In this document: piece after piece, positions 1 to 64,000 of the stretch
Layout: each line of letters starts with the position of its first letter
Position numbering within the stretch: the stretch's first letter is position 1
IMG/VR virus record: IMGVR_UViG_3300044825_002278
Location: 1 to 64,000 of that record
Length of the DNA stretch: 64,000 bases
Source of the DNA: a virus
Strand: one strand, 5' to 3'
Translations under genes and position numbers: made by a program
The notes under the pieces: model-generated
Databases searched by the model: none
Told to the model about the DNA's origin: nothing
Seen by the model: the letters and a program-made list of their open reading frames with translations, nothing else

Positions 1-44
1 AAGTTTAGTTTCTGTTTTTTTTTTTTCACACGAGGTTTTTTCCT

Positions 45-956
45 ATGTCGATTTCTTCTTTCGCTGCTCCTTCTATCGTTGACCGCGTTTCGCAGGCTTT
101 CAACTTCACCGTTGACAAGTTCCCGCTTAGTGGCCCTGATGGTATGCGTACTCCTTGGTACGGCATGTTTCGTTCCGACACCAACGCGGTTGTTGGTAAC
201 GGGTCTGTTACGGCTCGTTATTGTCCGCACCAAACCGAAGATGTTCTGGCTTTGGTCGATGCCGCTGCCAGTGCTTTCGATGGTATTGGCAATGTCGATT
301 GCTACTTCCGCGATGGGCATTACGTTGCGATTCAACCCACCAAAGAGCAGCGTCAAGCTATCTTTGGCACTGCCGACAACGTGTTCCCGAGAATTATCAT
401 TCGTGCGGGTTACGATGGCAAGGCTTTCAACGCCGCGATAGGTTACTATCGCGATGCTTGCCGCAATCTCGCAATCCTGCGGGAAGTTACTGGAACTACG
501 GTTTCCATCCGTCACACCAGCGGATTGCGTAGCAAGATGGACAGCCTAATCGGCTCGTTCAACGTGCTGCGTGAATCGTGGGGCAATCTCACTACCGTGA
601 TTCAGCACCTTGAAGGCACTCGCGTTTCGCTTGCTGGTTTCTTGCGGGAAGTATACGGTGAACCAAGCAGCGATACTGGTCGCGAGGCAACTATCCATCG
701 CAATCGTACCGAGGCAATTTTCCGCCGAGTTGCTGATGAGCGTTTGCGTACTGGTCGCGGTTCAATCGGCCCTGATTTCATGGTCAGCGGTTGGGAAGCG
801 TTTAATGCTGTGCAGGGATTTGTTCAGCATGACGCAACCCGCAAGAGTTCTGCTCGCGGTTCTGCGGTTAGCGGTTTCGGTCGAATTATCGCTGCCGCTA
901 ACGATGCTGCGGTTCATCGTGCCGAACGTGCCGCAATGCAGTTGCTCGCGGCCTAG
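45..956 (+). CDS. DUF932-type phage/plasmid protein
   Basis: The 303-residue product has the look and length of the DUF932 family found on phages and plasmids; its biochemical role is not established and I claim none. The start follows a CGAGG ribosome binding site at 31-35. The gene is clearly more GC-rich (many GCC, CGC and CGT codons) than most of the window, which suggests a different origin. It is closed by a strong terminator and followed by an origin-like non-coding stretch, so it seems to be the end of its own transcription unit. The family call is moderately secure, the function unknown. Confidence 0.75.
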   Translation: MSISSFAAPSIVDRVSQAFNFTVDKFPLSGPDGMRTPWYGMFRSDTNAVVGNGSVTARYCPHQTEDVLALVDAAASAFDGIGNVDCYFRDGHYVAIQPTKEQRQAIFGTADNVFPRIIIRAGYDGKAFNAAIGYYRDACRNLAILREVTGTTVSIRHTSGLRSKMDSLIGSFNVLRESWGNLTTVIQHLEGTRVSLAGFLREVYGEPSSDTGREATIHRNRTEAIFRRVADERLRTGRGSIGPDFMVSGWEAFNAVQGFVQHDATRKSSARGSAVSGFGRIIAAANDAAVHRAERAAMQLLAA

Positions 957-981
957 TCTTTCGTGTTTCCTTTCGTGTGAG

Positions 982-1015
982 CCAGTGGCGGCAATTTGCC
1001 GCCGCTGGTTTTCTT
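982..1015 (+). terminator. intrinsic terminator after the DUF932 gene
   Basis: An 11-bp GC-rich stem (982-992 with 998-1008, one G-T pair) and a 5-base loop are followed by a T-rich run. It lies 26 bases after the stop codon of the DUF932 gene. Confidence 0.85.
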
Positions 1016-1034
1016 ATACTTTAAAGGGAAACGA

Positions 1035-1103
1035 ATGAAGTATATCAGTATTTTTATATGTTCGGCCATTATATGGTTCGCGATATATAATAGAAAAAGA
1101 TAA
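1035..1103 (+). CDS. possible 22-residue membrane peptide
   Basis: A reading frame of 22 codons starts at an ATG preceded by AAAGGGAAACG, a good ribosome binding site. The peptide is one hydrophobic helix (about residues 4-18) ending in the basic residues NRKR. It lies just after a terminator, so how it would be transcribed is unclear. It could be chance. Confidence 0.3.
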   Translation: MKYISIFICSAIIWFAIYNRKR

Positions 1104-1119
1104 AAGAATCCTGAATCGA

Positions 1120-1148
1120 CGTAAGTCCTTGTGCCACAAGGGTTTACG
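1120..1148. repeat. 29-bp near-perfect palindrome
   Basis: Two 14-base arms, CGTAAGTCCTTGTG and CACAAGGGTTTACG, surround a single central base; twelve positions are Watson-Crick and two are G-T. It opens a non-coding stretch that also holds a GC-rich block (about 1151-1167), iterons and longer repeats. It may be an RNA hairpin or a protein binding site. Confidence 0.6.
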
Positions 1149-1170
1149 ACGACGCGGGCCGGGCCAGCCA

Positions 1171-1210
1171 GTGTACAGGCGTACAGGTGTACAGATTTAC
1201 AGGTATACAG
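1171..1210. repeat. five tandem 8-bp iterons ending in TACAG
   Basis: Five consecutive 8-base units read GTGTACAG, GCGTACAG, GTGTACAG, ATTTACAG and GTATACAG. All end in TACAG and the period is exactly 8. Such arrays are typical binding sites for replication initiators or regulators. The stretch is non-coding and sits beside the DUF932 gene. An origin role is inference. Confidence 0.65.
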
Positions 1211-1221
1211 CCGTTCACTAA

Positions 1222-1272
1222 GTGTCTTTCCTAATCTAATCTGATTTGCTGGGACTTCATGGCCAGAATTTG
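1222..1272. repeat. ~50-bp dispersed repeat, copy 1
   Basis: First of four copies of a diverged element containing TGTCTTT, then CTAA, then TGATTT, a variable centre, and GGCCARAATTTG. Copies 1 and 2 share the GCTGG/GGCCAGAATTTG form. It lies in the non-coding gap before tRNA-Lys. Confidence 0.6.
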
Positions 1273-1284
1273 CCCTCGATTATT

Positions 1285-1334
1285 TGTCTTTTCTTAACCA
1301 TATTGATTTGCTGGACGAACGTGGCCAGAATTTG
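1285..1334. repeat. ~50-bp dispersed repeat, copy 2
   Basis: Second copy, 12 bases after copy 1 and ending 12 bases before the -35 box of the tRNA-Lys promoter. It contains TATTGATTTGCTGG and GGCCAGAATTTG. Confidence 0.6.
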
Positions 1335-1346
1335 TTAAAGTCTTTG

Positions 1347-1375
1347 TTGACAGACGACGATATGTATGTTATGAT
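1347..1375 (+). promoter_or_regulatory. sigma-70-type promoter for tRNA-Lys
   Basis: A perfect TTGACA (1347-1352) is separated by 17 bases from TATGAT (1370-1375). The predicted start of transcription is only a few bases before the tRNA at 1387. Confidence 0.85.
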
Positions 1376-1386
1376 TGTGAGTGTAT

Positions 1387-1459
1387 GAGACTGTAGCTCA
1401 GATGGTAGAGCAATAGACTTTTAATCTATTGGTCGTGGGTTCGATCCCCGCCAGTCTCA
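1387..1459 (+). tRNA. tRNA-Lys (anticodon TTT)
   Basis: A full cloverleaf can be drawn: acceptor GAGACTG with CAGTCTC, a D arm, an anticodon stem ATAGA with TCTAT around the loop CTTTTAA (anticodon TTT at 1420-1422), and a T arm with TTCGATC. CCA is not encoded. It reads AAA and AAG, which are frequent in this AT-rich genome. Confidence 0.95.
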
Positions 1460-1495
1460 CTTGTGAGTTTTATCTTTTAACTTTAGGAGAATTTT

Positions 1496-1585
1496 ATGAA
1501 GAAGTGTACTGGTTGTGGCCGTCCAATTCAAACTGTTGTTATTCGTCAATGTCCAAAGTGCATCAACAAACGTGCTGGATTGTAA
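1496..1585 (+). CDS. 29-residue zinc-ribbon micro-protein
   Basis: The frame starts at an ATG after TTTAGGAGAATTTT, a strong ribosome binding site. The product has two CxxC knuckles, CTGC at residues 4-7 and CPKC at 19-22, spaced as in a minimal zinc ribbon. It lies just after tRNA-Lys and 9 bases before another micro-gene, so all three may share one transcript. The partner is unknown. Confidence 0.65.
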   Translation: MKKCTGCGRPIQTVVIRQCPKCINKRAGL

Positions 1586-1594
1586 GGAGTTTTT

Positions 1595-1690
1595 GTGCCA
1601 TCATTTTATGAAGTTGTATTTTTCTTCTTTGTTTGCTTGGGTCTTGCCATGCTTATGGTTTGGATTTTGTGGGGCAGGAAAGAAGACTAG
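1595..1690 (+). CDS. 31-residue single-pass membrane peptide
   Basis: The GTG start lies 5 bases after AAGGAG. The peptide is a very hydrophobic helix (about residues 8-26) followed by the charged tail GRKED. The strong ribosome binding site and tight spacing to the zinc-ribbon gene support it as real. Function unknown. Confidence 0.55.
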   Translation: MPSFYEVVFFFFVCLGLAMLMVWILWGRKED

Positions 1691-1693
1691 GGT

Positions 1694-1742
1694 TGTCTTT
1701 GCTAATGTATATTGATTTCGCCCAGAGTGTGGCCAAAATTTA
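1694..1742. repeat. ~50-bp dispersed repeat, copy 3
   Basis: Third copy, starting 3 bases after the preceding stop codon. It has the CGCCCA/GTGGCCAAAATTT form shared with copy 4. From here to 2011 no convincing gene is seen; a CTAGTA/TACTAG hairpin lies at 1789-1807. Confidence 0.6.
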
Positions 1743-1941
1743 TGTATTGGTGTATGGTGTTATTGTTTTGTTGTTATGCCAAACCATGCTAGTATTTTAT
1801 TTACTAGTGCGGGCTTTGTCTTTGGTTCTTTTTTATTCTCAAGCTTAAATACTTCTTTATTATAGTCACAATGTTTTGCGCGATGGTAATTTTGTATTTT
1901 AAAGAATTGACTGTTTGATAAATTTGGATTTGCCATTTGTT

Positions 1942-1991
1942 TGTCTCTGCCTAACTATATTGATTTCGCCCAGCTTGTGGCCAAAATTTTG
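1942..1991. repeat. ~50-bp dispersed repeat, copy 4
   Basis: Fourth copy, ending 20 bases before the 3' end of the convergent minus-strand operon. It matches copy 3 closely (TATATTGATTTCGCCCAG, then GTGGCCAAAATTT). Confidence 0.6.
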
Positions 1992-2011
1992 TGTTTTGCT
2001 TATGGTAAAAA

Positions 2012-2326
2012 CTACACTGGTGTTTTGAAATAGTGCATTACAAGTAGAAATTGTATTATAGCCATTGTTCCGAGAGTAAAATAAGCATACTCTTTTCGTA
2101 TGTAGTATAACCTTATTGTTGTAAAAAATATAACCCAAAGGCTCATCATCTTTATGGTCATAAACAGTGCCGGTGAGCCGCCATCTGCTGCCAACAGCAT
2201 CTTGCCGATGGGATTGCTTTCGTCTTCGTTTATGGTACACGCAAGTTTAATTGTGTAATAATGATCCACCATACTGACGGCCCAAATCCATAAAAATAAA
2301 ACACCAAGGAAAAATCTATCGCGCAT
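2012..2326 (-). CDS. multi-pass membrane protein, unknown
   Basis: The 104-residue product has three or four hydrophobic helices (about residues 5-20, 48-70 and 78-98). An NPIGKMLL segment lies in the loop, reminiscent of small DUF5658-like membrane proteins, though I would not insist on that. The start is preceded by AAGGATAT. It is the second gene of a two-gene minus-strand operon, 22 bases after its partner, in a window that is otherwise almost all plus-strand. Function unknown. Confidence 0.7.
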   Translation of the reverse strand: MRDRFFLGVLFLWIWAVSMVDHYYTIKLACTINEDESNPIGKMLLAADGGSPALFMTIKMMSLWVIFFTTIRLYYIRKEYAYFTLGTMAIIQFLLVMHYFKTPV

Positions 2327-2348
2327 ATGTTATATCCTTGTAATTGAT

Positions 2349-2717
2349 TTAAACGCCCAGACCCATGTCGTCCATAAGATTGTCCCAATGATGTTCGATC
2401 AATATTTTAACAACATAAGTTACCAATTTACTCGAAACCCAACTCCAAGCAAATGTTGGAGCATACCAGCTTTTGCTGGCATCGTCTAGTTTCATTTTTG
2501 ATACAATGTATCGCTTCAATTCGATTCTGCATTCGCGCTGTGTGTCAAAATCTTCGCGCCGTCCACTCTGCCAAGGCTGTTCGTCGAACCAACCTTGAGC
2601 CACAACAAGAACGTCGCGCCCAAGATCAACACAATTGTCTTCGTACTCATCGGTCAAAGTCACACTGTACTGCTTTATTTGGGGCAGGAAAAGAGAAGGA
2701 TTAATTTTTATAGACAT
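2349..2717 (-). CDS. hypothetical protein, first gene of minus-strand operon
   Basis: The 122-residue soluble protein starts after AAAGGTAAATGT. It is rich in Trp and Asp with no recognised motif. It leads the operon with the membrane protein downstream. I see no clear promoter on the minus strand in 2718-2850. Function unknown. Confidence 0.7.
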   Translation of the reverse strand: MSIKINPSLFLPQIKQYSVTLTDEYEDNCVDLGRDVLVVAQGWFDEQPWQSGRREDFDTQRECRIELKRYIVSKMKLDDASKSWYAPTFAWSWVSSKLVTYVVKILIEHHWDNLMDDMGLGV

Positions 2718-3296
2718 ACATTTACCTTTAAAATGAAAGTGTCGTAGCCAAACCTGTATGATTGTCGCACTCTAACTAGCATGATTGACTATTTAAAATA
2801 AGTGTTTCCCTTGGTGAAAAAAACATATTTCCCAATAAATCAATGTTTTTCCCTGCCCAAAAAGACAACAAGTGAAGGATTCCATCTAAGAAAGACTGCT
2901 TGAATATACCTTATATTATCCAGAACTGTCACTTTTTGCACGAAGAAGATTCTAGTTGCAGCCATAATTCGCGGGATTTTGCATGTTTTTGCGGCTATTT
3001 TAAACAATTAAATCTTTGTGATTGCTTGTTGTGGCACAAGGAAGTGCAAGTGTCTTTTCTAAACCTCTCATACCATTTATTTGTTTGTTTGTATTGTTGT
3101 TTATTAACTGTATTGTATGTATATACTTATTTATGTATATTTTACGTGCTTTTTCTATGTTTTACACTATGTTTTACCCTAGTATTAAATACTCATTTAC
3201 TGTCTGTTTTAGTGTGTTTTTACCCCTCTAAAAGCCCATTATGAGTACGATTAATTCATTGTTAAAATATCTAGCCACATACAAAAGGAATTTTAA
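2718..3296. other. 580-base stretch without a convincing gene
   Basis: This divergent gap separates the minus-strand operon from the plus-strand genes. It is very AT-rich, especially 3060-3240 (long T-rich runs). Frames through it have no ribosome binding site and give repetitive Phe/Leu/Cys strings. It may hold promoters for both directions, but I cannot point to a good one. Confidence 0.5.
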
Positions 3297-3485
3297 ATGG
3301 ATAAAAAAAAGAAAAAAATACAGAAAAAAGTTGAGTGCATCGACTGCAAGAAAAAGACCACCGACTTCTATAAAATACCCACCAATAAAGGTGGTATACA
3401 CAAGTGCGCCAACTGTTACGAATTGTGGATTCTAAGAAGCACACGATCCTACGCTGGTCAATCACGAAGCCACAATGAAGAATAA
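3297..3485 (+). CDS. small zinc-ribbon protein
   Basis: The 62-residue product starts after AAAAGGAATTTTAA. After a poly-lysine start it has CIDC at residues 14-17 and CANC at 37-40, a typical small zinc ribbon. An upstream ATG at 3241 in another frame gives a Lys/Arg-rich shadow. It lies 46 bases before the thioredoxin gene. Its target is unknown. Confidence 0.75.
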   Translation: MDKKKKKIQKKVECIDCKKKTTDFYKIPTNKGGIHKCANCYELWILRSTRSYAGQSRSHNEE

Positions 3486-3531
3486 TGAGTATAAACATAC
3501 AGTAGAACTACTCTAACAAAAGGAGAGCTAT

Positions 3532-3930
3532 ATGTTCAAACTCAAGGCCGATTTCTTTGTTTACCTCATTGCGTTTATTTTAATTGCAATGTTTTATTCT
3601 CTTTACATGACAGCAAAAGACAAAGAGATTAAAACGTATGTTTTACAATCACAGCAGGCTCAACCACAAATACTTTACTTTGGGGCCGAATGGTGCGAAC
3701 CATGCAAAACCATGCGCACAATATTCGAGCAGAAAGAAATAAAGTCCAAGCTTGACAAACTAACTTTCAAAAAGTACGATATAGACAAAGACACCAGCGA
3801 ACGCGACCGATGGGCAATAAAATTGGTGCCATCTATGGTTGTAATAAACAAAGACGGCAAAATAACTAAATATACAGGTCTTTTGAAAAAAGAGAAAGTT
3901 TTAGAGATTTTGTCTGGATTGTTGGATTGA
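3532..3930 (+). CDS. membrane-anchored thioredoxin-like protein
   Basis: The 132-residue protein has an N-terminal membrane helix (about residues 8-27) and a thioredoxin domain with the redox pair in WCEPC at 54-58. A 'VPSMVVI' segment holds the cis-proline. The topology puts the thiol pair on one side of the membrane, probably outside the cytoplasm, where such proteins exchange disulfides. It starts after AAAAGGAGAGCTAT. The next promoter overlaps its last codons. The fold is secure, the substrate unknown. Confidence 0.9.
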   Translation: MFKLKADFFVYLIAFILIAMFYSLYMTAKDKEIKTYVLQSQQAQPQILYFGAEWCEPCKTMRTIFEQKEIKSKLDKLTFKKYDIDKDTSERDRWAIKLVPSMVVINKDGKITKYTGLLKKEKVLEILSGLLD

Positions 3931-3954
3931 CATTGACGATAACTATGGTATGAT
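3927..3954 (+). promoter_or_regulatory. sigma-70-type promoter for the 3994-5298 operon
   Basis: TTGACA (3927-3932), a 16-base spacer and TATGAT (3949-3954). It overlaps the stop codon of the thioredoxin gene and lies 40 bases before the next start. Confidence 0.8.
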
Positions 3955-3993
3955 TGGTAAAGTAACTTTGATTCATTATCCAAGGAGTTTGCT

Positions 3994-4182
3994 ATGAGTA
4001 TTTCTGTTTACAACAAAGAGTGGGAAATCGAACAAATTCATATGGCAATTGCTTATCTTGAGCAAATGCTTCATGATCAAGGCGCAGGCATGAGCAATAG
4101 AAAATGGATAGAAACAACCGCAAGACTCGAAGAACTTTGGCGACAGATAGAGGAACTAGAGAGTGAACAAGAAAAAAATTGA
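3994..4182 (+). CDS. hypothetical 62-residue helical protein
   Basis: First gene after the promoter, with an AAGGAG site. It is predicted to be mostly helical and acidic at the end (LEELWRQIEELESEQ). No family recognised. Confidence 0.7.
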   Translation: MSISVYNKEWEIEQIHMAIAYLEQMLHDQGAGMSNRKWIETTARLEELWRQIEELESEQEKN

Positions 4183-4354
4183 CCTACTTCGCTCTCTTGA
4201 AATGGCTTTAGATATGCTCGATAGGGTTGAAGGTACATCTTTATACGAAATACAAAAAAGACTGAATGGCTATTCCGATAAAGAATACCACGACATGATC
4301 GAACAATTGGCAAGTATTTATAATTATTTTAAAAACAAGGATAAAAACCAATGA
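4163..4354 (+). CDS. hypothetical 63-residue protein
   Basis: A GTG start overlaps the previous gene by 20 bases, with GAGGAAC/AGAG as ribosome binding sequence inside that gene. It is a charged helical protein rich in Lys and Asp. Translation is probably coupled to the previous gene. No family recognised. Confidence 0.6.
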   Translation: MNKKKIDLLRSLEMALDMLDRVEGTSLYEIQKRLNGYSDKEYHDMIEQLASIYNYFKNKDKNQ

Positions 4355-4554
4355 GTTTGGGTAAAATTGACTTTGAAAGTTTTATTGAACATATCCGAGA
4401 CAATTATGAATCTTATGACAAATTTCGCTCAGAGTATCACGTTTTGGAAATCAGAAACTTTGCTGCTGAAAATGGTGTAGAAATGACACCAGCCGAAGTA
4501 GAAGATTGTTTTGATGTTATAATTGCTGCCCTTGAATATATCGATAGCCAATAA
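4351..4554 (+). CDS. hypothetical 67-residue acidic protein
   Basis: The ATGA overlap with the previous stop implies coupled translation. The protein is acidic and helical with no recognised motif. Confidence 0.65.
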   Translation: MSLGKIDFESFIEHIRDNYESYDKFRSEYHVLEIRNFAAENGVEMTPAEVEDCFDVIIAALEYIDSQ

Positions 4555-4564
4555 GGAGGTTTTT

Positions 4565-4963
4565 ATGTCTGCTAATTTTGTTTTTGCCAAGTTTCCCCGT
4601 TTTGAAATGAGTAAAAGTCGCCGCGATGCCTTTAAAAAGGCTGTAAAGTTAATTACTCCAGCCGATTGGGAAGAGTTTGATGAATGGCATAGTTTTGAAT
4701 TAGACCATTATGGGGCCGATGACCTTTTGAAGGATATCGAAGAAGTTTGCTCTATCGACTCGGGCGAGATTGCAATCGACACAAATTACTCTGCAAATGG
4801 TGAAAAATATGAAGTATCCATCAGCGGAGGAATAACTTGGGGCGAAGACCCAACTGCTGTTTACTCTATTATGGTAAAAGCTAGTTTCTTTACTCGTATT
4901 TACAATCTTGCTAAAAATTTTGCAATTGAAGAAGTAGTAGTGCGTCAAATGTCTAATAGTTAA
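4565..4963 (+). CDS. hypothetical 132-residue protein
   Basis: I place the start at the ATG after AATAAGGAGGTTTTT; a TTG at 4523 would extend it but lacks a ribosome binding site. The N-terminal half is basic and helical, the C-terminal half beta-rich (YEVSISGGITWGEDP). No family recognised. It belongs to the operon starting at 3994. Confidence 0.7.
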   Translation: MSANFVFAKFPRFEMSKSRRDAFKKAVKLITPADWEEFDEWHSFELDHYGADDLLKDIEEVCSIDSGEIAIDTNYSANGEKYEVSISGGITWGEDPTAVYSIMVKASFFTRIYNLAKNFAIEEVVVRQMSNS

Positions 4964-4989
4964 TTGAGTATTATATTGAGGAGTTTATT

Positions 4990-5298
4990 ATGCGTTCTGT
5001 ACTTAAAAAACCAAAGAAGGCTAATATGGCGCAAGAACCAGTAGAAAAACCAAAGCCAGTTATCAAGCAAGATGTATTTAAAAATTGGTTGTCGAGCAGA
5101 GTGACCGATTTTAAAGATGTTATTAAAACCGAATCTGTTTTCCTTTGGAAAGAAGGAAATTATGAACGCTATCGCATAAATGTTTGGGTTGCTAAAAAAG
5201 TAGAAAATCTTTATTGTGAAAAGATTTTTATTGAACATAGTTGGTTCGTACATTACAATAGAACAAACGATAAGATAGTTGATAAAACTATTTCTTAG
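4990..5298 (+). CDS. hypothetical 102-residue basic protein
   Basis: It starts after TTGAGGAGTTTATT. A Lys/Pro-rich N-terminal tail (residues 1-27) precedes a compact domain rich in aromatic residues. It is the last gene of the operon before tRNA-Arg. No family recognised. Confidence 0.7.
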   Translation: MRSVLKKPKKANMAQEPVEKPKPVIKQDVFKNWLSSRVTDFKDVIKTESVFLWKEGNYERYRINVWVAKKVENLYCEKIFIEHSWFVHYNRTNDKIVDKTIS

Positions 5299-5321
5299 TT
5301 TACGTTATGTCGGGTAGTTTT

Positions 5322-5396
5322 GGGGGCGTAGCTCAGATGGATAGAGCATATGATTTCTAATCATAATGTCGGTGGGTTCGAGTCCTCCCGTCCCTA
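5322..5396 (+). tRNA. tRNA-Arg (anticodon TCT)
   Basis: The acceptor GGGGGCG pairs with CGTCCCT using two G-U pairs, T8-A9 are in place, and the anticodon stem ATGAT with ATCAT encloses TTTCTAA, giving anticodon TCT for AGA codons. The T stem has one mismatch (T at its second position against C). The 3' end overlaps the last 3 bases of the convergent HNH gene. The wobble-rich acceptor and imperfect T arm fit a 3' end altered by the neighbouring element. Confidence 0.88.
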
Positions 5397-5765
5397 TTTT
5401 TCGATTAGACCTTGATGATGATGTTCGCGGTGACAATTAGAGCATAATAAATCACATTTATCTAATTCTTTTTTAACTTTATCTTTATTTTTTACCCATG
5501 ACGTATCACGATACTTTCCCATATGAAATTCTTTTTGACTCGGATCGCGGTGATGGAATTCTAAAGCTGATATACATTTATCATACCCACATTTTATACA
5601 TTTTCCACCTTTATATTCTAGACATTTAATTTTAAATTGTTGTTGGCGATATATTGCGTTACGACGATTACATTCTTTGCAATAACATTGTTTTTTACCA
5701 TTTTTTTGTGGTTTAAAAAATTCAACATGTGGATAACTAAGATGACACTTTGAACAAATTTGCAT
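5394..5765 (-). CDS. HNH endonuclease, probably free-standing homing type
   Basis: The 123-residue protein has two N-terminal Cys pairs (CSKC, CKEC), a middle pair CIKCGYDKC, then LEFHHRDP and CDLLCSNCHREHH, the conserved core of HNH nucleases with structural zinc sites. Such enzymes cut DNA and promote copying of their own gene into target sites. It is the only minus-strand gene nearby and lies exactly between tRNA-Arg and an orphan tRNA 3' half, as expected for an insertion. A minus-strand promoter and an inverted repeat precede it. Confidence 0.88.
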   Translation of the reverse strand: MQICSKCHLSYPHVEFFKPQKNGKKQCYCKECNRRNAIYRQQQFKIKCLEYKGGKCIKCGYDKCISALEFHHRDPSQKEFHMGKYRDTSWVKNKDKVKKELDKCDLLCSNCHREHHHQGLIEK

Positions 5766-5775
5766 AGCGACTCCT

Positions 5776-5802
5776 TAACTTAGAACTAGTTTAGCTAAGT
5801 TA
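5776..5802. promoter_or_regulatory. inverted repeat before the HNH gene
   Basis: TAACTTAG (5776-5783) and CTAAGTTA (5795-5802) are perfect 8-base inverted arms with an 11-base loop containing AACTAGTT. They lie between the minus-strand -10 box and the start codon, a suitable place for an operator or a leader hairpin. Confidence 0.5.
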
Positions 5803-5831
5803 TTATACACAATTAAACAATATTAAAGCAA
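5802..5831 (-). promoter_or_regulatory. minus-strand promoter for the HNH gene
   Basis: Read on the minus strand, TTGCTT, an 18-base spacer and TATAAT preceded by TTGTG. The TTGTGTATAATA string also occurs before the GIY-YIG gene and, as TTGTGTATTATA, before the 54086 HNH gene. Confidence 0.6.
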
Positions 5832-5839
5832 TTTTTAGT

Positions 5840-5864
5840 CCGAGTTCGAGTCTTGGTACGCCTA
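5840..5864 (+). pseudogene. orphan 3' half of a tRNA gene
   Basis: CCGAG, the loop TTCGAGT and CTTGG form a complete T arm (one G-T pair), followed by TACGCCT and an A, exactly the layout of a tRNA 3' end. No matching 5' half (expected AGGCGTA) is seen nearby. The GTTCGAGTC core is shared with tRNA-Arg at 5376-5384, so the HNH element is flanked by two tRNA-derived direct repeats. Confidence 0.6.
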
Positions 5865-5876
5865 TTGGAGGAATAT

Positions 5877-6134
5877 ATGAGTAATTTTGCGTGCGAAAAG
5901 TGTGGAGCAATTTGTTGTGATAGTGCGATAGGTTATGTAACCGGATGCGAACACTATCCACCAGATAATGTTGATAGTTATTGGATAACTCTTTTCAACA
6001 ACAAGCAGGAACCAATTCTTAATGTTAAATTAAACAAAGAAGGATACAAAAAATACAGGAACAAAGAAACTTGGGACTGGAGTTGGGTTGAATTTATGAT
6101 TGATATTAAAGCAGCATTAAAGTGTGAATTCTAA
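5877..6134 (+). CDS. hypothetical Cys-rich 85-residue protein
   Basis: The start follows TTGGAGGAATAT, so the longer frame from 5853, which would run through the tRNA fragment, is not used. CEKCGAICC at residues 6-14 looks like part of a metal site. The rest is unrecognised. Confidence 0.7.
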   Translation: MSNFACEKCGAICCDSAIGYVTGCEHYPPDNVDSYWITLFNNKQEPILNVKLNKEGYKKYRNKETWDWSWVEFMIDIKAALKCEF

Positions 6135-6184
6135 CTGAAATAAATATTTGAACAATCTATTTAGTTGGAAGGTTAAAAAATAAT

Positions 6185-6355
6185 ATGTATAAATTAACAT
6201 TTGAAGAGTGGCAAAATAAATATTGTGCGAAAATATCTGAGCAAGCATTAGATCATCTTAGAAAGATGTACAATATAGAAAACCCAGAAGGTCTGATTTT
6301 ACATATGCAAAAAAATGCATACAAACTATATGAATCAGAGGTGCATAATGGATAG
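6185..6355 (+). CDS. hypothetical 56-residue protein
   Basis: The ATG follows GGAAGGTTAAAAAATAAT with a long spacing to the ribosome binding site. It overlaps the next start by 8 bases. It is charged and helical and resembles no known family. Confidence 0.5.
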   Translation: MYKLTFEEWQNKYCAKISEQALDHLRKMYNIENPEGLILHMQKNAYKLYESEVHNG

Positions 6356-6830
6356 AAGGACTTTTAACGCATCTATTGCGGCTGCTTTAGCATGTACGGC
6401 ACTACCCAAAGTAAATAACGCCGTTATTGATACTAGTTTTGAATACGGAATTAAAGATGTTACATGGTTACAACAATTTGTATATGATAATAGTAATAAT
6501 TATCATATTTATGATGAGCCTCAATCAGATTTAATCATAACTTTTTATTTGGACGCAAAATGCACCAAAGAACAAACGCTTGAGTTTACGGGAACGTCTT
6601 TTGAAATTCATAATATGGGCGATGATTTAAACATATGCCGCAACGGGAACAGACTTTATTATGAAATGCGTGAACTAAACATCTTTAAATTAGGCACAAA
6701 GATAAAGGTCAACGCGCACGAAGTTTCAAAGGGCGAATCTTATGACATAGAATTAGTTTCGTCTGGTGAGGGAAGAATAATGAGTTGCTTTTTTTATAAC
6801 TACAAATTAGAAAATATTGTAAATAGTTGA
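6348..6830 (+). CDS. exported protein with a Tat-like signal peptide
   Basis: The 160-residue product begins MDRRTFNASIAAALACTALP, a twin-arginine pair followed by a hydrophobic stretch and small residues, as in Tat signal peptides. The mature part (from about residue 26) is unrecognised, beta-rich and has few Cys. Export as a folded protein would explain the Tat type. The ATG at 6348 follows AGAGGTG; a longer frame from 6315 would disrupt the signal. Function unknown. Confidence 0.65.
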   Translation: MDRRTFNASIAAALACTALPKVNNAVIDTSFEYGIKDVTWLQQFVYDNSNNYHIYDEPQSDLIITFYLDAKCTKEQTLEFTGTSFEIHNMGDDLNICRNGNRLYYEMRELNIFKLGTKIKVNAHEVSKGESYDIELVSSGEGRIMSCFFYNYKLENIVNS

Positions 6831-6845
6831 GGGTAGGTAAAAACA

Positions 6846-7013
6846 ATGACACTTGATGAATTGCTAGAAACCGTTCCAGTTGAAGTTAAAAATGCTATTG
6901 AAGAAATTTGCGAAAGGGCTGGAACATACGATGCGAATTGGGAAGTATTAAAAGCCGCTGGCGAATTATTGGTGAAATATAAAGGTGCTGCCGAAGGGGA
7001 AGATTGGGAATGA
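6846..7013 (+). CDS. hypothetical 55-residue acidic protein
   Basis: It starts in the leader GGGTAGGTAAAAACAATGACA, nearly identical to the leader of the gene at 7302. The product is acidic and helical. It overlaps the next gene by ATGA. Confidence 0.6.
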   Translation: MTLDELLETVPVEVKNAIEEICERAGTYDANWEVLKAAGELLVKYKGAAEGEDWE

Positions 7014-7297
7014 GACAAATTGAACAAGAAATCAAACAATACAATGTACGCAAACCAATTGCTGAAGCGATACGTAGATTAAGCAAAATAGGTTTTAAAT
7101 TTAGTGGACACGGTAGTGGTTTTGGGCAAGAAGATTTTAATGTAATCAATTACGAACTTGATTTATATGTAAACTTTTGCGATACTGGACGAAAGTGCAT
7201 TGTTAACATAAGTCAGGTAACTGAAGATTTTCGCCTATTTTCTGGAACAATTAGTGAGGCAACTAAATTTATAGCCGCCAATGTTGCGGGTAGGTAA
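7010..7297 (+). CDS. hypothetical 95-residue protein
   Basis: The ATG overlaps the previous stop codon. The N-terminal third is helical and basic, the rest beta-rich with a Gly-rich GHGSGFG turn at about residues 34-40. No family recognised. Confidence 0.65.
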   Translation: MRQIEQEIKQYNVRKPIAEAIRRLSKIGFKFSGHGSGFGQEDFNVINYELDLYVNFCDTGRKCIVNISQVTEDFRLFSGTISEATKFIAANVAGR

Positions 7298-7301
7298 AAC
7301 A

Positions 7302-7505
7302 ATGACATACAATGAGATAGAAGCCGCCACAAAGATTTGGGTTGAAACCGTATTGGAGTATTATAAGAACGCGCCCAATCGTGATGAATTGACACAAGTG
7401 TTTGCGCGGGGATATTTTTCTGGCTGGAGCGAGCGTGAACTTGCACAGCTTGCAGACCGTATGAAGTATAATAACGATAACTTTCCACCTTGGCCAATAG
7501 GATAA
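7302..7505 (+). CDS. hypothetical 67-residue protein
   Basis: The start lies in the second copy of the GGGTAGGTAAAACAATGACA leader. The protein has an SGWSERELAQLADR helix and ends in an FPPWPIG tail. No family recognised. Confidence 0.65.
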   Translation: MTYNEIEAATKIWVETVLEYYKNAPNRDELTQVFARGYFSGWSERELAQLADRMKYNNDNFPPWPIG

Positions 7506-7508
7506 TTA

Positions 7509-7694
7509 ATGACAAAATATACAATAGAAGAAGCATATATTGATTATAACAATAAATATCTTGTTAAAATCCGTGTTGATCGTCAAAATTTTCAGGTTAT
7601 TCTTTTAATATTCGATCACTGGCCAAATGCAGAAGAAATCGACACAGAGTTTAAAAAAGAAGAATTAAAATTAAAGGAGTTTTTAAATGATTAA
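7509..7694 (+). CDS. hypothetical 61-residue protein
   Basis: It starts 3 bases after the previous stop. Basic strands at the start and an acidic helical end. Its last 8 bases overlap the next gene, whose ribosome binding site AAAGGAG lies inside it. No family recognised. Confidence 0.6.
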   Translation: MTKYTIEEAYIDYNNKYLVKIRVDRQNFQVILLIFDHWPNAEEIDTEFKKEELKLKEFLND

Positions 7695-7989
7695 GTATTT
7701 AGTGTGTGCGGCTTTTTGTTTGATGGCATCTTGTGTTAACGCTCAAGATTTGTATTACAACTACGGGGGCAATCCTTACTGCCCGCCAAATCCTTACGGT
7801 AATCTTTACCGTTATGATTACCAGCCGCGAGTGGTTGGGTATGCCCCTATTATTCAATGGATTCCACAAGGAACTTTTTTGAATGTTGGGCCGGTTGTGG
7901 TTGACAAGCAGCGGCGGCGTGTTATAATGGGTATCAATGCGGGGTTTTACAGTATCAATGGGGTTGACACTTACTACTTGGGGCGATAA
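7687..7989 (+). CDS. secreted Tyr/Pro/Asn-rich protein
   Basis: The 100-residue product has a signal peptide ending near CVNA (about residue 19), then a Tyr/Gly/Asn/Pro-rich stretch and a beta-rich end containing QRRRVIMGINAGF. That segment recalls short beta repeats I associate with planctomycete exported proteins, a weak resemblance. The start follows AAAGGAGTTTTTAA. It is more GC-rich than its neighbours, consistent with host origin. Function unknown. Confidence 0.7.
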   Translation: MIKYLVCAAFCLMASCVNAQDLYYNYGGNPYCPPNPYGNLYRYDYQPRVVGYAPIIQWIPQGTFLNVGPVVVDKQRRRVIMGINAGFYSINGVDTYYLGR

Positions 7990-7992
7990 GAA

Positions 7993-8145
7993 ATGACCGT
8001 AAAATGTTATAAAAATCAATTGCTTGTATGGCAAATGTCAATTAATGACTTTAGCTTGTGGGTAGCTACCAAGGGGCTTGAATATGTTTCCAAAGAACTT
8101 GCTGGCTGTCAAATAGAATTTTGTAAATCGGAAGTGTTGAACTAA
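7993..8145 (+). CDS. hypothetical 50-residue protein
   Basis: An ATG 3 bases after the previous stop opens a 50-residue frame ending in TAA. The preceding GATAAGAA is a weak ribosome binding site. The product has three Cys and no known motif. Confidence 0.45.
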   Translation: MTVKCYKNQLLVWQMSINDFSLWVATKGLEYVSKELAGCQIEFCKSEVLN

Positions 8146-8174
8146 AAGATATTGAGCTTTATTAAAGGTGTTAA

Positions 8175-8420
8175 ATGAGAATTGAATACGAATTGCCTCT
8201 TGGTTATTCACAAAAAGTAAACCACTGTAAAAGAATAGTGGAAGATTGGTTGCATTACAATCTTTGTAATGGGCATATAGAAGAAAAGATTGATAAGTTT
8301 GGCAAACTTTTAATCGTAATAACGGAAAAGTTTTTAAGCGAGCATCCCGATGAATTGCAAAACGTTGTTGATGCAATTGATTGTAACGGCTTTAATCATA
8401 AACTTACTGGTAAAGAATAA
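8175..8420 (+). CDS. hypothetical 81-residue protein
   Basis: It starts after TAAAGGTGTTAA and ends one base into the next gene's start codon. No recognised motif; mixed alpha/beta with a central amphipathic helix. Confidence 0.65.
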   Translation: MRIEYELPLGYSQKVNHCKRIVEDWLHYNLCNGHIEEKIDKFGKLLIVITEKFLSEHPDELQNVVDAIDCNGFNHKLTGKE

Positions 8421-8698
8421 TGTACAAACTATACGGAATAAAAACAACTTACACGCCATCTTACGATGAACGCGAATGTCGCGAAGATGTTGAACGTAAG
8501 CTTGTTGCAACATTTGACACGGTTGAGCAAGTTGAAAAATATATCAAAAAGGCAAGATTAAAAACCCCTATACGTCAAACGTGGACAAACGATTATTATT
8601 TTAGAAGCAATTCAGTTTTAGCGAAATGCGGCGATTATGAAATAGAGTCGTACGATAATGAAGATTCAGTTCCACACAATCCAGAGATAAGCCGATGA
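8420..8698 (+). CDS. hypothetical 92-residue protein
   Basis: Translationally coupled to the previous gene (TAATG). The fold hint is a helix around residues 35-47 between strands. No family recognised. Confidence 0.65.
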   Translation: MYKLYGIKTTYTPSYDERECREDVERKLVATFDTVEQVEKYIKKARLKTPIRQTWTNDYYFRSNSVLAKCGDYEIESYDNEDSVPHNPEISR

Positions 8699-8961
8699 TA
8701 TTTAAAATTCGTGAAATTGTTGATATCGTAACAAATGATTTATGGCCAGATTTTACTGACGAAATTCGTTTAGAAAATCAAGACGTTTGCTTTAAAATAA
8801 CATTGCTTAAATATTGCCCATTTCCAAATGGCAATAGATTATGTATTACTGAATACATCGACAAGGAATCTTTAGATAAAATGTTTGAACTAGCTGTACC
8901 AGCTATGGCAAAGTCTATTATTGATAGGTGGAAAAGATCATTAGAGGAGCATAATAAATGA
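8695..8961 (+). CDS. hypothetical 88-residue protein
   Basis: ATGA overlap with the gene before. Contains two Cys in a strand-rich centre (DVCFKITLLKYC). No family recognised. Confidence 0.65.
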   Translation: MIFKIREIVDIVTNDLWPDFTDEIRLENQDVCFKITLLKYCPFPNGNRLCITEYIDKESLDKMFELAVPAMAKSIIDRWKRSLEEHNK

Positions 8962-9098
8962 CTTTTTTAACAGAAGCTAAAGATCCTCAGTTGACAAGCC
9001 GATATTGTACGGTAGAATATACTGGACAAGAGTGGGTGACATTGCGTTACACACCAAAAGACAAACATCGCGATAGGGCGAAAACCGATGAAGCTTAG
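8958..9098 (+). CDS. hypothetical 46-residue protein
   Basis: ATGA overlap with the previous gene, ribosome binding site AGAGGAG inside it. Short, with a basic end. Its last 11 bases overlap the next gene. No family recognised. Confidence 0.5.
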   Translation: MTFLTEAKDPQLTSRYCTVEYTGQEWVTLRYTPKDKHRDRAKTDEA

Positions 9099-9315
9099 GA
9101 TTAAAAATAAAATCGTTGGCGAAGATGAGTTATTTTGGGTCGAACTTAATATAAATGGTGAGCGGATTTCAACCGACATTCACGCAAATTCTATAGAAGA
9201 AGCTGAAATTCTAGCCATTAAGCTTGAAAAACTTGCATACGAAATATATAGTGATGCATATTGGGCGGGCGGAAATAACGTATCGCAGCGTATAAAAGAA
9301 ATACTTGGAATTTAA
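9088..9315 (+). CDS. hypothetical 75-residue protein
   Basis: Starts inside the previous gene. A beta-hairpin-like N-terminus and a long helix (SIEEAEILAIKLEKLAYEIY) that resembles small phage arm-type proteins only vaguely. Function unknown. Confidence 0.6.
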   Translation: MKLRIKNKIVGEDELFWVELNINGERISTDIHANSIEEAEILAIKLEKLAYEIYSDAYWAGGNNVSQRIKEILGI

Positions 9316-9316
9316 G

Positions 9317-9649
9317 ATGGATAAAATAAAAAAACAAGCATTAGAAGCTGCTGGTTGGAAATTTGGTGATGCAGAAGATTTTTTAAATGAAGGGCGAACA
9401 ATGAACATAGACGAAGCAATTGAGATTGCGACCTCAACGGCAATCACGCTAACCAAACTTGAGATGGCTGAGGTTGCGGAAGTGCTTGCCGCCGAAGTTG
9501 AGCGACTGCGAGCCATCACGATTTTTCGTAACGGGTTTCTGCGGTGTCACGATTTACTGGTGACGGTTTACGGGTGTCTGTCCAGTGGCCAGTTTGTGCC
9601 GAAGGAAACGATGGAGCTAATCAGGAAGGAAGTGGAGGGCGAACAATGA
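9317..9649 (+). CDS. array member 1: regulator-like start plus EVERLRA module
   Basis: The 110-residue protein starts MDKIKKQALEAAGWKFGDAE, a pattern typical of the first helix of XRE-type regulators or HigA-like antitoxins, but the helix-turn-helix itself is absent. A second module begins at an internal Met near residue 29 (MNIDEA) and reaches AAEVERLRA; it recurs in the following genes. This looks like an in-frame fusion of an antitoxin-like start to an array module. The 9305 TTG is less likely than the ATG at 9317. Confidence 0.6.
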   Translation: MDKIKKQALEAAGWKFGDAEDFLNEGRTMNIDEAIEIATSTAITLTKLEMAEVAEVLAAEVERLRAITIFRNGFLRCHDLLVTVYGCLSSGQFVPKETMELIRKEVEGEQ

Positions 9650-9837
9650 ACGTGGATGAGGCGATGGCTTACGCATCGAAAGACAAATGTTTTTGGACTG
9701 GCGAAGTACATACGGCACTAGAAACGCTTGCCGCCGAAGTCGAGCGACTGCGGGCTGAACTGGCAAAGTCTAGCGAAACGATTAAGTCGCAGCAGGCAAT
9801 CATACACCGATACAAAACAGGAAAGTGGTGGCGATGA
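9646..9837 (+). CDS. array member 2: coiled-coil protein
   Basis: The start overlaps the previous stop (ATGA). The 63 residues begin MNVDEAMAYA and contain LAAEVERLRAEL, a coiled-coil heptad run. The DNA is GC-rich compared with flanking genes. Closely related to the next gene, so tandem duplication is likely. Function unknown. Confidence 0.65.
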   Translation: MNVDEAMAYASKDKCFWTGEVHTALETLAAEVERLRAELAKSSETIKSQQAIIHRYKTGKWWR

Positions 9838-10025
9838 ACGTAGACGAGGCGATGAAGTACGCAGCCGGGTACGAGGAAGATGCTGAACAGGAGGAAGGTC
9901 TGCTTGCCGGTGAGCGAGTGGCGATTGCCCTTGCCACCGAAGTCGAGCGACTGCGGGCCGAACTGGCCGCAATGAAAGCGGAGCTGGAGGACATACAACG
10001 CGAAAACGAGTGGAGAAATGGATAA
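9834..10025 (+). CDS. array member 3: coiled-coil protein
   Basis: Begins MNVDEAMKYA and carries LATEVERLRAELAAMKAEL. It is the same length as the previous member (63 residues) and overlaps it by 4 bases. I chose the ATG at 9834 over the GTG at 9825 because it aligns with the paralogue. Confidence 0.65.
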   Translation: MNVDEAMKYAAGYEEDAEQEEGLLAGERVAIALATEVERLRAELAAMKAELEDIQRENEWRNG

Positions 10026-10052
10026 GAGACCGAATGAAGGAGAAAACTCAAT

Positions 10053-10448
10053 ATGAGGGCAAGTTTAGATCAAGCAATGGGTACAGCACATGGGTTGTCG
10101 CACAATGCCGATCTTGGTTGTTATATGGAATATAACGAACAAGTAATAATAACGCTTGCGAACGAAGTAAAACGATTGCAAGCCGAAATAAAACTACAAA
10201 ATAAAGATTGGTGCGAAGATGACGAAGCAATCAAGCAGCAAGCTTTGAGGGTGCTGGATGCTGCCAAGGTCGAAGGCGATTCGGTTTACGTACCAAGAAT
10301 GGGCGCATTGGCTGAAATGATGGCCGATGAAATCGAACGACTTAGAATTTGGAACAAGCGGTGGCGTGATGTTTCCGCTAGATTGCGATTAACTTTGGCT
10401 GAATTGATAACCGAAGAATTGAAACAAGGAAAACATTATGAAACTTAA
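10053..10448 (+). CDS. array member 4: longer coiled-coil protein
   Basis: The 131-residue product repeats the module as LANEVKRLQAEI near residue 36 and again as MADEIERLRIW near residue 89, so it may be an internal duplication. Starts after GAAGGAGAAAACTCAAT. Likely an oligomeric helical protein; role unknown. Confidence 0.65.
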   Translation: MRASLDQAMGTAHGLSHNADLGCYMEYNEQVIITLANEVKRLQAEIKLQNKDWCEDDEAIKQQALRVLDAAKVEGDSVYVPRMGALAEMMADEIERLRIWNKRWRDVSARLRLTLAELITEELKQGKHYET

Positions 10449-10707
10449 CTTGAGCGAAAGGGTAAGGGCCAATAGCGAAGCTGCTCCTTGGGTGATCGAT
10501 GAAATTAAAGCACTGGAAAAAGAATTAGAGCAACTACGTGCTGGACTTGAAAGAATGAAAACAGTAAGTATTTGTCCGGTACATGTACGCTCAATGTGGG
10601 TTCACGAAAGCCACGGCAGCTTAACTGTTTATTGCAGAACGGGCGAAAGCGCGAAGCTATTGGAAAAATGGATAAGCGACCGCATGAAGGAAAGGAACCA
10701 AAAGTGA
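10438..10707 (+). CDS. array member 5: coiled coil with Cys-containing end
   Basis: Overlaps the previous gene by 11 bases. A coiled coil around residues 21-42 (LEKELEQLRAGLERM) is followed by a domain with CPVHVRSMWVHESHG, which could bind metal. Distantly related to the array. Confidence 0.6.
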   Translation: MKLNLSERVRANSEAAPWVIDEIKALEKELEQLRAGLERMKTVSICPVHVRSMWVHESHGSLTVYCRTGESAKLLEKWISDRMKERNQK

Positions 10708-11039
10708 ACGTCGATGAAATGGAACTAGCGATTTACAATAACATAGACGCGCTGCAAGCTGAAATTAAAGAGCGTCAAGCGGCTATAAAAGAGCTATTGA
10801 CAAAGCTTCCATATGGATATATAATTGTTAGAACATTCATTAAAGATTTTAAGTCTCATACATCTTCGTATAAGAAAGGATTTATTCACTACTATAACTT
10901 TCTTACTTACCATTGGATCAAAGAAAAAGAAGCGGCTTATGTATTTAAAAGTTTTCAAGATGCTGAACATATGGCTAAAATGATACCAAATCATATTCCA
11001 GATTATGTTGAAATTAAAATTGAAAGGATTGCAAAGTGA
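10704..11039 (+). CDS. array member 6: MNVDE-start protein
   Basis: The GTG start gives MNVDEMELAI, matching the array members, and a short coiled coil to about residue 33. The rest is a Lys/Tyr-rich alpha/beta domain. The GTG overlaps the previous stop; a longer frame from 10572 lies inside the previous gene and is rejected. Confidence 0.6.
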   Translation: MNVDEMELAIYNNIDALQAEIKERQAAIKELLTKLPYGYIIVRTFIKDFKSHTSSYKKGFIHYYNFLTYHWIKEKEAAYVFKSFQDAEHMAKMIPNHIPDYVEIKIERIAK

Positions 11040-11359
11040 ACAGTGATTTTTGGAACAGTCTAGACACACAATTAATGGTAACAGCGGCACATCGTTATTG
11101 CTTGGGGCGACAGTCTTATATTGTCGGAGCAGCAATTGACTGGCTATGCAAGCACAGGGAACATTTCGAGCGAAATACCATTCGTGTTATTGTGCGCGAT
11201 ACAGTCGAAGCGTTGCAAGACAATCAAGCTGGATCAGAGTATATTGATGTTCCGGGATGGAAAAAATTAGCCAAAGAGTTTTATGACGCAATACCAGCCG
11301 AAGATCAAGAATGGGTTCGCAATAGCGTTGCACACAAGAGGGAAAAATGGCCACTCTAG
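11036..11359 (+). CDS. conserved phage protein of unknown function
   Basis: GTG start overlapping the previous stop. The AHRYCLGRQSYIVG stretch (about residues 18-31) matches a pattern I recognise in a family of ~105-residue phage and mobile-element proteins with no assigned function. It lies within the small-gene operon. Family resemblance moderate, function unknown. Confidence 0.65.
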   Translation: MNSDFWNSLDTQLMVTAAHRYCLGRQSYIVGAAIDWLCKHREHFERNTIRVIVRDTVEALQDNQAGSEYIDVPGWKKLAKEFYDAIPAEDQEWVRNSVAHKREKWPL

Positions 11360-11499
11360 AACATAAATTGGTTTATCTATCAAATAAGATTATGGCTTAC
11401 GGAATCGCCGTTGGTGACAAAGAGGCGTTCGATACGCTTGTTGAAGCGGTAGAGTTGATTCAGCGGCTATCAAATAATGAAAAAGGTACTCAAAAATGA
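11347..11499 (+). CDS. hypothetical 50-residue helical protein
   Basis: Overlaps both neighbours (13 bases before, ATGA after). Two amphipathic helices. Its ribosome binding site AGAGGGAAAA lies in the previous gene. Confidence 0.5.
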   Translation: MATLEHKLVYLSNKIMAYGIAVGDKEAFDTLVEAVELIQRLSNNEKGTQK

Positions 11500-11975
11500 A
11501 ATTTGGATATAAAGAAATCAAAGAGTTTGCCGAAAATCACGAAGATGAACGTGTGCAGATTATGTATCGTAAACTTTGTGAAACAAGATCAAGAACCGCA
11601 AAATGGTGCGATGCTGCTGTTGCAGCAGAAACCAGAGTTAAAGAACTAGAACAAGAACTCCACAAAGCTGGTGACGGTGATACGTGGCGCGAAGCTTGTG
11701 GTCGATTAGAAGCAGAAATCGTTAGACTTATCGAAGAAAATAAAATCTTGCGATCAGGCTGGCGTAGACAATCAGAAAAACACCACGGATGGGGCAAATA
11801 TGAATGGTGGAATGAACCAATAAAAACTCCAGTTAAATGGAATACAACTACAACCGGACATACTAACTGTGAAAAATGTAACGGAACCGGCACTATTCCA
11901 TTTCAAACAGTCGAACCCGGAACAATGAAATTCGATACGGCGTGGATAAAGTGTGATTGGTGTAATCTTGGATAA
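11496..11975 (+). CDS. coiled coil plus DnaJ-like zinc finger
   Basis: The 159-residue protein has a coiled coil at about residues 45-88 and a C-terminal CEKCNGTGT with a later CDWC, the spacing of a half DnaJ-type zinc finger (CxxCxGxG...CxxC). It ends the operon before a promoter. It may bind unfolded protein or nucleic acid; no J domain is present, so it is not a DnaJ. Confidence 0.7.
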   Translation: MKFGYKEIKEFAENHEDERVQIMYRKLCETRSRTAKWCDAAVAAETRVKELEQELHKAGDGDTWREACGRLEAEIVRLIEENKILRSGWRRQSEKHHGWGKYEWWNEPIKTPVKWNTTTTGHTNCEKCNGTGTIPFQTVEPGTMKFDTAWIKCDWCNLG

Positions 11976-12000
11976 AAAACTTTTTATTCAAGTTCAGAGC

Positions 12001-12028
12001 TTGACAACCCGATAACATAACATATAAT
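12001..12028 (+). promoter_or_regulatory. consensus sigma-70 promoter
   Basis: TTGACA (12001-12006), 16 bases, TATAAT (12023-12028). It should drive 12111 onwards. Confidence 0.88.
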
Positions 12029-12040
12029 GATCATGTAACA

Positions 12041-12077
12041 TTCGTGCCAAAAGTTTTGTGTATTGCGTTGGCACGAA
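12041..12077 (+). promoter_or_regulatory. 5' leader hairpin or operator
   Basis: TTCGTGCCAA (12041-12050) and TTGGCACGAA (12068-12077) are perfect 10-base inverted repeats with a 17-base loop. They lie just after the predicted transcription start and 34 bases before the start codon. No T-run follows, so it is not a terminator. Confidence 0.65.
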
Positions 12078-12110
12078 ATTGTCTCAGAAGCAATTAACTA
12101 GGAGATCAAC

Positions 12111-12479
12111 GTGAACGAAGAACATGCAGCATTTGGGGCATTTTTAATACAAACAATTGCCGAGAGTTGTGGCATTACAGTAGAGCCAACCTTTAAATGT
12201 TCGGAACTAGAACGTAAAATTGACCGCGCTGTTTACAAAGGTACTGATTGCGGCGCTTGGGTGCGTTTTGACGAGCGTGGTATTGTAGTTGGTAGCATTG
12301 TAGAAGGTAGTGATGCAGAATTTTCTGAAAGAATCGACTTGACCGGAGTTGACATTAGCGACGAAGGTGCTAAAATACTTGCAGAGCGATTCTGGAACAC
12401 TATTGAGAAAATCAATGGTCTAGCTTGTGACGCTTGGGAAGAAGCACATTGCAATGATTCTGAATTCTATTTTAATTAA
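12111..12479 (+). CDS. hypothetical 122-residue acidic protein
   Basis: GTG start after TAGGAGATCAAC. First gene behind a consensus promoter and leader hairpin. Acidic with five Cys, no recognised motif. Confidence 0.7.
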   Translation: MNEEHAAFGAFLIQTIAESCGITVEPTFKCSELERKIDRAVYKGTDCGAWVRFDERGIVVGSIVEGSDAEFSERIDLTGVDISDEGAKILAERFWNTIEKINGLACDAWEEAHCNDSEFYFN

Positions 12480-12494
12480 AGGCTGGAGATCGAA

Positions 12495-12902
12495 ATGAAT
12501 CGTCAAGAAATTTTTAATCACGTTGTTGAACATGCCAAGACTATGAATGGTCCGTCGTATTTCATGGAAAATAATCGCAGTCCAACCTGTGCCTATCGTG
12601 GATGCAACGGCAACAAGTGTTTAATCGGAGCAGTTCTTCCCGACAATTTATATTGTCCAGCTATGGAATCAAATATCATAGAAAACCTACTTTCAGAGTA
12701 TCCAGAAGTTGATGACTATTTTCAAGTGCAAAACGAAGAAGATGTTCAGTTTCTGTCATATCTTCAAGCGTGTCACGACGATGCGTGTAGTAATGGTGTG
12801 CGATTTGTTCCACACACAATATCGCCCGACGTTTTTAAGCGTAATCTTATGCAAAATCTAAAAACTTTTGCCGATATACAAGGATTAGTATTTAACAATT
12901 GA
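12495..12902 (+). CDS. conserved hypothetical protein (CAYRG...KCLIG type)
   Basis: The 135-residue product has CAYRGCNGNKCLIGAVLPD at about residues 34-52, matching a pattern I know from uncharacterised phage and bacterial proteins with CxYRGPxGxKCxIG. The start follows GGCTGGAGATCGAA. Function unknown. Confidence 0.65.
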   Translation: MNRQEIFNHVVEHAKTMNGPSYFMENNRSPTCAYRGCNGNKCLIGAVLPDNLYCPAMESNIIENLLSEYPEVDDYFQVQNEEDVQFLSYLQACHDDACSNGVRFVPHTISPDVFKRNLMQNLKTFADIQGLVFNN

Positions 12903-12935
12903 TTATTTTTTGTCTAATTTATAGAGGATTTTGAA

Positions 12936-13295
12936 ATGAAAGTTGCTGTTTACGGAACATTGCGCGAAGGTTTTGGAAATCATCGTTTGCTTGCTGGATC
13001 TGAATTTATTGGAAAAACAAAAACAGAACCAATTTTTACAATGTATGGAAGTGCAATTCCTTGGATTGTAGCAGGTGGAAATACGGCCATAACTGTAGAA
13101 GTTTATGAAGTCGATGAAGTTACTATGCGAAATTTGGATAGGCTTGAGGGTTATCCTTATTATTATGATCGCAAAGAAGTTTCAACTGAATTTGGCGATG
13201 CTTGGATTTATTTTCGAGAAGAATCAGGAAAAGACGAAATACCAAGCGGAGATTGGGCGCAAAAAGTTCTAGAAAAATTTGAAATACCTTGGTGA
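12936..13295 (+). CDS. gamma-glutamylcyclotransferase-fold protein
   Basis: The 119-residue protein opens with VAVYGTLREGFGNH, the substrate-binding loop of the GGCT/AIG2 family, and has the conserved acid in LDRLEGYP (about residue 71). Family members release 5-oxoproline from gamma-glutamyl amines or peptides in the cytoplasm. Phages carry such genes fairly often, with no proven role. Starts after TAGAGGATTTTGAA. Fold secure, substrate unknown. Confidence 0.88.
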   Translation: MKVAVYGTLREGFGNHRLLAGSEFIGKTKTEPIFTMYGSAIPWIVAGGNTAITVEVYEVDEVTMRNLDRLEGYPYYYDRKEVSTEFGDAWIYFREESGKDEIPSGDWAQKVLEKFEIPW

Positions 13296-13307
13296 TTGTG
13301 CTATAAT
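13279..13307 (+). promoter_or_regulatory. promoter for tRNA-Leu and the DUF3445 gene
   Basis: TTGAAA (13279-13284), 17 bases, TATAAT (13302-13307), overlapping the end of the cyclotransferase gene. The tRNA starts 10 bases after the -10 box. Confidence 0.8.
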
Positions 13308-13316
13308 AAATAACAT

Positions 13317-13400
13317 GGCGTTGTGACGTAACGGCAGCCGTAACGGACTTAAAATCCGTTGGGAATTAATCCCGTGTGGGTTCGACTCCCACCAACGCTA
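13317..13400 (+). tRNA. tRNA-Leu (anticodon TAA)
   Basis: Acceptor GGCGTTG with CAACGCT (first pair G-U), anticodon stem ACGGA with TCCGT around CTTAAAA, giving TAA, then a long variable arm (GGGA, ATTA, TCCC) as required for class II tRNA, and a T arm GTGGG/CCCAC. Reads TTA codons, common here. Confidence 0.93.
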
Positions 13401-13419
13401 TTTTAGATAAGGAACAATT

Positions 13420-14163
13420 ATGTATCACCCATACAAAAAAGAATATAGTGTTTTACCTAACTTAGAAAAGTTTTCTGGTTCTCCATTTCACAAGGATGTT
13501 TTTTATGAAGAATATGTTCAACAAAAAAATTCAGTTACCCAAAAAAGAAACCCTGTACTTTATTATAGGATTAATAAAGCTATACTTGATTATACAGGGA
13601 GCTTCATAGGTCAAAATTGCGACTGGGTAAAGCCTCCGTATACTTTTGAAAATGCGTGTATGCAGTTGCAGGAAGACGTAGCCATTCATAGGGTCGATAG
13701 GTCCAATGAATCGGATTGGCTTGCTGCGACTCATATATGTTTTCCATCGAGTTGGCGACCAGAAGAAAAAATTGGAAAGTGTTTGGCGGAAATTCATCAA
13801 CCAATTCCCGGAATGAATTTAAAAAACAGCTATAAACTAGCTGAAACGTCGGCTCGTCTTGGGCCTTTCCAAAGATTTGTATGGTCGCCAATTTTTGAAA
13901 AACGTCTTGATTTTCATCCAGACAATCCAAAGCAAGAGTTTGATCCAAAAAATCCTAAGATTTATGTAAAGGTAGAAAAGCAAATTACTTGGCCAGTTCC
14001 AGAGTTTGATGCTTTTATTTTTATTCTGCGGCAATATATAGTCGAACCAGATCTTGTTGATTTGTATCGCACATGCTACAAAATGACACCCGAGCAGAAA
14101 AAGTACAAAGGAATCAGCGAAGAGTTCCTTAATTTTCTGTTTTCTTACTTGGATAACGATTAA
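13420..14163 (+). CDS. DUF3445 / haem-dependent oxidative N-demethylase-like protein
   Basis: The 247-residue protein matches the DUF3445 pattern: a 'QEDVAI' start, CFPSSWRPEEKIGK at about residues 107-120, then IHQPIPG, and a basic beta-rich end (VEKQITWPVP...FILRQYIVEP) corresponding to the R-x-E-x-Q-T-L-x-R-L-P region. Characterised relatives bind haem and remove methyl groups from amines using oxygen. The classic Arg-Glu of the end motif is altered (VEKQITWP), so activity is uncertain. It follows tRNA-Leu by 19 bases with an AAGGA site. A metabolic gene unusual in a phage. Confidence 0.75.
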   Translation: MYHPYKKEYSVLPNLEKFSGSPFHKDVFYEEYVQQKNSVTQKRNPVLYYRINKAILDYTGSFIGQNCDWVKPPYTFENACMQLQEDVAIHRVDRSNESDWLAATHICFPSSWRPEEKIGKCLAEIHQPIPGMNLKNSYKLAETSARLGPFQRFVWSPIFEKRLDFHPDNPKQEFDPKNPKIYVKVEKQITWPVPEFDAFIFILRQYIVEPDLVDLYRTCYKMTPEQKKYKGISEEFLNFLFSYLDND

Positions 14164-14167
14164 AGTG

Positions 14168-14196
14168 TTGACATTATCGTCCCGAAATACTATAAC
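14168..14196 (+). promoter_or_regulatory. sigma-70-type promoter for uvsE
   Basis: TTGACA (14168-14173), 17 bases, TATAAC (14191-14196), 33 bases before the uvsE start. Confidence 0.78.
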
Positions 14197-14228
14197 TATA
14201 CTGTGTCAATACTTAACGGAGATTGTAA

Positions 14229-15272
14229 ATGTATAACTTGTGCTGCATCAGCAACGAACTAAAACAACAAGGTCATTCTTTCAAGACTATGACTTGGAAG
14301 CGTTTCAATGAACTTATCGCTCTCAATGGGCGTGATAAAGCATTGTATGAACTTGGCGAGCGATGGTTAAACAATGTTCGTGTTACAGCAGAAACAATTA
14401 GACACTGCGGTAAAAACGGATGGGGTTATCGTATTTCGTCTGATTTGTTTCCGTTGGTTACGCATCCAGATGCAGACTTTTTATTTAGTCAAATTCCACA
14501 GTATCAGCAAATTGTCGATGTTCTCAGAGATATTGCAGCAACAAACAAAGATCCTGTTACCGGCAACCAAATAGTTAGACTATCTACGCATCCAGATCAA
14601 TTCAATGTATTGGCAAGCGAAAATATTGAGTCAGTGCGTAAAACTATCCGTGAATTGTCGCATCATGCTATGATCATGGACATGATGGGTTGCGAGCAAA
14701 ATTATAACAATCCAATCAATATTCATGTTAATTGCACAAGCGGAACACCAGAAGATATTGCAATGCGATTTGCTTATTGGCTTAGTGTTGCACCCCATAA
14801 TGTACGTTCTCGACTTGTTGTAGAAAACGAAGATAAGGGTATTTGGACAGTAAGTAATCTGCTTAAATACTTTTGGGAAGAGTATGGAATACCAATTACA
14901 TTCGATAATCTACATCATAAATGCAATCCGTGTGACTTGTCAGAATCGCTTGCTATGGCTCATTGTGCTGGTACTTGGTATCATTGCAATGCCAAACCAC
15001 TGTTTCATTATAGCGAATCTTGTCCAAATAATAAAAACAAACGCGCTCATGCTGAAATGCCAACAGATATCCCACCGTCTGATAAATATGATTTTGACAT
15101 TGAGTTAAAAAACAAAGATAAAGCAATACGAGCTTTGTACTTAATTGAACTAACGCACGAAGCTCAGTCTAATGGCTTTTATGATATTGGACCTCAGCGT
15201 GGTCCAAGCAGCGTTGCAAAAATAAATGCAGAAACTAAATCTGTTAATGTTCAATTGAAGGAATTATCATGA
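14229..15272 (+). CDS. uvsE: UV damage endonuclease UvsE/UvdE
   Basis: The 347-residue protein is of the usual UVDE length. It has the TIM-barrel metal-site motifs: RLSTHPDQFNVL near residues 118-129, a YH/HH pair in ELSHHAMIMD, INIHVN, VVENEDKG and LTFDN-like ITFDNLHHKCNP. These hold three divalent metals that cut 5' to UV photoproducts, starting alternative excision repair. It is the first gene of a cluster with the dehydrogenase and guaC; the next gene overlaps by ATGA. A phage would use it to repair its own DNA. Confidence 0.93.
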   Translation: MYNLCCISNELKQQGHSFKTMTWKRFNELIALNGRDKALYELGERWLNNVRVTAETIRHCGKNGWGYRISSDLFPLVTHPDADFLFSQIPQYQQIVDVLRDIAATNKDPVTGNQIVRLSTHPDQFNVLASENIESVRKTIRELSHHAMIMDMMGCEQNYNNPINIHVNCTSGTPEDIAMRFAYWLSVAPHNVRSRLVVENEDKGIWTVSNLLKYFWEEYGIPITFDNLHHKCNPCDLSESLAMAHCAGTWYHCNAKPLFHYSESCPNNKNKRAHAEMPTDIPPSDKYDFDIELKNKDKAIRALYLIELTHEAQSNGFYDIGPQRGPSSVAKINAETKSVNVQLKELS

Positions 15273-16081
15273 CTTATAAAGTAGGAATAATTGGCCGAGG
15301 ATTTGTTGGCGGAGCGATTGAGTCTTATCTTAAAGATAAGTGCGATGTTGTATCTTACGATATACACGACTCTGTGGATGCTGACCAAGGTTACAAAAAT
15401 GTAGTTGATCATTCTGAAATTATTTATGTTTGTGTTCCCACTCCACAAAACAATGATGGAAGTTTCTGTAAAGAAATTCTAGAACAAAGTATTAGATTGA
15501 TAAACTTTCATGCTGCGCAAAAAACAGAGCGACCAATTGTCGCTATAAAATCAACAATGTCGCCCGGAACATTCGATGACTTTTATAATGTTTACGAAAA
15601 CATAGATATGGTTGTCAGTCCAGAATTTTTAACCGAACGAACTGCGATTGAAGATGTTGCAAATACAAAAATCCATTTAGTTGGAGGATATTCGCTAAAT
15701 GCTGCACAACCATTGATGGATTTTATTTGGGCAATGTGGCCAAACGCTGATTGTTATTATGGAGAACCAACCGAAGCAGAGTTAATCAAATATATTACAA
15801 ACTCTTTTTTTGCAGTGAAGGTATCGTTTGCAAATCATATTTACAATCTATGCGAGTCTTTGGGCATTGACTATGAAGATATTTGTGAAACAATGCTTGC
15901 CGTAGACCCAAGACTCGGAAATACGCACTGGCAAGTTCCGGGACCAGATGGTAAACTAGGATTTGGAGGAAGGTGCTTTCCAAAAGATTTAAATGGCATG
16001 ATCGATCTTTTTAACAAACTAGGAATTGATTGCGACATTTTGTCCGCTGCAAAAAATTATAATTTAAAAGTAAGGGATTGA
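15269..16081 (+). CDS. UDP-glucose/GDP-mannose dehydrogenase family, short form
   Basis: The 270-residue protein has the NAD-binding GIIGRGFVGGAI at 6-17, the lysine region ELIKYITNSF (171-180) and the catalytic Cys236 in GFGGRCFPKD. The C-terminal UDP-binding domain of full-length enzymes (about 400-450 residues) is absent. Full-length relatives oxidise the sugar C6 alcohol to a carboxylate, making UDP-glucuronate or similar. The short form recurs in phages, so it may not be simple truncation, but its substrate cannot be inferred. It fits the many glycosyltransferases in the window. Confidence 0.85.
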   Translation: MTYKVGIIGRGFVGGAIESYLKDKCDVVSYDIHDSVDADQGYKNVVDHSEIIYVCVPTPQNNDGSFCKEILEQSIRLINFHAAQKTERPIVAIKSTMSPGTFDDFYNVYENIDMVVSPEFLTERTAIEDVANTKIHLVGGYSLNAAQPLMDFIWAMWPNADCYYGEPTEAELIKYITNSFFAVKVSFANHIYNLCESLGIDYEDICETMLAVDPRLGNTHWQVPGPDGKLGFGGRCFPKDLNGMIDLFNKLGIDCDILSAAKNYNLKVRD

Positions 16082-16082
16082 T

Positions 16083-17138
16083 ATGAAAATAGTTGATGAA
16101 GTTAAACTTGATTTTGATGATATACTTCTTGTTCCTGCGCGTTCGCCAGCGGCAAGCAGAAAAGAAGTTGAGCTTAAACGCTTGTTTAAATTTTTTCATT
16201 CTCCACGACAATGGTATGGTGTACCTATTGTAGCGGCAAACATGGACGTTACGGGAACATTTGCTATGGGCAGTTCTCTACTGAACTGGTCTGCTGTTAC
16301 ATGTCTACACAAACATTATGCAACTGAAGAAATAGTAAAATACTATAAATCAAACAATGTTCAAAATAGTGTTTGGATGAGCATTGGCATGAACCAAGAA
16401 AAGGATATCGATAGGCTTATAGCCGCCGAAGATGCCACTGATTATTCTCCAAATATTTGCATTGATATTGCCAACGGATATACCGAAAAGTTTGTTGAGT
16501 GGTGTGCTAAAGTTAGAAGCAATTTTAAAGATTCAATTATAATGGCTGGCAATGTTTGCACTCCAGAAATGGTGCAGGAATTGATTCTACATGGCGGAGT
16601 TGATATTGTAAAAGTTGGAATTGGTCCCGGAAGTGCTTGTACCACAAGATTAAAGACTGGCGTAGGATACCCTCAACTTTCTGCAATTATAGAGTGTAGC
16701 CATGCTGCTCATGGTCTTAAAAGCGGCGAGGGTAGAATGGGTTTGGTATGTGCTGATGGTGGTTGCAGAATACCAGCCGATGTATGCAAAGCCTTTGCGG
16801 CTAATGCTGATTTTGTTATGCTTGGCGGAATGTTGGCTGGAACAGACGAGTGTGATGGAGAATGGATAACCCAAGAAGATAAGAAATACTTAACATTTTA
16901 TGGAATGTCATCTAAAAAAGCACAAGAAAAACATAATGGCGGCATGGCTGGATACAAAGCAAGCGAAGGACGCATTAAAAAAGTATCATACAAGGGATCA
17001 TCTAACGATGTTATGTCTGAAATATGCGGCGGATTACGCAGTTGTTGTGCTTATATTGGCGCTATTTGTCTAAAAGATTTGCCAAAATGCGCAAAAGCGG
17101 TAAGAGTTAACAGAGTTCACTTTGACAATACGGTATAA
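16083..17138 (+). CDS. guaC: GMP reductase
   Basis: The 351-residue protein matches GuaC rather than IMP dehydrogenase: no CBS domains, the catalytic loop KVGIGPGSACTTR places Cys at residue 186 as in the E. coli enzyme, and FYGMSSKKAQEKHNGG is the GMP-reductase flap signature. The reaction is NADPH-dependent deamination of GMP to IMP, letting guanine nucleotides feed adenine synthesis. In an AT-rich phage this could shift the pool from G to A. It starts 1 base after the previous stop. Function confident. Confidence 0.93.
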   Translation: MKIVDEVKLDFDDILLVPARSPAASRKEVELKRLFKFFHSPRQWYGVPIVAANMDVTGTFAMGSSLLNWSAVTCLHKHYATEEIVKYYKSNNVQNSVWMSIGMNQEKDIDRLIAAEDATDYSPNICIDIANGYTEKFVEWCAKVRSNFKDSIIMAGNVCTPEMVQELILHGGVDIVKVGIGPGSACTTRLKTGVGYPQLSAIIECSHAAHGLKSGEGRMGLVCADGGCRIPADVCKAFAANADFVMLGGMLAGTDECDGEWITQEDKKYLTFYGMSSKKAQEKHNGGMAGYKASEGRIKKVSYKGSSNDVMSEICGGLRSCCAYIGAICLKDLPKCAKAVRVNRVHFDNTV

Positions 17139-17150
17139 AATGTGTATAAG
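17122..17150 (+). promoter_or_regulatory. sigma-70-type promoter after guaC
   Basis: TTGACA (17122-17127), 17 bases, TATAAG (17145-17150). The -35 box lies within the last codons of guaC. Drives 17185 and probably 17463-20141. Confidence 0.75.
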
Positions 17151-17184
17151 CAATTAAAAGCGAGCTTTTATACTAGAGATTAAA

Positions 17185-17463
17185 ATGAACAATGAAAAAT
17201 TAATCAACACAGTAAAATCAATATACGACTGGCCAATTTCTGATGAAAAAATAATTGAGGTTTATAACAACTTCAAGGATATAATAAAGAATGGCGATGA
17301 AGAAACTGTTGACTTTATGGAATCAGTAATTAAATTTGATAAAAAACAAAGAATGCAATATAGAAATTATCTTGCTTCGATTGGTTTTGAGCTAAGACCA
17401 AACGAACTAGATCAGTATATATTACTTATGATTATTGCAATGTTAGATATGATTGAGGTTTAA
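17185..17463 (+). CDS. hypothetical 92-residue acidic helical protein
   Basis: Starts 35 bases after the promoter. The end is hydrophobic (YILLMIIAMLDMIEV), maybe a buried or membrane-contacting helix. Shares one base with the next start (TAATG). No family recognised. Confidence 0.65.
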   Translation: MNNEKLINTVKSIYDWPISDEKIIEVYNNFKDIIKNGDEETVDFMESVIKFDKKQRMQYRNYLASIGFELRPNELDQYILLMIIAMLDMIEV

Positions 17464-18806
17464 TGGCTAGATCAAGGCTCGGACACGGATTTAAATGCTG
17501 CAAAGAAGAGAGTTCTTCTTCTTCTTCTATAAGTAGTTCTATAGTTTCTAGTTCTGCTGTTAGTTCCTCTGTTCCAAGTGGAGATTGTCCTTGTTTGGTT
17601 TATTCTGAAAAATTTTTAGCTTTTGACTCTTGTGATCCGCAGGAAGATAGAATCGGAGCCATTAGTATCGATATGTCGCCAACTAGAGTTTGCGGAAATC
17701 AAACATTTACCATTTCGTTTACTATAAGAAATGAAACTGGCGGCACATGGACTTCATCGAATGACGATATGTATGTTTATTTAGCCGTTATTAACACCAA
17801 TGGAAATTCATGTACTTCGTGTTCTGATATTGATTATGTAAGCGCAAGCCCATCTCCGTTGAGAACAAATCTAACTGGCGGAAATGTTGGATGCGCAATC
17901 ACGCAAATAGACTGGTCTATAAACCTTGGCAACAACTCGGAAACTTCGTACTCGGCTACATTCAATATGGGTACGATTTGTAATTGTACCGATCCGGTTG
18001 TTTTTGAAGTGGGTGTTGTTAGAGGTTGTCGAGCCACATTATCGGCTGTTTGCGATCCATGTCAACCATCTCCGTGTATAAGTGGTTGCCAAGTAAATAA
18101 ACCGTCTACCGCAACCGGAAGCGGTGGTCAATTTTGGAATATACTATCTTCTACATATAATACAACAAATGGAAATTGGTCGTTGGTCGCTGTTTCTAAA
18201 TCACCAACCGGAGTTGGCGCTAGTAGTTTTAGCAGTGGTCAGGTTAGCAGTACTGGCGGAGCAAATGCAGCAATTACATCGCATGTTCCAGCGGCAAATT
18301 TTGGCGGAACGGCATATCCTATTGGTACTGTTGTGACTATAAACGGAACATCTACTCCTCCAACATCGGGAAATTGTGCTAGTTGGGGTTTTCAGTTGGT
18401 TACTTATGCAATAGTTTATCTTCCGGCAGCATGGACGGCAGAAATTTGCGCAGGTGATTTTATTCCTTATCATCTTGTAAACCTAGAAGTAGATAGTTCT
18501 TTGTTTAAAAATTCTAGAAATGTTTCAACTGGAATTGGATTGCTATCTTCTATATCAAGTTCTGGCATTAGTTTGAATTCAAAAAAGTGCTGCGAAGGCG
18601 CTTGTGTTGTTGATTGTGAAAATGGTGAAGTTATTCAAACAATTTTTGATGATTGCGCAGGAAGAATTTCTGAAAATCAAGAACCATGTTCGTGTCAGTC
18701 AAACTTTGACCCAAATGTTTGTTATGGAAAACCAGACGGTCCATTAGTGATAAAGTGTGGATTTAAAAATGAAAATTTAGAATATACACTTTGCGAGGAT
18801 TCTTAA
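17463..18806 (+). CDS. large Ser- and Cys-rich protein, possibly a surface or virion protein
   Basis: The 447-residue protein begins with a basic, Cys-containing stretch, then a nearly pure Ser/Val/Ile linker at residues 17-39, then a beta-rich body with many Cys pairs and Asn/Thr/Gly/Ser repeats, an FSSG-type low-complexity stretch near 250-275, and a final Cys-rich part. Such Ser-linker proteins in large phages are often tail or decoration proteins, but no specific domain is recognised. There is no signal peptide. It is directly followed by a glycosyltransferase gene, which might modify its many Ser/Thr residues. Confidence 0.7.
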   Translation: MARSRLGHGFKCCKEESSSSSSISSSIVSSSAVSSSVPSGDCPCLVYSEKFLAFDSCDPQEDRIGAISIDMSPTRVCGNQTFTISFTIRNETGGTWTSSNDDMYVYLAVINTNGNSCTSCSDIDYVSASPSPLRTNLTGGNVGCAITQIDWSINLGNNSETSYSATFNMGTICNCTDPVVFEVGVVRGCRATLSAVCDPCQPSPCISGCQVNKPSTATGSGGQFWNILSSTYNTTNGNWSLVAVSKSPTGVGASSFSSGQVSSTGGANAAITSHVPAANFGGTAYPIGTVVTINGTSTPPTSGNCASWGFQLVTYAIVYLPAAWTAEICAGDFIPYHLVNLEVDSSLFKNSRNVSTGIGLLSSISSSGISLNSKKCCEGACVVDCENGEVIQTIFDDCAGRISENQEPCSCQSNFDPNVCYGKPDGPLVIKCGFKNENLEYTLCEDS

Positions 18807-20141
18807 ATGAATGACTTTGAAAATTTACCGTGTGATAAAAGAATTGCATCTTCTACAGATTCAAGCAAAATGATTTGTCAGATAGCCACATCAAGACAAC
18901 CTTTTGAAGTAGAAATCGCTCCAACATTTTGCGAAACTTGTTTAAAGTGTGGTGGCTATCAAGCCGATAATAATAACAAGGGTATCAAACTTGCATCGAT
19001 GTATGCAGCTAAGAAACACTCAAAAGAGGTTTACGACCTTGCCGAAACATACAATGGAGATGGTCCCGGAACCGAACTCAAGAAAATGATTCCCAAGTGG
19101 CTTGAAAGAAAAGAATGCGGATGTGCAAATTTTGCAAAAAAGATGAATATATGGGGGCCAGATTTATGTGAAAAGAATATCGAGCAAATAGTTGATAAAC
19201 TTCATTCTGAATCTAAAAAACTTGCAATGTTTTCTTGGGTTCCAGATATTTGTACTAGAACCGTTTGTTATAAGTTGGCTTCGACAGCAATAAAAAGAGC
19301 AAGAGAAAAGGAGGGCAATATAAAAAATAAATGGTTTGTAGCAGTAACAACGGCCCCAAGAAAAGAGCAAACATTAAGCATATGTTTAGATTCATTGTTG
19401 ATTAATGGTTGGCGACCATACATATTTGCCGAACCCGGAAATTATGATTATATTAATGAAGAGTATCGTTCAAATTTAATTGTTAATAAGGAACGTAAAG
19501 GTGTTTGGTGGAATTGGGTAGAAAGTTGTAGGTACGCTCTTGAAAATTCAGACGCTGATATTATAATGACAGTTCAAGACGATGCGTTGTTCCATCCAGA
19601 TTCAAAAGACATTGCAGAAATGTTTATGTGGCCATCGAAAGATGTTGGTTTTATATCTTTATATACTCCTAGTCATTACAATGCCCTGCCAAAGGATAGA
19701 TCTTTAAATAGACCAACTGGAATAAATAGAATAACAACCAAAGCTTTATGGGGAGCTTGTGCTTTGATTTGGCCGCGTGCAGTTCTTGAAAGAGTCGTTC
19801 AGCATGAACTAATAGAAGGCTGGCTTGGCGCTCCGCTCAGAACAATGTCGGCTTGGGAAGAAAGAAAGAAAAAAAGAAAACAAGAGCCTTGGACTATACA
19901 AAATAGCGATAGTGCTATTGGTAAAATTATGAATCAAATGGGGCGAACAATGTGGTTTGTTGATCCATCACCGGTTCAACACATAGCTAAATATTCAGCA
20001 ATAAATCATGGAGGAAACGAAGGAAAAAGAAATTGCGGACGATGTGCTAGTTATAAAACTCCATTGAAAGATCAAGTTCCGTTTTTGTTTAATGGAGAAC
20101 CGGCAAAAACATTTTTAGCAAAAGAGCTAGAATTTAGTTGA
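18807..20141 (+). CDS. Cys-rich domain plus glycosyltransferase domain
   Basis: The N-terminal part (residues 1-150) has CETCLKCGGYQ, a GPGTELKKMIPKWL helix, CGCANFAKKMNIWGPDLC and a following helix. This arrangement recurs in phage and bacterial proteins as a small conserved domain. From about residue 176 a GT-A-like domain starts (FVAVTTAPRKEQTLSICLDSL), with a DDA version of the metal-binding DxD in MTVQDDALFHP and a WGACALIWPRAVL acceptor region. It probably transfers a sugar from a nucleotide donor. It abuts the Ser-rich protein gene (stop-start adjacent), so that protein is a natural candidate acceptor. Confidence 0.8.
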   Translation: MNDFENLPCDKRIASSTDSSKMICQIATSRQPFEVEIAPTFCETCLKCGGYQADNNNKGIKLASMYAAKKHSKEVYDLAETYNGDGPGTELKKMIPKWLERKECGCANFAKKMNIWGPDLCEKNIEQIVDKLHSESKKLAMFSWVPDICTRTVCYKLASTAIKRAREKEGNIKNKWFVAVTTAPRKEQTLSICLDSLLINGWRPYIFAEPGNYDYINEEYRSNLIVNKERKGVWWNWVESCRYALENSDADIIMTVQDDALFHPDSKDIAEMFMWPSKDVGFISLYTPSHYNALPKDRSLNRPTGINRITTKALWGACALIWPRAVLERVVQHELIEGWLGAPLRTMSAWEERKKKRKQEPWTIQNSDSAIGKIMNQMGRTMWFVDPSPVQHIAKYSAINHGGNEGKRNCGRCASYKTPLKDQVPFLFNGEPAKTFLAKELEFS

Positions 20142-20166
20142 CATAATTGCCGATACAATGTATAAT
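20138..20166 (+). promoter_or_regulatory. perfect sigma-70 consensus promoter
   Basis: TTGACA (20138-20143), 17 bases, TATAAT (20161-20166). The -35 box overlaps the stop codon of the glycosyltransferase gene. Confidence 0.9.
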
Positions 20167-20223
20167 CAATGTGTAACCAGAGATTACAACGTGTAATCCT
20201 TTTTTAGTGTAAGGAGATTTTTT

Positions 20224-20577
20224 GTGAAGAATTTTGTTTTGTTGATTTTGGTTTTTGTTTTTGGTGTAATTATTAGCGCTTCTGTTTCGGCTCAAGAGCC
20301 TATTGCTGAAGCTCCTCCGTCTGTCGAAACGCTTATTCACCAAGAAGGATCTTCGGTAACTGTTTCAAATTTGTCAGAATCTTGCGAAAATTGTACAGGA
20401 AGTTCGCGAATGGCTACGGTGTTTAATATGCCCGCAAAGTTTGTTCAGCGGATTGTTTGTTCGTCTCCGGTACAGCGTATTTCTCAAGCACCTTCGCGTT
20501 TTGGTCGATGGGTTCAATGCAATAGACCAGTTCGGTCTACAATGCGAAGCGCGGCTTGTCGCCTGCGTTGTCGGTAA
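20224..20577 (+). CDS. secreted Arg/Cys-rich small protein
   Basis: GTG start after TAAGGAGATTTTTT. A signal peptide (hydrophobic residues 4-19, cleavage likely after SVSA or SAQ near 22-24) is followed by a Pro/Glu/Ser stretch with CENC and a basic Arg/Cys-rich end with five Cys. Sole gene between a consensus promoter and a terminator, so strongly and separately expressed. It could be a secreted effector or envelope-binding peptide; function unknown. Confidence 0.7.
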   Translation: MKNFVLLILVFVFGVIISASVSAQEPIAEAPPSVETLIHQEGSSVTVSNLSESCENCTGSSRMATVFNMPAKFVQRIVCSSPVQRISQAPSRFGRWVQCNRPVRSTMRSAACRLRCR

Positions 20578-20651
20578 TATAATAAAAAACAAAAGTCGGA
20601 AGCATTTGGTTCGTCCATTTAGCGATTAGACAGATCGACAAGACTAGATTC

Positions 20652-20678
20652 GCCGGTGAAAATCCGGCTTGTTTTTTG
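20652..20678 (+). terminator. intrinsic terminator directly before tRNA-Thr
   Basis: GCCGG (20652-20656) and CCGGC (20664-20668) with a 7-base loop, then TTGTTTTTT. The T-run ends at the first base of tRNA-Thr, so either the tRNA cluster relies on read-through or a promoter I cannot see. Confidence 0.75.
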
Positions 20679-20750
20679 CCACCATAGCTCAGTTGGAAGA
20701 GCAATAGTTTTGTAAACTATTTGTCGCGGGTTCGATTCCTGCTGGTGGCT
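20678..20750 (+). tRNA. tRNA-Thr (anticodon TGT)
   Basis: Acceptor GCCACCA with TGGTGGC, anticodon stem ATAGT with ACTAT around TTTGTAA (TGT), T arm with TTCGATT. Discriminator T. First of a tight three-tRNA cluster. Confidence 0.95.
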
Positions 20751-20752
20751 TT

Positions 20753-20826
20753 GGTGCTATAGAACAATCGGTCAGTTCGCCAGCCTGTCACGCTGGAGGT
20801 TACGGGTTCGAGTCCCGTTAGCATCG
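20753..20826 (+). tRNA. tRNA-Asp (anticodon GTC)
   Basis: Acceptor GGTGCTA with TAGCATC (one G-U), anticodon stem CCAGC with GCTGG around CTGTCAC (GTC), T arm ACGGG/CCCGT. Two bases after tRNA-Thr. Confidence 0.95.
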
Positions 20827-20828
20827 TT

Positions 20829-20900
20829 GGCCCTATCGTCTAAAGGTTAGGACATTACCCTTTCAAGGTAAAAATATGGGTTCGATTCCCATTAGGGTCA
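20829..20900 (+). tRNA. tRNA-Glu (anticodon TTC)
   Basis: Acceptor GGCCCTA with TAGGGTC (one G-U), anticodon stem TTACC with GGTAA around CTTTCAA (TTC), T arm ATGGG/CCCAT. Two bases after tRNA-Asp. Confidence 0.95.
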
Positions 20901-20928
20901 CTTTTCTTTTTTATTAGGAGTTAAAAAT

Positions 20929-21591
20929 ATGTATACAAAATGCGATGCTGATTCTTGGAATAATGCACAAAATGCAGAATTTAGTTTATGGGGAGGATTT
21001 AATGTAGGCGACGGAGATGATTGGAGCGAATTTTGGAAAATAAATTTTGACAATTATGATGCTATTAATGGAAAATTCTTCAAAGATGTAATAGAAGTAG
21101 GTTGCGGTCCTTACGGAAGAAACATAAGGAAAATTTCTACTTTAATTACATACGAAAATTTACATGTTTTAGATCCGCTGCTTGATAAATACTGCAAAAA
21201 TAAAAAATCTGGTATACATAATTTCATAACAACCAACAATGTTAAGACCTATAGCTTCGGACTTGAAAAACTTTCTGTTGAAAATTCATTTGATTTAATT
21301 ATATGTAACAATGTTTTAGATCATTGTTATGATGCTGATTTATGCTTAGAAAATATGTATAATGCCCTTCGTCCAAACGGTATCTTAATTTTTGGAAACG
21401 ATACAAAAGATATCAATGACGCTGCGATTGCAAGAGATACAATGCATCCACTCATGATAGAGATTGATTATATTAAGAATTATTCTAGCAAATACAAGAT
21501 TTTGTTTGAAAAATTTATTGACAGAAAAAATTGTAGAAATCCAGTTGCTTGTTGTGGTTGCGTGTTTTATATATTGCAGAAGGTTTTGTAA
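20929..21591 (+). CDS. class I SAM-dependent methyltransferase
   Basis: The 220-residue protein has motif I as VIEVGCGPYGRNI (about 53-65), an acidic motif II (LHVLDPL), motif IV FDLIICNNVLDHC and LRPNGILIFG after it, the layout of a small-molecule or sugar methyltransferase. It starts after TTAGGAGTTAAAAAT, just behind the tRNA cluster. With the many glycosyltransferases around, methylation of a glycan is plausible, but the substrate is not shown by sequence. Confidence 0.85.
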   Translation: MYTKCDADSWNNAQNAEFSLWGGFNVGDGDDWSEFWKINFDNYDAINGKFFKDVIEVGCGPYGRNIRKISTLITYENLHVLDPLLDKYCKNKKSGIHNFITTNNVKTYSFGLEKLSVENSFDLIICNNVLDHCYDADLCLENMYNALRPNGILIFGNDTKDINDAAIARDTMHPLMIEIDYIKNYSSKYKILFEKFIDRKNCRNPVACCGCVFYILQKVL

Positions 21592-21592
21592 T

Positions 21593-21763
21593 ATGGTAAT
21601 TATGAAGTTTTTAGGTTTAGTTTGGGTAATTTTATTTTTCATTGCAGCAATAGCCGGTATTTGGGAGTTTATTTCTCTTGAGATATTTACAAAAACAATT
21701 GCTACGATGATTGTTGTTGGAATTTGCTTGGTTTTTTTGAATTTGCTTTATGGTAAATTATGA
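21593..21763 (+). CDS. small two-helix membrane protein
   Basis: The 56-residue frame has two hydrophobic helices (about residues 6-24 and 32-51) joined by FISLEIFTKT. Starts 1 base after the methyltransferase stop; a second ATG lies at 21602. Function unknown. Confidence 0.6.
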   Translation: MVIMKFLGLVWVILFFIAAIAGIWEFISLEIFTKTIATMIVVGICLVFLNLLYGKL

Positions 21764-21808
21764 AGTTTTGATTAATAATTCTTAATACCGCTTTTTTAAT
21801 CTGCTGAC

Positions 21809-21821
21809 TTGTGTAACACAA
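21809..21821. promoter_or_regulatory. palindrome TTGTGT-A-ACACAA before the pseudopilin gene
   Basis: A perfect 6-base inverted repeat around one base in the 109-base leader of the pseudopilin gene. It could be an operator. No consensus promoter is obvious in this leader. Confidence 0.35.
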
Positions 21822-21872
21822 ACCATAATGTTGGTATGTTATATAGTCAAATGTTTTAAAAGGGTATTTAGA

Positions 21873-22907
21873 ATGAAACGAAAAGCTTTTACTTTAATTG
21901 AATTATTGGTTGTTATTGCTATTATTGGTATTCTTGTTGGAATGCTGCTTCCTGCTATTCAAAGTGTTCGCGAAGCTGCCCGTCGAACTCAATGCATGAA
22001 CAACATGCGACAAATTGGAATTGCTGTTATGAATTATGAAAGTGCAATGAAGTACCTTCCGGCAAGTCGTTGGGGTACAAGCAGAACAATAACAAATAGC
22101 CCAATAACTGGCGTGACTTTAAATGTACATAGCGCAAAAACCAAGGACCATTCTTGGCTTGCTTTAGTTCTTCCATATATCGAACAAGTTGGTCTTGCCG
22201 ATTTGTATGATGGAACCAATAATTCATATTGGTGGAATGGCGCATCTACCTCAAACCCAGCGTCAACAAACTTAGCAGTATCAAGAACTTTCGTAAATGC
22301 ATTTTTATGTCCGTCATCTCCCGGAAGTAATCGCACCGATCCATACCTTGTTATTGGTGCTGCCGCTGGCGATTATAGCTCAATAAATGAAGTAAAAGAA
22401 GACTTTTATACAGGAGCGTTAGGATTGGCCGCTGCTGCTGTTCCTGCTCAACGCGCACGCGATGGGGTTTTAGCTAAAGATGTTAGAAATCCTTTACGAG
22501 ATGTTATCGATGGAACTTCAAATACATTCATGATTGGCGAAGCTAGTGGCGCTCCAGATGTTTATATCCGAAGGAAATTAATGACAATAACAGAATACAA
22601 TGCGTATATTGCTGATGGAGGAACAAAAGTAACCAATTCAATCGCTGGAAGATATCTTCTTGTTGATGGAACTGGTTGGGCCGATCCAGACCGTGGATAT
22701 TCAATAAATGGCGCTAGAGTTTCTGGTGTCGCTGGAGGACCAAAGGTAATGAACTACATTAACGCAAGTGAGACATTTAGTTTTCATCCCGGTGGATGTG
22801 CGTTTGTTCGTGCTGACGGTTCTACTGAATATGTATCTGAAGCAATAAATCCAGCAACTTTTGGCGCTAAATGCACAAGAGCTGGATCAGAAATAATTCA
22901 AGATTAA
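21873..22907 (+). CDS. DUF1559-type pseudopilin (prepilin N-methylation signal)
   Basis: The 344-residue product starts [19 protein letters not shown], a type IV/type II prepilin leader: basic start, cleavage expected after Ala5, Phe6 as first mature residue and Glu at mature position 5. The hydrophobic helix runs to about residue 26, followed by [17 protein letters not shown] and, near the end, [22 protein letters not shown], which is the DUF1559 pattern. This family exists in dozens of copies in Planctomycetota genomes. The ATG at 21873 is chosen because it gives the correct leader; the 21828 frame would bury it. A phage copy is odd and suggests host capture. Confidence 0.93.
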
Positions 22908-22909
22908 TC

Positions 22910-23199
22910 GGGCTAGTAACGGTATCGATTTGATATGGAAGATTTAAATGCATCGCGTAGTTGGGATAGAGGCTACGTTAAAACTATTCCACAAATTTAA
23001 TTGGCAAGAATACTCTTGCTCTTGCTGCCTAATAAGTAGCTAGGGTTGTCAAACACCCTATTAACCAAAGTTTGACAGCGTAATATCGTTCTTGGACTGA
23101 CTTGCCTTGCTGTCAGGTAAAAAATGCAATGCGCTAACGATGTAGATTTTATTTTGGAAGTATTCAAAGACCCGAGTTCGACTCTCGGCTAGTCCACCA
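22910..23199 (+). ncRNA. ssrA: tmRNA (tag AGKNTLALAA)
   Basis: The ends form a tRNA-like domain: GGGCTAG with CTAGTCC, a CCGAG/TTCGACT/CTCGG T arm, discriminator A and an encoded CCA. Pseudoknot 1 is clear: CGTAG (22956-22960) with CTACG, and GGGATAG (22963-22969) with CTATTCC (22984-22990). Twelve bases later the resume codon GGC opens GKNTLALAA (23003-23029) followed by two TAA stops. A second pseudoknot pairs the loop TGTCAAAC with GTTTGACA, and a third is likely near 23097-23135. It rescues stalled ribosomes with host SmpB. It starts 3 bases after the pseudopilin stop. Confidence 0.95.
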
Positions 23200-23208
23200 T
23201 ACAAACCA

Positions 23209-23234
23209 ACCCTCTCTTAGTAGAGGGTTTTTTG
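23209..23234 (+). terminator. intrinsic terminator after tmRNA
   Basis: ACCCTCT and AGAGGGT form a 7-bp stem with loop CTTAGT, followed by T6. It closes the pseudopilin-tmRNA unit. Confidence 0.9.
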
Positions 23235-23255
23235 TTCAAAATTTTTTATTTTATG

Positions 23256-23284
23256 TTGACAAAGACTGTTGATACGTCTATAAT
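23256..23284 (+). promoter_or_regulatory. perfect sigma-70 consensus promoter for the ssb operon
   Basis: TTGACA (23256-23261), 17 bases, TATAAT (23279-23284), 35 bases before the start at 23319. Confidence 0.92.
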
Positions 23285-23318
23285 AATGATGTATCAAACG
23301 AGTTAAAAAGGAAATCGG

Positions 23319-23735
23319 ATGGCTAAAAAAAAGAAACGTGTACCACTCAAACCGTGTCCTGCGTGTGGAACAAAAGTTCATGCAAGGAAGGCAACATGCG
23401 AATGCGGTCATTGTTTTTATGAAAAGAAAAATGGTCTGATTACTGATTGGAAAAAGTTGAAAAAGGGAGATCTTATCCGATCTCTGTATGGTAATGGCCC
23501 ATATTGGGAAGATCCTGTCAGTAAAGAAAAATTGTATATGGGTTCTTACGGAAAGTTTGCTGTAAATAAAGTTGGTGAAAACTATATTGAATGTGCCGAA
23601 GTTAGTAAATACGGCAATCATTCTAGTGGGCATCATATACTTTACATGGGTGAGTCAAAAAAATCGGAATTGTGTGATAATCTTTATAGATGCCCGCACA
23701 AATTAATTAGTGTTTCGTTTAAAGGAGAGTCTTGA
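23319..23735 (+). CDS. zinc-ribbon protein with beta domain
   Basis: The 138-residue protein has CPACGTKVHARKATCECGHC at residues 13-32, a double-CxxC-like zinc ribbon, then a domain with repeated Gly/Tyr strands (KKGDLIRSLYGNGPYW). It begins the operon with ssb. It starts after AAAAGGAAATCGG. A DNA- or RNA-contacting role is plausible from the zinc ribbon and neighbours, not proven. Confidence 0.75.
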   Translation: MAKKKKRVPLKPCPACGTKVHARKATCECGHCFYEKKNGLITDWKKLKKGDLIRSLYGNGPYWEDPVSKEKLYMGSYGKFAVNKVGENYIECAEVSKYGNHSSGHHILYMGESKKSELCDNLYRCPHKLISVSFKGES

Positions 23736-23947
23736 TGTTTACTGATTGGAATTCTATTCTATCGAATAGGGACAATGTGAATGCCGTAAATCATTTTGCC
23801 AGTGGCCGAATGAGCGGCGAGGAGTTTTATGCTAGGTTTAGCGGAACTAGACTTGGGGGTTCTATCCGAAATCTTCTCCGTACATACGGTGTTGATCGCG
23901 CAAGAATCTTGGCAAAGAAGGCATTGAATCGTAGGGAACTTGTTTAA
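23735..23947 (+). CDS. hypothetical 70-residue protein
   Basis: TGATG overlap with the previous gene, AAAGGAGAG site. Small helical basic protein ending in AKKALNRREL. No family recognised. Confidence 0.65.
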   Translation: MFTDWNSILSNRDNVNAVNHFASGRMSGEEFYARFSGTRLGGSIRNLLRTYGVDRARILAKKALNRRELV

Positions 23948-23964
23948 TTTTTGGAGGTTTTATC

Positions 23965-24318
23965 ATGTTGAATAATCGTGTTATTTTGAAGGGCAATTTG
24001 ACCAAAGATCCAGAATACAAGACTGTATCCGATAAGGAGCTTGTATCTTTCCGAATTGCTGTTAATGAATCAGTTGGCAACGGCAAGGAAGAAACCGTTT
24101 ACATGGACGTTGATGGTTGGGGAAGTCATGCTGGTTATGCTCGCGATGTTTCTCTCAGCAAGGGTGATCGAGTTATTATTGATGGTCGCCTGCGACAGCG
24201 TAACTGGGAAGACAAGACTGGCGTAAACCGAACTTCTTATACTGTTTTGCCCAGCACGTTTTCTAAGGTTGTAAAGCCTGCGAAGGCTGGTTCCGATTCT
24301 AACGTCGAGACTTTTTAA
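23965..24318 (+). CDS. ssb: single-stranded DNA-binding protein (OB fold)
   Basis: The 117-residue protein has the SSB pattern: NRVILKGNLTKDPEYKT at the start, VSFRIAVNES, then VYMDVDGWGSHAGYA, KGDRVIIDGRLRQRNWEDKTG and a C-terminal acidic-ish tail ending ETF. It coats single-stranded DNA during replication and repair. The tail lacks the usual DDxPF end, so partner recruitment may differ. Start after GGAGGTTTTATC. A second SSB-like gene lies at 61151. Confidence 0.92.
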   Translation: MLNNRVILKGNLTKDPEYKTVSDKELVSFRIAVNESVGNGKEETVYMDVDGWGSHAGYARDVSLSKGDRVIIDGRLRQRNWEDKTGVNRTSYTVLPSTFSKVVKPAKAGSDSNVETF

Positions 24319-24323
24319 GTTTT

Positions 24324-24533
24324 ATGAAAAATCGTCAATACTTGATTAATACGTTACGTGATATTGAGATTAGACTTAATCTCTTGCAAGATCGATCTTA
24401 TTCTTTGGAAAACAATTCTTCTGAACTGAGACAAATCAATAAACGAAGAAAGAAACTTGATAAAGATAAAGAAAAAATCTTGAGAAAACTAGAACAGCTA
24501 AATAGTAATCAAGAATACAATGATTTAGATTAG
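24324..24533 (+). CDS. hypothetical 69-residue coiled-coil protein
   Basis: Six bases after ssb. Highly charged helix with heptads (NKRRKKLDKDKEKILRKLEQ). The terminator follows 19 bases later. No family recognised. Confidence 0.6.
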   Translation: MKNRQYLINTLRDIEIRLNLLQDRSYSLENNSSELRQINKRRKKLDKDKEKILRKLEQLNSNQEYNDLD

Positions 24534-24552
24534 TGGAAATCCACTATTTACA

Positions 24553-24583
24553 AATGCCCTCCTAGCGAGGGCATTATTTTTTT
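24553..24583 (+). terminator. intrinsic terminator of the ssb operon
   Basis: AATGCCCTC and GAGGGCATT form a perfect 9-bp stem with loop CTAGC, then TATTTTTTT. Confidence 0.93.
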
Positions 24584-24622
24584 AACAAGCGTTTGTCTTA
24601 CTTATACTAATCGGAGTTGATA

Positions 24623-24847
24623 ATGAAAAAGCCAGATAAAGCAAAACAAAATAGAAATTTAGAGCAGGGGAAAAAGAAACATCTAAAGCAAATTGCTAAA
24701 AATAAATCAAACAAGTTAAAGAAGCTACGAAGAATGGCCGATAATACACAAAAGCGACAGATGGAACAAGAAATGTTTAAGATGCAGCAAGAAATAAGAA
24801 AAATTCAAAACAAGGGCTTGACAATCAGGAATCCTGTTGTAGAATAA
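24623..24847 (+). CDS. hypothetical Lys-rich helical protein
   Basis: The 74 residues are extremely basic at the start and then a long helix with MEQEMFKMQQEI. Start after TCGGAGTTGATA; the in-frame TTG at 24617 is less likely. May bind nucleic acid by charge. Unrecognised. Confidence 0.6.
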   Translation: MKKPDKAKQNRNLEQGKKKHLKQIAKNKSNKLKKLRRMADNTQKRQMEQEMFKMQQEIRKIQNKGLTIRNPVVE

Positions 24848-24877
24848 TGTAGTATCAACAAATTTAGCGAGGTTAAA

Positions 24878-25327
24878 ATGCATAATACTGGAACTTGGAA
24901 CTCTGATTTAGCGTTGTTTTACTTGATTGTTTTCTTGACTCCATTGTGGCTCAAGATGATTTTTTGGACAATTAGCGCGTTTGGCGCAAATACCAAGGTA
25001 ATTCGCATTGAAAAAGAGATCCCTGTTCCTGTAAATGTTTACAAAGATCGGGTTATTTATAGAGACAGGCCATCAAAACCAGCAGCAAAACCAGCTCCAA
25101 AGAAAGAGGCCAAGGTTGTTAAGATGGTCAAAGAAGTTCCTACTGCCAGAAAAAATGTTACAGATAGTTCTGTTATGTCAGACGTAATTTCTGGGCTAAA
25201 AACTCTTGGCGTACATAAAAGTCAGGGCAGAGAGCTTGTAGAAAAACTATGTAAAAATAAACAGTATAATACGGCAGAAGACTTGCTGCAAGATTGTATC
25301 GCCCATATCCATAAATTGCGTACATAA
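24878..25327 (+). CDS. membrane-anchored protein with a RuvA-C-like helical end
   Basis: One membrane helix (about residues 12-35), a Pro/Lys/Ala-rich linker (65-90) and a C-terminal helical domain MSDVISGLKTLGVHKSQGRE with following helix that resembles the three-helix end domain of RuvA (DALxALxxLGYxxxEA). The resemblance is at pattern level only. It could tether a DNA- or protein-binding helical domain to the membrane. Start has only a weak site (GCGAGGTTAAA). Confidence 0.6.
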   Translation: MHNTGTWNSDLALFYLIVFLTPLWLKMIFWTISAFGANTKVIRIEKEIPVPVNVYKDRVIYRDRPSKPAAKPAPKKEAKVVKMVKEVPTARKNVTDSSVMSDVISGLKTLGVHKSQGRELVEKLCKNKQYNTAEDLLQDCIAHIHKLRT

Positions 25328-25363
25328 TGATATACTTTCAACAATCTCAAAATGGTGTACGTT

Positions 25364-25864
25364 ATGTGTAAATTTTTGCTATCTTTGTTATTTTGTATTT
25401 TGTTTTCAACTTCAACATTGGCTCAAACCTACTACTATTCTTATAGTGGTTATAGCAAGGGTGGTTTTAATTGGCCCGGAATGACCAAGGAAAAAACCAA
25501 TACCTTAATACAAGAAGCTTTTGCCGAAATAAACAAACATTCAAAAATGCAGGTAAAGCCTTGGTCTGGCAAAGGCGGTTATCAGATAACAATAAAGTTT
25601 TCTGACAAAATTCCATATAACGCTCTTGCTGTAATGGATGGCAGCACAATGTTGATAAGTAAAACAAGACCTGTTCAGCCAGTAAATTGCCGTAGTGTTG
25701 TAATGCATGAATTTTTCCATTATCTAAAATACAAAGCCAGTCCAGCGGCAGATAAATGGGGACACAGCGGAGATAAAAACTGCGCGTTTAATATCAATGG
25801 AAATATCGACAAGTTGTGTCCAGCAGAAATTAATTTTCTTGTTTCAAAATTTGGTAAAAAGTAA
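25364..25864 (+). CDS. secreted zinc metalloprotease-like protein
   Basis: A signal peptide (hydrophobic LLSLLFCILFSTSTLA) ends near residue 21. The mature part has VVMHEFFHYLKYKASPAAD followed by WGHSGD: HEFFH is the HExxH zinc site, and the later His in WGHS could be the third ligand. The segment before it (ALAVMDGSTMLISKTRP) forms the edge strand as in matrixin-like enzymes. It likely cuts protein outside the cytoplasm. An ATG at 25352 would add four residues; neither start has a strong ribosome binding site. It ends overlapping the PAP2 gene. Confidence 0.75.
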   Translation: MCKFLLSLLFCILFSTSTLAQTYYYSYSGYSKGGFNWPGMTKEKTNTLIQEAFAEINKHSKMQVKPWSGKGGYQITIKFSDKIPYNALAVMDGSTMLISKTRPVQPVNCRSVVMHEFFHYLKYKASPAADKWGHSGDKNCAFNINGNIDKLCPAEINFLVSKFGKK

Positions 25865-26523
25865 TGAAAATATCTGAAGTTGCTCAACAGATACGGAATA
25901 AAGTAAATTCCTTAAAATACTCTGAACAGATTGAACATCCTAGCGTCAGCAATATATTTACCGTTGATTGGGAAAACTGTTTACCAAAACCGCCAGAAAA
26001 CACAAGTGAATTTACAATCAATGAACTTAAATATTTAGAACGTATAACAAAAAATTTATCGATATCGCAAAAGGCTTTAGTTGAGCTTGTTGATAAAGAA
26101 GCTCTTGATTTGTTTAAACCGGTTCTAAAAAAGAACAATTTATCAATAGATACAGAAGATTTTTATAAGCTTTGGAATATTTGTCGCCCAGTAGTTATGA
26201 GTTTGAAATATAAATTCAACAGACCGCGACCAGAACAACTTGCACCTTATTTTGGTATCAATATAAACGTAACAACCACGAAAACACACCAAACACCAGC
26301 CTATCCTTCTGGGCATACTACTTATGCCGCACTTGCCGCCCACTTCTTTTCTGCTAAATACCCACAGTTATCAGGAGAGTTTTTTGGTTTAGTTGGACTT
26401 GTTGGCGAGGCAAGATGCTTACAAGGGGTGCATTATCCCAGCGACAACGATGCCGCTATGACTTTATCTGGTGTTTTATGGGAAGATTTAAGATACAATT
26501 TATTTCCAAAATTTTTTATATAG
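25864..26523 (+). CDS. PAP2-type acid phosphatase
   Basis: The 219-residue protein has all three PAP2 motifs: KYKFNRPRP (near 118-126), PSGHTTYAA (148-156) and a Arg/His/Asp end in GEARCLQGVHYPSDN (181-195). It lacks membrane helices, so it is the soluble class, related to class A acid phosphatases and vanadium haloperoxidases. It would release phosphate from phosphomonoesters or lipid-like phosphates by a phospho-histidine intermediate. No signal peptide is evident, unlike typical class A enzymes. Overlaps the protease gene by one base. Confidence 0.88.
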   Translation: MKISEVAQQIRNKVNSLKYSEQIEHPSVSNIFTVDWENCLPKPPENTSEFTINELKYLERITKNLSISQKALVELVDKEALDLFKPVLKKNNLSIDTEDFYKLWNICRPVVMSLKYKFNRPRPEQLAPYFGININVTTTKTHQTPAYPSGHTTYAALAAHFFSAKYPQLSGEFFGLVGLVGEARCLQGVHYPSDNDAAMTLSGVLWEDLRYNLFPKFFI

Positions 26524-26533
26524 GAGCTAAACA

Positions 26534-27355
26534 ATGCCACTTCCAACACGAAGAGACGATGAATCAAGAGAAAATTTTATTTCTCGATGCATGTCTGACA
26601 ATAAAGTATCTGAAGAGTTTCCAGATCGCGAGCAGCGTATAGCTGTTTGCATGTCCAAAGCAAGCGAAGGTCTTCCTGCTGTCGCAGCCGCTGACTTACA
26701 ATACAATATTGAAGAATTTGGATACACCGAGGACGTAAATGAAGATAATTTTTATGTGCCAAGCGAAGATGAATACGTTAGTTTAGCAAGTCTTAAAATT
26801 ACTGTCGATGAAGACGAAGATGAAGATGAAGATGAAGAGGAAGACGAGGAAGACGAAGACGAGGAAGAATATGATGTTGCCGCAGAGCGTCCCGGTTTAT
26901 GGGAAAATATTCGTCGCAAGCGAGAACGAGAGGGTAAAAATTATAAGCCAGCAAAACCCGGAGACAAGGACCGTCCAGACCCAGAGGCTTGGAAAAAGGC
27001 CCAAAATAGGTTTATTTATGAAAACCCAAAAACTGGAGAGCAATATTCATACATTCGTCAGGGTAATTACAAAAAAGATGGCACTAGTTTGGTTTACAAG
27101 GGAAAAGCCGCTGAATATCAAGGAAGAAAAGTCAAGCTAAACAAACCTTTCCGTACTCCAGACGGACCAAAGAAGTTTGCTGTTTATACACGCAATGATA
27201 GCGGCAAAGTAGTTATTGTTCGTTTTGGCGATCCAAATATGGAAATCAAAAAAGATATTCCGGCACGACGCAAGAGTTTTCGCGCACGTCATCAGTGCGA
27301 TACAAATCCGGGTCCAAAATGGAAAGCTCGATACTGGGCATGTCGTAGCTGGTGA
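26534..27355 (+). CDS. acidic protein with DUF5872-like C-terminus
   Basis: Residues 1-45 (PLPTRRDDESRENFISRCMS and then EFPDREQRIAVC) match a short motif often found at the start of large-phage virion and protease-related proteins. A run of Asp/Glu spans about residues 91-112. The C-terminal third (FAVYTRNDSGKVVIVRFGDPN, then RRKSFRARHQCDTNPGPKW and ARYWACRSW) is the DUF5872 pattern of large phages and viruses. Function is unknown; I suspect a virion or maturation role. Start after TAGGAGCTAAACA. Confidence 0.78.
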   Translation: MPLPTRRDDESRENFISRCMSDNKVSEEFPDREQRIAVCMSKASEGLPAVAAADLQYNIEEFGYTEDVNEDNFYVPSEDEYVSLASLKITVDEDEDEDEDEEEDEEDEDEEEYDVAAERPGLWENIRRKREREGKNYKPAKPGDKDRPDPEAWKKAQNRFIYENPKTGEQYSYIRQGNYKKDGTSLVYKGKAAEYQGRKVKLNKPFRTPDGPKKFAVYTRNDSGKVVIVRFGDPNMEIKKDIPARRKSFRARHQCDTNPGPKWKARYWACRSW

Positions 27356-27358
27356 TAT

Positions 27359-27634
27359 ATGCAAACAATAATATCGATTCTTATTATAATTTCGCAGTTT
27401 GCAAACGTGGTGATTAGCTCATTCACTGAAGACGCATCTGAAAATGATGCTGATGAAATGCTTTGCAGCAAGGCGTGGAGACTACAGGAAAAACCATTTT
27501 GGAATGCCGTAAAAGTATTCTTTGACCAATACGCTTGGCCACTTTCTACTTGGAAAGGAAAATACTCGACCCATTGCGAAGCTTGTTACTATCAGGAAAA
27601 ATTAAGATTAGAAGATAGATTGAAACAATATTAA
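27359..27634 (+). CDS. hypothetical membrane or exported protein
   Basis: Hydrophobic N-terminus (IISILIIISQFANVVISSF), then a soluble part with HCEACYYQEK. It may be a signal anchor. Follows the previous gene by 3 bases with a weak site. Unknown function. Confidence 0.6.
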   Translation: MQTIISILIIISQFANVVISSFTEDASENDADEMLCSKAWRLQEKPFWNAVKVFFDQYAWPLSTWKGKYSTHCEACYYQEKLRLEDRLKQY

Positions 27635-27648
27635 AAATAGGGGTAAAT

Positions 27649-28062
27649 ATGAATATTTGGACAACAATTAAAACTTGGTTTCTTAGCTGGTTTGTTGGAA
27701 GTAAAGAGCTTAAAGTAATTGAGATACTTGAAAGTTTAGATACTTTATTTAACAAATCTCTGCCTATTGTAAGACAAATAGACGAGGAGTTAAAGCCAGC
27801 TTTGAGAAATCTGGCAACTCAGAATGGTGACGAAGTTGATTTGTACGAAACGATATTGTCGTTTCTTAAAAAGTTTGAAGATATATTAGATGATGTGTTT
27901 GTAATAGCTCAACAAGTTTACAAGCTGCCAATACCAGACATGCTTTTTACGATAGCTATTGAAATTTTAAAAGCGCAATCTACTGGAAATGTATCTTTGT
28001 CTGTTTTAAGATTATCCGTAGAATTGGCTTATAATGTATACAAAAAAACTAAATCAAAATAA
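27649..28062 (+). CDS. hypothetical 137-residue helical protein
   Basis: All-helical, with amphipathic helices (EILESLDTLFNKSLPIVRQI). Hydrophobic patches could associate with membrane. The start follows TAGGGGTAAAT. It abuts the next gene. Unrecognised. Confidence 0.6.
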   Translation: MNIWTTIKTWFLSWFVGSKELKVIEILESLDTLFNKSLPIVRQIDEELKPALRNLATQNGDEVDLYETILSFLKKFEDILDDVFVIAQQVYKLPIPDMLFTIAIEILKAQSTGNVSLSVLRLSVELAYNVYKKTKSK

Positions 28063-28842
28063 ATGCCATACAAAAATCTGACTGTTACACCAAAAATTGG
28101 CGCTTTTGACGGGTTCGGATCGCAATACCTTAAAAAACTTAGTGGTTATGCTTTTTGCATTAAACAAGGTAAAATAAGATATAGGTATATTCATACACCA
28201 TTTCTTGAAATAGATCATTTAAAAAATGATTTTGTCGGCTCGATGAATGATTTTATTGGTATACCCGATAATAGACAAGGTAAAAAAATACATGTTTCTT
28301 ACAATAAAGTAGATAAATCATTCGCAAATGTTGATTATTTTTTTGATGATCATTTCATTGATATTGTAAGATTCCATTATTTTTCTACTTTAAAACCAAA
28401 ACCGTGTTCTCAAGAAATTGTTATACATATAAGAAGAGGTGATTTACATTTAAAGTACAGAAGGTTGCGAGACAAAAAAGCGTGGGAACATAAAAGAATG
28501 GAAGATAATAATTACTATTCTTCGAGAATATTGAATATACTCAAAGCGAATCCAAATGATTCTGTGCTTATTCACTCGGAGGGCGACTTGTCTGAATTTA
28601 GTACTATAATGTATGATTGGCCTAATGAATTTAGAGAAAGGATTACCTTTTCTTTAAACGAAGACATAAGGAAAGTATTTAACGATATGGTCTTTGCTAA
28701 GAAGTTATTTTTAGCAAGAAGTAGCTTATCGTATGCGGCTGGTTTGTTATGCAAAGGAGATGTTTTTTTTCAAAATGGACTATCTACAATAAAAATTAGT
28801 ATTCCAAAGTCGTCTTGGAAAAATTGGTCAATTTATGATTAA
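28063..28842 (+). CDS. fucosyltransferase-like glycosyltransferase (GT11/O-FucT type)
   Basis: The 259-residue protein contains IVIHIRRGDLHLKYRR (from about 122), the HxRRGD nucleotide-sugar motif of alpha-1,2 and O-fucosyltransferases, followed by SVLIHSEGDLSEF and SSLSYAAGLL, the usual second and third motifs. It probably transfers fucose or a related deoxy-hexose from a GDP-sugar. No ribosome binding site is clear; it begins right at the previous stop. Donor sugar is inference from family. Confidence 0.8.
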   Translation: MPYKNLTVTPKIGAFDGFGSQYLKKLSGYAFCIKQGKIRYRYIHTPFLEIDHLKNDFVGSMNDFIGIPDNRQGKKIHVSYNKVDKSFANVDYFFDDHFIDIVRFHYFSTLKPKPCSQEIVIHIRRGDLHLKYRRLRDKKAWEHKRMEDNNYYSSRILNILKANPNDSVLIHSEGDLSEFSTIMYDWPNEFRERITFSLNEDIRKVFNDMVFAKKLFLARSSLSYAAGLLCKGDVFFQNGLSTIKISIPKSSWKNWSIYD

Positions 28843-28851
28843 AGGTGTAAT

Positions 28852-29097
28852 ATGCTTATCAAAGTAGAAAACAAAGATGGTTATAAAACTTCAAACCCAT
28901 TTTATTACTACACCGAAGATGCAAATGGAAAACAATATCTTTTTTCTGAATTTCAGCTTGCTGTGGCTGGAGAAAGGGCCGATAAGAATAAAGAGGATTT
29001 TCCTAAAATAAACAACAGCACTAAAAACAGACTTTGTTTTTGTTTTGGATTTGCACTCGGAGCAGCGTTAGTTTACATTATAAATATTATTATCTAA
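28852..29097 (+). CDS. hypothetical tail-anchored membrane protein
   Basis: 81 residues with a C-terminal hydrophobic helix (FCFGFALGAALVYIINIII) and a charged soluble N-terminus. Start after AAAGGTGTAAT. Lies between two glycosyltransferases. Confidence 0.6.
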   Translation: MLIKVENKDGYKTSNPFYYYTEDANGKQYLFSEFQLAVAGERADKNKEDFPKINNSTKNRLCFCFGFALGAALVYIINIII

Positions 29098-29107
29098 TGG
29101 TGATTTT

Positions 29108-30169
29108 TTGGACAACATTAAGTTATTTACTCCAATCAATAGTTTGGGATATGGGGTAGCTGGATACAATTTATTCAAAGAGTTATACAAACTTTATTCA
29201 TCCACTGCCCTTTATCCTATTTCTCAGCCAGAATTTATAGATGATTATGTTTTGGCTGGAATGAACAACAGAAGGTTTGTTTCGTACAAAAATTCTCCAT
29301 GCGTAAAAATATGGCATCAAAATGATGTACACTCTTTTGTTGGCAAAGGTTTGCATGTTGGTTTTCCTATATTTGAATTGACTGAATTTTCTCAAGAAGA
29401 ACGGTTGAGCATGTTTCATTGTGATCAACTGTTCGTTTGCTCGAACTGGGCAAAAGATATATTATACAACCAAAATGGTTGGAATTGTCCTCCTGTTCAC
29501 GTTGTGCCTCTTGGTGTTGATTCAGAGGTGTTTCAACCGTGTTTATCTTCTAGACAGCCAACAATATTCTTTAATTGTGGCAAATGGGAAAAACGTAAAG
29601 GTCATGATATTTTACTCGAATGCTTTAATTTTGCGTTTGAATCAACAGATAATGTCGAACTTTGGATGATGTGCGACAACCCATTTATAGGTAATAACAA
29701 TGAAAAATGGATGAATTTGTATAAAAATTCGCCGCTTGGACACAAGATCAGATTTATTCCAAGACAAAAAACGCATAAAGATGTGTATAATATCATGAAG
29801 CAAACAGATTGCGGTGTTTTTCCAGCCAGAGCAGAGGGTTGGAATCTGGAGTTATTAGAAATGATGTCTTGCGGTAAGGCTGTTATAGCCACAAATTATT
29901 CGGCTCATACAGAATTTTGCAATAAAGATAATTGTTATTTGATTGACCCAGATGGTCTAGAGTCGGCTTTTGATGGAGTATTTTTTTCGGGATCTCATGG
30001 ACAGTGGGCAAGTCTGCAAAAAAACTCAAAAGAACAAATTATAAATCATATGAGAACTGTACATGCTATAAAGCAAAATGGCTCATATTCAATAAACACA
30101 GAAGGCGTTAAAACCTCAATTAAATTTAGTTGGCGAAATTCAGCACAGGAGTTATTAAATGGACTCTAG
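29108..30169 (+). CDS. GT4-type glycosyltransferase
   Basis: The 353-residue protein has a GT-B fold pattern: N-terminal NSLGYGVAGYNLF loop, VVPLGVDSEVFQP before FFNCGKWEKRKGHDILL, and the EGWNLELLEMMSCGKAVIAT donor-binding helix with its Glu pair. It uses a nucleotide sugar with retention of configuration. It starts at a TTG (29108), the only start consistent with the domain. It overlaps the papain-like protease gene by 11 bases, and related enzymes lie at 61480 and 63691. The acceptor is unknown. Confidence 0.88.
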   Translation: MDNIKLFTPINSLGYGVAGYNLFKELYKLYSSTALYPISQPEFIDDYVLAGMNNRRFVSYKNSPCVKIWHQNDVHSFVGKGLHVGFPIFELTEFSQEERLSMFHCDQLFVCSNWAKDILYNQNGWNCPPVHVVPLGVDSEVFQPCLSSRQPTIFFNCGKWEKRKGHDILLECFNFAFESTDNVELWMMCDNPFIGNNNEKWMNLYKNSPLGHKIRFIPRQKTHKDVYNIMKQTDCGVFPARAEGWNLELLEMMSCGKAVIATNYSAHTEFCNKDNCYLIDPDGLESAFDGVFFSGSHGQWASLQKNSKEQIINHMRTVHAIKQNGSYSINTEGVKTSIKFSWRNSAQELLNGL

Positions 30170-31082
30170 TTTTCAAACACCTCGAAAAATTCTTGATCTT
30201 TATCGTCACGGTTTCATTGGAGCTATATGCGATGAAGAAGATGTAAAGAAACTGCTTGGCGAGCTTCCGATGCCTGTTTTTGGAGCTGCCGCATATGATC
30301 TAAAAAATAGTGGTAAAGATAAATTAAGCTTACCGTTTAAGTGTTTACTTGATTTTGATCCTAATTTTGGACCATCAGAAAGTCAAACAACTGGCGATTG
30401 TGTGAGTCATGCCACTAGAAATGCTATAGATGTAACAAGGGCCGTTGAAATAAAAAACGGAGACAAAGAAGAGTTTCTTGCTCGCGGAGCTACAGAAGGT
30501 ATCTATCAATCTCGCGGGCATAGCGGACAAGGAATGACATGTTCTGGAGCAGCTAGATATGTAAATCAAACTGGCGGCATACTTCTTAGAAAAGATTATG
30601 GTGCTGTAAATTTATCGGTATATAATTCAAGTCTTGGCGCAAATCATAGGATTCCAGACTCTATTTACAAATCAGAAGCGCAAAAACATCAAGTAAAAAC
30701 CATATCGAATGTAAGAACCGTAGAAGAAGCTAGAGATGCATTAGCAAATGGCTATGCTTTGTCTGTTTGTTCAGGGTATGGGTTTTCTAGCAAACGAGAC
30801 GCTAACGGTATAGCAAAAAGATCTGGCGGATGGGCGCACGCTATGGCTTGGATTGCTTGCGATGATACCCGTCAAAGATTCAACGAAATTTTGTTTTTAG
30901 TTCAAAATAGTTGGGGTGTTTGGAACAGTGGGCCAAAAGTTCATGATCAGCCCGAAGGAAGTTTTTGGATAAGAGAAGATGATGCGCGAGGAATGCTTGC
31001 TGAAGGCGGTGCATGGGTATTTAGCGATGTGAATGGATTTCCTCCAAGAAAAATTATATACAGCAATAGCGAGGTTTTCTAA
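30159..31082 (+). CDS. papain-like (C1A) cysteine protease
   Basis: The 307-residue protein shows the papain triad in order: Cys in QTTGDCVSHATRNAID (about residue 81), His in GGWAHAMAWIACDD (about 229) and Asn in LVQNSWG (about 249). The oxyanion Gln is the Q of QTTGDC. There is no signal peptide and no long propeptide beyond about 60 residues. It would hydrolyse peptide bonds, perhaps in lysis, entry or virion maturation. It overlaps the GT4 gene by 11 bases and shares a base with the following membrane-protein gene. Family secure, role inferred. Confidence 0.87.
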   Translation: MDSSFQTPRKILDLYRHGFIGAICDEEDVKKLLGELPMPVFGAAAYDLKNSGKDKLSLPFKCLLDFDPNFGPSESQTTGDCVSHATRNAIDVTRAVEIKNGDKEEFLARGATEGIYQSRGHSGQGMTCSGAARYVNQTGGILLRKDYGAVNLSVYNSSLGANHRIPDSIYKSEAQKHQVKTISNVRTVEEARDALANGYALSVCSGYGFSSKRDANGIAKRSGGWAHAMAWIACDDTRQRFNEILFLVQNSWGVWNSGPKVHDQPEGSFWIREDDARGMLAEGGAWVFSDVNGFPPRKIIYSNSEVF

Positions 31083-31501
31083 TGAATATTCAACAAAGAG
31101 CCATTATAGGCACAATCGTTGTTGTAGCTTTTGTTTTTTTTACAAATCGTGATAAAATTTCAAGTTCTAGCTTGACAAATGACGATATAACTAATATAAT
31201 AACACAGACGGAAAAAGCTTTTGATGAAGCAGAATCTAAGATTCTAAAGAGTAATCCAAAGCCAGACGATAATAAGCCAGTTGGTCCAGATCCAGATGTT
31301 GCAAAATGTATTTGCAAAGGAACTGGAAAGATAACTCAAGGAGACGGTCACGTTTCACCATGCCCATACCATAGCAGCGGAGAATCGTCGCAGGTGACAG
31401 AAGGAGCTTGTGATAATTGTAAAAACACAACTTCTAATATCCTGACACTTAAGTCAGATTATGTTAGAAAAGATGTTTTGAATAGTGTATTTGGTTACTA
31501 A
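31082..31501 (+). CDS. membrane-anchored Cys-rich protein
   Basis: An N-terminal membrane helix (residues 7-20) precedes a linker rich in Asp/Lys/Pro and a CICKGTGKITQGDGH with CPYH motif, a short zinc-knuckle pattern I know from several phage proteins. A further CDNCKN pair follows. It immediately follows the papain-like protease and precedes a holin-like gene. Confidence 0.7.
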   Translation: MNIQQRAIIGTIVVVAFVFFTNRDKISSSSLTNDDITNIITQTEKAFDEAESKILKSNPKPDDNKPVGPDPDVAKCICKGTGKITQGDGHVSPCPYHSSGESSQVTEGACDNCKNTTSNILTLKSDYVRKDVLNSVFGY

Positions 31502-31525
31502 ATTTTTTCTCAAAGGAGAAATATA

Positions 31526-31702
31526 ATGGAAAAGTGGAAGTCTTTGCTTACATCAAGAAGGTTTTGGGTTTCGGCTGTTGCTTTAACCTCTATCGTTGCT
31601 TCTGAAGCTTTTGGGATTACTCTCAATCAAGAGCAACTTGTTGGTGTTGTTACTATTGTAGTGGCTTGGGTTATTGGTGATACAATTAGGGAAACTAAGT
31701 AA
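31526..31702 (+). CDS. holin-like small membrane protein
   Basis: The 58-residue protein begins KWKSLLTSRRFWVSAVALTS and ends QLVGVVTIVVAWVIGDTIRE, two membrane helices joined by a short loop. This matches the short holin-like proteins often called phage 'membrane protein' with SRRFW and AWVIGD motifs. Start after CAAAGGAGAAATATA. Position beside a protease and other membrane proteins supports a lysis role, but this is inference. Confidence 0.7.
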   Translation: MEKWKSLLTSRRFWVSAVALTSIVASEAFGITLNQEQLVGVVTIVVAWVIGDTIRETK

Positions 31703-32013
31703 TGAATTTATCAGGTATTAGTCCTATTCAATGGGTGTTTTTGGTTGTTGGTATTTTGATAGCACTTCCCGCTGTCACACCATACTTAACATCGTTTTTG
31801 AATAAAAGGAATGACACGCCAAAAAAAGAAGACGATTATGAAACTTACAGTTTAACCGACATAGTTCATAAATGGGAAAATTTAGAAGAAGCTTGCAGAA
31901 AAGCTAATTTAAACGAGGCTTCTGCTAAGTTAGTCGAAGTTTTTCCGCTTTTGGCAAAAAAAGGAAGTCCAGTGGATAATGTAATGAGTAAATACAATCC
32001 TCCAAATCCTTAG
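31702..32013 (+). CDS. membrane protein with helical tail
   Basis: One membrane helix (about residues 9-30), then a basic/acidic linker and a helical domain. TAATG overlap with the holin-like gene. Might act as a partner in lysis (spanin- or antiholin-like); no specific motif supports this. Confidence 0.6.
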   Translation: MNLSGISPIQWVFLVVGILIALPAVTPYLTSFLNKRNDTPKKEDDYETYSLTDIVHKWENLEEACRKANLNEASAKLVEVFPLLAKKGSPVDNVMSKYNPPNP

Positions 32014-32021
32014 AGGTTAAG

Positions 32022-32480
32022 ATGAACAAAAGCACACGATTGGTTCTTGGTTTATGTTTAGTTTCAGTGGGTCTTTTTTGGAATAATATAGCAAACTTTA
32101 TTCCTAAAATTGATAACAAAACTCCAAAGCAGTTGGTTCAAATCGATAAGCCATCTGATGAAGTTTTTAATACTGTTAAACCGGTTGCGGATTTAATTAC
32201 AGATCCAAGTGACAAAATTAAGTTGTGCTTGTTTAACAATACCTTTTCAAAAAGAGTAACATCTTATTCTGCTGATGCGCAGCAAGTAAACGATGTTTAT
32301 GTTCAGGCAGCAAAAAACTTATTCGGAGATTCCCTTAAGGGAAAATACCAAGGGTTTTCTGGATCGCTTGATAAACTTTTCGGCTCTGTTTTTGGGATAG
32401 AAAATCATGTGGTGACAGACAAAGAAAAATCTGCACTATCTGAAACTTTTAGGGGATTAGCTTATTGCTTGTCTTTGTAA
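32022..32480 (+). CDS. signal-anchored 152-residue protein
   Basis: Hydrophobic residues 6-28 form an anchor or signal; the rest is soluble with two Cys. Last gene before a strong terminator, closing the run from 24623. No family recognised. Confidence 0.6.
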   Translation: MNKSTRLVLGLCLVSVGLFWNNIANFIPKIDNKTPKQLVQIDKPSDEVFNTVKPVADLITDPSDKIKLCLFNNTFSKRVTSYSADAQQVNDVYVQAAKNLFGDSLKGKYQGFSGSLDKLFGSVFGIENHVVTDKEKSALSETFRGLAYCLSL

Positions 32481-32485
32481 CAATC

Positions 32486-32514
32486 AAGTGGGGTTTCGGC
32501 CCCACTTTTAATTT
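32486..32514 (+). terminator. intrinsic terminator
   Basis: AAGTGGGG and CCCCACTT form an 8-bp stem with loop TTTCGG, followed by TTTTAATTTT. Confidence 0.92.
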
Positions 32515-32531
32515 TAAATTGAAAGGATTTT

Positions 32532-32774
32532 ATGAATATTATTGAAGTTGCATTAGAAGAATGTAGAACTTCTATGCGTGTATGTACATTTGAGATTAAT
32601 AGCGTGTTGGCAACACCCGCAGAAGTAGGTTCTCTTGATAGACTTTCTAAAGCTATTTATGACTATTCAAGACACGAAGCTGCATTTCAAAATTTGCTAA
32701 AGTTGAAGAACCAAATTGACGAAGCTAATTCAAAGCAAACTGAACAAGGCCCAGAAGAGGAAGATGAAGACTAA
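32532..32774 (+). CDS. hypothetical 80-residue protein
   Basis: Start after TTGAAAGGATTTT. Helical with a C-terminal acidic tail PEEEDED. Overlaps the next gene by 11 bases. Unrecognised. Confidence 0.65.
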   Translation: MNIIEVALEECRTSMRVCTFEINSVLATPAEVGSLDRLSKAIYDYSRHEAAFQNLLKLKNQIDEANSKQTEQGPEEEDED

Positions 32775-33132
32775 AATAACAATAATTGTAATAGAAACAA
32801 TTCCTTATTTTAGACAAGGCATACCACCAACAAGAGTTTTAGTAGATAGCGAAGGAAAATTTCCGTCTGGTTATATTTCTACAAAAACTGTAGAAGATAC
32901 GCTAATAGAAATACTTTCAAAACATACATCGTTGTCTATTAATTTTCTTTGCCCAACAATTAGTAAGCTTTTTCATCAAAAAGGGTCTGATGAATGTGAA
33001 GCAATATATACATGCGTTGTCCAAGATGGAATTATTAGTACAAAAAACAATTCTAAAATGTTGTCAATCGAGGAAATAAATATAGATGAGCGATACGCAA
33101 CCCCAATCATGTCAGTCCCAAGATCAATTTGA
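32764..33132 (+). CDS. hypothetical 122-residue alpha/beta protein
   Basis: I chose the ATG at 32764, preceded by GAAGAGGAAG. Strand-rich start (KTKITIIVIETIPYF). A longer frame from 32716 lies within the previous gene. It overlaps the next gene by 47 bases. No family recognised. Confidence 0.6.
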   Translation: MKTKITIIVIETIPYFRQGIPPTRVLVDSEGKFPSGYISTKTVEDTLIEILSKHTSLSINFLCPTISKLFHQKGSDECEAIYTCVVQDGIISTKNNSKMLSIEEINIDERYATPIMSVPRSI

Positions 33133-33439
33133 TAAAGAGGACTCAGAACTTTCCGCACAATTGGTTATTGCTGTTGACAAAAAGGGATTTGTGTCGTATA
33201 ATTGCGACTGGATACCGGGAGAAAACGGCATAGTTGGACTTGCTACTATTTTTTACAAATTATTGCTGGACAATTTTAGTGAAGAAATTCTTCAGGAAAT
33301 CAAGCAGCAATGCGTATTAAATGATAGTGAATCAGAGTATGTTGCGGTTATAAACCTAATAAATAGTTATGATTCCAAGGTCAAAAAACCAGACGACGAT
33401 CAAGTAGTGATTCCTCCTGATCAAGTTTACCGTATTTAA
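33086..33439 (+). CDS. hypothetical 117-residue acidic protein
   Basis: Starts inside the previous gene. Gln/Ser-rich N-terminus, helical centre. Fits a run of small genes leading to the sigma factor. Unrecognised. Confidence 0.6.
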   Translation: MSDTQPQSCQSQDQFDKEDSELSAQLVIAVDKKGFVSYNCDWIPGENGIVGLATIFYKLLLDNFSEEILQEIKQQCVLNDSESEYVAVINLINSYDSKVKKPDDDQVVIPPDQVYRI

Positions 33440-33452
33440 CGGGAGAAAGTTT

Positions 33453-34085
33453 ATGGCAAACAAAAAGATAATCTGGAAAAGCTGGAACGCTGTTGCAGAA
33501 GAATACATAAACTCATACACTGAAGAGTTATCAAAACTCGAAGAAGAAATAAACAATGTATCAAATGAAGAAGGCATGATGGGCATTCCGATGCTTTTCA
33601 ATGCCGATAAATTCAATGCGATGCATACGCCGTTTGGTGTCTTTCCAATGGATTCTTCTTTTAAACCTTCTGACAGATGGGATTGCTGGATTGGTACAAC
33701 CAACTTTAGTATTACAAAATCTGTTTATAAGATTCTAAGAGAAGATATCGATGGGATCGAAGCCCTGAAAATTATGGGAAGGTATTCTTTTTGTATCGGA
33801 GTGCCTTGCACTTTTGACTTTCAAGATGTAAGATTAGAAATTGAAAAGAAGCTTTGTGTTTTCACTGAGAAGGAGGTAATGACAGATGAAGTAACGGCTA
33901 CTGTTGCTTTGATGAAAGAACAGCTAAAACATAACAAATATTGGTCTATTTTAGTTGCTTCTACAGGTAAAGTGGATTATGTAGTTTCTGATAATTTGGA
34001 TCAGAAGTACATAGACGGTTTGAATCAATTAGTGGAATTAAAACAAAAAGTTGGTGGAATAATTTTAAGAGGCGAAGATGGATAA
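33453..34085 (+). CDS. hypothetical 210-residue protein
   Basis: Starts after AACGGGAGAAAGTTT. Alpha/beta with a conserved-looking FGVFPMDSSFKPSDRWDCWIG stretch broken by no known motif. It overlaps the sigma factor gene by 8 bases and may be co-translated with it. Unrecognised. Confidence 0.7.
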   Translation: MANKKIIWKSWNAVAEEYINSYTEELSKLEEEINNVSNEEGMMGIPMLFNADKFNAMHTPFGVFPMDSSFKPSDRWDCWIGTTNFSITKSVYKILREDIDGIEALKIMGRYSFCIGVPCTFDFQDVRLEIEKKLCVFTEKEVMTDEVTATVALMKEQLKHNKYWSILVASTGKVDYVVSDNLDQKYIDGLNQLVELKQKVGGIILRGEDG

Positions 34086-34551
34086 CATTAATATTGAATT
34101 TGAAGAAAAGTGGAACGATTCTGATATCAAGAGCATCATGAATAAAGTATCAAATCGATACAAAAAGAATATAGATCATGACGATATAGAATCTATAAAG
34201 ATGAATACACTTTGGAATTGCATCAAAAAGTTTGACGAGTCTAAGGGTACGAAGTTTACATCGTATCTTTTCCAACAGTTAACCTACGCTTTTAAAAATA
34301 AAGTCAAGTCAAAGCGGTCTGAATTTAACTTTGATGAGCTTGAAAAGCAGGATACAAAATATCAAGAAAAGCTTGATGTTATTGATATAATGAACAGTCT
34401 AGATGAAGAAACATATCAAATCCTGCAACAAAAGTTTTACCAAAATATGACTATGAAAGAAATAGGTAAAACCAATGGCTACTCGCGCGAAACCGCACGA
34501 AGAAAGTTTAAAAATGCCATTACTTTATGCAAAAATATGTATAAATCTTGA
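34078..34551 (+). CDS. sigma-70-family RNA polymerase sigma factor
   Basis: The 157-residue protein has a region-2-like part (DDIESIKMNTLWNCIKKFDE then GTKFTSYLFQQLTYAFKNK) and a region-4 helix-turn-helix (LQQKFYQNMTMKEIGKTNGYS with RETARRKFKNAI). It lacks regions 1 and 3, like small alternative factors. It should direct host RNA polymerase to phage promoters, possibly for genes downstream. Starts within the previous gene (8 bases). Family call firm, target promoters unknown. Confidence 0.85.
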   Translation: MDNINIEFEEKWNDSDIKSIMNKVSNRYKKNIDHDDIESIKMNTLWNCIKKFDESKGTKFTSYLFQQLTYAFKNKVKSKRSEFNFDELEKQDTKYQEKLDVIDIMNSLDEETYQILQQKFYQNMTMKEIGKTNGYSRETARRKFKNAITLCKNMYKS

Positions 34552-34651
34552 TTTTAATTGTGTATATTAGCTTATAGGAATTGGATCTCCATTTTGGATA
34601 ATTTGGAAAATTTGTGTTTACGTTTATTCTTTAATAATCGGAGATCTTGCT

Positions 34652-35332
34652 ATGGCAGTACAACCAAAATCTAGTTATTTGAAAAACACCACAGGCGGTG
34701 CTTTTTCTAGTCAACGACAAGGCGGCACTCTTTATGGAAACGGCACAACTGGATCTGTTATTACCAAGGCATTCTTGGTAAAAGATGCTGTTGACAATAT
34801 AGTAAAGCCTTATGGAGTAGTTTTGAAAGCATACCCCGGAACAAGTGGTATGTACGGAACTCAAAAGATTGTTTCTGGCGGTGCTTTTGCTTACTTTGAA
34901 GCTGGAAAGTATATTATTAGAACGATCAGCACTACTATTGCTGGTGTTGCGTCTACTAAACTTCTTATTCCCGGCTCTGACAATGGCAAACGCAATGCTA
35001 TTCATCAATTCATCCATGACTTCGGCGCGCGTTTGCTTACCAAGTGGCGAGCAAATGAGTTTTCGTGGCTTGGAGTATTTGATAATGGCAACAAGATCAA
35101 GCGTCGTTACAACTGGGTTGATGCTGCTGGTACAGCAGCTTCTAAGCCGGTTACACTAACAAATCTTGATATGCTCAATCCTGTTGGCGGTTCAACGGCT
35201 CGAAAGAGCGATAGCGCTGCTAATCCAACACGAGCAATTCCGGGTGAGTTGGTAATGAAGGTTGACTTTGTTACTACAAATATTTCTAGCGGCGGCGACT
35301 TCTTCAATTACAAGCCAATCACTGGTATGTAG
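34652..35332 (+). CDS. possible virion protein
   Basis: The 226-residue protein is Gly/Ser/Thr/Ala-rich and strand-rich, with no signal peptide, as in structural phage proteins. It has more GC-rich, regular codon use than its neighbours, which can accompany high expression. It starts after ATCGGAGATCTTGCT and has its own 100-base leader. No specific homology recognised; virion role is a guess. Confidence 0.65.
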   Translation: MAVQPKSSYLKNTTGGAFSSQRQGGTLYGNGTTGSVITKAFLVKDAVDNIVKPYGVVLKAYPGTSGMYGTQKIVSGGAFAYFEAGKYIIRTISTTIAGVASTKLLIPGSDNGKRNAIHQFIHDFGARLLTKWRANEFSWLGVFDNGNKIKRRYNWVDAAGTAASKPVTLTNLDMLNPVGGSTARKSDSAANPTRAIPGELVMKVDFVTTNISSGGDFFNYKPITGM

Positions 35333-35380
35333 TTTGACAATTTTGGACTTTCCATCATTCAACCAAACTGGAGTACCACT

Positions 35381-35692
35381 ATGAATGAAGCTTGGGTCTT
35401 AATAAGAAACATCGCTGAAGTTATTGGAATGTTTGCAATACCGCTTTTTTCTTGGGTTGTTTATACGTTAGTTCAACAGGGTAAGCAAATTATCGTGCTT
35501 GAACAAAAAGTGAATGACTCTATAAGTCAAAGAATGACCGGAATAGAAAAACGGGTTGGTGGAATGGAAGAGAAAATGGAAGAAGTTGTTAGCAATGTTA
35601 TAGAATGCAAGATGATTGCGGCAGATAATAAAAATCTCCACATGCAGATTAATTCTAAGCTTGACCTTCTGGCTTCCAAGTTAAAAAGTTAA
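35381..35692 (+). CDS. membrane protein with coiled coil
   Basis: One membrane helix (about residues 10-32) and a long coiled coil (40-100) with GIEKRVGGMEEKMEEV. Architecture recalls some phage spanins or holin partners, but there is no lipobox or partner gene overlap. Closes a unit before a terminator. Confidence 0.65.
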   Translation: MNEAWVLIRNIAEVIGMFAIPLFSWVVYTLVQQGKQIIVLEQKVNDSISQRMTGIEKRVGGMEEKMEEVVSNVIECKMIAADNKNLHMQINSKLDLLASKLKS

Positions 35693-35720
35693 ATATCCAA
35701 TAATCTTGGTTTTTGATAAG

Positions 35721-35760
35721 AAACCTGTCGATGAAAAGTCGGCAGGTTTTCTTTTTTTTT
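35721..35760 (+). terminator. intrinsic terminator before nrdA
   Basis: AAACCTGTCGA and TCGGCAGGTTT form an 11-bp stem with one G-T pair, followed by TCTTTTTTTTT. Confidence 0.93.
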
Positions 35761-35762
35761 GA

Positions 35763-35791
35763 TTGATTTTGTTCTCGGTATGGTGTATAAT
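35763..35791 (+). promoter_or_regulatory. promoter for nrdAB
   Basis: TTGATT (35763-35768), 17 bases, TATAAT (35786-35791) preceded by GGTG. It directly follows the terminator and lies 42 bases before nrdA. Confidence 0.75.
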
Positions 35792-35832
35792 ACTCTACCA
35801 GATAAAGTTTTTACATCGAGAAAGGTATTGTA

Positions 35833-38070
35833 ATGAAAGTAACAAAAGCAAACGGAGAGCAGGAAAATTTCTCCGTTGAAAAAATTCACAAAGTAGTTGA
35901 ATGGGCGACCAAAGGAATTAATGGAGTATCCTTTTCTGACGTTGAAATGAATGCCAATCTATCTATTTATGATGGCATCTCCACAAAAGAAATACATCAA
36001 GTATTGATTAAATCGGCCAACGATCTAATTTCAACGCACACTCCAAATTATCAATATGTTGCTTCTAGGCTTCTTAATATGCAGCTTAGAAAAGAGGTTT
36101 GGAATTGCGGCAAACTTCACAATCCAGTTGATTTTACATTGTTTGTCAAAAGAAACATCGACAATGGAATTTATGATCCGATATTGGAAAAGAAGTGGAA
36201 CAACGATCAAATTGAAGATTTTGGAAAGTATATCGATCATACCCGCGATGATTTATTTACTTATGCTGGTTTGCAGCAAATGATTGACAAATATCTTGTC
36301 AAGAATCGAAGCACCGGACAAATTTACGAAACGCCACAGTTTGCATACATGTGTATTGCTATGTGTTTATTTAATACTGTTGATGAAGTAAAACAAGCAT
36401 ACGATTGTTATTCTACTTTTAAAATCAATCTTCCTACTCCGATCATGGCTGGCGTAAGAACGAATATACGTCAATTTGCTAGTTGTGTTTTGGTTGATGT
36501 AGAAGATAACTTGGATAGTATTTTCTCAAGTATTCATGCCGTTGGAAAGTACACAGCGCGAAGAGCTGGTATAGGGCTTAATATAGGTCGTATGCGCCCC
36601 ATTAACTCACCCATTCGAGGAGGTGAGGTTATTCACACTGGCGTAATACCATATTTAAAGAACTTTGAATCGGTTGTCAAATCAACATCGCAAAATGGTA
36701 TTCGCGGAGGAAGTGCAACCGTTCATTGTCCTTGGTGGCATTATGAAATCGAGGATATTCTCGTTTTAAAAAACAACGCTGGAACTGATGATAATCGCGT
36801 TCGCAAATTAGATTATTCTATTCAATTTTGTAAGCTGTTTTACGACCGTTTGATCAATAATCAAGAAATAACCCTTTTTAGTCCACACGAAGCTAAGGGT
36901 CTTTACGAAGCTTTTGGAAACAATAAAAAGTTTGAAGAGCTTTATTTGAAGTATGAAAATACTCGATCAATGAAGTTTAAGAAAAAGATACCAGCGCGAA
37001 AGCTTGCTGAAGTATTTGCGCGAGAACGTCTTGAAACAGGTAGAATCTACAGCATGAATATTGATACGGCCAACGAACATGGCTCGTGGAATATTCCTTG
37101 TTATATGTCTAATTTGTGTCAAGAAATCATTCATCCGACAAAACCAATCAAGTCCATAGACGACCCAAATGGCGAAATTGGAATTTGTATTTTATCTGCA
37201 CTAAATCTTCTTGAAATTTTTGAAGAAGAAGGCGATGTTGAAAAGGCTTGTAAAATAGCAGTCAAGACGCTTGATGCTGTTATCGACTATCAAGACTATC
37301 CAGTTTTGGCAGGAGAAAACTTTACAAAAAATCGTAGGTCTTTAGGGATTGGCGTTACAAACCTAGCTGGATTTTTAGCAAAGAATAAACTAAAATACGA
37401 AGATCCGCAAACATTGGTTTTAATCCACGATATTATGGAAAAAATTCAATGGCATTTGATAAGCGCTAGTTGCGATCTAGCAAAGGAAAAGGGCGCATGT
37501 CCAAAGTTTAGCGATACAAAATATGCTCAGGGTCTTATGCCAATTGATTGGTATAAAAAGACAGTTGACGAACTGGTTGCTCCAAAGTATAATATGGACT
37601 GGGAAGAGTTGCGCGAGCGTGTTTTGACGTATGGTATGCGACATTCTACCTTGTCGGCAATTATGCCCTGTGAATCATCGAGCGTTATTCAAAACAGCAC
37701 AAATGGTATCGAGCCAGTTAGAAGTTTGCTTTTGTTTAAGAAAGCTAAAAATGGTGTTTTGAAGCAGTTAGTACCAAATTATCACATGCGAAAGAATTAT
37801 TATACTTTAGCTTGGGAAATGACTAGCAACAAGCCGATAATGAATGTTGCGGCAGTTATACAAAAATTTGTTGATATGAGCATGAGTACAAATTTGTATT
37901 ACAATTATGCTCATTATGAAGGAGGAAATATTCCACTAAGCGTATTAATCAAAGATCAAATTTACGGTTATAAGTACGGATTGAAGAATTTTTATTATGC
38001 CAACACTCCAGATGGTGATGGCGATACTGAAAAAGGCATGAATTGCGAATCTGGCGCGTGTTCAATTTAA
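35833..38070 (+). CDS. nrdA: ribonucleotide reductase class I alpha subunit
   Basis: The 745-residue protein has an N-terminal ATP cone (residues 1-90), the core barrel motifs RRAGIGLNIGRMRPI and GGSATVHCPWWHYE, the thiyl-radical Cys429 in SNLCQEI, and the C-terminal shuttle pair Cys738/Cys743 in CESGACSI. It reduces ribonucleoside diphosphates to deoxyribonucleotides with NrdB, using thioredoxin-type donors. The complete ATP cone suggests dATP feedback control is kept. It starts after GAAAGGTATTGTA and is followed 11 bases later by nrdB. Confidence 0.97.
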   Translation: MKVTKANGEQENFSVEKIHKVVEWATKGINGVSFSDVEMNANLSIYDGISTKEIHQVLIKSANDLISTHTPNYQYVASRLLNMQLRKEVWNCGKLHNPVDFTLFVKRNIDNGIYDPILEKKWNNDQIEDFGKYIDHTRDDLFTYAGLQQMIDKYLVKNRSTGQIYETPQFAYMCIAMCLFNTVDEVKQAYDCYSTFKINLPTPIMAGVRTNIRQFASCVLVDVEDNLDSIFSSIHAVGKYTARRAGIGLNIGRMRPINSPIRGGEVIHTGVIPYLKNFESVVKSTSQNGIRGGSATVHCPWWHYEIEDILVLKNNAGTDDNRVRKLDYSIQFCKLFYDRLINNQEITLFSPHEAKGLYEAFGNNKKFEELYLKYENTRSMKFKKKIPARKLAEVFARERLETGRIYSMNIDTANEHGSWNIPCYMSNLCQEIIHPTKPIKSIDDPNGEIGICILSALNLLEIFEEEGDVEKACKIAVKTLDAVIDYQDYPVLAGENFTKNRRSLGIGVTNLAGFLAKNKLKYEDPQTLVLIHDIMEKIQWHLISASCDLAKEKGACPKFSDTKYAQGLMPIDWYKKTVDELVAPKYNMDWEELRERVLTYGMRHSTLSAIMPCESSSVIQNSTNGIEPVRSLLLFKKAKNGVLKQLVPNYHMRKNYYTLAWEMTSNKPIMNVAAVIQKFVDMSMSTNLYYNYAHYEGGNIPLSVLIKDQIYGYKYGLKNFYYANTPDGDGDTEKGMNCESGACSI

Positions 38071-38081
38071 CGAGGTAATAA

Positions 38082-39152
38082 ATGAAGACTATTTTTAACA
38101 CAAACAATGTAGACCCTATGACTCAGCCCCTTTTCCTTGGAAAGGATTTGGGTGTTCAAAGATATGATATTATCAAGTATCCTATATTCAAGGAACTCGA
38201 TAGCAAGCAAATGATGAATTTTTGGAGGCCAGAAGAAATCGAATTAAAGAAAGATCGGGCAGATTTTAAGGAAATGTCCGAGAACGAAAAGTTTATTTTT
38301 ACGTCTAATCTTAAGTATCAGACAATGCTTGATAGCGTTATCTGTCGCGGAGTACCAACTTTACTGGAATATGTAACAAATAGCGAGCTTGAGGCGTGTC
38401 TTATGACATGGCAATTTTTTGAAAAAATTCACTCTCAAAGCTATAGTTATATCATCCAAAATGTCTATGCAGATAGCAAAGAGGTATTTGACGGCATTTA
38501 TGAAGACAAGGAAATCATGAAAAGGGCCAATAGCGCCATCGAGGATTACAATAACTTGATGGGTATGGCTTGTGATACTAATAAGATTTCTGACATAAAA
38601 AAACAAATCTATATGACTATTGTGAGTATAAATATTCTGGAAGCGGTTCGTTTTTATGTTAGCTTTGTATGCAGTTTCGCCTTTGCTGAAAATAAGAAAA
38701 TGGTCGGAAATGCGGATATTATCAAGCTGATCAAACGCGACGAAGCTTTGCACCTCATGAATACTCAACAAATACTTAAAATTTTACATACAGAAGAATC
38801 TGAAGGTTTTGTCAAAACCGCTCAACAGTGCCAACAAGCTGCCTGTGAATTGTTCGACAGAGCCGCAAAAGAGGAAAAGGAATGGGCTTCTTACCTGTTT
38901 AAGAATGGCTCAATTATAGGTCTAAACGAAACTGTACTGCATCAGTATGTCGATTGGCTTGTAATGTCAAGACGCAAAGCAATAGGATTGCCTTATGAAA
39001 ATGTAGGCAAAAACCCAATTGCAGGATGGACAGAACACTGGATGAATAGTGAGGCTGTTCAAGTTGCTCCACAAGAACACGAAATTACCTCATACAAAAT
39101 TGGAGCGAGTAAAAATGATCTTGAAGACATAGATTTCGGAGGCGTATTATGA
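38082..39152 (+). CDS. nrdB: ribonucleotide reductase class I beta subunit
   Basis: The 356-residue protein has the ferritin-like helices of NrdB with diiron ligands in WRPEEIEL, EACLMTWQFFEKIHS and, later, ILEAVRFYVSF and RDEALHLMNTQQ, plus a Tyr after EKIHSQSY that fits the radical site. It ends with an Asp/Glu tail (LEDIDFGGVL) that docks to NrdA. Start after ACGAGGTAATAA. It overlaps the protease gene by ATGA. Whether the cofactor is di-iron or di-manganese cannot be told. Confidence 0.96.
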   Translation: MKTIFNTNNVDPMTQPLFLGKDLGVQRYDIIKYPIFKELDSKQMMNFWRPEEIELKKDRADFKEMSENEKFIFTSNLKYQTMLDSVICRGVPTLLEYVTNSELEACLMTWQFFEKIHSQSYSYIIQNVYADSKEVFDGIYEDKEIMKRANSAIEDYNNLMGMACDTNKISDIKKQIYMTIVSINILEAVRFYVSFVCSFAFAENKKMVGNADIIKLIKRDEALHLMNTQQILKILHTEESEGFVKTAQQCQQAACELFDRAAKEEKEWASYLFKNGSIIGLNETVLHQYVDWLVMSRRKAIGLPYENVGKNPIAGWTEHWMNSEAVQVAPQEHEITSYKIGASKNDLEDIDFGGVL

Positions 39153-39763
39153 GAAAAGCCCTGCAAAGAACCGCGTCTATTTTATTTCTATCTCTTGTTT
39201 TCACTTTAATTTCTTCGAGTATTTATAGTCAAACGTGTTTTGTAAGGTGTGAACCAGATAAGGAAATCGGAGGCGGAGCTTGCGGATCTGGCTTTTTTAT
39301 TTCAAAAAATGAAATCCTAACTGCTGCCCATGTAATAAATGATGCAAACAATGTTAGGGTTGAATTTGATGGAAAGTATTTTATGGCTTCTGTTGTCAAA
39401 CAAGATGTGTCAAAAGACCTAGCGCTATTGAAAATAAATGAAGAATGTGATGTATTTTACAAACTCAGCGATGATTCTGGAAAAATTGAGCAAGAAGTAA
39501 CTTGTTATGGATTTCCGAGAGGCGTTTGGAGTATGTATAAATCAGAAGGAGTTATCAAGGAAATTAATAGCGTAAATAGGGACTCTACTGACAAGTCAAG
39601 ACTTGAGTATGCTGTTTTTATGAATGTAACAAACGGAATGTCTGGCGGTCCTCTTTTAACTAAAGATAAGGTTGTCATAGGCGTTCTAAGTAGTAAAAAT
39701 GTTATTGGCGAACAAAGAGCAAATTTTATTTCGCTTGAGGAAATAAGAAAGTTTCTTGACTAA
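39149..39763 (+). CDS. secreted trypsin-like serine protease
   Basis: The 204-residue product has a signal peptide (LQRTASILFLSLVFTLISSS), then the chymotrypsin-fold triad: His in ILTAAHVI (about 57), Asp in DLALLKI (about 88) and Ser in NGMSGGPLL (about 167). It is the HtrA-like catalytic domain without a PDZ domain. It would cleave proteins outside the cytoplasm. It overlaps nrdB by ATGA, which is odd for an exported protease. No clear propeptide. Confidence 0.88.
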   Translation: MRKALQRTASILFLSLVFTLISSSIYSQTCFVRCEPDKEIGGGACGSGFFISKNEILTAAHVINDANNVRVEFDGKYFMASVVKQDVSKDLALLKINEECDVFYKLSDDSGKIEQEVTCYGFPRGVWSMYKSEGVIKEINSVNRDSTDKSRLEYAVFMNVTNGMSGGPLLTKDKVVIGVLSSKNVIGEQRANFISLEEIRKFLD

Positions 39764-39775
39764 AGTTAAAACAAA

Positions 39776-39893
39776 GCGAGAGCCAAGTGGTTGGTGGTAT
39801 TTAGGATAGGACATTGTTCACAAACTCTGCTTCCTATGTAGACGGTGATCAATGCTAAATATCGTAAAGCTGGTTCGAGTCCAGCCTCTCGCC
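39776..39893 (+). ncRNA. 118-nt tRNA-like RNA with a pseudoknotted third arm
   Basis: Seen: acceptor GCGAGAG with CTCTCGC (7 bp); a hairpin CCAA-GTGG-TTGG in the D position; a perfect T arm GCTGG/TTCGAGT/CCAGC. In place of the 17-base anticodon arm there is a 68-base arm: GGTATTTAG (39796-39804) with CTAAATATC (39855-39863), then CATTGTTCAC with GTGATCAATG (one mismatch), then TCTGC-TTCCTAT-GTAGA. The 5' bulge ATAGGA (39806-39811) is complementary to the apical loop TCCTAT. No usable anticodon arm remains. Inferred to be a stable structured RNA; function unknown. Confidence 0.6.
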
Positions 39894-39924
39894 CTTATTA
39901 AATTTGAATACAAAGGATAAGCAA

Positions 39925-39978
39925 ATGGAAAATAGTGTTGAACTTCTTGGTTATTATTTTTTAAAAAACAACATTTAA
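39925..39978 (+). CDS. possible 17-residue peptide
   Basis: An ATG after CAAAGGATAAGCAA opens a 17-codon frame (MENSVELLGYYFLKNNI). The ribosome binding site is good but the frame is tiny and lies between two structured RNAs; it may be chance. Confidence 0.2.
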   Translation: MENSVELLGYYFLKNNI

Positions 39979-39992
39979 AGTCAAAATTTGTG

Positions 39993-40094
39993 TATAATAC
40001 TATGGATAAATTCGCGGTTATCCATATGTAAACAAAATAACTTTACCCCCCTTTTGTTTGATGCCGCGAACATCTCCAATTGTGGGGGTTTTTT
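39993..40094 (+). ncRNA. small RNA with two complementary hairpin loops and a terminator
   Basis: A TATAAT (39993-39998, extended TTGTG) precedes hairpin A: TATGGATAA (40001-40009) with TTATCCATA (40018-40026), 8-base loop holding TTCGCGG. Hairpin B is GATG-CCGCGAA-CATC (40060-40074). The loops TTCGCGG and CCGCGAA are perfectly complementary (7 bp), so a kissing interaction is possible. C6 (40046-40051) can pair with G5 (40084-40088), followed by T6, forming an outer terminator-like stem. It may be an sRNA, a riboregulator of the endonuclease gene 12 bases downstream, or both. Function unknown. Confidence 0.55.
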
Positions 40095-40105
40095 ATTAAA
40101 ATATT

Positions 40106-40753
40106 ATGAAATCAGGAATATATCAAATAAAAATAAACAATAGTTTTTATATTGGGTCTTCTAAAAATATTCAAAGAAGATACTGGGAACATTTATGGAA
40201 ATTAAAAAATAAAAAACATCCAAATATCCATTTACAAAATTTGTATAATAAACATGGAGAAGAAAAATTTGAATTATTTATATTGGAAAGTTGCACAATA
40301 AATTGTTTAATAGAGAGAGAGCAATACTGGATTAATTTATTAAATCCAAATATAAACAAAGCACCAGTTGCTGGTTCAACATTAGGACTAAAATTAACAA
40401 ATGAACAATGCAAAAATAGAAGCAAAAATAATATTGGAAGAAAACATTCTCTTGAATCTATCAAAAAAAGAACAGATAAAATAAAAGGTAGAAAATATAC
40501 AGAAAAACACAGAGAAAATATATCTAAAAGCAGATTAGGTAAAAAACAAAATCAACAAACAATTAAAAATAGGGCAGAAAAAAATAAAAAACCTATTGCT
40601 TGTTATGATTTAAATTATATATTAATACGAATATACGATTCCGCTAAAACAGCGGCTTTAGAAAACAATTATCATGCAACAAACATAACAAGATGTTGTA
40701 AAAATAAAATTAAAACTTATAAAAACAAGATTTGGAGGTATTGGGATGGTTGA
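40106..40753 (+). CDS. GIY-YIG homing endonuclease with NUMOD motifs
   Basis: The 215-residue protein starts with a GIY-YIG nuclease domain (GIYQIKI, FYIGSSKNIQRRYWEH, and the catalytic Glu in LIEREQYWI). It continues with NUMOD3-like DNA-binding repeats (GRKHSLESIKKR, GRKYTEKHRENISKS) and a NUMOD1-like end (PIACYDLN...). These are free-standing homing endonucleases like the phage Seg enzymes. It is very AT-rich compared with neighbours. It overlaps thyX by 8 bases and its start is poorly served by a ribosome binding site, behind the structured RNA. Confidence 0.92.
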   Translation: MKSGIYQIKINNSFYIGSSKNIQRRYWEHLWKLKNKKHPNIHLQNLYNKHGEEKFELFILESCTINCLIEREQYWINLLNPNINKAPVAGSTLGLKLTNEQCKNRSKNNIGRKHSLESIKKRTDKIKGRKYTEKHRENISKSRLGKKQNQQTIKNRAEKNKKPIACYDLNYILIRIYDSAKTAALENNYHATNITRCCKNKIKTYKNKIWRYWDG

Positions 40754-41393
40754 ACTTATTTCATATTGGGGCAATGATTTAATGATCGTTAACGCCGCTA
40801 GAGTATCTTTTGGAAAATATAAAAATAAATTAGACGAGAAAGATAAAAAATTAATTAAATTTCTTAAAGAACATAAACACGTTAGTGTATTTCGTCATCC
40901 GCAATTACAATTTAGGATCACATGCCCAATTTTTGTAGAAAGACAATTGTTTAAACATCAAGTAGGGATGTCTGCTAATAGTATATCCGGTAGATATGTT
41001 GACTTTAGCGATTCTTATTTTAGTTTTAAAGATGGGGAGTGGCGGAAACAATCAGCGAATTCTAAACAAGGAAGCTCTGGTCCGGTTTTAAATAATCTTC
41101 AACATAAATGTACAAAAATACAAAATAGCGTAGTAGATATTTGTAAAAACGCATATAATGAATTATTATCTTTAGGCGTTTCAAAAGAACAAGCAAGAAC
41201 TATACTTCCGCTATGTTTAAATACAACTTTTATTTGGACAGGTTCTTTATTATCATTTTTACATCTTTGGGAATTAAGATTAAAAGAAGATGCTCAACAG
41301 GAAACCAGAGAAATCGCTGTTAAAATGCTAGAGTTGGTCAAGGGCATCGAAGGCAATCCGTTTAAACATACGCTTGAAGCGTGGGGATATTGA
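40746..41393 (+). CDS. thyX: flavin-dependent thymidylate synthase
   Basis: The 215-residue protein matches ThyX: FRHPQLQFRITCP, then RQLFKHQVGMSANSISGRYVD, a variant of the RHRxxSxNxxSxRY signature, and PLCLNTTFIWTGSLLSFLHL before the C-terminal helix. It methylates dUMP using methylene-THF and FAD. In the signature the usual second Arg is Lys-His-Gln, a mild change. It starts with a TGGAGG site inside the preceding endonuclease gene and ends overlapping a second endonuclease gene by 3 bases. Confidence 0.93.
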   Translation: MVELISYWGNDLMIVNAARVSFGKYKNKLDEKDKKLIKFLKEHKHVSVFRHPQLQFRITCPIFVERQLFKHQVGMSANSISGRYVDFSDSYFSFKDGEWRKQSANSKQGSSGPVLNNLQHKCTKIQNSVVDICKNAYNELLSLGVSKEQARTILPLCLNTTFIWTGSLLSFLHLWELRLKEDAQQETREIAVKMLELVKGIEGNPFKHTLEAWGY

Positions 41394-41791
41394 TGAAACT
41401 AAGAACTGGCGCACAGATAAAGAATTTTAGGCACGAGTCTGTGGATCTGTATAAAATTTCAAGAGGGTGCGATATGTGCGGGTATAACAAGCATCCATCT
41501 AGTCTTTGCTTTGATCATTTGCCAGAATATGAAAAATCTCCAGTTACTAAAAATGGTAATAACAACACTTGGATTGGTGGAGGAATGTATAATTTGTACA
41601 AAAAACTCTATACCATAGATCAACTCATAGACGAAATTAAAAAATGCAGACTTTTGTGTCATAATTGTCATATGGAAACTACATACCCAAACAATAAACG
41701 GTATAAAGACCAAACCGAGGAAAGAATATTTACTGTGCAAGAACTTGAAAAAAGATTGCGCGATTTTGAAGAAAACTTATTGGAAATATAG
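41393..41791 (+). CDS. HNH-type endonuclease
   Basis: The 132-residue protein has CDMCGYNKH and CFDHLP in the first half, then an IKKCRLLCHNCHMETTYPN core, which is the zinc-supported HNH pattern. It lacks a recognised DNA-binding extension. It starts on the thyX stop (TGATGA), so thyX is flanked by homing-type genes on both sides. Starting at the ATG at 41393 is preferred over the frame from 41381. Confidence 0.82.
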   Translation: MKLRTGAQIKNFRHESVDLYKISRGCDMCGYNKHPSSLCFDHLPEYEKSPVTKNGNNNTWIGGGMYNLYKKLYTIDQLIDEIKKCRLLCHNCHMETTYPNNKRYKDQTEERIFTVQELEKRLRDFEENLLEI

Positions 41792-41804
41792 ATAGAGGTT
41801 GACA

Positions 41805-42461
41805 ATGCTAGTAATAGGTGATGTGCATGGAAAATACAATGATTATTATAATCTTGTAAAAGACGAAAAGTCTTCGTTTCAGCTAGGCGATTTTGGCTTT
41901 AATAACGCTTGGATAAATTTAGATTATTCTAGTTTAGATCCAAAAATGCATCGTGTTGGCCAAGGAAATCACGATCCTCACGATGTGCTAAATAAAGATA
42001 TTAAGTATTGGACTGGTCGTTATGGGCCGGTTAAAGTTGATGGTCATAATATATTCTGGGTTGGCGGCGCGCTCAGTATCGATATGGTTTACCGTGTTGG
42101 CGAATGGATGAGTAATCGTAGTGGACCAAAGACTTGGTGGGCAAACGAACAGCTTTCATACGCAGAAATGGAAGATTGTAAAAAGAAGTGGAAAAACAAA
42201 AAACCGCAAATTGTATTTACCCACACCGCTCCAGAATCAATTATATTGCACAATTTTAATGGCAATAAAGGAGCAAACATAATGGATGCTTACGGATGGG
42301 GTTCTGGCTACACTGACACAACAAGTCAATTCCTAGAGCATTTGTGGCGTATTCACAAGCCTGATTTGTGGATATTTGGACATTTCCACCGTTCTTGGAC
42401 TCAAATTATTGATGGAACAGAATTCCGATGTTTAGCAGAACTAGAAACTTTCAACTTATAG
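41805..42461 (+). CDS. calcineurin-like metallophosphoesterase
   Basis: The 218-residue protein has all motifs of the family: VIGDVHG (4-10), LGDFGF, GQGNHDPHD, FTHTAPESI and IFGHFHRSW, with Asp, His and Asn ligands for two metals. It cleaves phosphomonoesters or phosphodiesters; phage relatives include Ser/Thr phosphatases and nucleotide phosphodiesterases. The substrate cannot be told. ATG at 41805 is preferred over TTG at 41799. Starts after AGAGGTTGACA. Confidence 0.92.
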   Translation: MLVIGDVHGKYNDYYNLVKDEKSSFQLGDFGFNNAWINLDYSSLDPKMHRVGQGNHDPHDVLNKDIKYWTGRYGPVKVDGHNIFWVGGALSIDMVYRVGEWMSNRSGPKTWWANEQLSYAEMEDCKKKWKNKKPQIVFTHTAPESIILHNFNGNKGANIMDAYGWGSGYTDTTSQFLEHLWRIHKPDLWIFGHFHRSWTQIIDGTEFRCLAELETFNL

Positions 42462-42469
42462 AGGTAATT

Positions 42470-42784
42470 ATGATAAATCCATACGATATAATAAAAAGCA
42501 TTTTGTCAGAAGAGGGTTTTTCAAATGAATTATTTTCGGTAAAAATCAAAGATACAATAAATGTAAAAATAGAACAAAAAGACGATAACTTTCTAGTGTC
42601 GTTTTTAGATAATAAGCCGACAATAAAAGTAAATAAGTATATCTCGCTGTCGTTGACAGTAAAGTCAATCTTGCTCAAAAATAATGGCGGCGTTTTCCAA
42701 ATTGATTATTTCCCAGATATTCCTTTTAAATATAGTTGGATTTTTGGGGAAGATGACCAAGGAGATTCAAATGAATTACGGTGA
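42470..42784 (+). CDS. hypothetical 104-residue protein
   Basis: ATG after TAGAGGTAATT. Beta-rich protein with hydrophobic strands, ending with an acidic stretch. Overlaps the next gene by 14 bases. Unrecognised. Confidence 0.6.
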   Translation: MINPYDIIKSILSEEGFSNELFSVKIKDTINVKIEQKDDNFLVSFLDNKPTIKVNKYISLSLTVKSILLKNNGGVFQIDYFPDIPFKYSWIFGEDDQGDSNELR

Positions 42785-43079
42785 AGTAATACAAAAAGAG
42801 ATTAATGAAAAATACTCAAATAGTCCCCACAGAAAAAAACTAGCTGAAAAATGCTTGGAAAAGGCAAATGAATGGCTAGAAGCCAATAACCCAATTTCGA
42901 CCAATCAAGACAAAAAGAAAATCAAAAAAGAGTGCGCATCTTATATCAAAAAGAATGTTGATACTACAGAAGAAGAGCGGATTTACGGTTCTGTTTTGTT
43001 AATGATAATTATGGGCGCAGTTGTGTCGTGGCTAATACAAAGATTATTAGACGAAATTTTTGACAAGGAACAAAAATGA
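42771..43079 (+). CDS. hypothetical protein with C-terminal membrane helix
   Basis: The ATG at 42771 follows CAAGGAGATTCAA; a longer frame from 42684 overlaps too much. A basic helical N-terminus is followed by one membrane helix (VLLMIIMGAVVSWLI). Overlaps mazG by ATGA. Unrecognised. Confidence 0.6.
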   Translation: MNYGEVIQKEINEKYSNSPHRKKLAEKCLEKANEWLEANNPISTNQDKKKIKKECASYIKKNVDTTEEERIYGSVLLMIIMGAVVSWLIQRLLDEIFDKEQK

Positions 43080-43387
43080 ACGAATTTGAAAATTATGTTG
43101 AAAAGGTTAAGCAGTGGCATCATGATAGAAATTTGATCGACGGAAGTACCGACAAAGATCAAACCCTGAAACTTTTGCAAGAACTTGGAGAATTGTCTGA
43201 TAGTGTTTGCAAGGGAAAAGACATACGCGACGATATAGGCGATATGCTTGTAGTTATGATAAATATTATCGAACGCAATAAACTAACGCTTACCGACTGC
43301 ATATCTAGGGCTTGGGACGATATTAAGGACAGAAAAGGTCGAATGGTTGATGGTATTTTTATCAAAGAAGACTGTAATTGGCAATAA
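43076..43387 (+). CDS. MazG-like nucleotide pyrophosphohydrolase
   Basis: The 103-residue protein has the MazG helices: LKLLQELGELSDSVCKG with the ExxE-type acids, and DIRDDIGDMLVVMINI with the DxxxD-type acids that bind Mg. It hydrolyses NTPs or dNTPs to monophosphates and pyrophosphate. In phages it may remove damaged nucleotides or alter stress signalling. Coupled by ATGA to the gene before. Confidence 0.85.
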   Translation: MNEFENYVEKVKQWHHDRNLIDGSTDKDQTLKLLQELGELSDSVCKGKDIRDDIGDMLVVMINIIERNKLTLTDCISRAWDDIKDRKGRMVDGIFIKEDCNWQ

Positions 43388-43438
43388 AAAATGCGTATAC
43401 TATTTTGTAGACGTAAACCAAAACATTAAGATAAATAT

Positions 43439-44398
43439 ATGCCAAGTCCATTTCCAATACCCAATGATAGAATTTTTTACGCATGTCAGGCGGTTTTAAG
43501 CAATAATATATACCTAGAGGGTGTACAAAGCGTTGGTGTAAATTGGAATTTAACAACCGAAATGTTGCTAGATGTTGGGAAACATAAACAGCAAAAACAC
43601 CGTTATGGAAAACCAACTTATACTGTAACAATTTCTAGAGTCTTGCCCAAAAGCGGAAATTTCTTTTTTAGCTCTTCGAGTCACCCGCTAGAATCCGCCG
43701 CTATCGGCACTGGTCCAAGCCCAAGAACTTGGGATATAGCTCTTCTTTATTCTGCTGATAGTCAGCAATTTGTCAATGGCACGATTTCAAAAATTACATA
43801 CAATAATTGTAGATTAACCGCCATTGGATATTCTATAACTGTTGATGGCCCAATCAAAGAAAATATCACTTTTGAATGTAGCTCTTACAGTAAAGTAAAT
43901 ACTTCAATTGATTTGACTTCTACACTTCCTCAAACTGGCTTTACATTAAAAAGAGAAGATGTTACGTTTACTACCTTGCCGCAGGAAGTTCTTGACGCTT
44001 TCAATATTGGTAACTCTTTAAATGGCAAAACTATTTATGGACTTCAGTCAATTGAAATAAATGTAGAAATAAATTATCGAGATGTGATGGATGTTGGTAC
44101 TTGGGATGATAATTTCTTGCTTGTTGAAATACCCATGAGTGTAACTAGTTCATTTACCGGAATAGTTAGATCTCATTATGACGAAACTCGTCCAAATATA
44201 AGCGATGAATATTACAACACAAATAGAACAATCAATATCGCTGCAAATGCTGGAGCAACATCGTTTAGATGGAATTTAGGTTCTGATAATTATTTAACTG
44301 GTTTCGATTTCTCTGGTGGAGATACGGAGGGTGGAAATGTAGAAGCTACTCTGAGTTATCAAAATGATAGTAGTGAATTTTACTTTACAAAATCATAA
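43439..44398 (+). CDS. tail tube-like virion protein
   Basis: The 319-residue protein is strand-rich. The GVQSVGVNWNLTTEMLLDVG with PTYTVTISRVL pattern near residues 28-70 is what I expect for a phage tail tube subunit (early strand followed by a helix and long hairpin), and the later VEINVEINYRDVM repeats a strand pattern. The start lacks a good ribosome binding site. It stands among replication genes, so function is inferred from pattern only. Confidence 0.6.
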   Translation: MPSPFPIPNDRIFYACQAVLSNNIYLEGVQSVGVNWNLTTEMLLDVGKHKQQKHRYGKPTYTVTISRVLPKSGNFFFSSSSHPLESAAIGTGPSPRTWDIALLYSADSQQFVNGTISKITYNNCRLTAIGYSITVDGPIKENITFECSSYSKVNTSIDLTSTLPQTGFTLKREDVTFTTLPQEVLDAFNIGNSLNGKTIYGLQSIEINVEINYRDVMDVGTWDDNFLLVEIPMSVTSSFTGIVRSHYDETRPNISDEYYNTNRTINIAANAGATSFRWNLGSDNYLTGFDFSGGDTEGGNVEATLSYQNDSSEFYFTKS

Positions 44399-44418
44399 TT
44401 CCGCAAAGGAAAAAATAA

Positions 44419-45090
44419 ATGGCGAGAAAAAAGCAAGCATCTCAGAAACAACCGATTAGACCATCTCGCAAAACTTTAAAACCAAAAACAAAAAATCAAG
44501 AAACATACATTATCGCAATGGCAGAATCAGATATAACATTTTGTTCTGGTCCTGCCGGTTCTGGAAAAACTGCCGTTGCAGTTGGATTGGCTTGTGAATA
44601 CATACTTGCCAATAAAGTGGAAAAAATAGTTATTACACGCCCAGTTGTAGAGTCGGGCAGAGGATTAGGCTTTTTGCCCGGAACCCTTACTGAGAAAGTT
44701 CAACCATATCTAATTCCTATAATTGAAGAAATGAAGTTGTACTTAGGAATGGAAACATATAACTCAATGAGAGCAACAAATACAATCGAAATTTGCCCAT
44801 TAGAATATATGCGAGGAAGAAACTTTCATGATACATTCATGATTTTAGATGAAGCGCAAAATGCAACTTTCGAGCAGATAAAAATGTTCTTAACAAGAAT
44901 AGGAATGAATTCTAAGGCTGTGGTCAATGGCGACTTAGATCAAACCGATCTCAGAGGAGATGCCTATGGCGGATTACACGAATGCATGAAATTGTTAGAC
45001 GATTTAGAAGGTGTCGCTATTTGTAAATTAGACTATTCAGATATAGTAAGAAACGGCATTATAGCCAAGGTTTTGAATAGACTAAGGTAA
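44419..45090 (+). CDS. phoH: PhoH-like ATPase
   Basis: The 223-residue protein has a basic N-terminal tail, the Walker A GPAGSGKTAVAVGL (about 47-60), RPVVESGRGLGFLPG, Walker B FMILDEAQNAT and VVNGDLDQTDL with a later Arg finger candidate. PhoH proteins are ATPases of the SF1-like superfamily with suggested RNA-helicase or nuclease-linked roles and are common in phages. It starts after GCAAAGGAAAAAATAA and is closed by a terminator. Confidence 0.93.
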   Translation: MARKKQASQKQPIRPSRKTLKPKTKNQETYIIAMAESDITFCSGPAGSGKTAVAVGLACEYILANKVEKIVITRPVVESGRGLGFLPGTLTEKVQPYLIPIIEEMKLYLGMETYNSMRATNTIEICPLEYMRGRNFHDTFMILDEAQNATFEQIKMFLTRIGMNSKAVVNGDLDQTDLRGDAYGGLHECMKLLDDLEGVAICKLDYSDIVRNGIIAKVLNRLR

Positions 45091-45116
45091 AAACACGCTT
45101 TTCTATGTGTCTTATG

Positions 45117-45157
45117 GGCTGCTTTGTATTACTATAAATACAGCAGCCTTTATTTTT
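45117..45157 (+). terminator. intrinsic terminator after phoH
   Basis: GGCTGCTTTGTATT pairs with AATACAGCAGCC (two-base bulge), then TTTATTTTT. Confidence 0.88.
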
Positions 45158-45170
45158 GATAGGATTAAAA

Positions 45171-45524
45171 ATGCCAACTTATGACTTTGAATGCGAGCCG
45201 TGTGCGTATATCACGGAAATTAGACAGTCGATAGACAGTCCTAGTATTTTGGAATGTCCAATTTGTAAACAAGAAACCTTGAAAAAGGTATTTATATCAG
45301 TGCCTACAATGTTTGTTCGTGGCGAACCAACAACGGTTGGGCAACTTGCAGAAAGAAATACTGTTAAGCTTGGTAAGTACGAACTAGAAGCAAGAAAAGA
45401 AAACGATAAATTACAGAATACAGTTAGTGAAGAAGTTAAGAAAAAAAGAAAAGAACATCGTGCCATTCAATCAATGACTCCAGAGCAACAAGTCAAATAT
45501 ATAAAGACCGGGGAAATGCCTTGA
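45171..45524 (+). CDS. FmdB-type zinc-ribbon protein
   Basis: The 117-residue protein starts PTYDFECEPCAYITEIRQS and has a second pair CPICK, the FmdB zinc-ribbon pattern. The rest is charged helix. Function of this family is poorly known; some are regulators. The ATG at 45171 gives the conserved start; 45156 would be an extension. Confidence 0.82.
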   Translation: MPTYDFECEPCAYITEIRQSIDSPSILECPICKQETLKKVFISVPTMFVRGEPTTVGQLAERNTVKLGKYELEARKENDKLQNTVSEEVKKKRKEHRAIQSMTPEQQVKYIKTGEMP

Positions 45525-45823
45525 GTTCCTACGAATTAAAATTTACAGAACTTTTAAAACAACACAACGAGTCGTTAAAAAAGGAAATAAAAGACGAGCC
45601 AAGAAAATCCTTACCTCATATTGCCGTACTGACTTTTAAAATAGATGTTAGAGAACTCGACAATGATGGTATAATGGGAGAATTTGTTTTAAGCGGGAAT
45701 GAGCTTAAAAAATATGGCATGAGCAATAAAGCCCAAATTTTTGTAAAAGGGCAATCGGAAGCAGATTGTATTAAAAAAGTTAAAAACATATTGGAGAATA
45801 TAGATGCAAGAGCCAGAAACTGA
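45521..45823 (+). CDS. hypothetical 100-residue protein
   Basis: TTG start overlapping the FmdB stop codon (TTGA), with CCGGGGAAATGCC before it. Alpha/beta with a basic end. Overlaps the next gene by 20 bases. Unrecognised. Confidence 0.6.
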   Translation: MSSYELKFTELLKQHNESLKKEIKDEPRKSLPHIAVLTFKIDVRELDNDGIMGEFVLSGNELKKYGMSNKAQIFVKGQSEADCIKKVKNILENIDARARN

Positions 45824-46166
45824 AGCTTTGTTTAGAGAAATGGGAATACCAGATCCTATACAAACAAAAGTTACCTTTATAGGCAAGGGCGGAAAAGAGT
45901 GCGACGAATATTCTTCTCTTGCCAAAAAGGTCGAAGTAAAATATAGTGTAAGCGATTTACAGTATCATTACTTTGTTAGGGTTGGACGAGGAGAATTGAT
46001 AGACCCGTACGAGGCTAATTCAAATTTGAGCAGAAAACATATTTCGGAAATGTTTGTTTATAGAAGAGTCAGCGAAAGAATTTTCAATGCCTTTTCTAAA
46101 TATCTTGAAACTAAAAATAGAATACATTTTACAACAGCAAGAAGACTTTTACTATCGGAGAGATAA
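45804..46166 (+). CDS. hypothetical 120-residue protein
   Basis: Starts within the previous gene after TTGGAGAATATAG. Basic helical C-terminus (SERIFNAFSKYLETKNRI). One base separates it from the next start. Unrecognised; conserved context in the recombination operon. Confidence 0.6.
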   Translation: MQEPETEALFREMGIPDPIQTKVTFIGKGGKECDEYSSLAKKVEVKYSVSDLQYHYFVRVGRGELIDPYEANSNLSRKHISEMFVYRRVSERIFNAFSKYLETKNRIHFTTARRLLLSER

Positions 46167-46167
46167 A

Positions 46168-46479
46168 ATGAAAAAAGGACCGCTTTCAGGCGAAGAAAAA
46201 GAGTATATCAAAAACAATTACCAAGGACTTCAAGTAGAAGCTATGGCTGAAAAACTCGAAAGATCATTATCGATTGTTCAAAAATTCGTTGAGCAACTTC
46301 CTCCGATATTACCAGATACTAAAGGAAATGCTCAAGATCTTTATGCGCGCAAACCAGAACGTGGAGTTGTCGCATCTACTCAAGCTGCTTCAATGGCGGC
46401 AGATGAGTCAAGAGCAAACAGAGAGTCCAATCCAATTAGTCCAAGATACAACCAATTTATTCATAAAATAAAGAAATGA
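46168..46479 (+). CDS. possible small DNA-binding protein
   Basis: The start MKKGPLSGEEKEYIKNNYQG with VEAMAEKLERSLSIVQKFV looks like a helix-turn-helix of Myb/HTH type; the second half is disordered, Ala/Ser/Asn-rich. Start after CGGAGAGATAAA; a longer frame from 46054 lies within the previous gene. It could be a small regulator or recombination accessory protein. Confidence 0.6.
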   Translation: MKKGPLSGEEKEYIKNNYQGLQVEAMAEKLERSLSIVQKFVEQLPPILPDTKGNAQDLYARKPERGVVASTQAASMAADESRANRESNPISPRYNQFIHKIKK

Positions 46480-46997
46480 GAACAGAAGTTTGTACTAACT
46501 TTGATGCGTACATGCATCATATATGTCATAATAGCATCAACATGAGTTGGACAGCCGATATGCAAAACGGTGTTACAATTTATGGTGATTATGAGCGTCC
46601 AGATTATGAAGATTGCTGGACTAGATTCAAAAAATATTGTGCTGAAAATAAAGTAGTTCCAGTTAGAATAAAACTTTATATGTTTGGCATGAAAGAATTT
46701 GTTTTCTTTGAAGATCCAAGCGGTCTTGATGGTTTTTCAATATGTCGTGGTTGTTCAAGAGATCAGTCGCTGAGTGGAGAATTTAGAGATTTTCAATTTT
46801 TGGCAGTGTCATTATTGAGGGACGAGTGTGATTATATCAATGTTAGAAAGTTTGCTTGGCCAGAAACAGCTTTTGAAGAAGCTGAAAGTATTAGGATGCT
46901 AACACAAAACAACATTGAAAACATGATATTTAAACATGACTCAGAAAAAGCAAAACACCCAGAAGTTCAGCAGTATCTCAACAGGACAACCGTGTAG
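46476..46997 (+). CDS. hypothetical 173-residue protein
   Basis: ATGA overlap with the previous gene. Cys/His-rich start (CTNFDAYMHHICHN), alpha/beta middle with GCSRDQSLSG. It may bind metal. No family recognised. It overlaps the next gene by 62 bases. Confidence 0.65.
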   Translation: MRTEVCTNFDAYMHHICHNSINMSWTADMQNGVTIYGDYERPDYEDCWTRFKKYCAENKVVPVRIKLYMFGMKEFVFFEDPSGLDGFSICRGCSRDQSLSGEFRDFQFLAVSLLRDECDYINVRKFAWPETAFEEAESIRMLTQNNIENMIFKHDSEKAKHPEVQQYLNRTTV

Positions 46998-47406
46998 CGC
47001 GGCTCAATATATTGCTGAGTTGGTTTGCATACGAAAATCGGAAAAAGAAAACAAAGGAAGCTTGGCTTATAAATTCTGGAACAAAACAGATAACTACGAA
47101 ATACAAATTCGTGTAGCAAATAAGTTGATAAACAAATATGGCGAAAGAGCTGTATTACACTATCTAAATAGCCCTAGCGGATCGAATGTATATTCGCTAG
47201 GGTTTTTGCATAAAAGCAAGAAATTTGTTTTACCATTAGACTTTGTTAAAAAGGGTGTGGAAAAATCAAAAGAAATAACAGATGCCGAAGATGCAAAGCC
47301 CAAAAAAATAGTCCAGCAACCAACAAGCGAATATAAACAAAAACAATCGTCACCAAATACTAAGAGTTTATTTTTTAAATTGAGGAAAGCAGATGGTAGC
47401 AACTAA
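46936..47406 (+). CDS. conserved hypothetical phage protein upstream of recA
   Basis: The 156-residue product has STGQPCSAAQYIAELVCIRK and a KLINKYGERAVLHYLNS helix, a pattern I recall from uncharacterised phage proteins located near uvsX-type genes. Lys/Pro-rich tail. Overlaps recA by 14 bases. Function unknown. Confidence 0.65.
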   Translation: MTQKKQNTQKFSSISTGQPCSAAQYIAELVCIRKSEKENKGSLAYKFWNKTDNYEIQIRVANKLINKYGERAVLHYLNSPSGSNVYSLGFLHKSKKFVLPLDFVKKGVEKSKEITDAEDAKPKKIVQQPTSEYKQKQSSPNTKSLFFKLRKADGSN

Positions 47407-48475
47407 AATTCCAGATTACTTGAAAAAGTCAACTAAAGACTACGGTCAAATTATTAAAAGCGGGTCGGAGGTTTTGCAGGAAAAAAGTAACTACGAAGTT
47501 ATTTCTGTGGGTCCAGCGATTGATATTGCTCTTGGAGGCGGAATAAAAGAAGGTAGTTGGGTAACTTTGACGGGAGATCCAAAAAGCGGAAAAACTACAA
47601 CCGCAATGCAAATAGCGGCAAACTGCCAAAAGCTAGGTAGAAATATAATTTATATTGACGCGGAAGGAAGATTCAAGGATATGAATTTTCAAGTAGACGG
47701 ACTTGATCCAGAAAAGATGCTTATTATGGCTCCAGAAGATAAGCCGATTCCAGCAGAGAAATTTCTTGAATGGGCATACTTGATGATGAGCCATCCAGAA
47801 AATTACGGAGCTGTTTTGATCATTGACTCCATTTCTTCTTTGATTCCAGAAAAAGAACTCGATGGAGATTTTACTGCCGGTCGCGCTGGTCTTCCAAAGG
47901 TTTTATCTGTTTTTACTAAAAAGATAGGACAGCTTTTACCGCGACAACGTGGACTGGTTATTGCTATAACGCATTACATAGCCAATACATCTGGTTTTGG
48001 AAAAGCAAAAATGGCCGATGGTGGAAATAAAATCCAATATCAGGCTGACACTAGAATGGAAATTGCCGGGGGTGGAGAAAACACTCCAGCGGTTAAGTTC
48101 TGGGAAGATGACGAAGGTAAACGTGTAGGACAAGTTGTGAATTGGAAAATTATTTGTTCTTCTATGGGACCGCCGGGAGGACAAGTCCAAAGCTATATTA
48201 GATACGGTCATGGAATAGACCGCACACAAGAAATATTAATGCTTGGTTTGGATCTCGGTCTTATCGACAAATCTGGCGCATGGTTTACATGTTCGTTTAT
48301 TCAATTTTATAAAGATATAGCAAAACAAATATTTGCAAACATAGATACAGACAATGAAGAAGAGTTATTTAAAAAGTTTAAATTTCAAGGACAAAATAAA
48401 CTTTATGAATTTTTGAAATCATATCCAATTCTTGTTGACACGCTTGAAGGCATGATAAAAGGAAACTTAAAATGA
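47393..48475 (+). CDS. RecA/UvsX-like recombinase
   Basis: The 360-residue protein has a RecA core: Walker A GDPKSGKTTTAMQ (about 61-73), IIYIDAEGRF, Walker B-like AVLIIDSISS with a following Glu, the loop-1 region around FTAGRAGL and a Gly-rich loop 2 (GGNKIQYQADTRMEI). It would form filaments on single-stranded DNA and exchange strands. It is as close to phage UvsX as to host RecA. Start overlaps the previous gene; stop overlaps the next by ATGA. Confidence 0.93.
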   Translation: MVATKIPDYLKKSTKDYGQIIKSGSEVLQEKSNYEVISVGPAIDIALGGGIKEGSWVTLTGDPKSGKTTTAMQIAANCQKLGRNIIYIDAEGRFKDMNFQVDGLDPEKMLIMAPEDKPIPAEKFLEWAYLMMSHPENYGAVLIIDSISSLIPEKELDGDFTAGRAGLPKVLSVFTKKIGQLLPRQRGLVIAITHYIANTSGFGKAKMADGGNKIQYQADTRMEIAGGGENTPAVKFWEDDEGKRVGQVVNWKIICSSMGPPGGQVQSYIRYGHGIDRTQEILMLGLDLGLIDKSGAWFTCSFIQFYKDIAKQIFANIDTDNEEELFKKFKFQGQNKLYEFLKSYPILVDTLEGMIKGNLK

Positions 48476-49416
48476 ATTTTTGGTCTTTGAGAAAAGAAGG
48501 AAAAATTGGAGATAATCTTTTTTGTAACTTGTATAAATGTTGCAAGCAGATGAACATCCAAGAATTAAAAAACGGAACTAGAAAAACTACATTTGAAGCA
48601 ATCCAAAATTGTGTTGGATATGACCCAAATTTTTCAACATTAATAACTCACGCAGATGATTGGGGTATTAAAAAACATAGATCTAAAATAACAAAATCAA
48701 ATTCAATTTATAGTTACACTATTGAAGGAGCGCCACATAATGGATGTTATTTGAATCTAGAGATAGATTCTGTTTTGCCAAAAGCAAAAAGATGGTTTAT
48801 GTCAAATTTGGGACAAGATATAGCAAAAAATGTATATCCAATACCAATCAATATTTGGCAAAAAGATTGGAATGGATTAGATATAAATCATCTTCGACAA
48901 ACCGACAAAAAACATCTTTGTTATGCAAATTTCACAATGACCTCTCCCTATAGAATAACTGTGGCTGAATGGGCTTGGGGAGAAAAATACATTGATTGTT
49001 ACTTTCCTAAAAGATATGAACATCAAGATGTTGAACTAAGTATGCCGATATTAAAGCATGAGCGATTATCTATGGACAAGTTTACCGAAACTTTAGCCTC
49101 GTATCATTTCTGTATTGCTCCAACTGGAAATGGTTTAGACTGTTTCAGAACTTGGGAGTGTATTCTATGCAACACAGTGCCGATAGTCCAAGACAATTGG
49201 ATGAATAAAGTTTTCTCAAAAATATGGCCGATGATTTTGGTTCATAGATATGAATTTACAAACGTGTATGAAGAAATAAACAAATTTCATGAGCAATACG
49301 GTCAAATAAACTATGATTATTCTTTGCTATTAGAAGAAAACTTTGAAGCTTTACTAGATAGGATAGAATATGAAAGTAATAGGCTTAGACGGGAACTCGT
49401 ACAAATGGAATCCTAA
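48472..49416 (+). CDS. exostosin-like (GT47-type) glycosyltransferase
   Basis: The 314-residue protein carries SYHFCIAPTGNGLDCFRTWE and CNTVPIVQDNW (about residues 222-250), the donor-binding part of exostosin/GT47-like enzymes. It is inserted in a recombination operon, overlapping recA and the following nuclease gene (47 bases). It may add sugars to phage DNA or proteins; neither is shown. Confidence 0.78.
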   Translation: MNFWSLRKEGKIGDNLFCNLYKCCKQMNIQELKNGTRKTTFEAIQNCVGYDPNFSTLITHADDWGIKKHRSKITKSNSIYSYTIEGAPHNGCYLNLEIDSVLPKAKRWFMSNLGQDIAKNVYPIPINIWQKDWNGLDINHLRQTDKKHLCYANFTMTSPYRITVAEWAWGEKYIDCYFPKRYEHQDVELSMPILKHERLSMDKFTETLASYHFCIAPTGNGLDCFRTWECILCNTVPIVQDNWMNKVFSKIWPMILVHRYEFTNVYEEINKFHEQYGQINYDYSLLLEENFEALLDRIEYESNRLRRELVQMES

Positions 49417-49774
49417 ATCGGGTTCTGAATCAGCGAAAAGATCAAAACTTCATGAAAAGGCAAAAGTTATACTTGACATATGCTTTCCTTATGATAGAAT
49501 CTTACAAGAAGTTTCGTTACCCGGAACCAAAACGCTTGGAAGAAAAGGAACTCTTAGAGCTGATTTTTTTATACCAAACAGAAATTTGATTGTTGAAATT
49601 CATGGCCAACAGCATTTTAAATTCAACAAGTTTCATTTTAAAGATAAATTATCTTTTTTTCGCGCTCAAGCAAGAGACAGAGATAAACGAGAATGGTGTC
49701 GAGTAAATGAAATTAACATCATAGAATTTAATTATAACGAGAGTGAAGATGACTGGAGAAGAAAAATTAGCTGA
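49370..49774 (+). CDS. PD-(D/E)XK-type endonuclease (DUF559/Vsr-like)
   Basis: The 134-residue protein has a nuclease core: TLRADFFIPNRNLIVEIHGQ with the Asp and the Glu-x-His pair, then KFNKFHFKDKLSFFRAQ, RDRDKREWCRVN. The pattern matches very-short-patch/DUF559-like endonucleases seen in phages. It may process DNA during recombination or degrade host DNA. It starts inside the glycosyltransferase gene. Confidence 0.78.
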   Translation: MKVIGLDGNSYKWNPKSGSESAKRSKLHEKAKVILDICFPYDRILQEVSLPGTKTLGRKGTLRADFFIPNRNLIVEIHGQQHFKFNKFHFKDKLSFFRAQARDRDKREWCRVNEINIIEFNYNESEDDWRRKIS

Positions 49775-50228
49775 ATTCTTACAGGCTATAGAAGATTGGA
49801 AAACTTCTAAGCACTTAAAAGAAACAAAACCACCAAGAGATGAGTCGCAATTAAATGCCATACTAAATGGTAGCTCTGAATGGTTAAAGATGCTAAATGA
49901 TAAAGAATGTACAATGTATGCTTATGAACTTTATGTTTATGCTGAATATATCGAAACAGTCAAAGCTAAAGAAAAAAATGTTTTAGAATGGGCAGATGCC
50001 TCTATTTGGTTTATAATAGGTGGAGTAATCAATCAGTACGGTAGTCAATACTCTAAGTGGCAAGAAAAGTATTATGCTGCTGTTAAAGAAAATCCGCTGG
50101 CTTCTGAAATACTAAAGATAAAAAATCATGCCGAAGCAAGAGTTAGAACCCTAGAAGGCAAGCATGAAAGGTTGATGAAAATGGCAGAAATACTAAATAA
50201 TTTAGCTAGGAGAAAACAGCATGGATAA
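49749..50228 (+). CDS. hypothetical 159-residue protein
   Basis: ATG after ACGAGAGTGAAG; a GTG at 49743 adds two residues. Mostly helical with a YAYELYVYAEYIETVKAKEK stretch. Its position next to the recombinase recalls UvsY-type loaders, but the sequence does not support that. Unrecognised. Confidence 0.65.
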   Translation: MTGEEKLAEFLQAIEDWKTSKHLKETKPPRDESQLNAILNGSSEWLKMLNDKECTMYAYELYVYAEYIETVKAKEKNVLEWADASIWFIIGGVINQYGSQYSKWQEKYYAAVKENPLASEILKIKNHAEARVRTLEGKHERLMKMAEILNNLARRKQHG

Positions 50229-50628
50229 TGAAATTGTAAATAAATTGTTGGAATCTTTGTCTCCAGAACAACAAGCTGAACTTGTGCAGCAGTTACTGCA
50301 AAAACAAGCAGCTCCTAAAAATGAAACACAAGCCTACAAAAGAAATCCTCCGAGCAGAGATAAAGATGAAAATCTTTTTGTTATGAAGCAAGAGACAAAC
50401 AAAGTGCGAAAAACGCCAGTAACAGAAGGTAAACGGTTCAACAAATTTGTGGACAGCGGAGAGCATCGTGATGAAGTAAATCAAACACCGGTAGTAAAAC
50501 CGACTGAAAGACGCAGACCTAGTTTTCAATTGGTTGAACAAACCTGTATGCGATGCAGTAAAAAAGTTCAAGTTCACCCTCAACACTCTCGCGAATTTTA
50601 TGTGTGTGATTCATGTCTAAGAAGATAG
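50221..50628 (+). CDS. zinc-ribbon-tailed protein
   Basis: A helical start (VNKLLESLSPEQQAELVQQL), a disordered Lys/Arg/Pro middle and a C-terminal CMRCSKKVQVHP...CDSC zinc ribbon. Possible DNA-binding accessory protein between the recombination and helicase genes. Overlaps dnaB by 16 bases. Confidence 0.68.
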   Translation: MDNEIVNKLLESLSPEQQAELVQQLLQKQAAPKNETQAYKRNPPSRDKDENLFVMKQETNKVRKTPVTEGKRFNKFVDSGEHRDEVNQTPVVKPTERRRPSFQLVEQTCMRCSKKVQVHPQHSREFYVCDSCLRR

Positions 50629-52085
50629 AAAATAAGTTAGAAGATTTAGCTTCAGAACGCGCGGTTTTGGCTGCGCTGTGCCAGTATGGTCTAGACGCAT
50701 ATTTAGATGTAGACTTTATTGATTCTAGGTCTTTTACAGACCCAATCAATCAGTTAATATTTGACTGTATTTATAAATCAATATCTGAAAATACTCAGGT
50801 AGAGCTTTCGTCTATTCTTTCTGCCGCAAACAACTTGGGTGTAGCAGAACAGATAAATAACAAAGACGAAATAGCTTTTATTAGATCATTATTTAACTTT
50901 CCAATACACAAATCAAATGTTGGTGTTTACGCCGCAAAAATAGCAAAACTTAAGCTCGCTAGAGATTTGTTGCAAACACTTCGTGCCTGCGAGAAAGAAC
51001 TTGGAAATGTTACAGGCGAAGAAGATATCATTGATATTATATCAAAGATAGAAGAGCCTCTACTTGATGCAACTGGCGATATATACCAATCATCAAGCAA
51101 AAAAACTCAAACGCTTGGAGAAGGTCTAGATGAGTATTTGGAATATGTTTCCAACAATGTTTCTGATTTTGTTGGTATACCAAGTGGATTTCCTGCTTAT
51201 GATGCTGCTATAGGCGGAGGATTGCGTAGGAAGTGCGTTGATCTTGTTGCAGCTAGACCAAAGGTTGGTAAATCAATGTTTGGCGATGCTGTAGCTTTGC
51301 ATGTAGCGAGCAAATTAAATATTCCGGTTTTGATGCTTGATACTGAAATGTCAAAAGAAGATCACTACAATAGAATTTTAGCCAACTTGTCTGGTGTTGA
51401 AATTAATAAGATTTCCACTGGCAAGTTTAGCGAGAATGAAATTGAAAAAGAAAAGGTTTTTACTGCCGCTAAAAAGCTAAAAGAAATTCCATATCACTAT
51501 ATTAGTATTGCTGGAGAATCTTTTGAAAATATTTTGAGTCAGACTAGAAAATGGGTTTATCAACATGTAGGCTTTGACGAGAATGGTAAAACCAAAGACT
51601 GTCTCATAGTATATGACTATCTTAAACTAATGGGATCGGAAGGTATTAGCGCGGCTATGCAAGAATACCAAGTTCTTGGTTTTCAAATAACTAAACTTCA
51701 CAATTTTGTTGTTAAATATGATGTTCCGTGTTTAGCTTTTGTGCAGTTAAATAGAGATGGTATTACTAAAGAAAGCACCGATGCAGTTTCTGGTTCGGAT
51801 CGTTTGATTTGGCTTTGTACAAGTTTTTCAATATTCAAACTAAAATCAGACGAAGAAAAGGCCACTGACGGAACAAACAATGGAGATAGAAAATTAGTGC
51901 CGGTTGTTTCTCGTCATGGAGAAGGTTTGGATGATGGCGACTATATTAGCATGAAAATGCATGGCCGTTACGGAAGAATTGAGCAGGGTTTAACAAGAAA
52001 TGAAATTCATGAAAACAACAAAGTTAGACAAGAAGGTTTTGAAACCGACAACATTGACGAAGGAGAAGATTTCGTCGTTATGTGA
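50613..52085 (+). CDS. DnaB-like replicative helicase
   Basis: The 490-residue protein has an N-terminal DnaB domain (ERAVLAALCQYG ... FIRSLFNFP) and a RecA-like motor: DLVAARPKVGKSMFGDAVAL (Walker A), VLMLDTEMSKEDHYNRIL, CLIVYDYLKLMG (Walker B) and AFVQLNRDG. It unwinds DNA ahead of the fork as a hexamer and pairs with the primase just downstream, which overlaps it by 86 bases in another frame. The start lies inside the zinc-ribbon gene. Confidence 0.93.
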   Translation: MSKKIENKLEDLASERAVLAALCQYGLDAYLDVDFIDSRSFTDPINQLIFDCIYKSISENTQVELSSILSAANNLGVAEQINNKDEIAFIRSLFNFPIHKSNVGVYAAKIAKLKLARDLLQTLRACEKELGNVTGEEDIIDIISKIEEPLLDATGDIYQSSSKKTQTLGEGLDEYLEYVSNNVSDFVGIPSGFPAYDAAIGGGLRRKCVDLVAARPKVGKSMFGDAVALHVASKLNIPVLMLDTEMSKEDHYNRILANLSGVEINKISTGKFSENEIEKEKVFTAAKKLKEIPYHYISIAGESFENILSQTRKWVYQHVGFDENGKTKDCLIVYDYLKLMGSEGISAAMQEYQVLGFQITKLHNFVVKYDVPCLAFVQLNRDGITKESTDAVSGSDRLIWLCTSFSIFKLKSDEEKATDGTNNGDRKLVPVVSRHGEGLDDGDYISMKMHGRYGRIEQGLTRNEIHENNKVRQEGFETDNIDEGEDFVVM

Positions 52086-53082
52086 TGAAGTTTTTCTTAA
52101 AATTCATTCGTTGCTAGAGCGATTAGAAATTGACTATGTTGAATATCCAAATAGACTAGCGTTTCCTTGTCCGGTTCACGGTGGAGATAACCCAGAGGCT
52201 TGTTGTATTTTTACCGATGGGCTTACCAATCAAGGTAATTGGGCCTGTTGGACGCATTCTTGCCACGATGAATACGTCAACAATCTTTTCGGGTTTGTTC
52301 GTGGGTGTTTATCTTATAAAAGCGGTAAACCGGTATCAATGCACGAAACCTCAAAATTTCTTTGCGAGTTTATAGCAAAAGATTTAGATGATCTAGAAGT
52401 TAAACAAACCAGAGAAAGTAAAACTTTAGATATCTTTAATAGGAAGATTAGCAGAGTAAATACCAATGTTTCTAGAGAAGAGATAAGAAGCAGAATAAAA
52501 ATACCATCTGAATATTATATTCGTAGAGGCTATTCTGCTGATATTTTAAATCTATTTGATGTTGGAGAATGTCTTGCTGACAATCAACCCATGAGCGGCA
52601 GGGTTGTAGTCCCAATATATGACGAGAGCTATAATTATGTTGGTTGTGTAGGAAGGGCAATAAAAGAACATATTAATCCAAAATGGTTGCACAGTAAGAA
52701 CTTTACAAAAAATGTTTTATATGGAATGAATTTAGCAAAAGACAATATACTGTCCAAAAGAACTGTCGCGATTGTAGAGGGTCAGGGTGATGTTTGGCGA
52801 GCTTTCGAGGCTGGTTTGAATATAACAGTTGGTATATTTGGATGTAGTCTAAATGATGATCAATTGATATTATTAGAGCAAAGCGGAGCGTTAAATGCTA
52901 TAATACTTACAGACCAAGATGAAGCTGGAAACAAAGCCGCAGAACAAATTATGAATAAATGCGGCAGAAGATTTAATTATATCAGACCCAAATGGTCAAC
53001 TAAAGACATTGGAGATTTAACAGTCGAACAAATCAAAACAGAAATATTTCCCCAGTTGAAAGGACTTGTTGATGAAAACTAG
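52000..53082 (+). CDS. DnaG-like primase
   Basis: The 360-residue protein has an N-terminal zinc finger (FPCPVHGGDNPEACCIF, then WACWTHSCH), a middle region, and a TOPRIM core: VAIVEGQGDVWRA with the Glu and ILTDQDEAGNKAAE with the Asp pair. It lacks a long helicase-binding C-terminal domain. It synthesises RNA primers with the helicase. The ATG at 52000 overlaps dnaB unusually far; the next ATG at 52009 is possible. Confidence 0.9.
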   Translation: MKFMKTTKLDKKVLKPTTLTKEKISSLCDEVFLKIHSLLERLEIDYVEYPNRLAFPCPVHGGDNPEACCIFTDGLTNQGNWACWTHSCHDEYVNNLFGFVRGCLSYKSGKPVSMHETSKFLCEFIAKDLDDLEVKQTRESKTLDIFNRKISRVNTNVSREEIRSRIKIPSEYYIRRGYSADILNLFDVGECLADNQPMSGRVVVPIYDESYNYVGCVGRAIKEHINPKWLHSKNFTKNVLYGMNLAKDNILSKRTVAIVEGQGDVWRAFEAGLNITVGIFGCSLNDDQLILLEQSGALNAIILTDQDEAGNKAAEQIMNKCGRRFNYIRPKWSTKDIGDLTVEQIKTEIFPQLKGLVDEN

Positions 53083-53989
53083 AATTTTAGCTTTTGCTGG
53101 CTGCAAACAAGCTGGTAAATCTACTTGCTCAAACTTTTTGCATGGATATCAACTTCGCGCACAGGAAGTTATTCAAGATTTCGCCATTACTGAGCATGGA
53201 AAGCTTGTAGTAAAAACAGAAATTAGCGAAGATGGTAAAACTGAAATTGGCGAGACGTTTCTAGACACATCAAGAAAAGATCCTGATTTCGTAGAGTGGG
53301 CAATGTATAATATGTGGCCATTTGTAAAAAAGTATTCGTTTGCGGATACTTTAAAAGAAATTGGCATGACTCTTTTTGGTTTGACTTATGAGCAAGTTTA
53401 TGGTTCTGAAGCATATAAAAACCAACTCGTAGAACATCTACGGTGGGAAAATATGCCGGGTGTTATCACCCATAAAATGGTATCTTCTTTTATGGTTGGT
53501 ATAAATCCACCAATTAAAACTGCAAATGACTATATTGAATATGATAAAGATTTTACTGATGTATTTAAATTTATTATACATAAACCCGGACCAATGACTG
53601 TGCGCGAATTTCTACAGTATTTTGGAACCGAAGTATGTCGTAAAATATATGAACCAATATGGGTAAATAGAACCATCAAAGATATACAGCAAGAAGAACC
53701 TTTACTTGCGGTTATTGATGATTGTAGATTTGAAAATGAAATCAGGGCAGTTCAAGAAGCTGGCGGAAAAGTAATTGGACTAACTAGAAACGCCTCAAAA
53801 GATAAACATGACAGCGAACGAGTAATTGAAGATCATTCTGATATGATGGATGCAATTATTGATAATCAGAACATGGAAATTTTTGATGTTTGTAAATCAA
53901 TCATAACACAGCTAGATGAATGGGGATGGCTTGGAGCGCAAACGGTCACAAATAATGTAAAAGGACTTCACACCATAAAGGGTAAATAA
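53072..53989 (+). CDS. deoxynucleoside monophosphate kinase (T4 gp1-like)
   Basis: The 305-residue protein has a P-loop GCKQAGKSTCSNF (about 10-22), a long helical insert, VREFLQYFGTEVCRK and AVIDDCRFENEIRAVQ, the pattern of phage dNMP kinases. It phosphorylates dNMPs for replication. The 305 residues exceed T4 gp1 (about 240), from inserts near residues 30-75 and 120-170. ATG at 53072 is preferred over TTG at 53066. Confidence 0.85.
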   Translation: MKTRILAFAGCKQAGKSTCSNFLHGYQLRAQEVIQDFAITEHGKLVVKTEISEDGKTEIGETFLDTSRKDPDFVEWAMYNMWPFVKKYSFADTLKEIGMTLFGLTYEQVYGSEAYKNQLVEHLRWENMPGVITHKMVSSFMVGINPPIKTANDYIEYDKDFTDVFKFIIHKPGPMTVREFLQYFGTEVCRKIYEPIWVNRTIKDIQQEEPLLAVIDDCRFENEIRAVQEAGGKVIGLTRNASKDKHDSERVIEDHSDMMDAIIDNQNMEIFDVCKSIITQLDEWGWLGAQTVTNNVKGLHTIKGK

Positions 53990-54037
53990 TGATAGTTACA
54001 TATACTAAATAATCAAAATAAATCCACTTATTGTTTA

Positions 54038-54053
54038 TTTTGTGTATTATACT
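54038..54053 (+). promoter_or_regulatory. extended -10-type promoter before HNH gene
   Basis: TTTGTGTATTATACT lacks a clear -35 box but shares TTGTGTAT(T/A)ATA with sequences before two other endonuclease genes. It lies 33 bases before the start at 54086. Candidate only. Confidence 0.45.
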
Positions 54054-54085
54054 GTGTAACAATTACATTTTTTGCGAGATACAGT

Positions 54086-54910
54086 ATGAAACCAAGTAAA
54101 AAACAATTACAAGATCAATTAAATCAGGGAAAAACACTGAAGCAAATAGCAGAATATTTCGGCAAGAAATCTGCGTCATCTATTAAAAACTGGTTATCTA
54201 ATTATAATCTTATTTCTAATAAGGTTTGTAAGCCTTGGACAGAGGAAGAAGATAGGTTTTTGGTAGAAAATTACCCAAAGTATGGATATGAATATTGTGG
54301 AAAAAAACTTGGTAGATCAAAAGATTCGATATATCAAAGATGTCAAAAAATTGATATTTGTAAAAATAGTAAATGGCAATCTTTAGATAGGGATTGGCTT
54401 ATAAAATGTTATGAGGAAGACAATTTGAGCATTAAAAATATAGCAAGTCAAATAGATGGTATAGAATTCTGGGATGTCTACGCGGCTCTAATACATTATG
54501 GAATAAAAATAAACAAATCTGGCAAATACTATGGAAAAGATCATCATAATTGGTCTGGATATCAAGAAATTTCAAATACTCATTGGTTGTCAATAAAACA
54601 ATCTGCAAAAAAGGGAAGGTCTAGAGAGATAGATTTTGATATAACTATAGAGGAAGCATGGGAATTATTTATAGGGCAAAATCGTCAATGCGCTTTATCT
54701 GGAGTAGAAATTAAATTTTCTCCAACCGGAAGTAATAGGTATCAAAAAACTACAGCATCGTTAGATAGAATAGATTCTTCAAAAGGATATTTTTTAAATA
54801 ATTGCCAATGGGTTCATAAAAATATCAACATGATGAAACAATCTTTATCCGATAAAGAGTTCATAGATTGGTGTTCTAAAGTTTGTAATTACAATCAAGG
54901 TAAAAAATAA
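54086..54910 (+). CDS. HNH homing endonuclease with Myb/SANT-like DNA-binding domain
   Basis: The 274-residue protein begins with two helix-turn-helix-type segments (LKQIAEYFGKKSASSIKNWL and the Myb-like PWTEEEDRFLVENYP...). The C-terminal half holds the HNH core: RQCALSGVEIKF, TASLDRIDSSKGYFLNNC and QWVHKNINMMKQ, typical of phage homing nucleases that carry a DNA-binding arm. It is AT-rich. It sits between the dNMP kinase and nuclease genes, 100 bases after the kinase. Confidence 0.9.
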   Translation: MKPSKKQLQDQLNQGKTLKQIAEYFGKKSASSIKNWLSNYNLISNKVCKPWTEEEDRFLVENYPKYGYEYCGKKLGRSKDSIYQRCQKIDICKNSKWQSLDRDWLIKCYEEDNLSIKNIASQIDGIEFWDVYAALIHYGIKINKSGKYYGKDHHNWSGYQEISNTHWLSIKQSAKKGRSREIDFDITIEEAWELFIGQNRQCALSGVEIKFSPTGSNRYQKTTASLDRIDSSKGYFLNNCQWVHKNINMMKQSLSDKEFIDWCSKVCNYNQGKK

Positions 54911-54912
54911 TT

Positions 54913-55932
54913 ATGTTATGCACCTACGTTCGCTCATCAAGCTATAATAACTATGACTATTGCGAGATGCAGTACTTCATTACTTATGTACTTGGACATA
55001 CGTCAAGTTCTAATAAAAAAGCCCAACTAGGAACAATTGTCCATAAAGTAATGGAGTGTTTAGCGTCTTGCAAAAAACAACTTCAAGATAATCCAAATGA
55101 AAAAAGTTTGTTTGTAAATGATGATGCCTTGGGTAAAATAAATTTTACTCCAAAAACTCTATTTACAAAAGGTTTTGTATTTAAGCTTTTAGATCAAAGT
55201 TATGAATATTATACATCGAATTGCACCCATAATTACATACCGGCAGATAAAAAGTTTTGTCGTGAATTAACTGATAGCGCTTTGAATTATAATGACGGAC
55301 AATTTGACCCTAGAAATAGAAAAATCATAGATGCCGAACCGCGTTTTGATATACCAATAAACAAAGACTGGGCTAAATTTAAATATATGATTGGCGGTCA
55401 AGAAGTTGAGGGTCAATTAGCAATAAAGGGAACAATCGATCTTGTTACCGAAATTGAAGATGGCATTATAGAAGTTATAGATTGGAAAACTGGACAAAGA
55501 AAAAATTGGGCTACCGGAGAAGAAAAAACTTACGAAAAACTAATTGACGATCCTCAGCTTTTATTGTATAATTACGCTATCTCTCAACTTTATCCAAACT
55601 ACGAACAAGCGATAATGTCGATATTCTTTATACGAGATGGCGGTCCATTTAGCTTGTGTTTCGATAAATCAGACCAAGAAAGATTCTTGGAAATGTTAGA
55701 AAAAAGATTTACAGAAATAAAAAATAATACAAAACCAAAACCATGTTCAGCAAATAGAACAAATTTCAAATGTACCAAGCTATGCGACTTTTACAAAAAG
55801 ACTTGGCCGGGAACAAATGTTTCAATGTGTGAACATGTTGAAGAACATTTAAAAACTTTTGGTCATGATGCAACAGTGGAGAAATGTACAAAAGATGGAC
55901 ACAATATCGGATATTACCAAGCGCCGGGATAA
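54913..55932 (+). CDS. RecB/Cas4-type PD-(D/E)XK nuclease
   Basis: The 339-residue protein has an N-terminal helix with Cys (DYCEMQYFI), the nuclease core KGTIDLVTEI, IIEVIDWKTGQRKNW, and DPQLLLYNYA (motif QxxxY), and a C-terminal Cys cluster (CTKLCDFYKKTW...C) that with the early Cys may hold an iron-sulfur cluster as in Cas4/AddB-like enzymes. It would resect DNA ends. No CRISPR array or cas gene is nearby, so it is not a Cas4 of an adaptation module. Confidence 0.87.
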   Translation: MLCTYVRSSSYNNYDYCEMQYFITYVLGHTSSSNKKAQLGTIVHKVMECLASCKKQLQDNPNEKSLFVNDDALGKINFTPKTLFTKGFVFKLLDQSYEYYTSNCTHNYIPADKKFCRELTDSALNYNDGQFDPRNRKIIDAEPRFDIPINKDWAKFKYMIGGQEVEGQLAIKGTIDLVTEIEDGIIEVIDWKTGQRKNWATGEEKTYEKLIDDPQLLLYNYAISQLYPNYEQAIMSIFFIRDGGPFSLCFDKSDQERFLEMLEKRFTEIKNNTKPKPCSANRTNFKCTKLCDFYKKTWPGTNVSMCEHVEEHLKTFGHDATVEKCTKDGHNIGYYQAPG

Positions 55933-56677
55933 GATAGTTTTATTAATCGAATTTTTTAAATCAGAATTTGAGGAAAGAAATAAAGAGTTCTTAGAAGCTC
56001 TAAGAAGAAATATAGACTGCGAGCATATTCACAAGATTGTTTTATTTTATGAAAATAGTCTTGATGAATATCCAGATATTCCATATAGCCCAAAAGTAGA
56101 AATAGCATATACCAAAAAGAGAATGACTTTTGGTGATTATTTTACTTACTGCAACAATAAGCTTAATAGTAACATTTACATTGTGGCGAACAGTGACATA
56201 TATTTTGATGATTCAATAAAGCATGTTTGTTCGATGGGCGAAAATGACTTTTTATGCATCACTAGGTGGAATAATGGTATTTTACAAGGACATGCCGCTT
56301 ATTCTCAGGACGTATGGGTTTTTAGAAAAAAAATACCAGATAACATGATGCGTTATTGCGATTTTCAGCTTGGTAAACAACAATGTGACAACAGAGTTGC
56401 TTTTCTAGCGATGAGAAGCGGGTTTAACATAATTAATCCATGCTATTTAGTTAAATGTCATCATTTACACAAAGATCCAAATAAAATAACTTACAAGAAA
56501 GATGATTTTCATAAAGACCTTGCGAGATTGTCGTCTATAGAGCCAACCGATAGAATTGAATATGAACCAAACAATGTTTGTGGTTTTATTGGTAACTTTT
56601 TTGGAAATAAATATATTGAATTTTTTAGGAATGAATTGAATGAGTTGGAATCCAATAAATTGCAAAACACACTTTAG
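55895..56677 (+). CDS. glycosyltransferase-like protein (GT2/GT-A type)
   Basis: The 260-residue protein has IYIVANSDIYFDDSI (a DxD-type metal motif) and AYSQDVWVFRKKI in the pattern of phage and bacterial GT-A-fold enzymes, and GFNIINPCYLVKCHHLH near the end. It starts at the ATG at 55895 within the nuclease gene (38-base overlap); a TTG at 55859 would lengthen it. Precedes the polymerase gene with a 38-base overlap. Confidence 0.72.
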   Translation: MDTISDITKRRDKIVLLIEFFKSEFEERNKEFLEALRRNIDCEHIHKIVLFYENSLDEYPDIPYSPKVEIAYTKKRMTFGDYFTYCNNKLNSNIYIVANSDIYFDDSIKHVCSMGENDFLCITRWNNGILQGHAAYSQDVWVFRKKIPDNMMRYCDFQLGKQQCDNRVAFLAMRSGFNIINPCYLVKCHHLHKDPNKITYKKDDFHKDLARLSSIEPTDRIEYEPNNVCGFIGNFFGNKYIEFFRNELNELESNKLQNTL

Positions 56678-58214
56678 TTTACAGCATGGGTTTTGTAAAC
56701 CAGATAAATTAGCCAAGAAATGCTCTGACTATGGTTATCAAGCCTGTGGAATAGCAGATTTTGGAACGCTTTCTGGAGCTGTAGATTTCCATCAAAGTTG
56801 TACAAAACATGGAATCAAACCGATTATTGGTTGTGAATTCGATGGTTATATTCTTTATGCAAAAAACAAAGACGGTTGGTTTGATTTGGTTAAATATGTT
56901 TCAAATCAAAATCTTGAAGTGTTGAAAGAAATAGCAAAGAATGGAAACGTGCTTTGCGTTACTCCATCTGTAAATGGATTTGCTAATTTGTTTAAAAGTA
57001 ATCATATACAGATGGACTACTCAGACGAAGCTATTTATTATGTTGAAAAAGATGACGCTGATTGTCACCGTATTATGCTATGCGGAAAGTTAAAAACTAC
57101 ACTGAAAAAAGTGAAGAATATTGAAAACAATGAATATCAACAGTTCTTTGACGGTAACGATAGATGGTATCTTCCATCGCAGGAAGAGTCAAACAAAACC
57201 AGTAGTATTGATAAGCTGGTAAATGTCTGTGAAGCTTATGAACTTGCTGGCCCTCCAATGTTGCCAAACTTTGAATGTCCAATTGGTTATGATGAAGATC
57301 AATACCTAACCGAGCTGTGTCGAGTTGGGTGGAAAAAGAAACTTGTTCCGTGTAATAAAGTATCTACAGAAGAACAAAAAAACATTTATGCAGAAAGAGT
57401 CAAACACGAACTCAAAGTTATATTCAAGGCAAAACTTTCTGGTTATTTCTTGATCGTTCAAGACATTATCAAATGGGTCAAATCAAAAGGCTGGCTTGCT
57501 GGTCCCGGACGAGGCAGCGCTGCTGGGTGTCTGATTTCTTATCTGCTTGACATTACCGAAGTTGATCCAATAGAATATGATTTAATTTTCGAGCGTTTTT
57601 ATAATGAAGGAAGAAACACAGAAGGCAATGTTGCAATTCCAGATATAGATATGGATGTGCCAGCGGAACATCGCGACGAAGTTATAGATTATATCAAACA
57701 AAAATATGGCGAATCCAATGTGTCTCAAATGATTACATTTGGGCGTTTACAGGGAAGAGCCGCAGTAAAAGAGGTTTTGAGAATCAATGAAGCTGTGTCA
57801 TTTGCAGAAATGAATGCTATAACAGATAGTATTCCAGATGAAGCTAAAATTTCTGATCAGTTAGAGCTTATGGAAGATAAGTCAATTATCAAATGGGCTT
57901 TGGAAAATGAACCAGATAATTTAAGAAATTGGTGTTTTTATAACGATAATAATGAACTTGATGGGCCACTAGCCAATTTGTTTCAACAAGCAATTAAAAT
58001 AGAAGGAACAAACAAATCCCAAGGAAAACATCCCGCTGGAGTTATTATATCAAAACATAAGCTCAACGAGGTTTGTCCGATGACAAACGATAAATCTGGA
58101 GATCCTGTTGTTGCTTTTGAAATGAATGCTCTTGAATATCAAGGTCATATAAAATTTGACGTTTTAGGAATTGATTTACTGTCTAAGATAATGGAGATTT
58201 GCGATGAAGAATGA
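56640..58214 (+). CDS. DNA polymerase III alpha subunit, N-terminal half (split gene)
   Basis: The 524-residue protein holds a PHP domain (residues 8-130) and the palm: AGPGRGSAAGCLISYLL, FNEGR-like FERFYNEGR, PDIDMDVPAEHRDEVI with catalytic Asp337 and Asp339, GKHPAGVIIS and KFDVLGIDLLSK with the third Asp507. It ends right after this segment. The PHP metal site is degraded (ADFGTLSG for TDHGNMFG; only one His in CKTHFSLQHG), so it probably does not proofread. The rest of the polymerase is the gene at 59581. Both together would synthesise the phage DNA. Confidence 0.9.
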   Translation: MSWNPINCKTHFSLQHGFCKPDKLAKKCSDYGYQACGIADFGTLSGAVDFHQSCTKHGIKPIIGCEFDGYILYAKNKDGWFDLVKYVSNQNLEVLKEIAKNGNVLCVTPSVNGFANLFKSNHIQMDYSDEAIYYVEKDDADCHRIMLCGKLKTTLKKVKNIENNEYQQFFDGNDRWYLPSQEESNKTSSIDKLVNVCEAYELAGPPMLPNFECPIGYDEDQYLTELCRVGWKKKLVPCNKVSTEEQKNIYAERVKHELKVIFKAKLSGYFLIVQDIIKWVKSKGWLAGPGRGSAAGCLISYLLDITEVDPIEYDLIFERFYNEGRNTEGNVAIPDIDMDVPAEHRDEVIDYIKQKYGESNVSQMITFGRLQGRAAVKEVLRINEAVSFAEMNAITDSIPDEAKISDQLELMEDKSIIKWALENEPDNLRNWCFYNDNNELDGPLANLFQQAIKIEGTNKSQGKHPAGVIISKHKLNEVCPMTNDKSGDPVVAFEMNALEYQGHIKFDVLGIDLLSKIMEICDEE

Positions 58215-58431
58215 AGACGTTTACAAGGCTGTTATATTTGACGGCGCTTTTGTTGAGGCTAACGGTGTTTCTTTGTGTAATTTAGAAGACGCAATACGTG
58301 GTAACTCGTTTATACCAAGAGCAAAATACCAAGTATGGTCCGATAGACATAAGTATCATCAGTTGTTTTTTAACATCGATGATGCTGTAGCGACATTTTT
58401 GGAACTCAAATCAAAGAAAAATTGGAATTAG
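58204..58431 (+). CDS. hypothetical 75-residue protein in the split polymerase locus
   Basis: Starts 11 bases inside the end of the polymerase N-half. Contains a YQVWSDRHKYHQLFFN stretch. No family recognised. Confidence 0.6.
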   Translation: MKNEDVYKAVIFDGAFVEANGVSLCNLEDAIRGNSFIPRAKYQVWSDRHKYHQLFFNIDDAVATFLELKSKKNWN

Positions 58432-58432
58432 T

Positions 58433-58873
58433 ATGGAAGCACAAATATCAAACGGAGAACTAGTTGATAAAATAACTATTCTTGATATCAAGTCACGACG
58501 AATAAAAGATACTGTAAAAGTAGACAATGTAATCCAAGAAATGGATTCATTGATGCTTAAATCAGCAGCGTGGTGGAAGTATTGGGAATCTGAAATTTTT
58601 CTTTTATTCAAGCAATTGCTTGATGTTAATGAAAGGTTGTGGGACATTGAAGATAAAATACGTCAACTAGATAAAGAAGTATTTCCATTAGAACAATACG
58701 GAGATGCTTCATCGATACCATTTTTACCATATTATTTTCTTCCTGCTAAAGTTTGCGAGTATATGGAATGCGCAAGAATGGTTTATACATTAAATGACGA
58801 ACGATCTAAAATTAAACGTGAGATAAACGAGATCACAAGATCAAATATAATAGAAGAAAAATCTCACTCTTAA
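58433..58873 (+). CDS. DUF6165-like helical protein
   Basis: The 146-residue protein begins QISNGELVDKITILDIKSRR, then VNERLWDIEDKIRQ and a NDERSKIKREINE end. This matches the DUF6165 pattern, proteins usually next to or fused with glycosyltransferases in surface-sugar loci. Here it is caught between the polymerase halves. It starts one base after the previous stop. Function unknown. Confidence 0.75.
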   Translation: MEAQISNGELVDKITILDIKSRRIKDTVKVDNVIQEMDSLMLKSAAWWKYWESEIFLLFKQLLDVNERLWDIEDKIRQLDKEVFPLEQYGDASSIPFLPYYFLPAKVCEYMECARMVYTLNDERSKIKREINEITRSNIIEEKSHS

Positions 58874-58885
58874 CAAGGTAAAAAC

Positions 58886-59572
58886 ATGAATAATAGAGAT
58901 ATTATAGTATTCGATTTTGAAACCACTGGTCGTAATCCATTAAAGTGTCAACCAACACAGATTGCCGCTGTGGCTATTCATGCAAGAAAACTTACAATAC
59001 AACCCGGAGGAATATTTGAAAGCAACATACGATGCATTGTAGACGATGAAAAAGCTATAGCTGCTGGTTTTGATCCTGTTGAAGATGGCGCTCTGGAAGT
59101 AACTAGAAAAACAAGAGATCAAATATCCAAAGGGCCGTCGCCAAAAGTAGTCTGGCAAAAGTTTGCTCAGTTTTGCGATAAGTTCAATTTCAATAAAACT
59201 CCATTTTCAGCGCCAATTGCGGCAGGGTACAATATCAATAGTTATGATATGCCGATTGTACAACGCATGTGCGAAATGTATGGACCAACAGATGAAAAAA
59301 CTGGTCGCCAAAAACTATTTAATCCTATCTTTTCAATGGATCTTATGCAGCATATTTATTGTTGGTTTGAAAATAATTCCGATGTTAAGGGCTATAGTAT
59401 GGATTATATGCGCGATTATTTTGGAATGTCAAAAGAAAAATCTCATGACGCATTGCAAGATGTGAAAGATACGGCTAATATACTAATAAGGTTTCTTGTT
59501 ATGCAAAGAAACTTGTCCAAGAAGATTAAATTTGAAAAAGCTTTTGCGAACGGCGAATTGTATATAAAGTAG
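58886..59572 (+). CDS. DnaQ-like 3'-5' exonuclease (DEDDh)
   Basis: The 228-residue protein has all DEDDh motifs: VFDFETTG with Asp10 and Glu12, AAGYNINSYDMPIV with the third Asp, and SHDALQDVKDTANI with His and Asp. It should act as the proofreader, the epsilon role, for the split polymerase in which it is embedded. Starts after AACAAGGTAAAAAC and ends 8 bases before the polymerase C-half. Confidence 0.92.
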   Translation: MNNRDIIVFDFETTGRNPLKCQPTQIAAVAIHARKLTIQPGGIFESNIRCIVDDEKAIAAGFDPVEDGALEVTRKTRDQISKGPSPKVVWQKFAQFCDKFNFNKTPFSAPIAAGYNINSYDMPIVQRMCEMYGPTDEKTGRQKLFNPIFSMDLMQHIYCWFENNSDVKGYSMDYMRDYFGMSKEKSHDALQDVKDTANILIRFLVMQRNLSKKIKFEKAFANGELYIK

Positions 59573-59580
59573 GAATTTGA

Positions 59581-61140
59581 ATGTTCGATATCAATAATTT
59601 TGACGACCCCGAAGTTTGGGATTTAATTTGCGAAGGTGATACCAAGGGTATATTCCAGTTGGAATCTAATCTTGGTAAACATTGGGCTAAAGAAACTAAA
59701 CCTAGAAACATCAAAGAACTAGCCGCTTTGATTAGCCTTATTCGTCCGGGTACGCTTTTAGCTAGAGATGCCAATGGCAAAAGCATGACTCAAGTTTATG
59801 CAGATAGAAAAGGTGGCAAACCAAATTCGCCAGTTGAATACCTCCATGAATCTCTTGAGCCAATATTGAAAGAAACTTACGGTGTGTTGGTATATCAAGA
59901 ACAATCCATGATGATTGCCCAAAAATTAGCTGGTTTCGATCTTAAAGAAGCCGATGCGTTGCGTAAGGCTATTGGCAAAAAGAAAGCAGACCTTATGGAG
60001 AAAGTCAAAAGGGCATTCTTAGAGGGAACTGAAAAACAAGGTATTGTATCAAAAGAAATTGCAGAAGAACTTTTTTCGTGGATTGAAAAATCTAACCGTT
60101 ATGCATTCAACAAATCGCACGCGATTTCTTATGCAATCAATGCTTATTGGTCTGCTTATTGCAAAACATATAGAAGAAAGAAGTTTTACGAGAAGTATCT
60201 GAATAGGGCCGATAGAAAGCCAGCTCCAGACATTGAGAAAAAACAACTGATTATGGATGCAAGACGTTTTGGTATTGAAGTTTTGCCACCAAGGTTACAA
60301 CATTTACATAAAGATTTTACAAGACACCCAGAAAAAGACATAGTTTACTACGGGCTTGCTCATATAAAACATGTGGCCGAAAAAGAGTCTGAAAAACTTT
60401 CCAGTCTTACAAATGTAGAAAATTACAATTGGATGGATTGTTTGATAAACATTATTTACGAACTTGGAATCAATAAAAGCGCGACCGTGGCGTTTATATC
60501 GGTTGGGGCATTCAATGGTCCAAACAATCGTATAAGCAGGCAAAAGATGCTTTATGAGTTTGATAGCTGGCGACAATTGACTCAAAAAGAACAAGATGCC
60601 ATAGCAATATCGTACAATTCTGATGCTAATAAACCAAAAGATTTATATGAAGCGATGCAAAAATTAACTTCCACAGTAAAAATAAATGCTAGAAGGCTTC
60701 AATCAATAGAAGATATCAAACAGTCTTTAAAAAATCCGTTTTATGATATCGAAGATAAATTCGAGACGATAGCAATCGATGAAGAAAAATATATGAGTTG
60801 TTCTTTGACTTGCAGCAAGGTTGATGGATTAGAGATAAATACTACGATAAATATGTGTCAAGAAGTATCTAGCAAGTCTATAATAGGTAAAGTGAGTCTT
60901 GCTATTGAAATTGTGCGCATTAAAATTGTAAAGACTAAAAAGGGTAAAACTCCCGGCCAAGAAATGGCCTTTCTTACTGTAGAAGATGGAAGCGGCTCAT
61001 TGGATTCAATAACCGTATTCCCAGAAGCTTATGACAAATATAAAGACTTGCTTGTAGAAAATAATACTGTTCTTTTGATTGGCGAAATATCTAAAAAAGA
61101 CAAAGGATCTGTAATCGTCAATCAAGTATCACAAATTTGA
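59581..61140 (+). CDS. DNA polymerase III alpha subunit, C-terminal half (split gene)
   Basis: The 519-residue protein resumes exactly where the first half stops: FDDPEVWDLICEGDTKGIFQLES corresponds to the finger region in the E. coli enzyme. Then come ISLIRPGTL, TYGVLVYQEQSMMIAQKLAGF, RKAIGKKK and SNRYAFNKSHAISYA, all expected, plus the helix-hairpin region and a C-terminal OB fold (residues 420-519, IKIVKTKKGKTPG ... LTVEDGSGSLDSITVFP). It begins MFDINNF, with its own start and a weak site (AGTAGGAATTTGA), so it is a separate polypeptide. No intein residues are seen. Confidence 0.9.
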   Translation: MFDINNFDDPEVWDLICEGDTKGIFQLESNLGKHWAKETKPRNIKELAALISLIRPGTLLARDANGKSMTQVYADRKGGKPNSPVEYLHESLEPILKETYGVLVYQEQSMMIAQKLAGFDLKEADALRKAIGKKKADLMEKVKRAFLEGTEKQGIVSKEIAEELFSWIEKSNRYAFNKSHAISYAINAYWSAYCKTYRRKKFYEKYLNRADRKPAPDIEKKQLIMDARRFGIEVLPPRLQHLHKDFTRHPEKDIVYYGLAHIKHVAEKESEKLSSLTNVENYNWMDCLINIIYELGINKSATVAFISVGAFNGPNNRISRQKMLYEFDSWRQLTQKEQDAIAISYNSDANKPKDLYEAMQKLTSTVKINARRLQSIEDIKQSLKNPFYDIEDKFETIAIDEEKYMSCSLTCSKVDGLEINTTINMCQEVSSKSIIGKVSLAIEIVRIKIVKTKKGKTPGQEMAFLTVEDGSGSLDSITVFPEAYDKYKDLLVENNTVLLIGEISKKDKGSVIVNQVSQI

Positions 61141-61150
61141 AAGGTAAAAT

Positions 61151-61483
61151 GTGAATAAATGTCATTTTTTAGGAAAGCTAACCTGCGATCCTAAAGTTAA
61201 AAAAGAAAATAATGTTCCGGTAATAAATTTTGAATTAGAAATAGAAGAGTTTAGAAAAGACAACAATAAAGAAAAGGTAAGGTCTTTAACTTATTTGAAT
61301 TTCGAGGCATGGGATACGGCAGCAGAGGCAATTGAAAAGTATGCCAAAAAAGGAAGTTTGATGGCCATCGAATCTGTAGCGAGAAATTATTTTTATGAAG
61401 ACCCGCATGATCCAGAAGCAGATGAAATAACTGAAACTTATTTTAGGGTAACTAATTTTAAAATACTCGGAATAGGAATATGA
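61151..61483 (+). CDS. second SSB-like protein
   Basis: GTG start after GAAAGGTAAAAT. The 110-residue protein follows the SSB/OB layout: NKCHFLGKLTCDPKVK, VPVINFELEIEEF, LTYLNFEAWDTAAEAIEKYA, KKGSLMAIESVARN. It differs from the ssb at 23965 and lacks the acidic tail. It may be a replication-specific SSB made with the polymerase. Overlaps the next gene by ATGA. Confidence 0.82.
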   Translation: MNKCHFLGKLTCDPKVKKENNVPVINFELEIEEFRKDNNKEKVRSLTYLNFEAWDTAAEAIEKYAKKGSLMAIESVARNYFYEDPHDPEADEITETYFRVTNFKILGIGI

Positions 61484-63114
61484 GAAAAAAAAGAATACTT
61501 TGGGTAAACGATGCCTCATGGAAAGGCACTGGTTATGCTGTTTATTCTAATGAAGTACTATCTAGACTTAATAAAGTTGAAGATTTTGAAGTGGCTGAAA
61601 TAGCTTGTTATGCAGACAAAAACGATCCGCATATCAAAGATGTTCCTTGGAAGGTTTACGCCAATAGACCATTAGAAACTGATCCAAATTTTGAAAACTA
61701 TGTCAAAAATCCAAGTTTAATTTTTGGCGAGAATGTTTTTAATGAAGTTCTTTTGGATTTTATGCCGGATATAGTTATGGATATACGCGATTGGTGGATG
61801 TTTGAATACCAGCAGCGTTCGCCATTCAGGGAATTTTTTCACTGGTCAATAATGCCAGCGGTAGATGCATCGCCTCAAAATCCGCAATGGATTAATACTT
61901 ATGCTTCAGCCGACAGTGTTTTTGGTTATTGTGAATTTAGTAAAGAAACCCTTGAAAATCAATCTGATAAAATAAATTTCATCGACATAGCGTCTCCTGC
62001 GGCCAATGCAAATGATTTTGTTCCAGTAAAAGATAAAGCGACCCACAAAGACAATATGGGATTAGACGCAAATTCAATTATTGTTGGAACTGTGATGCGA
62101 AATCAACGACGAAAGCTTTACCCAGATTTATTTAAAGCTTTTAGAATGTTTCTGGATGAAACTAAAAACCCAAACGTATTTCTATTCTGCCATAAATATT
62201 ATCCAGATATTGGGTGGGAAACTCCAGCATTGCTTGATATGTTTGGGTTGAGTAATAGAGTTTTGTTTTCTTACAAATGCCAAGAATGTAAACATATTAG
62301 CGTTGACTTCTTTAAAGATTCAGTCACTCATTGCGAAAAATGCAAAAAGTTTTCAAAACGCTTGGTGGGTGTTGATAATACAATGAGCAATGAGGAACTA
62401 AGCAAAATATACAATTTATTTGATGTTTATGTTCAATATGCCAATAGCGAAGGATTTGGTATGCCTCAGCTTGAGGCAGCTTATTGTGGCATTCCGGTTA
62501 TGACCATTTATTATTCAGCAATGAAATCTGTTGCAGACAACATAGGAGCTATTCCTATTTATCCAATAGAATATTCTATGGAATGTGAAACTGGATGCTA
62601 CAGAGCGATACCAAACAATCAACAATTTGTAGAAAAATTGAAAGAAGTTTTAAGCACCGATTTTCGTTCTGCTGGTTTAAAAACAGCGGAGCTTGCCAGA
62701 AAGCATTATAGTTGGGACAAAACTGCAAATGCTTGGATTGATCATTTTAGAACGATACCGCTGAAAGATCATTCTGAAACTTGGCGGTCGCCGCCTAAGA
62801 TATTTGAGCCAGCAACTACTATACCAAGCGAAATAATAGACCTTAAAGATCAAATAAATTACATATTTAGATACGTTCTACACAAACCAGAATGGATTGG
62901 CGGTTACTTCTGGTCTAAAGTTTTAAAAGATATTACTTTTGGATACCGCGTAAGAAACTCAGAAGATGACTATTACTTTAATGAGTCGCATATGCCAGCA
63001 GTTGATAAATACCAAAAGTTTAATTTTGTTATGGCAGTGAACGAACTAACAAATCTTAGAAATCAATGGAATCAATGGGAAAGGCTCAGAAGTGAACATG
63101 TTGCAAGATTTTAG
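61480..63114 (+). CDS. GT4-type glycosyltransferase with zinc ribbon insert
   Basis: The 544-residue protein has a GT-B fold: NDASWKGTGYAVYSNEV near the start, IIVGTVMRNQRRKLYPDL at the domain boundary and SEGFGMPQLEAAYCGIPVMT with the Glu pair. A CQECKHISVDFFKDSVTHCEKCKK zinc ribbon is inserted around residues 267-290, not usual for the family. It would transfer a sugar from a nucleotide donor. The C-terminal 120 residues are extra and of unknown role. It overlaps the next gene by 23 bases. Confidence 0.87.
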   Translation: MRKKRILWVNDASWKGTGYAVYSNEVLSRLNKVEDFEVAEIACYADKNDPHIKDVPWKVYANRPLETDPNFENYVKNPSLIFGENVFNEVLLDFMPDIVMDIRDWWMFEYQQRSPFREFFHWSIMPAVDASPQNPQWINTYASADSVFGYCEFSKETLENQSDKINFIDIASPAANANDFVPVKDKATHKDNMGLDANSIIVGTVMRNQRRKLYPDLFKAFRMFLDETKNPNVFLFCHKYYPDIGWETPALLDMFGLSNRVLFSYKCQECKHISVDFFKDSVTHCEKCKKFSKRLVGVDNTMSNEELSKIYNLFDVYVQYANSEGFGMPQLEAAYCGIPVMTIYYSAMKSVADNIGAIPIYPIEYSMECETGCYRAIPNNQQFVEKLKEVLSTDFRSAGLKTAELARKHYSWDKTANAWIDHFRTIPLKDHSETWRSPPKIFEPATTIPSEIIDLKDQINYIFRYVLHKPEWIGGYFWSKVLKDITFGYRVRNSEDDYYFNESHMPAVDKYQKFNFVMAVNELTNLRNQWNQWERLRSEHVARF

Positions 63115-63694
63115 TTGGATTATCGATAAAATAAATACTGCAAAGATAGATATAGATAGCAGTGATGTTTTGGTAGACGCTGCATTTGCAAGAGATTCTT
63201 TATTCAAAGAAGTACTTGATTCTTTTGATGGACAATCGGTTAAAGTATTTCAAATAGGAGCAATAGAATCTTTAGAAGATAGATTTCGAGTTGGCTCTGG
63301 TTGGAGCGATATGTTTTGGGGTCTTTATACTAAAAAATATGGCGGCGCAGTTGTTATCGCGGAAATGGATTTAAATCACATAGCAAATTCAAATTTTCTT
63401 GCACAACAATTGGGCTATGAATGTAATTTCATTTTTGGAGATGCTAATAATTTTATTTCCAAAGGATATGACATTTATTATTTAGATGGAGCCGATATAT
63501 CATATGCAGTAGACGCATACGAACAAACTCTAAGTCAATTCAAAAAAATAGAAAATGAAAATTGTGTTGTGCTTGTGGATGATTTACCAAGCAAAGGAAA
63601 GCTTTTATTGGACTACCTAAAAGAAAAGAATATACCATATACAACCCATAACTTTGGTTCTGGAATGGCTAAAATTGATATGAGGTCGAAATGA
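63092..63694 (+). CDS. possible class I methyltransferase-like protein
   Basis: The 200-residue protein has a Rossmann-like pattern (SVKVFQIGAIESLEDR, then VVIAEMDLNHI, FIFGDANNF and YDIYYLDGADIS), as in small methyltransferases acting on sugars, but motif I is weak (QIGAIES). GTG start with AAGG; ATG at 63098 is an alternative. It sits between two glycosyltransferases. Substrate unknown. Confidence 0.6.
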   Translation: MNMLQDFSWIIDKINTAKIDIDSSDVLVDAAFARDSLFKEVLDSFDGQSVKVFQIGAIESLEDRFRVGSGWSDMFWGLYTKKYGGAVVIAEMDLNHIANSNFLAQQLGYECNFIFGDANNFISKGYDIYYLDGADISYAVDAYEQTLSQFKKIENENCVVLVDDLPSKGKLLLDYLKEKNIPYTTHNFGSGMAKIDMRSK

Positions 63695-64000
63695 AAATAT
63701 TGTACATAGGTCATTATCGTGATGGAACTGGATGGGGAAATGCTGCGGTAAACAATATTTTAGCATTAGATTCTGTTGGCGTAGAAGTTGTTCCGAGAGC
63801 AATTACATATGAAAGTCAAGATAGACCGTATCCAGATCGTATAAAAGAATTAGAAGACAATTCAGAAATTGGCTGTGATATTGTTATTCAACACACGCTA
63901 CCAAATAATTATTGGTATAATTCTAGCTACAAAAATATTGGATGCCTCACAGCAGAGTCGTCAAATTTTAAATCAACTGGATGGCAAAACTACTGTAATT
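63691..64000 (+). CDS. GT4-type glycosyltransferase, 3' end beyond the window
   Basis: 103 residues are visible: ILYIGHYRDGTGWGNAAVNN is the N-terminal donor loop seen in GT4 enzymes, and QHTLPNNYWYNS resembles that of the gene at 61480. The frame runs open to the window edge, so the gene is truncated by the window, not broken. It starts on the previous stop (ATGA). Confidence 0.8.
   Translation, partial: MKILYIGHYRDGTGWGNAAVNNILALDSVGVEVVPRAITYESQDRPYPDRIKELEDNSEIGCDIVIQHTLPNNYWYNSSYKNIGCLTAESSNFKSTGWQNYCN

Follow-up and report, generated by a model that had tools for sequence, protein, structure and literature searches.

A 118-nt tRNA-like RNA element of a phage keeps its frame but not its arm in a related lineage

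A small RNA element of 118 nt is located on the plus strand of the window (the whole stretch of 64,000 nucleotides analysed here, part of a virus record of 103,909 bases) at positions 39776-39893, between the end of a protease gene (39763) and the start of thyX (39925). Comparison with a second phage lineage shows a conserved tRNA-like frame and a replaced arm in the anticodon position. With confidence about evenly balanced, we regard the element as a tRNA-derived, non-decoding, processed small RNA in which a fast-evolving arm is carried on a conserved tRNA elbow.

Results

The fold drawn in the earlier note on this DNA was recovered in all its parts: the acceptor and T arms are perfect as claimed, the mini D-like hairpin is present, and the 68-base arm (39796-39863) occupies the anticodon position with its stems where they had been placed (Table 1). 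The GG of the D element is probably the one that would meet the T loop in an elbow. An encoded CCA is missing, as it is from the tRNAs of this phage. Open reading frames overlapping the element are of 22-42 codons only, an intrinsic terminator scan gave no match at the element, and no promoter was found there.

Table 1. Features of the RNA locus in the window, and members of a separate tRNA-like family
Feature	Position	Strand	Basis or remark
Trypsin-like protease gene	39149..39763	+	phrog_9683 protease, E = 2e-16; stop 12 nt before the RNA
Acceptor stem, 5' strand GCGAGAG	39776..39782	+	7/7 pairs with 39886-39892
Mini D hairpin / D-loop element CCAA-GTGG-TTGG	39783..39794	+	Fold; no U8/A9 linker
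Arm helix H1, 5' strand GGTATTTAG	39796..39804	+	Pairs with 39855-39863
7-nt bulge GATAGGA, possible pseudoknot partner	39805..39811	+	6-nt complement to apical loop
Distal arm H2a/H2b (CATTG-T-TCAC ... GTGA-T-CAATG) and apical hairpin	39812..39854	+	z = -3.8 alone
Apical hairpin TCTGC-TTCCTAT-GTAGA, anticodon-arm-like (U33, CCU, A37)	39826..39842	+	Sequence, fold
Arm helix H1, 3' strand CTAAATATC	39855..39863	+	Fold; homologue comparison
T arm GCTGG-TTCGAGT-CCAGC	39869..39885	+	5/5 pairs; canonical T loop TTCGAGT
Acceptor stem, 3' strand CTCTCGC, and discriminator-position C	39886..39893	+	No encoded CCA
Remnant of native thyX start (MENSVELLGYY...)	39925..39978	+	31 nt after the RNA; resembles intact L002 ThyX start
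tRNA-like family member	L110:1410-1506 = G003 61410-61506		Just downstream of tmRNA
tRNA-like family member	L041:2507-2607		Just upstream of permuted tmRNA
tRNA-like family member	L214:2456-2555 (minus strand)		
tRNA-like family member	L226:13261-13361 (minus strand)		

The minimum free energy of the element is -41.5 kcal/mol, against a mean of -28.9 for shuffled sequences (z = -3.8; 0/200 shuffles as good), and the opposite strand folds more weakly (z = -2.5). Of 1000 shuffles, the arm alone (z = -3.2) beats 995 and its distal part 999. We scanned for a 7-bp acceptor (7/7) and a T arm, both fully paired, the first closing the second, with TTCRA in the T loop. No match occurred in 9.6 Mb of sequence simulated by a first-order Markov model of the window. 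Within the window itself the same scan returned most of the real tRNAs, the tmRNA, the 118-nt element and one chance match, the acceptor of which lacks any G-C pair, and in approximately 1.9 Mb of real phage DNA only eight cases not called by ARAGORN were retrieved. The fold score and the empty simulated scan bear out the previous assertion that the structure is hard to explain by chance; the element is no accident of base composition.

The phage encodes a ribonucleotide reductase, a primase, a DnaB-type helicase and a DNA polymerase, and its RNA genes comprise six tRNAs called by ARAGORN and one tmRNA. Downstream of the element, a GIY-YIG homing endonuclease gene (40106-40753) interrupts thyX after its native start; a divergent ThyX allele comes next (40746-41393), and a terminator-like hairpin with a T-run (40072-40097) lies inside the interruption, just before the endonuclease gene. 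The region 39925-41393 looks like an endonuclease-driven allele replacement and not an intron; a group I intron in thyX was discarded because the native start is not continued by the 3' coding part, which belongs to a different ThyX allele, and neither a group I intron nor any other Rfam family matched at the locus. The tmRNA (22910-23199) has the predicted tag GKNTLALAA, and its homologue in G003 (L110:1045-1333), which ARAGORN misses, is detected by Rfam.

Four related contigs were found through the neighbouring protease. In three of them (L002, L003 and L004) an 86-nt homologue of the RNA occupies the same place, in the order protease, RNA, thyX, and ends 34 nt before an intact thyX. Since these three contigs are only one base apart over 20 kb they represent one lineage, so that the independent sequences of the RNA are two only, that of the window and that of this lineage, whose genome has about 77-80% DNA identity with the window's over most of its length. 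In L005, a third related lineage, the RNA is missing and the protease and thyX genes are only about 55 nt apart.

The D element of L002 is identical to that of the window in 12/12 nt, the T stem is likewise identical, and the elbow elements, GG in the D loop and TTCGA in the T loop, are kept exactly. In the acceptor 6/7 pairs are kept, one of them through a compensatory change (A-U to G-C), and one is broken (A-U to C.U); in helix H1 eight of the nine positions are kept, with one compensatory change at the distal pair (G-C to A-U) and one G.U replaced by G-C. Compensatory changes, to which the earlier note had looked in homologues, were thus found twice, in the acceptor and in the arm helix. 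Beyond H1 all differs: the arm of the window continues with an asymmetric bulge, two more helices and a 7-nt loop, whereas the 37-nt arm of L002 is a 9-bp hairpin with a 16-nt loop and no bulge, which also folds better than its shuffles (z = -3.9). A U-run follows the acceptor stem of L002. Between the two lineages, then, the frame is conserved and the arm is replaced.

The arm had been described as pseudoknotted through pairing of its bulge with its apical loop. The complementarity is confirmed, with 6 bases matching between GATAGGA and TTCCTAT (39831-39837), a coincidence expected between two random 7-mers at about 0.0012, but a pseudoknotted 68-nt arm is not supported as the defining feature, because the homologue has neither the bulge nor its partner. 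Both partners are seen in one sequence, and a loop-bulge pseudoknot is therefore a possibility to which the comparison lends no support. In order to form it, the loop must fold back over H3, the internal loop and H2 (about 10-15 helical layers); this would take either a sharp bend at the AAAC/CG internal loop or pairing of one molecule with another. The statement that no normal anticodon arm exists is right only in part: in the window an anticodon-arm-like hairpin at the apex had been overlooked. This hairpin has the anticodon-arm geometry of a tRNA-Arg(CCU), with 5 bp, a 7-nt loop, U33, CCU and A37, and is located at the tip of an 18-bp arm, not joined directly to the core. Its presence may be fortuitous or a relic of the ancestor.

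A covariance model (R1) built from the window RNA and the L002 homologue scored 109 bits in the L002 lineage and 80 bits in the window, as expected for its own source sequences. In a covariance search with this model over 147 phage records, as proposed earlier, the three L002-type contigs were the only strong matches and no further homologue was found; the weaker matches inspected were real tRNAs or belonged to a separate tRNA-like family. Compared by BLASTN with 50,697 phage records, the RNA gave only T-arm coincidences of 21-22 nt, and four differently placed DNA patterns run over viral contigs always retrieved the same three contigs. Over cellular genome contigs a DNA pattern gave nine matches, none with this architecture, most of them being the D motif upstream of a real tRNA by chance.

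The separate tRNA-like family, distinct from the window RNA, comprises four different sequences of 97-101 nt (Table 1). Its acceptor, T and variable-arm stems covary, its anticodon-like loop lacks U33, and the blocks GATAAAGACGCT...AGAATAA and AGTCGG are invariant, the G003 member being shortened in the first block; the family is missed by ARAGORN and, where scanned, by the Rfam tRNA model at gathering threshold. Single cases were also observed. Between its tRNA-Pro and tRNA-Ser genes a related phage carries an expanded tRNA-like gene of 136 nt (L109:19431-19565), which neither ARAGORN nor Rfam at gathering threshold calls. A tRNA enlarged to 182 nt by some 100 additional bases (L214:14326-14506, minus strand) reaches 36.6 bits with the Rfam tRNA model (gathering score 29) and is missed by ARAGORN. 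In an 84-nt tRNA-like RNA (L066:2821-2903) the anticodon position holds a 6-bp stem with a loop of roughly 15 nt, a plan like that of the L002 homologue, with which a sequence relation is undetectable. As the same scan uncovered the family and the single cases, non-standard tRNA-like genes recur in these phages uncalled by ARAGORN, and, being missed by standard tRNA finders, such genes are probably under-counted in phages.

Discussion

We hypothesize that the acceptor stem, the D element and the T arm would together form a tRNA-like elbow recognised by host tRNA enzymes, and that RNase P would cut at 39775/39776 within an nrdA-nrdB-protease-(thyX) transcript. The 3' end would then be trimmed and CCA probably added; such processing would yield a stable RNA of about 118 nt and would part the protease message from that of thyX. 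The changeable part would be the arm in the anticodon position, bearing whatever phage-specific contact the RNA makes, including any target in trans. Several observations weigh against a processed, non-decoding RNA of this kind: the independent sequences are two only, L002 has one broken acceptor pair, as a decaying gene would, the RNA is missing in L005, no promoter was found at the element, and the missing U8/A9 linker might impair recognition by tRNA enzymes.

Its main rivals are the decay of a pseudogene and a purely cis-acting processing site. An old tRNA gene from which insertions and deletions had removed the anticodon arm, and which is functionless now, would fit the variation in arm and length between lineages (118 versus 86 nt), the broken acceptor pair of L002 and the gap in L005. 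Nevertheless, the frame and the fold have outlasted the turnover of the arm, with two compensatory changes and an identical D element and T stem, both unlike arms beat their shuffles (z -3.2 and -3.9), and an 18-bp paired arm with an apical hairpin is not expected from random decay, so that we judge this origin rather unlikely. Less probable, and in our view unlikely, is a tRNA-like site which serves only for processing by RNase P or another RNase, or as an insulator, between the nrd-protease and thyX mRNAs, with no function of a free RNA. The tight fit between co-directional genes, 12 nt past a stop and 31 nt before a start, is in accordance with such a role; the placement in L002 is the same, and there the U-run comes after the acceptor stem. 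Yet a simple tRNA half would suffice for it and the 68-nt arm would be needless, L005 does without the RNA, and the terminator scan finds nothing at the element.

The remaining readings assign the element to the tRNAs, to the tmRNAs or to decoys of defence systems. ARAGORN makes no call on it, nor does Rfam at gathering thresholds, the canonical tRNA model RF00005 included, and its best match in the tRNA clan is tRNA-Sec with 17.7 bits against a cut-off of 47. It has the 7-bp acceptor, the 5-bp T arm and the TTCRA loop of canonical tRNAs, and lacks a 5-bp anticodon stem on the core that is kept in homologues. Decoding by the 118-nt RNA is unlikely because the homologue has no anticodon-arm-like hairpin, and decoding is not a conserved function since the 16-nt loop of that homologue offers no anticodon arm. 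Accordingly, we find it highly improbable that the element is a functional tRNA-Arg(CCU) whose anticodon arm was extended by two helices. The geometry of the apical hairpin would suit such a tRNA, and AGG accounts for 51 of 11,626 codons; this is a rare codon (4.4 per 1000), however, in a phage that already has a tRNA-Arg(UCU), and the hairpin is not found in L002. Moreover, the arm exceeds 20 bp, far beyond known working tRNAs, in which anticodon stems are of 5-6 bp (PMC7609411), the discriminator position is a C, and U8/A9 are missing.

The apical loop and the tRNA elbow of the window RNA might also be read as a decoy, aimed at an anticodon nuclease of the host or at some other defence acting on tRNAs, with an anticodon-like loop displayed on a non-essential scaffold. 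We consider this very unlikely: the homologue has no anticodon-like loop and the reading is purely inferential. As for a tRNA-repair context, T4-type RNA ligase had no match in G000 or G003 in a search whose control matched nowhere either. A minimal tmRNA-like RNA is barely conceivable. It would account for an acceptor and T arm combined with a non-anticodon arm that holds a possible pseudoknot, but it is largely refuted by sequence, as the element has G3-C70 in place of the alanine identity pair G3-U70 and no tag frame ending in ALAA, the Rfam tmRNA model (RF00023) does not match it, and a genuine tmRNA is encoded elsewhere in the phage.

In design, the tRNA-like domain of tmRNA does resemble the element, with acceptor and T arm kept and the anticodon arm replaced; the element differs in having neither the G3-U70 pair nor an mRNA-like domain, and in coexisting with a separate tmRNA. 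The pseudo-tRNA tRNA-Other of Bacillus cereus is likewise tRNA-like with no role in translation (PMC3399842), but it is bacterial, lies at a genomic island and is part of a larger regulatory RNA; the likeness is taken from its description.

The closest comparison is with the two small RNAs of T4, rnaC (species 1) and rnaD (species 2), at 70908-71171 of AF158101, the roles of which are termed unknown (PMC3014915; PMC9697503; PMC12685909); rnaC transcripts are classed as late RNAs, validated by Northern blot, of unknown function (PMC9697503). In an alignment of rnaC from nine Tevenvirinae phages the T stem covaries, one of its pairs being G-C, T-A or A-T, and the acceptor-like stem has one A-T/G-C change and two invariant U.U positions, while in three Klebsiella/Kosakonia phages the middle section is replaced on an unchanged frame. 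The 139-nt rnaC thus shares with the window RNA a phage-encoded, non-decoding character, a T arm with a closing acceptor or acceptor-like stem, one or more large arms where a normal anticodon arm would be, and a middle that varies on a conserved frame. It differs in lying in a tRNA cluster, whereas the nearest predicted tRNA is about 19 kb away from the window RNA, and in having no D element, one additional long arm ahead of the T arm, and the two U.U acceptor mismatches. A covariance model of rnaC (R2) gives 156 bits in T4 and no match to the window RNA up to E = 10, and R1 gives rnaC 16 bits only, within the range of ordinary tRNAs; a TGACG apical motif common to L002 and rnaC was dismissed as too short to mean anything. 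At 119 nt rnaD is nearer in size and likewise lies near a GIY-YIG homing endonuclease gene (segB), but its predicted fold lacks the 3' acceptor and T arm and is no better than shuffles (z -0.8).

Of the two alternatives offered in the earlier note, an analogue of the T4 RNAs survives as far as design is concerned (a tRNA frame with an exchangeable interior) and fails as homology, given that R2 finds no match; a new class is not sustained, two independent sequences being too few and the pseudoknotted arm having no support as a class feature. It is possible, although we hold it with low confidence, that large phages repeatedly convert tRNA genes to non-decoding RNAs made of a conserved tRNA elbow and an exchangeable effector arm, and that the window RNA, T4 rnaC and the tmRNA-neighbouring family (G003 61410-61506 and relatives) are independent examples of one functional kind. 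The two small RNAs of T4 have been functionally unexplained for decades, and an unrelated phage with the same design provides a second handle on them, namely a tRNA frame with a replaceable arm in a simple gene setting.
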